From IMG/VR virus record IMGVR_UViG_3300021962_000721, positions 1 through 22,160 of that record: 22,160 nt of DNA; one strand, 5' to 3'. The position numbers were made by a program, and so were the translations under genes. The notes beneath the pieces were generated by a model that saw only the letters and a list, made by a program, of their open reading frames with translations, ran no database searches and was not told the DNA's origin. This document shows positions 1 through 22,160 of this stretch, piece after piece. This DNA comes from a virus. The stretch's first letter is position 1. Each line of letters starts with the position of its first letter.

Positions 1-417
1 GCTAGCTTAGGTAAGAGAGCATTACAAAGAGTATTAATGAGAAAGCAGCTAGAACAAATGGGTGTTGAGCTGCGAGAAGTTATGGTATACCAAAGCCCAC
101 CAGAATTAGGGGCTTTGTATAGTGAAATAGAAGAGATGATGAAGGAGATGGGTAAAGAACAAAAGGTTTTGATTGCTCGTCAAATGAAAGCTGAAGCAAC
201 CAAAGAAAAAAGAAGAAAAGAAAAGCTACACAGACTCCATATAAACATAATGATTGGTATTGGAGGGTTAGTTGTATCATGTAGTATAGGATTGGCTCTC
301 TCATACATTGTCCAAGATAGGATTAGAAAATATCCACAATACGGTGATGGGTGGATACCAAAAACTGAGTTGCAACGACAAAAAGAATCACAAAAACAAA
401 TTTACGTAGGAAGATAA
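1..417 (+). CDS. Hypothetical membrane protein, left end cut by window
   Basis: The frame is open back to base 1 and reads like coding sequence there, so the gene probably begins before the window. An internal ATG at 37 would give 126 residues, but no convincing ribosome binding site precedes it. From that ATG, residues about 30-66 are very rich in Lys and Glu and helical. One hydrophobic segment follows (about residues 70-90, IGGLVVSCSIGLALSYIV). A short polar tail ends the protein. The pattern suggests a single-pass membrane protein with a charged cytoplasmic region. It ends one base before the next gene, which also has a membrane segment and coiled coil. I do not recognise a family. Confidence 0.6.
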   Translation, partial: ASLGKRALQRVLMRKQLEQMGVELREVMVYQSPPELGALYSEIEEMMKEMGKEQKVLIARQMKAEATKEKRRKEKLHRLHINIMIGIGGLVVSCSIGLALSYIVQDRIRKYPQYGDGWIPKTELQRQKESQKQIYVGR

Positions 418-418
418 A

Positions 419-928
419 ATGCCAGAAGAAATCAAAAGTGTCGATGCAAAGATCGACGAAGCAGAAGCAGCAGTAAAGAAATACGCTAGTAAGGATACAG
501 TTATTAGCATTGGCGGGTATGAATTTACACCAGCCAAGTTAATGGTTGCATTCACATTAGTGTCTTCGCTACTTGGTGGGTTGTATGGTTGTTTTGAGGT
601 ATATAAAGATTACCAATCAATGAAAAAACGTATTGCAGAATATGTTGCTCCCGATCTATCAGAACTTCAATCAAAAATGGATATTGTTGTTGAAAAGTCT
701 GAGAAGTCAGTTCAATATACACAAGACATTAAGAATGACCTTAAACAAGACATTCGTCGCTTAGAAGGTGTTGTTGATACTGTTGAACGTAATTCAAAAA
801 CAACTGAACGTGAACTTACAGTAGAGATGCGTACATTACGTAAGGAAACTGAAATTGCAATTAAAGATACAAATGCAAACGTCGATAAGAAAATCCAAAG
901 AGCATTAGACAACCCTCTAGCAAAATGA
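419..928 (+). CDS. Membrane-anchored coiled-coil protein (hypothetical)
   Basis: This 169-residue protein has an acidic/basic N-terminus, one hydrophobic segment at about residues 42-62 (LMVAFTLVSSLLGGLYG), and then a long charged heptad-like helix to the C-terminus (about 75-160). This suggests a membrane-anchored rod. An AGGAAGA-like ribosome binding site lies just before the ATG. The stop overlaps the start of the next small gene as ATGA, so the genes are probably translationally coupled. The neighbours on both sides are also small membrane proteins. Function is unknown. The TM-plus-coiled-coil shape is compatible with a spanin- or envelope-associated protein, but nothing specific supports that. 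Confidence 0.65.
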   Translation: MPEEIKSVDAKIDEAEAAVKKYASKDTVISIGGYEFTPAKLMVAFTLVSSLLGGLYGCFEVYKDYQSMKKRIAEYVAPDLSELQSKMDIVVEKSEKSVQYTQDIKNDLKQDIRRLEGVVDTVERNSKTTERELTVEMRTLRKETEIAIKDTNANVDKKIQRALDNPLAK

Positions 929-1062
929 CTCTGATTGCTCAACTACTTGGCGGTATACTTGGTTGGGGGTTAGCTTGGTCTATTTGGAAAATCATAGACA
1001 TCAAAGAACAAAAAGCTCACATAAGGGAGCTTGAGGAAGTGCGAAAGCATTATAATAAATAA
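925..1062 (+). CDS. Tiny membrane protein, 45 aa
   Basis: The ATG overlaps the preceding stop as ATGA. The product has 45 residues: a Gly/Trp-rich hydrophobic N-terminal half (about residues 3-24, with GGILGWGLAWSIW) and then a charged helix (KEQKAHIRELEEVRKHYNK). It is a one-helix membrane protein with a short cytoplasmic coiled-coil tail. The overlap and the absence of a better frame in this gap support it. It belongs to the same small membrane cluster as the two genes before it. Function is unknown. Confidence 0.55.
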   Translation: MTLIAQLLGGILGWGLAWSIWKIIDIKEQKAHIRELEEVRKHYNK

Positions 1063-1067
1063 TTGAT

Positions 1068-1733
1068 ATGAAACCTACCATTGCATTATTTTTACATCAT
1101 CCTTTTTGTTCTAAGGATTGTGTAGATGCAATGGTAACGGCATTATCGCCGAAATATAATATAAAGACATTTAACGGAACCGATATAACCGACCCCAACT
1201 TCTTCGATGGTGTGTCGGTTATTGCTTTTCCGGGCGGTATTGGAGATTCAGATTCTTGTTATAAGTTGTTCACGAGAAGAACGGGAAACCGAATAGCAAA
1301 GTTTATTGAAGATGGTGGCCATTATCTTGGCATCTGTATGGGGGCTTATTGGGCAGATCAGTGGTATTTTGATATCATAGATAATGTAAGGGCCGTACAA
1401 TACATTAAAAGGCCGAATGCTGACATTAAACGAAGCTACGGCACAGTTGCATCTATTGAATGGAGCGGTCAGCAAGAAAAGATGTACTTTTATGATGGGT
1501 GTGCTTTAATTGGAGATGAGAGTCAGTTCAAAACGATTGCTCGATATGCTAATGGCGATCCAATGGCAATCATAAAAGGTAGGATAGGATTAATTGGTTG
1601 TCATCCCGAAGCTCAACTTTATTGGTATGAAAAGCCTTGGCAGTACATAAATAAATACTGGAACGGTGGTAGACACCACAACTTATTATTAAACTTTGTC
1701 GATGAATTGATGGAAAACAAAAATGGTCATTGA
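1068..1733 (+). CDS. Class I glutamine amidotransferase-like protein (biotin-protein ligase N-terminal type)
   Basis: This 221-residue protein has the layout of the class I glutamine-amidotransferase fold. It has an N-terminal beta strand (IALFLHH), an oxyanion-type loop FPGGIGDSDS (residues 54-63), a nucleophile elbow GICMGAYWA with Cys90, and a C-terminal GCHPEAQ with His179 and Glu181. Cys90, His179 and Glu181 match the usual Cys-His-Glu triad. The overall pattern is closest to the BPL_N family (biotin-protein ligase N-terminal domain, also found as stand-alone proteins). Known members are not all characterised, so the substrate is unknown. It starts five bases after the previous stop with no clear ribosome binding site. 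Its 3' end overlaps the next tiny gene. Confidence 0.75.
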   Translation: MKPTIALFLHHPFCSKDCVDAMVTALSPKYNIKTFNGTDITDPNFFDGVSVIAFPGGIGDSDSCYKLFTRRTGNRIAKFIEDGGHYLGICMGAYWADQWYFDIIDNVRAVQYIKRPNADIKRSYGTVASIEWSGQQEKMYFYDGCALIGDESQFKTIARYANGDPMAIIKGRIGLIGCHPEAQLYWYEKPWQYINKYWNGGRHHNLLLNFVDELMENKNGH

Positions 1734-1860
1734 ATATATCTTTATAGGATTCTTATCTGCTCTAGGCTGGTGGAGTGCAAACCACTACGTTATTGAGCCT
1801 TACCTTCCTCCCCCAATGGAAAAGAAAGTCGACTACAAGTCTGAAACAAAAACTCAATGA
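1723..1860 (+). CDS. Tiny membrane protein, 45 aa
   Basis: This ORF starts inside the last codons of the amidotransferase-like gene (11-base overlap) and ends overlapping the nuclease gene start as ATGA. The 45 residues are a hydrophobic N-terminal segment (about 3-18, with EYIFIGFLSALGWWSA) and a Pro- and Lys-rich tail. It is probably a single-pass membrane peptide with a short tail. It is supported by the overlapping start/stop pattern of the operon and by the lack of any other frame filling the gap. Function is unknown. Confidence 0.5.
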   Translation: MVIEYIFIGFLSALGWWSANHYVIEPYLPPPMEKKVDYKSETKTQ

Positions 1861-2312
1861 CTTGGTTTTATAATGGGGAAGTGTTTGAGGCACCGGAAGA
1901 GTCTCACTACGGCTTTGTCTATCTAATTACAAACTTACATACAGGAAAAATGTATGTCGGTAAAAAATTGTTTTGGTTTAAAAAAACTAAAACATTAAAA
2001 GGTAAGCGCAAACGCTACCTAGCTGAAAGTGACTGGAAAGGTTACTTCGGCTCATCAGTCGCTCTTAACGAAGATGTCAAACGTTTAGGAGACGATCAGT
2101 TCAAACGGGAAATTCTACACCTCTGTGTATCAAAAGGAGAGTGTTCTTATTATGAGACTTACGAACAAATAACACGAGCTGTTTTATTTAATCCTGATCT
2201 ATACTATAATGATTGGGTTATTTGTAGAGTCCATAGAAAGCACATTTTAAATACGCAAGGTGAACGAATATTGACCCCCCAATCCAATAAGAAAATAAAA
2301 GCGGTCGCTTGA
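1857..2312 (+). CDS. GIY-YIG-type nuclease
   Basis: The N-terminal region (residues 18-36) reads GFVYLITNLHTGKMYVGKK, which fits the GIY-YIG pattern: Val21-Tyr22 stand for GIY and Tyr33-Val34-Gly35 for YIG. A basic loop (residues 41-56) follows, then YFGSS and a later Glu100 in YYETYEQ that could be the metal-binding glutamate. It is 151 residues long, the size of a minimal single-domain GIY-YIG nuclease with no visible NUMOD DNA-binding modules. Related stand-alone proteins are common in T4-type phages and may be endonucleases or nickases. The ATG overlaps the upstream stop as ATGA. A promoter for the tRNA gene begins just past the stop codon. Confidence 0.7.
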   Translation: MTWFYNGEVFEAPEESHYGFVYLITNLHTGKMYVGKKLFWFKKTKTLKGKRKRYLAESDWKGYFGSSVALNEDVKRLGDDQFKREILHLCVSKGECSYYETYEQITRAVLFNPDLYYNDWVICRVHRKHILNTQGERILTPQSNKKIKAVA

Positions 2313-2317
2313 CCCTG

Positions 2318-2346
2318 TTGCCTTTTTAATCGAATCCAGATATACT
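2318..2346 (+). promoter_or_regulatory. Sigma70-like promoter before the tRNA gene
   Basis: TTGCCT (2318-2323, four of six matches to the -35 consensus) and TATACT (2341-2346, five of six to -10) are separated by exactly 17 bases. Transcription would start near 2353, about ten bases before the tRNA. It lies in the only non-coding gap of this area. Confidence 0.5.
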
Positions 2347-2362
2347 TACAAATACGTTCAAA

Positions 2363-2439
2363 GGGCCGGTAGCTCAGGGGTCAGTAGCAGTCGACTCATA
2401 ATCGATTGGTCGTAGGTTCAAATCCTACCCGGCCCACCA
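2363..2439 (+). tRNA. tRNA with CAU anticodon, probably tRNA-Ile2 (AUA-decoding)
   Basis: The acceptor stem GGGCCGG (2363-2369) pairs perfectly with CCGGCCC (2429-2435), followed by A and an encoded CCA. The anticodon stem GTCGA/TCGAT encloses loop CTCATAA with anticodon CAT at 2397-2399. The T arm is GTAGG-TTCAAAT-CCTAC. The D stem GCTC/TAGC has one mismatch. The initiator type is unlikely because position 1 pairs with 72 and the anticodon stem lacks three G-C pairs. The body around the anticodon and the variable loop (TTGGTCG) resembles bacterial tRNA-Ile2, whose C34 is changed to lysidine to read AUA. Elongator tRNA-Met remains possible. Confidence 0.9.
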
Positions 2440-2452
2440 ACTTTGTTATTAT

Positions 2453-2776
2453 ATGTTAGAGTTATTATTTTACGCTGTCATCGTTTGGGTTGTAATGAAA
2501 ATTGTTCTTAGCGGAATGATAGAGAGCTCTTTGGACGAAGAGCAACCAAAAGATATTAGACAGCATATTGCTCAGAATAAACCTCCTGTCGTCGTTATAC
2601 GAATGGAACAGATAAAAGGTTGGTGGTATGGTTTCTATGCTAGCAGTGGTGGAGACATTTTCGTTGCGCAAGGGACTACATTTGATGAGGCTGTAGATAA
2701 TTGTAAGGAGAGGTTGCAAAGTGATGCTTTGAGAGATAGTCAGATCAAACTTGCTTTTACCGAACTAAAGAAATGA
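2453..2776 (+). CDS. Membrane-anchored small protein with HicB-like C-terminal region
   Basis: This 107-residue protein has a hydrophobic N-terminus (about residues 2-21, LELLFYAVIVWVVMKIVLSG), a polar linker, and a C-terminal region from about residue 46. That region (VVVIRMEQ, WWYGFYASSGG, then FVAQGTTFDEAVDNCKERL) resembles the short beta-beta-beta-alpha HicB/UPF0150 pattern. The similarity is from memory and is weak, and there is no HicA partner next to it. The ATG lies 13 bases after the encoded tRNA CCA and has no ribosome binding site, so translation may begin on a very short leader made by tRNA 3' processing. It overlaps the next gene as ATGA. Confidence 0.6.
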   Translation: MLELLFYAVIVWVVMKIVLSGMIESSLDEEQPKDIRQHIAQNKPPVVVIRMEQIKGWWYGFYASSGGDIFVAQGTTFDEAVDNCKERLQSDALRDSQIKLAFTELKK

Positions 2777-2967
2777 AACGTGTACAATATAAAATTAGAC
2801 ATGATGTTGTTTTGAAAAATAAACTAAACAACGAAATTGTAAAAGGCAATATCGTCAATGAAAAAGAGATTGACGGTAAGAACTATTGGGTATTGAATGT
2901 TCCTAGTAGGGGTGCACAGCAATTGAGCTACTCAAAAGATTCGTGGATTTTAACTAAAGGAAAATGA
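2773..2967 (+). CDS. Small basic hypothetical protein, 64 aa
   Basis: A 64-residue, Lys/Asn-rich protein with alternating hydrophobic residues (for example YWVLNVPSRG), suggesting a small beta-rich fold. It has no membrane segment, signal or cysteine pattern. Its start overlaps the preceding stop (ATGA) and its stop overlaps the next start in the same way, so it is in the middle of a coupled three-gene unit behind the tRNA. I do not recognise a family. Confidence 0.6.
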   Translation: MKRVQYKIRHDVVLKNKLNNEIVKGNIVNEKEIDGKNYWVLNVPSRGAQQLSYSKDSWILTKGK

Positions 2968-3245
2968 TTATGGAAAACGAAAAGCCATTAATGACAGAAG
3001 AAGGACGTAAATGGTTGAAGGACCATTTGAAAATGGGTCCTGTCAAAGTGACCTTTACAAAGAAAGATGGCTCTGAGAGAGTGATGAATTGTACCCTACA
3101 AGAAGGTGTAGTTGTTCCGCACGAGAAAACTACTGAACGTACTAAAGAAGAAAATTCCGATACTATGGCCGTTTGGGATCTTGAAAAGAGTGCGTGGAGA
3201 TCTTTCCGCCTAGATAGTGTATCAGCTATTCAATTTGATTTGTGA
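2964..3245 (+). CDS. SH3-like beta-barrel phage protein (DUF2693-like)
   Basis: A 93-residue protein containing GPVKVTFTKKDGSERVMNC, then EGVVVPHEKTTERTKEEN and AVWDLEKSAWRSFRLDSV. I recognise this as a small conserved protein of T4-type phages, often described as having an SH3-type beta-barrel fold (DUF2693-like). Function is unknown. The ATG at 2964 overlaps the previous stop; a second in-frame ATG at 2970 is equally possible. The last 20 bases overlap the 3' end of the oppositely oriented homing endonuclease gene. Confidence 0.75.
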   Translation: MIMENEKPLMTEEGRKWLKDHLKMGPVKVTFTKKDGSERVMNCTLQEGVVVPHEKTTERTKEENSDTMAVWDLEKSAWRSFRLDSVSAIQFDL

Positions 3246-3828
3246 TTTTTCTACGAGCGTGAGCTAATTTTATGGCATCTGACATTTTGCGTTTGGTTTC
3301 TTCGCTATGGATGCGCCCATGCATTGGGTTGCCAGCGCCGCTTCTATTTTTAGGACCTGGCTTGCCAGTACGAGAAACAGAGATTCTTAATTTGGTTTCT
3401 TCTGATAAAGCCCCTCGAGCCAAATTACGTTTGCGTGTTGCCTCGCTACGCCTTGCCCTCTCTTCCGGAGAATGTTTGACTTTTCCGCGATTCTTCTCAG
3501 CAATCCGAGCCCGCAGCTCAGGGGAATTTACAATAGCGCCTGCAACGTTAGAATTTATCCACTTAGGATTACGAAGCACATCGAGCCGCTTTAAAACTTT
3601 TTTCTCCCAAGCAATAGCTGATTCCCGGGTTTTAAACGTTCGTCGCACTTGGATTATATCTGGTTCGCCTTGGGTTAAACGAAGGGTGTGTACAACATGA
3701 CAACTTGTGAAGTACGTAACCCAAAGATTGCTCGGTTGAGCCTCTTTACGATATTTTTTATATTCTATACCGTAGTACCATTTGTCTAAACTCGACCAAC
3801 CTATTAAATAGGCGTAGGGCTGATACAT
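3226..3828 (-). CDS. GIY-YIG homing endonuclease with NUMOD3 motifs
   Basis: With the ATG at 3828 the product has 200 residues. That start has a perfect GGAGG five bases upstream (3834-3838), which an upstream in-frame ATG at 3843 lacks. The N-terminus (YAYLIGWSSLDKWYYGIEY, residues 5-23) is a GIY-YIG motif and Glu75 in AIAWEKKVL is the likely catalytic acid. Repeated NUMOD3-type DNA-binding motifs follow, including residues about 101-118, 141-158 and GNPMHGRIHSEETKRKMSD at 166-184. It points against the flanking genes, lies between an SH3-like gene and a glycosyltransferase gene, and has its own strong ribosome binding site. These are the marks of a free-standing mobile homing gene that would cut an empty allele of this junction. 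Confidence 0.85.
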   Translation of the reverse strand: MYQPYAYLIGWSSLDKWYYGIEYKKYRKEAQPSNLWVTYFTSCHVVHTLRLTQGEPDIIQVRRTFKTRESAIAWEKKVLKRLDVLRNPKWINSNVAGAIVNSPELRARIAEKNRGKVKHSPEERARRSEATRKRNLARGALSEETKLRISVSRTGKPGPKNRSGAGNPMHGRIHSEETKRKMSDAIKLAHARRKITNQIE

Positions 3829-3861
3829 AAATACCTCCAACATTAACTGAACTTATGATAT

Positions 3862-4845
3862 ATGTATAAAACTAGTGATTTTGTCTCAATAATTGATGTT
3901 AGCTCAAATGCTAATGGTGGCACAGAAATGATGTCTAAAAAATTAACTAGCGTCGTTGATGGCTCCATCAAAGAACACTTCCAGGTTTGGCCATCTCGAT
4001 ACAGATCGGACAACGTAGATAAAAACAAACTTCAACTATACTGGCTACACGACCTTCCTGGTGATCCAGAATCCCAACACCTCGCTAATGGTGGATGGAA
4101 TAAGTTTGAGAAACTAATCTTTGTCTCTAACTGGCAATTCCAACAATACCAACAACACTATGGACTTCCTTGGTATAAGGCAGTTGTATTGCAAAATGCA
4201 ATCGAACCAATCTATACAAAAGATAAGTCTAAAGACAAAATCAAAATTATCTACAACACTACTCCACATCGTGGATTGGAGATTCTCGTTCCTGTATTTG
4301 ATAAGTTGTGCGAACGATATGACAACATTGAACTAGACGTATTCTCTTCGTTTAAAGCGTATGGATGGGCTGACCGAGATGAGCCATACAAAGACCTATT
4401 CAAATTCTGTGAAGAGCATCCTAAGATCAATTATCACGGTTATCAACCGAATGATGTTGTAAGGGCTGCATTAGCGGAAGCACATATCCAAGCATATCCT
4501 TCTATTTGGCTAGAGACATCGTGCATGGCATTGATGGAAGCAATGAGTGCTGGTTGTTTGTGTATTCATCCTAACTACGGGGCATTATACGAGACAGCAG
4601 CAAACTGGACTTGGATGTACCAATGGACACAAGACAAACGTGATCATGCAGTTACATTGATCAACCACTTAGCAATGGCTATTGAAAATTATTGGACGGA
4701 TGCTGTACAAACACGACTCGCTGGACAAAAATCATATGCTGATGTATTTTACAGCTGGCAATACCGCACACACCAATGGAATGCACTACTTAGTGGAATA
4801 TTAGAAGACCATAATATTAAGTTACCTGAAAAAACTGTTGACTAA
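3862..4845 (+). CDS. GT4/GT-B glycosyltransferase
   Basis: The 327-residue product fits the GT-B fold, GT4-type. The N-terminal half has GGTEMM (19-24), suggesting an acceptor-site glycine loop, and WLHDLPG (61-67), then IFVSNWQ (86-92). The C-terminal half begins at IIYNTTPHRGLEIL (129-142). It contains INYHGY and the EX7E motif with Glu218 and Glu226 in LETSCMALMEAMSAG, which binds the nucleotide-sugar ribose and phosphates. The length is somewhat below the usual GT4 size. In phages such enzymes modify DNA bases, virion proteins or host surface sugars; nothing here identifies the acceptor. No strong ribosome binding site precedes the ATG. Confidence 0.85.
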   Translation: MYKTSDFVSIIDVSSNANGGTEMMSKKLTSVVDGSIKEHFQVWPSRYRSDNVDKNKLQLYWLHDLPGDPESQHLANGGWNKFEKLIFVSNWQFQQYQQHYGLPWYKAVVLQNAIEPIYTKDKSKDKIKIIYNTTPHRGLEILVPVFDKLCERYDNIELDVFSSFKAYGWADRDEPYKDLFKFCEEHPKINYHGYQPNDVVRAALAEAHIQAYPSIWLETSCMALMEAMSAGCLCIHPNYGALYETAANWTWMYQWTQDKRDHAVTLINHLAMAIENYWTDAVQTRLAGQKSYADVFYSWQYRTHQWNALLSGILEDHNIKLPEKTVD

Positions 4846-4866
4846 TTAGCGTAATTTAATTACAAT
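4838..4866 (+). promoter_or_regulatory. Sigma70-like promoter placing +1 at the rnh start codon
   Basis: TTGACT (4838-4843) and TACAAT (4861-4866), each five of six to consensus, lie 17 bases apart. The six bases AACCGA separate the -10 from ATG at 4873, so the expected +1 is the A of the start codon. There is no ribosome binding site before this ATG, which fits a leaderless transcript. Confidence 0.5.
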
Positions 4867-4872
4867 AACCGA

Positions 4873-5733
4873 ATGATTATCATAGACATCAACCAAGTGA
4901 TGATCGCCAATATTATGGCTCAGCTTGGTAATCACACTAATACTGTGATTGAAGAGGATATATTCAGACATATGGTGCTGAATAGCATTCGTTCGTTCCG
5001 TAAAAACTTTGCTGATTATGGTGAGATTATTATTGCCTGTGATGATAAAAAGTACTGGCGTAAGCAAGTATTTCCATACTATAAAGCTAACCGTAAAAAG
5101 GCACGAGAACAGTCGGAAATTGACTGGAATCAAATCTTTAATTGTCTAAATAAGATTAGGGATGAGTTGAAACAATACTCACCATACAGGGTGTTGCAAG
5201 TCGAAGGTGCTGAAGCAGACGACATTATAGCAACACTATGTATTGAGTATGGAACCATCCTACAGTCAAGTGAAAGAATATTAATCTTATCAGGTGATAA
5301 AGATTTTGTACAATTACAAGTGTATGGAAACGTTGAGCAGTATAACCCTGTTCTTAAAAAGCAAATTAAGAACGCTAACCCTCACAAATACTTACGTGAG
5401 CACATTCTCAAAGGTGATAGAGGGGATGGCATTCCTAACATCATGTCATCCGATACATGCATCATCGAAGGTGAACGTCAAAAGCCTTTGCCAGCAAAGC
5501 GAATCGAGCATCTCACTAACATCGCCGATTTGTCTAAAGTACTCCCACAAGATCAACTGAACAACTTTAAACGAAACGAGCGTTTAATTGACCTCCACAT
5601 GATTCCTGAAGAACTAAAGAATTCTATTTTAGAGAAGTATCATAGCGAAGCTAATAAATCGAAAGACAAGTTGGCTGAGTATTTTAAGAAGTTCAAACTC
5701 AAAACCTTGACTGAAAATATTGGTGAATTTTAA
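4873..5733 (+). CDS. rnh: T4-type RNase H / 5'-3' flap exonuclease
   Basis: The 286-residue product belongs to the FEN1/T4 RNase H family, which removes RNA primers and 5' flaps on the lagging strand. Acidic metal-binding positions appear in order: Asp5 in IIIDIN; Asp57/58 before KKYWRKQVFPYYKANRK (the helical-arch basic region); Glu114, Asp116 and Asp117 in VEGAEADDIIA; Asp142 and Asp144 in LSGDKDFVQL; Asp182 and Asp185 in GDRGDGIPN, the helix-hairpin-helix side. The length is near that of T4 RNase H (about 305). The start has no ribosome binding site and sits at the expected +1 of a sigma70-like promoter. Phage rnh genes act with polymerase and helicase genes, which are not in this window. 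Confidence 0.92.
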   Translation: MIIIDINQVMIANIMAQLGNHTNTVIEEDIFRHMVLNSIRSFRKNFADYGEIIIACDDKKYWRKQVFPYYKANRKKAREQSEIDWNQIFNCLNKIRDELKQYSPYRVLQVEGAEADDIIATLCIEYGTILQSSERILILSGDKDFVQLQVYGNVEQYNPVLKKQIKNANPHKYLREHILKGDRGDGIPNIMSSDTCIIEGERQKPLPAKRIEHLTNIADLSKVLPQDQLNNFKRNERLIDLHMIPEELKNSILEKYHSEANKSKDKLAEYFKKFKLKTLTENIGEF

Positions 5734-5734
5734 T

Positions 5735-6181
5735 ATGAGATTAGGTATATTTCAAATACTAGAGCAAGCATCAGCTCTCAAATCGACGGAAGATAAAATT
5801 AACTTTCTCCGTCAAAATCAAAACCCAGCGTTGCATACGATTCTGCGATATGCATATGACCCAACAATTGTATGGGATCTTCCAGAAGGTGCTCCACCAT
5901 TCAAGGAATGCCCATACCCTGCCCAAGAGCTACGCTTAATGTCGGAGGTACGTCGTTTGTATCTCTTTGTTAAGGGTGGCAATCCTAACCTTACTAAGTT
6001 GCGTAGAGAAGCTCTTTACATAGAACTATTAGAATCAATACATCCAAGTGATGCAGCGATCCTTGTTGCTATTAAGGACAAGAAGATTCCATACAAAGGA
6101 ATCACAGCTAAACTAGTTAAGGAAGCATTCCCAGGTCTTATCGCGGAGCAGAGTAACGATGAAGAGCGAACAACTTCATAA
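5735..6181 (+). CDS. DUF6433-like conserved phage protein
   Basis: With the ATG at 5735 (MRLGIFQILEQA) the product has 148 residues. An in-frame ATG at 5720 would add five residues and overlap rnh. The sequence, with YDPTIVWDLPEG (about 43-54), PYPAQELRLMSEVRRLYLF and ESIHPSDAAILVAIKDKKIPYKGIT, is a pattern I recognise from T4-type phages as DUF6433-like. It has no known activity and is mostly helical. In related phages it often sits beside replication genes, as it does here right after rnh. It may belong to replication or head assembly; neither is shown. The 3' end overlaps the next small basic gene. Confidence 0.8.
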   Translation: MRLGIFQILEQASALKSTEDKINFLRQNQNPALHTILRYAYDPTIVWDLPEGAPPFKECPYPAQELRLMSEVRRLYLFVKGGNPNLTKLRREALYIELLESIHPSDAAILVAIKDKKIPYKGITAKLVKEAFPGLIAEQSNDEERTTS

Positions 6182-6338
6182 AACGAAAAAAACACACAGA
6201 TCTTTTAAAGACTTCGGAGACGATAGTCACCATTTGTCTAAGAAAGCAAAAACGCAGCAATTAGCGAAAGCTAACAACGCCATAGATAAAGCTATAAGGC
6301 GTAAAGATTGGAAAGTCATCATGGATGACAATTATTAA
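6159..6338 (+). CDS. Small basic protein, 59 aa
   Basis: An ORF starting at ATG 6159, 23 bases inside the end of the preceding gene. The 59 residues are strongly basic (Lys/His/Arg-rich), with HRSFKDFGDDSHHLSKKAK and a helical C-terminal half ending DKAIRRKDWKVIMDDNY. It has no membrane or signal segment. It fills an otherwise empty gap and is followed 14 bases later by a gene with a good ribosome binding site. Small basic proteins of this kind are common in phage early regions and may bind nucleic acid. No family is recognised. Confidence 0.6.
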   Translation: MKSEQLHKTKKTHRSFKDFGDDSHHLSKKAKTQQLAKANNAIDKAIRRKDWKVIMDDNY

Positions 6339-6352
6339 TAAGGAGACTTAAA

Positions 6353-6580
6353 ATGGAACTAATTGTAATTTTAGCAATCGTAGCAGGAATTGGATTTCTT
6401 GTATACAAATCATTTTCACCAAAGGTAGCTGAAGTTCTAACACCGGAACCAACACCTGAGCCAGCCCCAGCACCAGTAGTCGAAGCCGCCAAGAAACCAG
6501 CTGCTAAGAAAACTGTTGCTAAGAAAGCTGCACCAGCAAAGACTACTACAGCACGTAAACCACGTACAACTAAGAAGTAA
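6353..6580 (+). CDS. Membrane-anchored protein with histone H1-like Lys/Ala/Pro tail
   Basis: This 75-residue protein has an N-terminal hydrophobic segment (residues 2-18, ELIVILAIVAGIGFLVY), a Pro/Glu hinge (TPEPTPEPAPAPVVEA, 30-45), and a C-terminal half made of AAKK, AKK and TARK-type repeats. The tail resembles the bacterial histone H1-like basic tails that bind DNA non-specifically. It has a clear AAGGAG ribosome binding site (6340-6345). The next gene begins directly after its stop. A tail of this kind on a membrane anchor might tether nucleic acid or another polyanion at the inner membrane; this is inference. Confidence 0.75.
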   Translation: MELIVILAIVAGIGFLVYKSFSPKVAEVLTPEPTPEPAPAPVVEAAKKPAAKKTVAKKAAPAKTTTARKPRTTKK

Positions 6581-6877
6581 ATGCCAATCTATTGTTTCCG
6601 TGACACAAAGACTGATGAAGTATTTGATATTATGATGCGCATCAGCGAACTAGACAAGTATAAAGAAGCAAACCCCGACCACATAAGAGTGATCGAGGCG
6701 CCTAACATTGTCTCAGGTGTGTCTATTACCGGAAAGTTGGATAGTGGATTCAAAGACGTATTATCTAAAATCTCTGAAGCACATCCAAGTTCTCCGTTAG
6801 CAGAAACTCACGGAAAGAGATCGATTAAGCAAGTGCAGACCGAGAGAGCAATCCGTAAATGGAGGAGCTCTGAATAA
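6581..6877 (+). CDS. FmdB-like small protein without the zinc-ribbon cysteines
   Basis: The start codon directly follows the previous stop. The 98-residue product begins MPIYCFRDTKTDEVFDIMM, which resembles the start of FmdB-type regulatory zinc ribbons (MPxYxYxC..CG..FE). However the CxxC pairs are missing, and the second half (VIEAPNIVSGVSITGKLDSGFKDVLSKISEAHPSSPLAE) is the part seen in several T4-type phage homologues. It is therefore better called a phage FmdB-like or fold-retaining protein than a metal binder. The tail is basic. Function is unknown. Confidence 0.65.
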   Translation: MPIYCFRDTKTDEVFDIMMRISELDKYKEANPDHIRVIEAPNIVSGVSITGKLDSGFKDVLSKISEAHPSSPLAETHGKRSIKQVQTERAIRKWRSSE

Positions 6878-6907
6878 CAACAACTAACCCAAATCGGTAG
6901 GAGAAAA

Positions 6908-7672
6908 ATGGCTAGCAAACGCTCAAGTGCATTGCACGTAGTAAACACATCAGACACACAACAAACTGAGCAACCATCAAAACAACATTTGCCATTGAAA
7001 ATAAAGTTGGACCACATGAAAACGTTTGGTCCGCTAACTGATAACCAAAAGAAGTTTTATGATGCATATAAGCGCGGCGACTATTTTATAGCGTTGCATG
7101 GTGTAGCAGGAACGGGAAAGAGCTTTATAGCACTTTATAAAGCACTAGAAGAGGTATTAGATAAGGGTAATCCTTTCGATAAAGTTATTATTGTTAGATC
7201 TGCTGTACAAGGCAGAGAAATTGGTCACCTTCCAGGCGACATAGAAGGTAAGTTAGAGATTTACAGACAGCCGTATATGCAGATTTGCGATACATTGTTT
7301 GGTAGAAGAGATGCATATCAAAGATTAGAAGAGCAGCATCATATTGAATTCATATCGACCTCGTTTATTCGCGGTATGACATTTGATGATGCTATTATTA
7401 TTGTCGACGAGATGCAGAACATGACATATGAAGAAATTGATACAGTTATGACTCGTGTTGGTCATCGCTCAAAGATCATATGGTGTGGGGATTATAGACA
7501 GTGTGATTTGAAAAAGAGAGATGATAAATCCGGTTTGCTCAAGTTTTTTGAAGTCGCTGCTTTAATGTCAGCGTTCACGCGAATCGAGTTTACAACTAAT
7601 GATATTGTTCGTAGTAGTTTAGTGAAAGATTATATCCTTGCAAAGATTCAACTCGAAGACTCAAAACCGTAA
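6908..7672 (+). CDS. phoH: PhoH-like ATPase
   Basis: The 254-residue product has the PhoH nucleotide-binding core. Walker A GVAGTGKS is at residues 65-72, VIIVRSAVQGREIGHLPGD at 93-111 is the conserved PhoH segment, and Walker B IIIVDEMQN is at 163-171. WCGDYRQCDL at 192-201 is the motif III region. The Q-motif-like region before Walker A (LTDNQKKFYDAY) also fits. PhoH proteins have ATPase and in some cases RNA/DNA helicase activity and are very common in marine phages. Despite the name, regulation by phosphate is not shown here. A GGAG-type ribosome binding site (TAGGAG, 6898-6903) precedes the ATG. The 3' end overlaps the nuclease gene. Confidence 0.93.
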   Translation: MASKRSSALHVVNTSDTQQTEQPSKQHLPLKIKLDHMKTFGPLTDNQKKFYDAYKRGDYFIALHGVAGTGKSFIALYKALEEVLDKGNPFDKVIIVRSAVQGREIGHLPGDIEGKLEIYRQPYMQICDTLFGRRDAYQRLEEQHHIEFISTSFIRGMTFDDAIIIVDEMQNMTYEEIDTVMTRVGHRSKIIWCGDYRQCDLKKRDDKSGLLKFFEVAALMSAFTRIEFTTNDIVRSSLVKDYILAKIQLEDSKP

Positions 7673-8402
7673 ATTGTTTGAGCGTCAAGATCTACCACAA
7701 ATAGATCTTGAATCAACCACGATCGACGGGAAGCGCTACTACTGGACACCAGATGGCGCTCTCTATCCATCCGTAACATCTGTCCTTAGTAGTAACGAAG
7801 AAAAGAAAGCCGGACTTCAACGTTGGCGTAATAAGGTCGGTGAAGCAGAAGCAAATAGGATTTCTCGTAGAGCATCAGGTCGCGGAACTGAACTGCACAA
7901 CATCTGTGAAGACTATCTGTTAAACAAAAACACATACCTCCAAAAGAGGATGCCTCTTAGTGTTGAGTTGTTCAAGAACATCCAACCCGTTCTAGACGAA
8001 CACGTTGATGTAATATATGGTAACGAACTAGCGTTATTCTCTCATACGCTAAAGACAGCCGGCCGTACAGATATGTTCTGTCGGTTCATGGGTGTCAATA
8101 CAATTGTCGACTTTAAGTCAGCAACGACAAATAAGAGAGAAGATTGGATTGAGGACTACTTCTTACAATCAACAGCATATGCAATTATGCTAGAAGAAGT
8201 GTACAAAGATCTCAGACCAATTGTAATTCCACAAATTGCTATCGTAATTGCTGTGGAAGAAGGAGAGAGCAAGTATCAGTTGTTCCTCAAACAAACTTCA
8301 GAGTACAGAGAAAAGGTCAAGTATACTTTTGGACAGTACGCTGAAAACAATCCCCTCCCCAAAGGTGTAAGGACAGACGATCTGTTCGAAAAAGCACTTT
8401 AA
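7638..8402 (+). CDS. PD-(D/E)XK exonuclease, RecB/Cas4 type
   Basis: All the hallmark motifs of RecB/Cas4-type nucleases are present in order: GTELH with His87, Glu130 in NELALF, GRTD with Asp145, the core VDFK with Asp158 and Lys160, and the QSTAY motif with Gln177 and Tyr181. It is predicted to degrade or process DNA ends, perhaps host DNA or recombination intermediates; T4-type phages often carry it near phoH. There is no in-frame ATG before Met105, which lies past His87, so the start must be non-ATG. Candidates are TTG at 7638 (254 aa, overlapping phoH by 35 bases) and TTG at 7674, just after the phoH stop (242 aa). I cannot choose firmly between them. Confidence 0.85.
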   Translation: MQRFNSKTQNRKLFERQDLPQIDLESTTIDGKRYYWTPDGALYPSVTSVLSSNEEKKAGLQRWRNKVGEAEANRISRRASGRGTELHNICEDYLLNKNTYLQKRMPLSVELFKNIQPVLDEHVDVIYGNELALFSHTLKTAGRTDMFCRFMGVNTIVDFKSATTNKREDWIEDYFLQSTAYAIMLEEVYKDLRPIVIPQIAIVIAVEEGESKYQLFLKQTSEYREKVKYTFGQYAENNPLPKGVRTDDLFEKAL

Positions 8403-8422
8403 AATTAACTAGTTATAGCCTG

Positions 8423-8451
8423 TTGACATTTGCTCAAAGGTTGTGTAAAAT
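8423..8451 (+). promoter_or_regulatory. Strong sigma70-like promoter
   Basis: A perfect -35 TTGACA (8423-8428) and TAAAAT (8446-8451) are separated by exactly 17 bases. Transcription would start near 8458, giving a leader of about 27 bases with a GAGGA ribosome binding site before ATG 8485. It begins a new transcription unit after the phoH/exonuclease block and may also supply the structured segment at 9003-9205. Confidence 0.8.
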
Positions 8452-8484
8452 AGACTCTACCTTATCTGATAGAGGATTTACCGA

Positions 8485-8973
8485 ATGGTTAATATTCAAA
8501 GTGTGTTCAAGAAGTACGATATCAATCCGAATGGCTCCATCAACCGAGCAATCCAGAATGTTAGTTTGGCTATCTCTGAAGCACCCGATCCATTTGTCAC
8601 GTCCAATCAGATTATTAGTGCGTTAGGTTGTAAGCCTATACGTGATAGTATCGATGCACAAATCATTGCAAAATGTCTAATTGAGCAAGCAATACTACAA
8701 CGTGAGGAGTATATACCGGAGTTTGCCCTTACCAAGGCAAATGAGAAGCTCGCTAATATGAAGGTAAACCATCCCTATTGTTTTGTTATGAAGGAGAGTA
8801 CTGTGGAAGCAACTGCAACGTCTAAACGTGGTGGCGATAAGAAAGCCAAAGCCTTGGAGATTTTTGAGGCTAACCGTGATAAGAAGCCTAGCGATGTCGC
8901 TAAGCTGATTCAGATGGAACTTGGCATTACGTTTGCCAACGCTTATTACTACGTATCGCGCGTATTTAAGTAA
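8485..8973 (+). CDS. Hypothetical protein with C-terminal helix-turn-helix-like region
   Basis: The 162-residue product lies just behind a strong early-type promoter and has a GAGGA ribosome binding site eight bases before its ATG. The N-terminal part (about 1-95) is helical. A Gly/Lys linker (KRGGDKKAKA, around 114-123) leads to a C-terminal region reading ANRDKKPSDVAKLIQMELGITFANAYYYVSRVFK. There DVAKLIQMELGITFANAYYYV resembles a helix-turn-helix of the kind seen in phage small DNA-binding proteins. A DNA- or RNA-binding regulator is plausible but not proven. It is the only gene between the promoter and the structured non-coding segment that follows. Confidence 0.7.
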   Translation: MVNIQSVFKKYDINPNGSINRAIQNVSLAISEAPDPFVTSNQIISALGCKPIRDSIDAQIIAKCLIEQAILQREEYIPEFALTKANEKLANMKVNHPYCFVMKESTVEATATSKRGGDKKAKALEIFEANRDKKPSDVAKLIQMELGITFANAYYYVSRVFK

Positions 8974-9002
8974 GCATTTTCCTATGGCCCTTTTGTTAGG
9001 GG

Positions 9003-9205
9003 TTATAGGTCTGTTAATTGGAAAAATCCTGTGTCCACTTGGATAATGCACTGTCAATGACGTCCCTGGTTCGAAACACACGTAATACAGTTGTACTAAA
9101 CGGAAAGCAAGGTTAGCATCGGCCGGTGTCCTTGTATAAAGTTTAGACGATAAAAGCAAACGGCAGTAGGGTGATTGCTGTCCATAACAATTAACAGACC
9201 TATAA
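9003..9205 (+). ncRNA. Candidate structured non-coding RNA closed by an 18-bp inverted repeat
   Basis: This gene-free segment begins with TTATAGGTCTGTTAATTG (9003-9020) and ends with its exact reverse complement (9188-9205). Between these arms lie three non-overlapping helical arms. Arm I: ACTGT 9050-9054 with ACAGT 9087-9091, enclosing ACGT 9060-9063 with ACGT 9080-9083. Arm II: CTAAAC 9096-9101 with GTTTAG 9141-9146, enclosing GCAAGG/CCTTGT (9107-9112/9130-9135) and GCATC/GGTGT (9116-9120/9125-9129) with a GGCC loop. Arm III: GGCAGTA 9162-9168 with TGCTGTC-type pairing at 9176-9182. The nesting is compatible with one multibranched RNA of about 200 bases. I match no known RNA family. Strand is assumed from flanking transcription. 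A DNA-level element with terminal inverted repeats is the main alternative. Confidence 0.55.
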
Positions 9206-9230
9206 TGTGTTAAATATTTAAAGGATCAAT

Positions 9231-9584
9231 ATGAGTATCATATATTTAAGTACACGTTCGAAAAAGACTCGCAAGCAAAAGCAGAAGCAGAAAGATGCTT
9301 GGGAGTTGTATAAAGAGAAGTATGGCCTTAATGAAAATAGAGGTCGTACTCAACAAATCGTTAAGACATGGGCCGAACCAAAGCTAATGTCTCTACGACC
9401 TGGTGCGCTTGATCATAAACAACACAAATCATTGAACAGTGGTGCTGCTGTGGCAACGAAGACTGCGCGTCCAGTATATACCGGCGATCAGATGATTGGA
9501 ATTGCAGCAATGCATAAGTCCAATCTCGTTCCTATCTTTAGTAGCGAATCTGCTCACGATGTTTCAAAAATGCGGAGAGGATAA
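9231..9584 (+). CDS. Conserved T4-type phage protein of unknown function
   Basis: A 117-residue basic protein. A Lys/Gln-rich N-terminal helix (KKTRKQKQKQKDAWELYKEKYG, in part) is followed by a region with RPVYTGDQMIGIAAMHKSNLVPIFSSE and a C-terminal KMRRG. The IGIAAMHKSNLVPI block is one I recognise from conserved small proteins of T4-type marine phages, with no assigned role. A good ribosome binding site (AAGGA, about six bases before ATG) follows the structured segment. TATAAT at 9201-9206 could serve as a -10 but lacks a -35 at the right distance. Confidence 0.75.
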   Translation: MSIIYLSTRSKKTRKQKQKQKDAWELYKEKYGLNENRGRTQQIVKTWAEPKLMSLRPGALDHKQHKSLNSGAAVATKTARPVYTGDQMIGIAAMHKSNLVPIFSSESAHDVSKMRRG

Positions 9585-9585
9585 T

Positions 9586-9792
9586 ATGATTTTAGAAGTT
9601 CATGCTAAACCAAAAAGACATTTTGATGTCAGCTCGAGAAACGACTTGAAGATTGCAAAGAACTTTTTTCAAACTTGGTCGTGGGGTGGTAATGGGTGTC
9701 CGTTTGTTTTAGAACAACCCCATACATCTATTCCCGAGATGATGAGAGAAAAGATCATCAACAAGATGTTTAAAATTACAATTGCAGAATAA
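9586..9792 (+). CDS. Small hypothetical protein, 68 aa
   Basis: The start at 9586 lies one base after the previous stop and has GGAGAGG a few bases upstream, which excludes longer reading of the same frame into the preceding gene. The 68 residues contain KIAKNFFQTWSWGGNGCPFVLEQP and a basic C-terminal helix (MMREKIINKMFKITIAE). There is no membrane or signal segment. It is part of a run of coupled small conserved phage genes. I do not recognise a family. Confidence 0.65.
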   Translation: MILEVHAKPKRHFDVSSRNDLKIAKNFFQTWSWGGNGCPFVLEQPHTSIPEMMREKIINKMFKITIAE

Positions 9793-9794
9793 AA

Positions 9795-10154
9795 ATGAAA
9801 GTAGCAATAAACAGATGTTTTGGTGGTTTTGGTTTATCGGATGAAGGGTTCGAAGAACTACTAAAGCGTAAGGGTATTTTATTCGAGTTTGTGAAAAACG
9901 AATCGAGGTTCATGGGCAATACGTATTACCGGGCTGGCCATGTTGGAGAAGAAGAACACTATCTGTCTCCGGAGGAGTTCACCAAGGACCGTAATGATTA
10001 TGATCTGATTACCGTATTGGAAGAGATGGGCAACAGAGCATGGGGCTTTGCGGCTGAGATTGCAATCATACATATACCAGACGATGTTCAGTGGCATATT
10101 TCGGAGTATGATGGTCTGGAGCATGTCGCAGAAGATCATAGGATATGGCAATGA
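9795..10154 (+). CDS. Conserved phage protein of unknown function
   Basis: A 119-residue acidic protein beginning MKVAINRCFGGFGLSDEGFE and ending in IIHIPDDVQWHISEYDGLEH. This beginning and the 'IPDDVxWxIxEYDGxE' ending are a recurrent pattern I know from small phage proteins (many tailed phages, not only T4-type), whose role is unknown. It starts two bases after the previous stop. It overlaps the next gene (ATGA at 10151). The Asp/Glu-rich makeup suggests a cytoplasmic, possibly DNA-mimic-like or regulatory role, but that is only a guess. Confidence 0.8.
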   Translation: MKVAINRCFGGFGLSDEGFEELLKRKGILFEFVKNESRFMGNTYYRAGHVGEEEHYLSPEEFTKDRNDYDLITVLEEMGNRAWGFAAEIAIIHIPDDVQWHISEYDGLEHVAEDHRIWQ

Positions 10155-10333
10155 AAGCATTAAGAGATCAATTGATTGATAGAATCGCTTCTATTGGCGG
10201 AGAAGAGCGAGAATTCTATGAGGATTACTCCGATTACGACCTTTTGGAAGATTATGAAAGCCTGCTAAGAGCGAACATTGAAGAAGAGTTTGCAAATGAA
10301 AAAAAAGCGAGCGGTGATCAGTGTCAGATATAG
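10151..10333 (+). CDS. Small acidic protein, 60 aa
   Basis: The ATG at 10151 overlaps the preceding stop as ATGA; an in-frame ATG at 10145 is an alternative. The 60 residues are helical and acidic, with EEREFYEDYSDYDLLEDYESLLRANIEEEF, and a short polar tail. There is no membrane segment. It is followed by a GTG-started ORF that overlaps its end by 13 bases. Unknown function. Confidence 0.6.
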   Translation: MKALRDQLIDRIASIGGEEREFYEDYSDYDLLEDYESLLRANIEEEFANEKKASGDQCQI

Positions 10334-10444
10334 TAAAGTATGTTAATAAAGCCCTTGCTAGTATTCTAAGTGAAGGACGAATCCCTCGCCCCACTAGATC
10401 GTATAGAAGCCTTCGTCGTAGAAGACGATCAAAGCAATTTTTAA
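10321..10444 (+). pseudogene. Possible frameshifted small gene before the AAA ATPase
   Basis: From GTG at 10321 the first 18 codons read like a protein start (SDIVKYVNKALASILSE). After that the same frame turns into an Arg cluster (RSYRSLRRRRRSKQ). The frame one base later, open from 10370, reads KDESLAPLDRIEAFVVEDDQSNF and stops at 10442-10444. Joined by a +1 shift these would make an acidic protein of about 41 residues, closer to its neighbours in composition. Either a one-base indel broke a small gene, or a programmed shift occurs, or the upstream frame is a true N-terminal extension of the ATPase. Confidence 0.4.
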
Positions 10445-10470
10445 AATCATGGACGTGGCAGGAAGAACCG

Positions 10471-11481
10471 ATGTCATCTAACACAAACGAATTTTTTCTA
10501 GCATCATCAGATGTATCCGATCACATCACTACCAAACTTATGTTTGAACGTGTTGGCAAGAACACATTGATGGAAGAAGTAACTCTTCTTGCAACTAAAC
10601 AACAATGGATGGAGTTCGTCAAGGATACATTCGGAGACGAAAAAAGCTATCAGATTACACACTACTCTTCAAGCGGTATGCTTGTGATTGGTCGTGGAAC
10701 AAAATCTTGGATGTCTTGCGAGCTTAACGCTAACGCTATCTCGATTAAAGTATATGGCACTCGCGAAGAGATTGATACTTTCGTTGGATACTGTGCTGAA
10801 AAGTTTGAGATTGCAGAGTCTTATATTGAATGGATGTACTCATCAGATGGCTCCTCTGTAAACGTACCGTTACGTACTGATAGAGTTCCGACGTCGGAGA
10901 TGTATCCTTTCCTTGGAGAAGAGTCTATTGAAGACTACTACGATCGTTATCTAAACTCTGATGCTTCTATCTTACTGTTGATCGGACCACCCGGTACTGG
11001 TAAGACTACATTCATTCGTGGTTTGTTACAACACACCAAGTCAAGCGCAGTCGTTACATACGATGCTACAATTTTGGAAAAGGATTATGTATTCGCACAA
11101 TTCATTGAAGGTGAAGCAAACGTAATGGTAATGGAAGATGCTGATACATTCTTGAAAGCTCGTAGTGATGGTAACTCCATGATGCATCGCTTCCTTAACG
11201 TAGGAGACGGACTTGTCACTACGAAGGGTAAGAAGTTGGTATTCTCTACTAACCTACCATCGATCCGTGATGTTGATTCTGCATTAGTGAGACCTGGTCG
11301 TTGTTTTGATATCTTGCATTTTGATAACCTCACTAAGGATCAAGCTGTTACATTGGCGAAGAAAGTTAATATTGATCCCACTAAGCTGACAAAAGAAACT
11401 TATTCTATTGCTGAGATCTTCAATGGCGAAGTTCAACAACACACAAACAAAACAATCTCTAGAAAAGTCGGGTTTCTATGA
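10471..11481 (+). CDS. AAA-family ATPase (BCS1-like)
   Basis: From ATG 10471, preceded by AGGAAG at a good distance, the product has 336 residues. The core has Walker A GPPGTGKTT (172-180), Walker B VMVMEDAD (218-225), a sensor-1 type segment FSTNLP (258-263) and RPGR (274-277) as the arginine-finger region. The 170-residue N-terminal part is specific to phage members and is of unknown fold. The family is common in T4-type phages, has a Bcs1-like AAA domain, and has no settled function; remodelling of a protein complex is the usual guess. The same frame is open back to GTG 10321, which would give 386 residues. The stop overlaps the next gene as ATGA. Confidence 0.88.
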   Translation: MSSNTNEFFLASSDVSDHITTKLMFERVGKNTLMEEVTLLATKQQWMEFVKDTFGDEKSYQITHYSSSGMLVIGRGTKSWMSCELNANAISIKVYGTREEIDTFVGYCAEKFEIAESYIEWMYSSDGSSVNVPLRTDRVPTSEMYPFLGEESIEDYYDRYLNSDASILLLIGPPGTGKTTFIRGLLQHTKSSAVVTYDATILEKDYVFAQFIEGEANVMVMEDADTFLKARSDGNSMMHRFLNVGDGLVTTKGKKLVFSTNLPSIRDVDSALVRPGRCFDILHFDNLTKDQAVTLAKKVNIDPTKLTKETYSIAEIFNGEVQQHTNKTISRKVGFL

Positions 11482-11690
11482 GATGGATAAAGATCGCAGG
11501 ATCCTTCATCATATTTGGTGGGGCATATATGCTTATGGTTTTTATCCTTGTTTTTACTTTAACCGCTGCTGTTGACTCTGACAACAGAGGTGGTGTATAC
11601 TATAACTGTACATGGGCTGAGATTAGTCCTGACATGCCACCAAAGGTGAGAGAAGAATGCCGAAAATTAATCCGACGAAACACAACATGA
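11478..11690 (+). CDS. Small membrane protein, 70 aa, with periplasmic Cys pair
   Basis: The ATG overlaps the ATPase stop. One hydrophobic segment spans about residues 5-31 (KIAGSFIIFGGAYMLMVFILVFTLTAA). A polar C-terminal domain follows with YYNCTWAEISPDMPPKVREECRKL, where two cysteines 18 residues apart could form a disulphide outside the inner membrane. I recognise the YYNCTWAEISPD block as recurrent in T4-type phages of marine hosts. Function is unknown; an envelope role is inferred. The 3' end is overlapped by the MazG-like gene. Confidence 0.75.
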   Translation: MRWIKIAGSFIIFGGAYMLMVFILVFTLTAAVDSDNRGGVYYNCTWAEISPDMPPKVREECRKLIRRNTT

Positions 11691-11935
11691 CCGCTGAGCA
11701 CGAGCTCCTGCAACTATTGCAAGAAGAGTGTGCTGAAGTAATTCAAGCCGCAAGTAAATGCATTCGGTTTGGAGAGAAAGATAACCACTTTCATTTGGAA
11801 AAGGAAATTGGGGATCTATTTTGTATTCTTGATATTATGCATCAGTTCGATATGTTCTCGCTGACTAAGGCTGAGAGCTATTATGAAGAAAAGTATCAAA
11901 AGCTAAAGAAGTATACTAACTTGGATTTGGAATGA
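11687..11935 (+). CDS. MazG-like nucleotide pyrophosphohydrolase
   Basis: With ATG 11687 (ATGA overlap with the preceding stop) the product has 82 residues. An in-frame ATG at 11657 would give 92. The metal-binding signature EExxE(12-28)ExxD is complete: Glu13, Glu14 and Glu17 in EECAEVIQAASK, then Glu40 and Asp43 in KEIGDLFCI. It is a single-domain all-alpha NTP pyrophosphohydrolase, which hydrolyses NTPs or modified nucleotides to NMP and pyrophosphate. Phage MazG proteins have been linked to nucleotide-pool and alarmone control during infection. It is shorter than many (about 100-130), consistent with a minimal four-helix domain. Confidence 0.82.
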   Translation: MTAEHELLQLLQEECAEVIQAASKCIRFGEKDNHFHLEKEIGDLFCILDIMHQFDMFSLTKAESYYEEKYQKLKKYTNLDLE

Positions 11936-12072
11936 AAAGAATTGTAACTTATATCTGTTTGGTAATTGCATTGCCAATTGTTATATTAGGTGCATTGTGG
12001 GTGTTTATAAAAGACGCTTTCAGAGCTGGCAAGCAAGTCGGTACCGCATTTCTTGATTATTTGGAGACATGA
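11932..12072 (+). CDS. Tiny membrane protein, 46 aa
   Basis: The ATG overlaps the previous stop as ATGA, and the stop overlaps the next start. The 46 residues have a hydrophobic segment (about 4-26, IVTYICLVIALPIVILGALWVF) and a short basic/amphipathic tail (KDAFRAGKQVGTAFLDYLET). It is a one-helix membrane protein. It resembles the other tiny membrane genes of this region in size and layout, but not clearly in sequence. Function is unknown. Confidence 0.6.
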   Translation: MKRIVTYICLVIALPIVILGALWVFIKDAFRAGKQVGTAFLDYLET

Positions 12073-12569
12073 TGTCATTACTTAAAGTTACCCCATTAGA
12101 GAAGAAAAGTATCTCCTATAAAGTCGAGATGTATCGCGAAAACGATGATGGCACGACGAGCACATTTACTGTCGATGATGGGTATCGTTGGGGTCAGGGG
12201 TGGCTAGATGAGTATGAAGACTCTATTCCCTATAAAGAAGATAATACAGTCCATTGCTCACCATCAACGGGATGGGGTAGTGACTTAGACGATCAATGTT
12301 CTTGTTGGTTCGAATTCAGTGATGATATTAGCGAAGAAGAACAGGAAGAGATCAAGAAGTGCTATCTAGAAGGCGATGAGGATAACCGATGCGGAATGGG
12401 TTGGTTATTCGAAGGTGATCACAAGTGGCAAGTCGAAGAGGATTATATTGAAATCCTTGGTCCATACAGAGTAGATCGTTGTGATAGTGATGGCAACGTT
12501 ATTGAAGAAAACATTGAATTGAAACCACGTCCTGATCCTTCAACTGTTTGGCCATTCTCTCCGAAATGA
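12069..12569 (+). CDS. Acidic conserved phage protein, 166 aa
   Basis: The start is ATGATG at 12069-12074, so either of two adjacent ATGs may be used. The product is strongly acidic (for example DDISEEEQEEIKK and EGDEDNRCGMGWLFEGDHKW) and rich in Trp and Gly. Cys pairs (CSPSTGWGSDLDDQCSCW and later CGM, VDRCDSDG) might bind metal or be structural. It has no membrane segment. I do not recognise a family with certainty, but similar small acidic proteins occur in T4-type phages. Its 3' end overlaps the next gene. Confidence 0.65.
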   Translation: MMSLLKVTPLEKKSISYKVEMYRENDDGTTSTFTVDDGYRWGQGWLDEYEDSIPYKEDNTVHCSPSTGWGSDLDDQCSCWFEFSDDISEEEQEEIKKCYLEGDEDNRCGMGWLFEGDHKWQVEEDYIEILGPYRVDRCDSDGNVIEENIELKPRPDPSTVWPFSPK

Positions 12570-12796
12570 ACCCAATTACATTCCTAACATCCAACGTATC
12601 AGACCTTTGGTTATGGACTTACAGCATCATTGCTGGTTGGGGTACGACTGTTACATTGTTAGTAGTAGCAATCGGTTATCTGCTGATTAGAGTAATCAGA
12701 CTAGAGCAGAAAATCAAAACGATTGATAATAGACTTGTAGCAGAAACGAGAGACCTAAGTCTCCGTATCAACAAGCAAACGAATACGCTTGGCTGA
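12566..12796 (+). CDS. Small membrane protein with short coiled coil, 76 aa
   Basis: The start at 12566 overlaps the preceding stop as ATGA. One long hydrophobic segment is at about residues 14-42 (WLWTYSIIAGWGTTVTLLVVAIGYLLIRV). A charged coiled-coil-like tail follows (RLEQKIKTIDNRLVAETRDLSLRINKQ). The orientation is probably N-out or N-in with a cytoplasmic tail. The last 42 bases overlap the 3' end of the oppositely oriented NUMOD-type gene, so the two transcription units converge here. No clear terminator hairpin is seen at the junction. Confidence 0.6.
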   Translation: MNPITFLTSNVSDLWLWTYSIIAGWGTTVTLLVVAIGYLLIRVIRLEQKIKTIDNRLVAETRDLSLRINKQTNTLG

Positions 12797-13306
12797 ATTG
12801 ATATAGTCTTTAAACTCAGGACTTCTTCCCCATCTAAACCCTGCTGGTTTTTGTTCTTCGAAGCAACGTAACTCTTTCCCTGTCTCGGGATGGTGACACC
12901 AACGTTGTCCTTTTTTGATATTGGATTTGCCAAATCGGCTAGATGCGATCATAATCTTTGTAATTTGATTATGACGTCTTCCTTCGAAGTTTGATTTGCC
13001 TTTCATAGTCGCAGAGACTTTGGCATTTGATTCTAGTGGTCTAGGCTTACCAATCCTAGCTTCGATACATTTACGGCGAATCTCTTCCGTAAAATACTTC
13101 CATCCCCAACGTTTGAGTTCTTTGTAGTCTCTTACTACGTCTTGGGCTTTATAATCCTTCGCTAAACGCTCGATCACCTTCTCGAGGTTATCATACTCAG
13201 CAACTGATTGGATAAGCTCGTATTGGCCGGGATACTTCTGTCTAAACTCTTTTTCTGTCGACTCAACGACGATCAGTCTCTTAGACTGAAGAAATATCCT
13301 GTACAT
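12755..13306 (-). CDS. NUMOD-type DNA-binding / homing-endonuclease-related protein
   Basis: The 183-residue product starts three bases after the stop of the 560-residue gene upstream of it, so it is probably co-translated. Residues about 78-92 (RKCIEARIGKPRPLE) and 98-169 form NUMOD3-like and adjoining modules: MKGKSNFEGRRHNQITK, RWCHHPETGKELRCFEE, GFRWGRSPEFKDYI. The last part matches a W..(G)..R....PxGFxxGR motif seen in phage homing endonuclease-related proteins. No GIY-YIG or HNH catalytic site is visible, and the N-terminal 75 residues match nothing I know. It may be a maturase-like DNA binder or a degraded homing endonuclease. The module is also found in the neighbouring gene product. 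Confidence 0.65.
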   Translation of the reverse strand: MYRIFLQSKRLIVVESTEKEFRQKYPGQYELIQSVAEYDNLEKVIERLAKDYKAQDVVRDYKELKRWGWKYFTEEIRRKCIEARIGKPRPLESNAKVSATMKGKSNFEGRRHNQITKIMIASSRFGKSNIKKGQRWCHHPETGKELRCFEEQKPAGFRWGRSPEFKDYINSAKRIRLLVDTET

Positions 13307-13309
13307 ACA

Positions 13310-14992
13310 TTATTTTTTAGGAGCTGGGGGAGTAGGGGTTTGACCTAGTAACTTCTCAGCACGTGCGCGCGATGCTGCAGACTTTTCTTGCTCTCTTTGG
13401 AATGCACGTTGTAGTTTTAAAGCAGCACTCATACGCGCTTCCTTTACTGTGCAGCTGTGCTTCTCACCCTTGGCCATCCATCCGTCGCAATTGTCACATC
13501 TTACTTTGCGACCGATCATCTCTTTTAGTTGTTTAAGTGTTTTCATTTTTTGTCCTGGAGTATCTTTACTATATGTTTGAGCTAGACTAGCAGTGCCTTC
13601 AAGTCTGTTTGAAGAATTATTGCCTTCGCTGACTGACTTCCAACCACCACCTTTTGACTTATACCACTTTGCAGCCCAGCCATTTGCATATGCGGAAGGA
13701 TATACATCAAATTTAGATCGAGCAAGCGATTTAGCTTTTGACCACAATTCAGGATTAGTTGGTTTATTACTTTCACCCAAACTAGTTTGTTCGTTTTTTG
13801 GTTTTTTGCCAGCTTTTTTCATTGCTATAGCTATAGCTGCTTGTTGTTTAAAGTTTTTGGCTTCTGAGTGCATATTAATAAAAAAGTTAGCTTGTTTTTT
13901 ATCCAACGTTGTAGCGCTGGCTTTATTTTTTAATGCTTTTACTTTAGCCAAAGTGATTGGTCCATCAATCTTTGCCTTAAGGGTACCAGGTGCACCTCTT
14001 TTGCTATGACTTTGTTTGATTAATTCAGATGTTTGTTTTTCTTCTGTTGCAACGTTGATTGGTTTATTTCCTTTACCAGCTCTATCTGCAACTGGATCTT
14101 CTCTACGCTTGCGTCTTGCAGCTGCAGCACGATCTTGTTTATTCATCGACTGGGCTTTTGATTGAGGTAAACATTTTGGTTTGCCCTCTCCTGGCTCTCT
14201 TGCACAATCCCCTTTAATGTTTCCTTTTGTATCCATACGGACCCATTTTTCTTTGAACCATTTACGAAGATCTTCATTAAGAGCAGGACACTTACCACCA
14301 AACTTAGGGGGAACGTGGGTTGTTCCGCATCTTCCACACTTTGTTGCTTTTGCTTCTTGTACAACAACCTCTTCACTGAACATATGAGTATTGCGTTGGC
14401 CATACTCTCTCATCATAACCCCGGCCAATGCATTTGCTTCGTTCTCATATGGAGAACCAGTATCACCAGCATCTTCTGGTAATGGCTCTAGTGTTCCTTG
14501 ACGGTAATGAACGAGTTCGTGAGCGAGTGTGCGAAGAATATCCATTGTATGTCTACCAGCAACGTTTAATTCGATGCGTTGTTCTTCCGGATAGTATCCA
14601 CCGAATGCGCCAAACTTCTCTGCCGCCTCTAAATCATAGTTGAGATCAATCTGCGGAAGCGTATCTAAATTGAGAGTACCTTTTGCAAACTGCACAAAGT
14701 CTTCTACAGCATCTGCAACTTTTTTCTTCTCCAACAACACTTCCTCTTTGATCCATTCTCTAAACCCAGCTGTCCGACCCCACTTATTTCCTCTAGGAAG
14801 ATTGGCGCCAGGTTTTACGCGAGTTTCTTTCCCTGTCTCTTTATCAACAGCCCACTTATGATCCTTAGCGTTTTTATGACCTTCTTGAGAAAAAGCAATA
14901 GCAATCTTAGAAGCATGCGTGTGTCTATGCCCTTCAAAATTGGATTTTCCCTTCATTGCACGGGATATTTTTTTGCGAGTTTGTATGTCCAT
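13310..14992 (-). CDS. Modular zincin metallopeptidase fused to NUMOD-type and phage structural modules
   Basis: This 560-residue protein is built from several recognisable blocks. Residues 8-82 are a NUMOD-type module very like that of the neighbouring gene. Residues about 83-205 hold a zincin with HELVH (158-162) and ENEANA (183-188) as the likely third-ligand region. Residues 219-274 have Cys219, Cys222, Cys235, Cys263 and Cys274 as possible zinc ribbons. Residues 240-300 contain the KWVRMDTKGNIKGDC and KCLPQSKAQSM type motifs seen in phage polyvalent virion proteins. NFKQQAAIAIAMKKAGKKPK is at 380-399, NPELWSKAKSLARSKF (413-428) and AAKWYKSKGGGWK (440-452) resemble DUF5872-like pieces, and a CxxC..HxC finger is at 499-514. 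A late-type promoter ends five bases before the ATG. Confidence 0.8.
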   Translation of the reverse strand: MDIQTRKKISRAMKGKSNFEGHRHTHASKIAIAFSQEGHKNAKDHKWAVDKETGKETRVKPGANLPRGNKWGRTAGFREWIKEEVLLEKKKVADAVEDFVQFAKGTLNLDTLPQIDLNYDLEAAEKFGAFGGYYPEEQRIELNVAGRHTMDILRTLAHELVHYRQGTLEPLPEDAGDTGSPYENEANALAGVMMREYGQRNTHMFSEEVVVQEAKATKCGRCGTTHVPPKFGGKCPALNEDLRKWFKEKWVRMDTKGNIKGDCAREPGEGKPKCLPQSKAQSMNKQDRAAAARRKRREDPVADRAGKGNKPINVATEEKQTSELIKQSHSKRGAPGTLKAKIDGPITLAKVKALKNKASATTLDKKQANFFINMHSEAKNFKQQAAIAIAMKKAGKKPKNEQTSLGESNKPTNPELWSKAKSLARSKFDVYPSAYANGWAAKWYKSKGGGWKSVSEGNNSSNRLEGTASLAQTYSKDTPGQKMKTLKQLKEMIGRKVRCDNCDGWMAKGEKHSCTVKEARMSAALKLQRAFQREQEKSAASRARAEKLLGQTPTPPAPKK

Positions 14993-14997
14993 GGTGT

Positions 14998-15005
14998 TAT
15001 TTATG
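14998..15005 (-). promoter_or_regulatory. Candidate T4-type late promoter (CATAAATA)
   Basis: CATAAATA on the minus strand, reading from 15005 to 14998, lies exactly five bases before the ATG at 14992. This matches the T4 late -10 box (TATAAATA) at seven of eight positions. The expected start of transcription falls at or next to the A of the ATG, and there is no ribosome binding site, so the mRNA would be leaderless. The other large minus-strand gene has the same arrangement. Confidence 0.6.
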
Positions 15006-15014
15006 ATAATTAGT

Positions 15015-15109
15015 GCCCCACTTATGTCCTCGCTAATGGCGTTAAGCGATGTAGTTGGCAGGGGCCTCCATTATACACACCGTAAAAGATTAACGGTCCT
15101 AAGGTGTGT
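15015..15109. repeat. Two tandem inverted-repeat structures in the intergenic gap
   Basis: Between the two large minus-strand genes, GCCCC (15015-15019) pairs with GGGGC (15061-15065) around an inner TCGCT/AGCGA hairpin (15030-15049). Next to it ACACACC (15075-15081) pairs with GGTGTGT (15103-15109). Neither stem is followed by a T-run on either strand, so simple rho-independent terminators are not supported. The structures lie in the 138-base gap that holds the late promoter. Confidence 0.5.
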
Positions 15110-15130
15110 TCTTAGTTGTTTATTGATCTG

Positions 15131-16297
15131 TCAATTTATCTTTACAGGCGAAACTGTTAATACAACCGATGCAGTGCCGGGAATGTATGGAGAGGATCCG
15201 CTTACCGCATTCTGAGCTGGTAGTGTAGGTATGGTAATGTGGACTTCATCGGGCGTAAACCACATAAACTCAAAATACTCATTAGGGGTTGTCGTGTTGA
15301 TATAAAAATTCCAACCTATTAATGAAGAACCTGGATTTCCACCATGTGAAGATGGAACGTCAATTCTACCAGCCGATCCTGCAACATCTACACCGTTTTG
15401 ACGTAGCCATATAAAAACCGTATCGATTTGGGTACCAGAATTTGTTAACTGTACACTGAATTGAGCGTTATACAATCCAGGATGTTCAATAACAACCTGA
15501 CTGTTATTAGCAATTGTAACTCCATAAGAAAAATCAACTTGATTATATGTTAAAGCGGTTGCTGTAGACGGATTGCATGTTTGAGTTAAAGTGCTTTCAA
15601 AAGCTCCATAAAAAGCATTCTGATGGCCATGATCAAATATAAACTTTTTAGTTGGTGCATTGTATCTCAGATATAAACCATCAGAAATAGTTTCTCTTGC
15701 AACATCATCTAAGTATCTAAGATTAACTTCACCGCCACCTGGTCCAGCCATTGATATCTTACTAACCCAACCCTCCAACAATTTTAATTTTTGTTGAATG
15801 TCTTTAATATCCCTACTAACCACTGGAGGATCAGGCTGAACAAACATTGATGGGGGAGCTTCTGCCTTAATTTGTTTAGCAGCAACAGCAGCAAGCGAAG
15901 GAGTCTCAGCAGGAGCAAGGATCGCTGATTTCTCAACAACAACTTCTTCTATTACTTGTTCTGGCTCTACAACAGGCTCTGCTTCAAGGATTGCTTCCGG
16001 TTGTGTTTCTTTTATCTCATCTATTCGATTGAGCACAGTAGCAAACCGATCGAGGAGTTGCTGTTCTTCTTCAGTCTTTTTCTTCTCATCTGCTAATAAC
16101 TTGCCGATGTCCTTAGAAAGGTCAGCGAACATTGATTGAAATGCATTTTTACGAGACTCACTAACAGCCTGTTCAGCAAGCTGTTGCTGCTCAATTTTTT
16201 GCTCCTCGATTGCTATTCGTCCTAAAAGGTCTTCGTCCTCAATACCTTGAGCAGCTTGCATTCTAGCGAGTAATTTCAATTCTTTTAGAGTATTCAT
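15131..16297 (-). CDS. Virion-type protein: coiled coil plus C-terminal jelly roll
   Basis: The 388-residue product has three parts. The N-terminal 100 residues are strongly charged and coiled-coil-like (LGRIAIEEQKIEQQQLAEQ and later AFQSMFADLSKDIG). A Glu/Pro/Ala hinge spans about 100-165. From about 180 there is a Gly-rich joint (MAGPGGGEVNLRYLDD) followed by a beta-rich C-terminal domain. That domain has alternating strands (VDFSYGVTIANN, VIEHPGLYNAQFSVQL, FIWLRQNGVDV), typical of C1q/TNF-like jelly rolls found in phage fibre and head-decoration proteins. It probably forms trimers on the virion. It begins at ATAAATA-N5-ATG, which fits late expression. Related proteins occur in marine T4-type phages. 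Confidence 0.82.
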   Translation of the reverse strand: MNTLKELKLLARMQAAQGIEDEDLLGRIAIEEQKIEQQQLAEQAVSESRKNAFQSMFADLSKDIGKLLADEKKKTEEEQQLLDRFATVLNRIDEIKETQPEAILEAEPVVEPEQVIEEVVVEKSAILAPAETPSLAAVAAKQIKAEAPPSMFVQPDPPVVSRDIKDIQQKLKLLEGWVSKISMAGPGGGEVNLRYLDDVARETISDGLYLRYNAPTKKFIFDHGHQNAFYGAFESTLTQTCNPSTATALTYNQVDFSYGVTIANNSQVVIEHPGLYNAQFSVQLTNSGTQIDTVFIWLRQNGVDVAGSAGRIDVPSSHGGNPGSSLIGWNFYINTTTPNEYFEFMWFTPDEVHITIPTLPAQNAVSGSSPYIPGTASVVLTVSPVKIN

Positions 16298-16302
16298 GCT
16301 AC

Positions 16303-16310
16303 TATTTATC
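16303..16310 (-). promoter_or_regulatory. Candidate T4-type late promoter (GATAAATA)
   Basis: GATAAATA, read on the minus strand from 16310 to 16303, is followed by GTAGC and then ATG at 16297. The spacing of five bases is identical to that of the promoter before the 14992 start. Predicted +1 coincides with the start codon. It lies back-to-back with the early-type promoter that serves the plus-strand genes to the right. Confidence 0.6.
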
Positions 16311-16314
16311 AGTG

Positions 16315-16343
16315 TTGATTTTATTGTATTTGTTGTGTATAAT
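16315..16343 (+). promoter_or_regulatory. Sigma70-like promoter of the right-hand gene array
   Basis: TTGATT (16315-16320, four of six to -35) and a perfect TATAAT (16338-16343) are 17 bases apart. Transcription would start near 16350, just ahead of an AAGGAG ribosome binding site (16352-16357) and ATG 16364. It is the only convincing promoter for the long series of small plus-strand genes up to the next gap at 18916. Confidence 0.75.
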
Positions 16344-16363
16344 TGTACGAAAAGGAGAGTTTT

Positions 16364-16582
16364 ATGACCGATAATGAGTTAATGGTAATTACACGGGAGA
16401 TGGACGATATTTTAGCGGCGTTTTCGATTAAGCATCAAATATCCCCCTTATCTCTTGCTGCTATTATTAATGCTCGTTTGATTTGGGCATGTAGGGACAC
16501 TGGTATGGAAGATGATTATCACAAACTGCTAAGTACGATACAGACCAAACAATACGACACACAACCAATATATTCACACTGA
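16364..16582 (+). CDS. Small hypothetical protein, 72 aa
   Basis: The start at 16364 is supported by AAGGAG six bases before it; the same frame extends upstream only through a non-ATG codon inside the promoter. The 72 residues are mostly helical (MTDNELMVITREMDDILAAF, in part) with ISPLSLAAIINARLIWACRDTG, a possible hydrophobic core rather than a clear membrane span. It is the first gene after a strong promoter, so is likely expressed early. Small proteins of similar layout ('IxPxxLxAIxxARL') occur in T4-type phages; function is unknown. Confidence 0.75.
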   Translation: MTDNELMVITREMDDILAAFSIKHQISPLSLAAIINARLIWACRDTGMEDDYHKLLSTIQTKQYDTQPIYSH

Positions 16583-16583
16583 T

Positions 16584-16808
16584 ATGGTAAAAGAACTAAC
16601 AATCCCGTTTGAAGTTGCTGATGGTATTACAAAAGCAAATCTGATCGAATCTCGTAGATACCTTCAATCAGAATTAGATCAGTGGGAAGCCAATCCAAGG
16701 GATGACAATAATCCTACTGGGTACTGGTTGCATCCGGAAGATGTGGTCCTCAATAAGAAGCTGATTAAAGCAATGGACCTATTGATTAATAATTATTATG
16801 GAGGGTAA
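16584..16808 (+). CDS. Conserved T4-type phage protein, 74 aa
   Basis: The 74-residue product (MVKELTIPFEVADGITKANL and later GYWLHPEDVVLNKKLIKAM) is a pattern I recognise from small proteins of T4-type phages, with conserved 'IPFEVADGI' and 'HPEDV' blocks. It is compact and soluble, without cysteines or membrane segments. It starts one base after the previous stop and is followed directly by the next ATG, so it is tightly coupled. Function is unknown. Confidence 0.8.
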   Translation: MVKELTIPFEVADGITKANLIESRRYLQSELDQWEANPRDDNNPTGYWLHPEDVVLNKKLIKAMDLLINNYYGG

Positions 16809-17381
16809 ATGAATAAAGATTTAGATAAACTTCTATGTGAGAAGTATCCTAAGATGATGATCAACCGCAATAAGCCGATGACTGAGACTGCTATGTGCTG
16901 GGGATTCGATTGTGGAGATGGTTGGTTCAACATCTTAGATCAATTGATGGGCAACATCCAACATCATATCGATTGGAGAAACGGACAAAGAGAAAGAGCA
17001 ATCTTACACAATCAAGCAATTATTGATGCTCAAAGGATTCCAGCTGACTGGACTAAGTTCAATCAAATATATCATAACCAAAGTGCGTGGAACGATGAGC
17101 TCCGTCAAAAGATTATCGAACATAATGCTGAGTTGAGAGAAGTGCCTGATGAGTGTCCTCAAGTAACTCTCGATCAAGTGAAAGAAAAGTTTGGTACATT
17201 ACGTTTCTACTACACCGGTGGAGACGAATACATTCACGGTATGGTATCATTAGCCGAATCAATGACTGGTGTTACTTGTGAGTCGTGTGGTAACGTAGGT
17301 CAGCGTAGAGGTGGGGGTTGGGTTCATACTTATTGTCAACCATGTGAGGATAGAAGGAATGCGTCAATTAACGAACGATGA
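16809..17381 (+). CDS. Conserved phage protein with C-terminal zinc ribbon
   Basis: The start codon directly follows the previous stop. The 190-residue product contains CWGFDCGDGWFNILDQLMG (30-48) and ends with EKFGTLRFYYTGGDEYIHG followed by TCESCGNVGQRRGGG and YCQPCE. Cys157, Cys160, Cys176 and Cys179 form a CxxC...CxxC zinc-ribbon pattern. The 'KEKFGTLRFYY' block is recurrent in phage and bacterial small proteins of unknown function. DNA or protein binding is the likely use of the ribbon. The 3' end is overlapped by the next gene. Confidence 0.8.
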   Translation: MNKDLDKLLCEKYPKMMINRNKPMTETAMCWGFDCGDGWFNILDQLMGNIQHHIDWRNGQRERAILHNQAIIDAQRIPADWTKFNQIYHNQSAWNDELRQKIIEHNAELREVPDECPQVTLDQVKEKFGTLRFYYTGGDEYIHGMVSLAESMTGVTCESCGNVGQRRGGGWVHTYCQPCEDRRNASINER

Positions 17382-17550
17382 AATGAATATAGTTAAAGAG
17401 TGCATCAAGATCATTGTATGTAAAAAGGATCCAATGTATCCTGGCGTAAGGACTACATTTGATTTAGCACAAGCCCAGCACGTGGAGCAACAGATCGCTA
17501 TTCACGTCGCTAAACATTTTGGTATAGAAGAAAGGTTTGATCATGTTTAA
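17359..17550 (+). CDS. Small hypothetical protein, 63 aa
   Basis: The ATG at 17359 lies within the last codons of the zinc-ribbon gene (23-base overlap) and has GAGG upstream; longer reading of the same frame into that gene is not supported. The 63 residues are helical and soluble (MRQLTNDEMNIVKECIK, then FDLAQAQHVEQQIAIHVAKHFGIEERF). No family is recognised. It is followed by a small membrane gene whose ATG is eight bases inside this ORF. Confidence 0.65.
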   Translation: MRQLTNDEMNIVKECIKIIVCKKDPMYPGVRTTFDLAQAQHVEQQIAIHVAKHFGIEERFDHV

Positions 17551-17731
17551 GGTAATTGCAATCATTGCACTTGTCATTGCTGTTGTAGCATTCGGTCCGT
17601 TCGTGTGGATCTGGTGTATCAACACATTATTCCCAATAGCAAACATTCAGTATACATTCGATACGTGGTTGGCAGCATTGCTAATTGGAGGATCGTTTGG
17701 TGGTGTAGGCTTTGCCCGTAAATCAAAATAA
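17543..17731 (+). CDS. Small membrane protein, 62 aa
   Basis: The ATG at 17543 follows an AAAGG motif and overlaps the previous ORF end. The 62 residues contain two hydrophobic segments, about 3-30 (KVIAIIALVIAVVAFGPFVWIWCINTLF) and about 41-57 (TWLAALLIGGSFGGVGF), so it may span the membrane twice with both ends inside. A basic RKSK tail fits the inside-positive rule. Similar two-helix proteins are widespread in T4-type phages; function is unknown. Confidence 0.7.
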   Translation: MFKVIAIIALVIAVVAFGPFVWIWCINTLFPIANIQYTFDTWLAALLIGGSFGGVGFARKSK

Positions 17732-17749
17732 GTTTTGGAAGGAACGGTT

Positions 17750-18175
17750 ATGAGCGAAAAAGATAGTATGGCAATTAGGTTTGATAAGGTCGCGGAAGAT
17801 AAATCGTTCCTTCCTGTTACACGTTTATTGGCAATTGATATTATAAAGAATCCGTACCTTGTAGTAGGAGACTTTATGAGAGAGCTTTCAGATCAAGATA
17901 TCGAACTTCTACTTGACATTGCTGATGATGAAGACAATTGTCATTTTGAAGAGCTGATTCTAATATCAGAAATGTTAGCAGCAGCTGAAGGTATACCCAG
18001 TGAGTATGAAAACGAGCTCGAGTTAGTTGCAGTTGCTAGAGCTCGTATCAGTATGTTGTTAATGTATCTAACGATGGAGTCTCTTGCAAGAAAGAACTTA
18101 ATCATTCTCCATAGAGAGAATATGACATTCGGCGATGATACTGGAGATAGAGTCGTTGCTGAGAGGATGCCGTGA
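17750..18175 (+). CDS. Conserved phage protein, 141 aa
   Basis: The ATG at 17750 has GGAAGGA seven bases upstream. The 141-residue product is helical and acidic, with GDFMRELSDQDIELLLDIADDEDN (in part) and FEELILISEMLAAAEG, blocks I recognise as conserved among T4-type phages. There is no membrane segment or metal-binding site. It overlaps the next gene through GTGA at 18172. Function is unknown. Confidence 0.78.
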   Translation: MSEKDSMAIRFDKVAEDKSFLPVTRLLAIDIIKNPYLVVGDFMRELSDQDIELLLDIADDEDNCHFEELILISEMLAAAEGIPSEYENELELVAVARARISMLLMYLTMESLARKNLIILHRENMTFGDDTGDRVVAERMP

Positions 18176-18330
18176 CCGATAGGCAAGTAGAGTTGTTATA
18201 TGATGCTATGTTAGAGCAGTGGCCTATTCTTCCAAGTTGGGAGCATGAGCCACGTCGTTTCCAATATTACGTTAATATGTTTAAGCATTGTCATAGGGAG
18301 AAGTGGGACGAGATCGTAAATGATAAGTAA
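18172..18330 (+). CDS. Small hypothetical protein, 52 aa, GTG start
   Basis: GTG at 18172 overlaps the preceding stop as GTGA, the same coupling geometry as its ATGA neighbours. The 52 residues (YDAMLEQWPILPSWEHEPRR and FQYYVNMFKHCHREKWDE) are a short helical, Trp/His-rich protein. This 'LPxWxxEPxxFxYYxxxF' layout is one I recall from small T4-type phage proteins. The start-codon choice and overlap support it. Confidence 0.65.
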   Translation: MTDRQVELLYDAMLEQWPILPSWEHEPRRFQYYVNMFKHCHREKWDEIVNDK

Positions 18331-18385
18331 ATGAGGATCCCACGGATCTGTGAGTAGTATAACTGTATCTCAACAGGAGGCGTTT

Positions 18386-18556
18386 ATGTCAGCAGAAGAG
18401 CATAAGTTGAAACATTCAACACGCATACACAAGTCACTATCAAAAAAATTGTATGAAAAGAAGAATGACATTAAGCATTCACATCATACAGACAATCCCA
18501 GAAAACTTCTAAAAGAACAAACGATCCAAGAAAAGCGAAACAAATTTAGAACATGA
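18386..18556 (+). CDS. Small strongly basic protein, 56 aa
   Basis: The ATG at 18386 has a perfect AGGAGG six bases upstream. The 56 residues are very rich in Lys, His and Arg (KLKHSTRIHKSLSKKLYEKK and RKLLKEQTIQEKRNKFRT), with no hydrophobic core, suggesting a disordered nucleic-acid- or polyanion-binding protein. A short GATCC-CAC-GGATC hairpin (18336-18348) precedes its leader. The ATGA overlap with the following metallopeptidase gene suggests co-expression. Confidence 0.7.
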   Translation: MSAEEHKLKHSTRIHKSLSKKLYEKKNDIKHSHHTDNPRKLLKEQTIQEKRNKFRT

Positions 18557-18915
18557 GAGACTATCAGCGAAGTAAGTTGTACAAGTGGGAAAGGATTGAG
18601 TATGAGTGGGATGATACAATCCTTACCCTCAATCAATGCCAACAACTTGCTTCCAGTATAGTTCCGAACGTTGAAGTGACAGACGGAAGAGCAAGAAGGT
18701 CGCCATGTGCAAAGTATTCTACTAGACAGATCTGCATGCCAAAGTTTAGTAGAACAAAATGGAGTGTAATACATGAATGTGCACACTTTATTGAGAGAGA
18801 TAAACACGGACCCAGGTTTGTGAGTGCTTACATTAAGCTGCTTTCCGAGCATTACTGTCGGGATATTGACCAGCTAAAAGACAGTGCTAGTGAGTTTGGA
18901 TTAGATTTTTCCTAG
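18553..18915 (+). CDS. Zincin-type metallopeptidase-like protein, 120 aa
   Basis: The 120-residue product contains HECAH (74-78) followed by His85 in RDKHGPRF, the HExxH...H layout of small zincin domains found in phages and actinobacteria (SprT/IrrE-like). The N-terminal part (KLYKWERIEYEW, then LNQCQQLA) and the CAKYSTRQICMP pair of cysteines are shared with those small proteins in my memory. It has no signal peptide, so it would act in the cytoplasm; the target is unknown. The metal ligands look intact, so activity is plausible. It overlaps the basic protein gene upstream and is followed by a 119-base gap. Confidence 0.78.
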   Translation: MRDYQRSKLYKWERIEYEWDDTILTLNQCQQLASSIVPNVEVTDGRARRSPCAKYSTRQICMPKFSRTKWSVIHECAHFIERDKHGPRFVSAYIKLLSEHYCRDIDQLKDSASEFGLDFS

Positions 18916-18966
18916 TATAATACTATAGTATCTAACCTTCTTCCAGCGGAAGACAAAATTATGTAG

Positions 18967-18989
18967 TATATCTCGGATTTTGAGATATA
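18967..18989. repeat. 8-bp inverted repeat in intergenic gap
   Basis: TATATCTC (18967-18974) and GAGATATA (18982-18989) form a perfect 8-bp stem with a 7-base loop. A second hairpin, TCTTCC-AGC-GGAAGA, lies just upstream (18939-18953). Neither is followed by a T-run, so a terminator is not supported; an operator or mRNA structure is possible. Confidence 0.45.
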
Positions 18990-18999
18990 GAATAGCTAG

Positions 19000-19028
19000 T
19001 TGTGATTATATTATTTGTGAGGGATAAT
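19000..19028 (+). promoter_or_regulatory. Weak sigma70-like promoter, +1 at the next start codon
   Basis: TTGTGA (19000-19005, four of six) and GATAAT (19023-19028, five of six) are 17 bases apart. Six bases then separate the -10 from ATG 19035, so +1 would fall on the start codon. GAGGG at 19019-19023 could instead be a distant ribosome binding site, which weakens the call. Confidence 0.3.
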
Positions 19029-19034
19029 GTAGAC

Positions 19035-19124
19035 ATGAGAGATCTTGTTGAATATTTCGTAATTGTGCTAATGCTTATGGCATTGGTATTTCACTTAACT
19101 AGTAATAATGTGACTGTAATATGA
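19035..19124 (+). CDS. Tiny membrane peptide, 29 aa
   Basis: ATG 19035 to TGA 19124 encodes 29 residues, with a hydrophobic segment (residues 5-21, VEYFVIVLMLMALVFHL). The stop overlaps the next start as ATGA, and it lies between a gap with hairpins and a conserved gene. It is very short, so it is supported only by the overlap geometry and the coherent one-helix composition. Confidence 0.45.
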   Translation: MRDLVEYFVIVLMLMALVFHLTSNNVTVI

Positions 19125-19462
19125 GTTTAGATGTTGATTTAATGATAACGCAACCCACTTCCGTGTACAGTGCTAACATCACGCACAATCTTGGTGCTAT
19201 GGCTAAAGAAGTAGATGTGGGTGAGGGAAGAACACTATATGATATTCTCTGGCGACCAGATGAGTATGGGTATGTTTATGCACGAGATATCGTCGAGTGT
19301 TTGCATACGGGGTGGAGAGTTCTGATATCCGATCCCGATCATTTCAATCAATTCAATCCAGCAAATGGATGGGGCCACTACCAGGGGCTTGTTAAGTTCG
19401 TCCACCAATACTACAATGCTTGTAAAGATAATCCCAATGCAGAGCTGAGGGTATCGAGATGA
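19121..19462 (+). CDS. Conserved phage protein, 113 aa
   Basis: The 113-residue product (MSLDVDLMITQPTSVYSANI, then ITHNLGAMAKEV, LWRPDE, ISDPDHFNQFNPANGWGHY) is a conserved small protein that I recognise from many tailed phages. The blocks 'ANITHNLxxMA', 'LWRP', and 'FNPxNGWGxYxxLVxFV' are typical. No function is known to me. Its start overlaps the tiny membrane peptide and its stop overlaps the next small gene. No metal or catalytic motif is obvious. Confidence 0.85.
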   Translation: MSLDVDLMITQPTSVYSANITHNLGAMAKEVDVGEGRTLYDILWRPDEYGYVYARDIVECLHTGWRVLISDPDHFNQFNPANGWGHYQGLVKFVHQYYNACKDNPNAELRVSR

Positions 19463-19578
19463 TGGATATTAGTTGGTTAGTCAAAATAGTAGAAGACCAT
19501 TTGTGGTATCCGATATCGCTATTGTATATTTCGTTAGTCGCGTTTGCGTTCGGAATGTTGATTGGATACTTGTTATGA
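19459..19578 (+). CDS. Tiny membrane protein, 39 aa
   Basis: ATGATG at 19459 overlaps the stop of the preceding gene. The 39 residues end in a hydrophobic segment (about 17-39, WYPISLLYISLVAFAFGMLIGYL), so it would be anchored near its C-terminus. The stop overlaps the next start (ATGA at 19575). Function is unknown; it belongs to the coupled small membrane group. Confidence 0.55.
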   Translation: MMDISWLVKIVEDHLWYPISLLYISLVAFAFGMLIGYLL

Positions 19579-19754
19579 TAACATCATTCAAATGGGTATT
19601 GATTGCAGTATTAATCGATCCTGCAACCGGATCAGCAGTAGATTACACTTTCCTCGATTACTTCCATTCAAGAAGAGAATGTTATACTGAGAGAAACGTT
19701 CAGCCTTTTATTCCCAATGTCAAATATGCTTGTATGAAGAGAGATTTTACATGA
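19575..19754 (+). CDS. Small protein with signal-anchor-like N-terminus, 59 aa
   Basis: The ATG at 19575 overlaps the preceding stop; upstream reading of this frame lies over another gene and is not supported. The 59 residues have a short hydrophobic start (SFKWVLIAVLI, 4-14) and then DPATGSAVDYTFLDYF, with Cys36 and Cys53 possibly forming a disulphide. Similar short 'NPxTGSAVDYxFxxF' proteins occur in marine T4-type phages in my memory. It may be exported or membrane-held. Function is unknown. Confidence 0.6.
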   Translation: MITSFKWVLIAVLIDPATGSAVDYTFLDYFHSRRECYTERNVQPFIPNVKYACMKRDFT

Positions 19755-19894
19755 ACGAATTTATAGATAAAGTTTTTAAGTATACAGTCAACGTTTTTAA
19801 GTATACAGCGATTGCGATCGCAGGCTTGTTGTGGTTTTTATTGTTAATCTCTATAATCTACCACATGATTAAGTTTATAGGAACGTTGATATGA
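19751..19894 (+). CDS. Tiny membrane protein with duplicated VFKYT unit, 47 aa
   Basis: ATG 19751 overlaps the preceding stop. The 47 residues begin with a charged start and two copies of VFKYT (residues 8-12 and 15-19). These come from a direct repeat of GTTTTTAAGTATACAG at 19772-19787 and 19793-19808. A hydrophobic segment follows (about 20-38, AIAIAGLLWFLLLISIIYH). It is probably a one-helix membrane peptide. The duplication is in register (21 bases) and keeps the frame. Function is unknown. Confidence 0.5.
   Translation: MNEFIDKVFKYTVNVFKYTAIAIAGLLWFLLLISIIYHMIKFIGTLI
19772..19808 (+). repeat. Tandem direct repeat, 21-base period
   Basis: GTTTTTAAGTATACAG occurs at 19772-19787 and again at 19793-19808, separated by five bases, giving a 21-base period. 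It lies inside the tiny membrane gene and duplicates seven codons (VFKYTxx) in frame. It probably arose by slippage. Confidence 0.85.
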
Positions 19895-20148
19895 TTGGTG
19901 AATTTAAATTAGCCTCACACGAAGCTCAGCAAGAGTTTGATCGCAAACGCAATTACATCTACACCAATTGCCTACCAGGAGAGAGTATGGAAACGTTACA
20001 GCAAAGAGAAACTAAAGCAATCCTAGCGATGGGTGAAGCAATTAAAGTATTGTCACAACAACTAGATGATGCTAATCGCTGCTTACGAGCAGCAAATGAG
20101 CGTATTGCTCAATTGGAAGCTCAGGTATACGGTGGCCCAACGAAATGA
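19891..20148 (+). CDS. Coiled-coil protein, 85 aa
   Basis: The ATG overlaps the preceding stop (ATGA). The 85-residue product is helical, with AQQEFDRKRNYIYTNC, RETKAILAMGEAIKVLSQQ and a heptad-like C-terminal half (LDDANRCLRAANERIAQLEAQ, in part), suggesting an oligomerising coiled coil. There is no membrane segment. The stop overlaps the following Tat-signal gene. Function is unknown. Confidence 0.65.
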   Translation: MIGEFKLASHEAQQEFDRKRNYIYTNCLPGESMETLQQRETKAILAMGEAIKVLSQQLDDANRCLRAANERIAQLEAQVYGGPTK

Positions 20149-20393
20149 ATAGAAGAGGATTCCTGAAGACTTCAGGGTTTATTATTGCAGCTCCAGCAAT
20201 CGTTAGAGCTGAGAATATAATGAAGATATGGACTCCTCCTAAAGATGATCTTATCGTTTATATCAATGGTGTGTATCAGAGTCCTACTGAGTATACTCAG
20301 TTGTTTGATGGTGCATTACGTTTCGATCATAAGAATGTTGAGTATCAAATTTATAATGTTACAAAGCAAACGTGGATGAGGATAAATTGCTGA
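20145..20393 (+). CDS. Small exported protein with twin-arginine (Tat) signal
   Basis: The N-terminus MNRRGFLKTSGFIIAAPAIVRAE has the Tat pattern: RRGFLK with twin arginines at 3-4, a hydrophobic core, and an A-x-A-like site (VRA, about 20-22). Removal would leave about 60 residues beginning NIMKIWTPPKDDLIVYING. The mature part is small and beta-like (VYQSPTEYTQLFDGALRF). Short Tat-signal proteins of this kind are known in T4-type phages. Tat carries folded proteins, so a folded phage protein in the periplasm is implied. Function is unknown. The start overlaps the previous stop. Confidence 0.75.
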   Translation: MNRRGFLKTSGFIIAAPAIVRAENIMKIWTPPKDDLIVYINGVYQSPTEYTQLFDGALRFDHKNVEYQIYNVTKQTWMRINC

Positions 20394-20614
20394 TGGCCAA
20401 TCTTGATGTTAATAAACTAGAACAATTCTACCGTAATGCTCCGGTCGTTGATAAGGATCAAATCATTATCAGCCTAATCGAGAAGAACAAAGCACTCATT
20501 GAACAATTAGAGATTGTAGAGGATAATCTCAGACGAGGACTCAGCAAGTCGTTGCAGAAGTTCCAAGCAAGATGTATTAGAGAAGTGATTGAAGAAAATG
20601 AAACATCTATTTAA
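20393..20614 (+). CDS. Coiled-coil protein, 73 aa
   Basis: TGATG at 20391-20395 fuses the preceding stop with ATG 20393. The 73 residues are helical and acidic (VDKDQIIISLIEKNKALIEQ and LEIVEDNLRRGLSKSLQKF), suggesting a coiled coil. No membrane segment or catalytic motif is seen. It overlaps the next gene by 17 bases. Unknown function. Confidence 0.6.
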   Translation: MANLDVNKLEQFYRNAPVVDKDQIIISLIEKNKALIEQLEIVEDNLRRGLSKSLQKFQARCIREVIEENETSI

Positions 20615-20837
20615 GAAAACTAAAGTAGTATTCGATGCTCATTTGAAGCAGTATGAAGTATACTACAAGAATTGGTTCGTCTGGCAATTCGATTCTTATT
20701 ACAGGTATGATGAGCGGGACAGTAGAGGATACTTGACGTCGCCTATGCATTATTGCGACAAAGGGCAAGCAGAGGAACGAGCAATTATTCGAGCACAAGC
20801 AATGATTGATACAGTTGAAGTATGGAGAAGCAAATGA
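20598..20837 (+). CDS. Small hypothetical protein, 79 aa
   Basis: ATG 20598 lies within the end of the previous gene; upstream TTG/AAG reading is not supported. The 79 residues are basic and aromatic (FDAHLKQYEVYYKNWFVWQF and YYRYDERDSRGY) and end in a helical AQAMIDTVEVW. The first part resembles a small beta-sheet that begins with short strands, as in single-strand-binding or protein-binding modules, but I cannot assign a family. The stop overlaps the next membrane gene. Confidence 0.6.
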   Translation: MKHLFKKTKVVFDAHLKQYEVYYKNWFVWQFDSYYRYDERDSRGYLTSPMHYCDKGQAEERAIIRAQAMIDTVEVWRSK

Positions 20838-21067
20838 ATAGAATTAGTTACAGAACGCCAAGGACAATTGCTGTATTCTCAGCACCATCCTTTGTGATGT
20901 GTGCTTTGCCACATTATCTTGGAATCACAACAATCAAACCTGAGTTTGAAATATTCAGATCGATCTTTGATGGATCAGTCACTGGTCTATTCGTTGGGTC
21001 GATTGTATACTTGTTATATGCTTTTATTCACAATATTAGAGTAGAGACTTTAAATGAAGCGAATTGA
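20834..21067 (+). CDS. Small membrane protein, 77 aa
   Basis: The ATG at 20834 overlaps the preceding stop as ATGA; an in-frame ATG at 20822 is an alternative. There are two hydrophobic stretches, about 13-30 (AVFSAPSFVMCALPHYLG) and about 47-65 (GSVTGLFVGSIVYLLYAFI), so one or two membrane spans are possible. The C-terminal tail is polar. It is another of the coupled small membrane proteins of the region. No family is recognised. Confidence 0.6.
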   Translation: MNRISYRTPRTIAVFSAPSFVMCALPHYLGITTIKPEFEIFRSIFDGSVTGLFVGSIVYLLYAFIHNIRVETLNEAN

Positions 21068-21233
21068 TGGTGATGTATTAAAGCAAGCATTCGAAGAGAT
21101 TGCAAGCGAAAACCTACTAGAAGAACTTCGTGAGTGGTTTGTTATGACAGCTCCGTTGTCTGCTAATAGAATATATGGTCGCTATGTTGAGTTGACCGAG
21201 CAGAAGGAACAAGATGAAAAAACTATTGAATGA
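21054..21233 (+). CDS. Small acidic protein, 59 aa
   Basis: ATG 21054 overlaps the preceding gene by 14 bases. The 59 residues are soluble and helical (KQAFEEIASENLLEELREWF, then VMTAPLSANRIYGRYVELTEQ). It ends overlapping the next gene by 20 bases. The overlap pattern and coherent composition support it. No function is assigned. Confidence 0.6.
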   Translation: MKRIDGDVLKQAFEEIASENLLEELREWFVMTAPLSANRIYGRYVELTEQKEQDEKTIE

Positions 21234-21444
21234 TCCGTTTACATACTTCCTATTGTATGTTGCGATGGTTCCGTTTACGTTTGGCCACGCATACAATAAC
21301 TTTCCCAACACATACAAAGCGTCTTGGACTATACAAGAAGTCTATGTTGAGTATGGTATATTAGAAAAGTCGATTGGTTCTCTTTTTGCTAGTGTTGCGT
21401 GGCCTTTCTATTGGTCAGCACAATCATGGAAGAAAGACAAATGA
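21214..21444 (+). CDS. Small membrane protein, 76 aa
   Basis: ATG 21214 has AAGGA five bases upstream and overlaps the previous ORF by 20 bases. The 76 residues contain a hydrophobic segment (about 10-27, TYFLLYVAMVPFTFGHAY) and a second weaker one near the C-terminus (LFASVAWPFYWSA), with a basic end (QSWKKDK). It is a membrane protein, with one or two spans. It overlaps the lipoprotein gene (ATGA). Confidence 0.6.
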   Translation: MKKLLNDPFTYFLLYVAMVPFTFGHAYNNFPNTYKASWTIQEVYVEYGILEKSIGSLFASVAWPFYWSAQSWKKDK

Positions 21445-21704
21445 AGTATTTTGTAATATTACTTGCGCTACTGCTAACTGCCTGCGATCATAATACTGTT
21501 GGCGTACCGCCAGATAAAGTTGTTGTGACTGATCAATGCTTGCGTAGAGAAACATTTAATGAATGTATGAAGAATCTTCCTGCTGGTCCTGTTGCAACGA
21601 AGTATAATGATTGGGATGAGGTTATATCAGAATGTCGAACAACATCGTACTACTTGTCCCAACGACCACGTGGTACTATTGATGAAAAGTGTAGAGGGAA
21701 TTAA
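21441..21704 (+). CDS. Small lipoprotein, 87 aa
   Basis: ATG 21441 overlaps the preceding stop as ATGA; upstream TTG/ATG reading would place residues before the signal. MKYFVILLALLLTAC is a lipoprotein signal with lipobox LTAC, so Cys15 should be lipidated. The mature part has QCLRRETFNECMKNLPAGP and a conserved-looking ATKYNDWDEVISEC block with paired cysteines. Similar small lipoproteins occur in T4-type marine phages; outer-spanin-like or superinfection-exclusion roles are conceivable, but I see no specific support. It is one of the clearest envelope proteins in the array. Confidence 0.8.
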   Translation: MKYFVILLALLLTACDHNTVGVPPDKVVVTDQCLRRETFNECMKNLPAGPVATKYNDWDEVISECRTTSYYLSQRPRGTIDEKCRGN

Positions 21705-21707
21705 TAA

Positions 21708-22160
21708 ATGACATTACTATCACATGCAATGGCAGAATTAGATCGTATCGGGATGACGGAAGACTCACCTGATGAGATGAATGTAATGATGCGTAAGCAC
21801 ATTCTCCATATGATGCAAGAGTTTGCTAACGAAGGACATTCGGGGTTCTCTGCTTCGTATGCAATTAATATTCTAACTAAGCTGTTAGACTTTAAACCGT
21901 TAACTCCTCTTACTGGTGAAGACTCAGAATGGAATGAAGTGTCTGAGCGAGCTGGTTATAGATGTTGGCAGAACAATCGTCGCTCATCTGTATTCAAAAA
22001 CGAGGATGGTGAATGTTATGATATCGATGGCAAAGTGTTCTGGGAATGGGCAATGCCATATGAAGATGGCGAGAAGCCGTACAAGTCATATTACACTTGC
22101 CGTGACTCTCGTGTCCCGGTGACGTTTCCATATACTGTTCCAGATAAGCCAATCTATCAG
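21708..22160 (+). CDS. Conserved phage protein, cut by the right edge
   Basis: ATG 21708, three bases after the lipoprotein stop, opens a frame that runs to the window end (151 residues without a stop). The sequence has KHILHMMQEFANEGHSGFSA (in part), LTPLTGEDSEW, FKNEDGECYDIDGKVFWEW and CRDSRVPVTFPYT. These blocks I recognise as a conserved protein of many phages that carry 'NEGHSGFSAxYA' and 'PLTPLTGEDSEW'. Function is unknown. The 3' end and full length lie outside. Confidence 0.85.
   Translation, partial: MTLLSHAMAELDRIGMTEDSPDEMNVMMRKHILHMMQEFANEGHSGFSASYAINILTKLLDFKPLTPLTGEDSEWNEVSERAGYRCWQNNRRSSVFKNEDGECYDIDGKVFWEWAMPYEDGEKPYKSYYTCRDSRVPVTFPYTVPDKPIYQ

Follow-up and report, generated by a model that had tools for sequence, protein, structure and literature searches.

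What does a viral genome encode in a stretch that holds no evident gene and is closed by a perfect inverted repeat? In the window (the whole stretch of DNA analyzed here, a virus record of 22,160 bases), two 18-nt arms (9003-9020 and 9188-9205) are exact reverse complements with 167 nt between them, and they were the sole inverted repeat reported within 8700-9500 (seed 9, minimum 12). The resulting element of 203 bases lies inside a 257-nt gap (8974-9230) between the flanking plus-strand ORFs. A minus-strand ORF (8695-9159) crosses part of this gap; it overlaps the upstream gene and was taken as spurious. A first-pass annotation made from the sequence alone had described a gene-free element closed by a perfect 18-bp inverted repeat, which held, and 257 empty bases, which held for the gap between plus-strand ORFs. 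The neighbours of the element are as follows.

8423 to 8451, plus strand: sigma-70-like promoter upstream of the preceding gene (consensus match only, function inferred)
8485 to 8973, plus strand: upstream gene, 162 aa, no PHROG match
8981 to 9009, plus strand: terminator-like hairpin, sharing 9003-9009 with the 5' strand of the closing stem P1
9231 to 9584, plus strand: downstream gene, 117 aa, phrog_27048, function unknown

The predicted RNA fold of the window element had a free energy of -63.1 kcal/mol versus -44.2 kcal/mol (sd 4.05) for shuffled sequences (z -4.66), and none of 200 shuffles folded as well. The element gave no tRNA or tmRNA match (ARAGORN, Rfam) and no match to any Rfam family, ribozymes included, at the gathering threshold. 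The promoter-like site at 8423 (TTGACA, 17 nt, TAAAAT) agrees with the consensus at 11 of 12 positions. The earlier proposal of a promoter there holds as a consensus match with an inferred function; that the element is processed from its transcript remains a guess, and the window copy is far (6.6 kb) from the nearest tRNA, a single tRNA-Met gene (2363-2439) that is the window's only tRNA. Two terminator-like sites were found in 8300-9800, where 1.1 were expected. As the hairpin at 8981-9009 and P1 share 9003-9009, they are mutually exclusive; a comparable hairpin can be seen by eye ahead of the site in L012-L020. The window also codes for a PhoH-like protein, with its best isolate matches in cyanophages (43-47% identity), a glycosyltransferase, and two proteins assigned to phage exonuclease families. 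Homing-endonuclease-like ORFs (GIY-YIG or NUMOD type, judged by eye) were seen at 1857-2312, 3226-3843, and 12755-14992.

Relatives of the element were collected from viral contigs. The arm 18-mer matched five of them, including L003 and L004 by chance, and the upstream gene (8485-8973), which had no tblastn match among isolates, served as query and yielded 17 syntenic loci. Scans with two conserved blocks from the full versions matched 41, 55, and 75 contigs, of which 12 of the 55 and nine of the 75 (L097, L099, L101, L104, L108, L110, L112, L113, and L115) were dropped for missing the rest of the RNA. With a deleted copy (one region read as L002, L011, and L027) and copies truncated at contig ends (L031, L042, and L116) left outside, 50 distinct complete cores were kept, that of the window included. 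The script that picked the cores required GGAAA, TGCAC, AAAAGCAAAC, and C/TATAAC, so that the selection itself accounts for part of the conservation of these blocks; neither the helices nor the P3 loop formed part of the search patterns. Mean column identity was 55% for the full set of 50 rows and 70% for the 34 in alignment A2.

A covariance model (R1) matched 66 of the 81 sources given; 34 of these 66 contain rows used to train it, and several come from a single contig. Among 23 whole records, which may themselves be fragments, 21 matched: 20 contained one strong copy and none contained two. G021 holds the deleted copy (29.9 bits), G018 showed an extra weak second match (18 bits), and R1 found no match in G020 (the short version of L017) or G022. 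A weak second R1 match (18 bits) at L033:3579-3776 is perhaps a decayed second copy. At L011:6520-6590, most of the core is deleted, apparently between short direct repeats, with P1 and P5 left; this deletion may be natural or an assembly effect.

The family is likely undescribed, as judged from the open-access literature, Rfam, and isolate phages searched. The Rfam search proposed in the first-pass annotation revealed no family for the window element (gathering threshold) or for the elements of L036, L047, L050, L030, and L045 (E up to 10); for 27 more pieces, only the best 150 of 241 and 150 of 213 rows were seen. At the DNA level, isolate phages gave no match to window 7600-10400 or to the L036 element, and only short chance-level pieces for the elements of L046 and the window (best E 2 and 0.6). 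The L050 element matched 107 isolate records, none covering 80% of it, and the best 20 of these rows all match the tRNA end that precedes the element (query 4-50). One exact pattern searched in bacterial and archaeal genome contigs gave four matches, none with the 5' core; we regard these as chance, and the absence from bacterial genomes holds for that pattern only. No description of this RNA was found in the open-access literature searched; an earlier description elsewhere is not excluded.

Comparison of the members shows a four-arm multiloop (P2-P5) on the long stem P1, with conserved purine-rich junctions. Its parts in the window are listed below.

9003 to 9020, plus strand: 5' strand of closing stem P1, perfect inverted repeat, both-side changes in relatives
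9020 to 9026, plus strand: junction J1/2, GGAAAAA, with GGAAA invariant across the family (alignment A1)
9026 to 9044, plus strand: hairpin P2, both-side changes at 5 of 6 pairs
9045 to 9051, plus strand: junction J2/3, AATGCAC, six of seven columns invariant in A1
9058 to 9085, plus strand: hairpin P3, both-side changes at 6 of 6 outer and 2 of 2 inner pairs
9070 to 9075, plus strand: self-complementary loop TTCGAA at the P3 tip, proposed kissing-loop dimer site
9092 to 9149, plus strand: arm P4 (outer helix P4a, inner helices P4b and P4c), from single-sequence folds
9120 to 9125, plus strand: second self-complementary loop CGGCCG at the P4c tip, the same kind of loop in 21 of 50 cores
9151 to 9161, plus strand: junction J4/5, TAAAAGCAAAC, invariant, in the search patterns and so largely by construction
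9162 to 9182, plus strand: hairpin P5 with a GGGTGAT loop, both-side changes at 6 of 7 pairs
9183 to 9188, plus strand: junction J5/1, CATAAC, nearly invariant, in the search patterns and so largely by construction
9188 to 9205, plus strand: 3' strand of P1, perfect inverted repeat, both-side changes in relatives

The conservation of J1/2 and J2/3 is likewise partly by construction, because GGAAA was part of the search patterns and TGCAC was used to pick cores. In the window copy, P2 contains one U-U mismatch and P3 one mismatch. P4 was seen in the single-sequence folds of 48 of the 50 members (two were not parsed), and some members carry an extra hairpin inside it. Of the inner arms drawn in the first-pass annotation, those at 9096-9146 (P4) and 9162-9182 (P5) held, the one at 9050-9091 failed as relatives place P3 at 9058-9085, and the hairpin P2 at 9026-9044 had been overlooked.

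Covariation was evaluated with the 34 aligned relatives from viral contigs in A2. RNAalifold identified P1, P2, P3, and P5 with at least one compensatory change at 35 of 38 pairs; P4 was not found in this 34-member alignment, and eight P4 pairs were added by hand from single-sequence folds before scoring. Both-side changes were then present at 41 of 46 base pairs versus 23.6 in shuffles, 92.9% of the cells were paired versus 74.1%, and the covariation score was 0.540 versus 0.194, with none of 500 shuffles reaching any of these measures. Controls with slid partners scored 0.108 at most. Every helix showed compensatory changes, including P1 with both-side changes at 16 of 17 pairs and P4a at 5 of 6. 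Pairing was highest in P1 (99.1% of cells) and P5 (97.9%) and weakest in P4a (67.7%), a low value that is likely due in part to indels. Two objections apply: the structure was derived on the very alignment used for scoring, and the shuffles do not remove relatedness, so that related sequences can beat them without any structure. Despite the caveat of relatedness, we accept an RNA family because of the effect size and the slid controls. By this comparison the element is almost certainly one copy of a conserved structured RNA family, for which expression data are lacking. The compensatory changes called for in the first-pass annotation were thereby found, and its proposal of a novel multibranch phage RNA is supported by comparison, the RNA itself being unobserved.

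The genomic setting of most relatives, which had not been foreseen, is the tRNA array. A tRNA called by ARAGORN lay within 60 nt on at least one side of 31 of the 50 cores, and for 17 cores a called tRNA ended flush with P1; five (L032, L043, L044, L050, and L053) had flush tRNAs on both sides. In 46 of 50 cases a tRNA was present somewhere in the fetched piece, the nearest one always on the same strand, with up to 37 tRNAs in one piece (L055). ARAGORN detected no tRNA in the fetched pieces of L001, L016, L059, and L092. CCA directly precedes P1 on its 5' side in 24 of the 50 cores, and the mirrored stretch has TGG in 22 of these, which allows the stem to take in the CCA as well. The criterion for TGG is a loose one, and 10 of the 26 cores without CCA also passed it. 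The flush position at tRNA CCA ends suggests that the RNA is released by tRNA processing, most simply by RNase P together with tRNA 3'-end maturation, an inference drawn from position with no processing observed. The window copy itself sits between protein genes and not in a tRNA array. Other features noted in the arrays were permuted tmRNA genes (Rfam RF04321; L035:6948-7355, L064:7824-8263, and L095:8496-8776) and a tRNA with a CUA anticodon (L083:2345-2419, ARAGORN tRNA-Pyl), possibly an amber suppressor.

At the locus of the window, the full element occurs in four lineages (window/L009, L010, L012 = L013, and L016). L011 has the internal deletion, only a short stem-loop is present in L014, L015, and L017-L020, and neither version was seen by eye at five distant loci (L021-L025). 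Since L011, L014, L015, and L017-L020 lack the core, it is dispensable at this locus. The core-less versions of L014, L015, L017, and L018, when folded, kept the GC-rich hairpin followed by a 12-14 bp stem. The elements of the window and the syntenic L010 are 64% identical, the flanking genes 92% and 86%. The window core shares 83% identity with the array cores of L039 and L073 and 57% with that of L010 (contig read as L001), and the L012 core is closest to that of L098 (81%). P1 at the window locus has its own sequence, and the array copies have a different one. This pattern of identities suggests repeated exchange or insertion of the core at a locus that retained a P1 of its own. Gain or loss of the core is recent, since L016, with the full version, and L017, with the short one, form a group and their upstream proteins share 93% identity. 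Identity between carriers falls to 29% for PhoH and to 27-30% for the terminase (of 18 records searched, 12 yielded a PhoH, including the non-carrier G020, and 9 a terminase; the TerL of G010 was left out, as the script did not find the gene and used the longest ORF). Carrier divergence and the cassette pattern together suggest that the RNA was exchanged between very different phages, with the reservation that the identity scales differ.

The second unforeseen property is the self-complementarity of two hairpin loops. A 6-nt palindrome was found within the 15-nt window at the P3 tip in all 50 cores and in all 33 distinct windows, in 14 forms, whereas shuffled windows averaged 10.1 and never exceeded 20 of 50. 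The P3 window was chosen after the loops had been seen, and a scan of the whole core served as control for that choice: other 15-nt windows contained a palindrome in 0-14 of 50 cores, excluding those overlapping P3 and the P4c tip, and a second peak (29 of 50) appeared at the P4 tip. With a stricter test, 21 of the 50 cores had a P4c-tip palindrome, closed by at least four pairs in 19 of the 21; the remaining tips are GACG-type or other loops, so that fewer than half of the cores carry this palindrome. On a tree built without the P3-tip window, at least 28 changes of the P3 palindrome were counted. This number is rough: good support is limited to 15 of the 47 inner branches, the bootstrap remained unsettled, and poor resolution or recombination may have inflated the count; the 14 forms need at least 13 changes. 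The same palindrome in P3 and P4c of one RNA was never observed (0 of 21), but as 1.0 was expected this provides no evidence.

Because the bases at the centre of such a loop have no possible partner in their own chain, pairing between chains is the natural reading, and the study of GOLLD, ROOL, and OLE follows similar reasoning (PMC12286853). Repeated change from one palindrome to another is the pattern expected for kissing-loop homodimers. We infer from the sequences that the RNA likely homodimerizes via the P3 loop; no dimer has been observed.

Taken together, we propose that the element encodes a discrete structured noncoding RNA of about 200 nt. In many carriers it would be transcribed within a tRNA array and excised by the enzymes acting on tRNA 3' and 5' ends, as inferred from position; in the window phage it would probably be part of a transcript starting at about 8423, with P1 as the processing stem. 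Two copies would bind through the P3 loop (inferred from sequence), P4c perhaps forming a second contact in about two fifths of the members, and the RNA would function as a homodimer or as an assembly of more than two identical copies. By analogy with GOLLD and ROOL, it may be a trans-acting assembly used during infection, and this role is a best guess only. We consider the explanation as a whole likely, although no transcript, processing, dimer, or phenotype has been observed.

Four rival explanations were considered. First, the element could be a cis-acting leader, in which alternative folds of P1 and the hairpin at 8981-9009 control the downstream gene and the core acts as a sensor. In its favour, the two structures share bases, and in L012-L020 the 3' arm of the stem holds an ATG that by eye seems to open the downstream frame, even without a core. 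Against it, tRNA genes are found within 60 nt of 31 of the 50 copies, the downstream ORF of the window begins 26 nt past P1 with its own purine-rich site, and the P1 sequence differs in array copies; a leader is thus unlikely. Second, the palindromic loops could serve a symmetric protein or a full duplex and not RNA-RNA kissing. Self-complementarity alone is no proof of kissing, and no dimer was observed; however, the 14 different palindromes argue against sequence-specific recognition, and palindromic switching at adjacent loop bases was taken as evidence of intermolecular pairs in a study of GOLLD and OLE (PMC12286853), so that we judge this rival improbable as well. Third, a self-cleaving or self-splicing RNA could free the neighbouring tRNAs in the manner of theta ribozymes, as would fit the frequent abutment on tRNA 3' ends, the conserved junctions, and the existence of theta ribozymes beside phage tRNAs (PMC10879173). 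Catalysis is hypothetical here, no Rfam family, ribozymes included, was found on the window element or five relatives (without a theta-specific model), and window-locus copies have no adjoining tRNA; we regard a ribozyme as unlikely. Finally, a DNA element with terminal inverted repeats (MITE- or origin-like) and an incidental RNA fold, the main alternative of the first-pass annotation, would fit the perfect repeat, the repeated exchange or insertion of cores that the window locus appears to record, and the resemblance of the short versions to empty sites, but it is all but excluded because the arms, like every other helix, change compensatorily, the repeat sequence differs among loci, the several same-repeat copies per genome expected of a transposon or MITE were not seen (one strong match in 20 of 23 records, which may be fragments, and two in none), and DNA repeats leave palindromes confined to hairpin tips unexplained.

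The preferred reading, a structured RNA that would pair with itself, can be extended to a bolder one, which as a whole we put forward tentatively and do not at present favour: a phage RNA with a rapidly changing code of self-recognition. Each lineage would have its own P3 palindrome and often a different one in P4c, so that its RNA would assemble with itself and not with that of a rival phage, the product being a dimer, a ring, or a larger RNA-only particle. The core would be a cassette that moves among unrelated phages and adopts the P1 of the locus it enters, and the family, small and tractable, would join GOLLD and ROOL in a guild of assembling RNAs in phage tRNA islands.

Among known systems, the T4 RNAs rnaC and rnaD (species 1 and 2) are alike in being small stable RNAs (139 and 119 nt) beside tRNA genes. 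With filters off, the best R1 score in the 5-kb T4 region was 8.8 bits, for 39 nt that lie in neither gene (rough E 0.017); scores within rnaC did not exceed 2 bits, and nothing was listed within rnaD. Homology in sequence and structure is thus not supported. Theta ribozymes are also phage RNAs next to tRNAs (PMC10879173); they differ in their HDV-like fold, and there is no catalytic evidence for the new RNA. The HIV-1 dimer site and phi29 pRNA are viral RNAs with biologically relevant homomers (PMC12286853). Both use loop-loop pairing, and neither is known to be related to the new RNA in fold or context.

The closest parallels are GOLLD (RF02032), a phage RNA of tRNA arrays like the new one, and ROOL, a phage and prophage RNA near tRNA islands that forms a complex of eight chains (PMC12286853). 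GOLLD shares at least five fetched pieces with the new RNA (L047:2411-2870, L050:1627-2092, L051:4568-5028, L079:7640-8102, and L038:7549-8012); each of these GOLLDs overlaps an ARAGORN tRNA call (Asn or Lys). It forms RNA-only multimers, and one symmetric loop covaries as a palindrome (PMC12286853). Such a loop, a trait of GOLLD, ROOL, and OLE, is present in the new RNA in 50 of 50 cores and 14 forms. GOLLD is nevertheless a separate gene in the arrays, its model did not match the new RNA (window and five relatives), and it is far larger, with an Rfam model of 416 positions and many members over 800 nt (PMC12286853). ROOL was not among the Rfam results for the window or five relatives, nor among the best 150 of 241 and 150 of 213 rows for the 27 other pieces. 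It is also much larger than the new RNA. GOLLD and ROOL showed that phage-encoded RNAs build RNA-only particles, but both are large and their role is unknown. The new family, of about 200 nt and with carriers whose terminases share under a third of their residues, allows a sharp prediction: dimers should be lost when one six-base loop is made nonpalindromic and should return when it is given another palindrome. The family is a simple case in which to ask why phage tRNA arrays carry structured RNAs.
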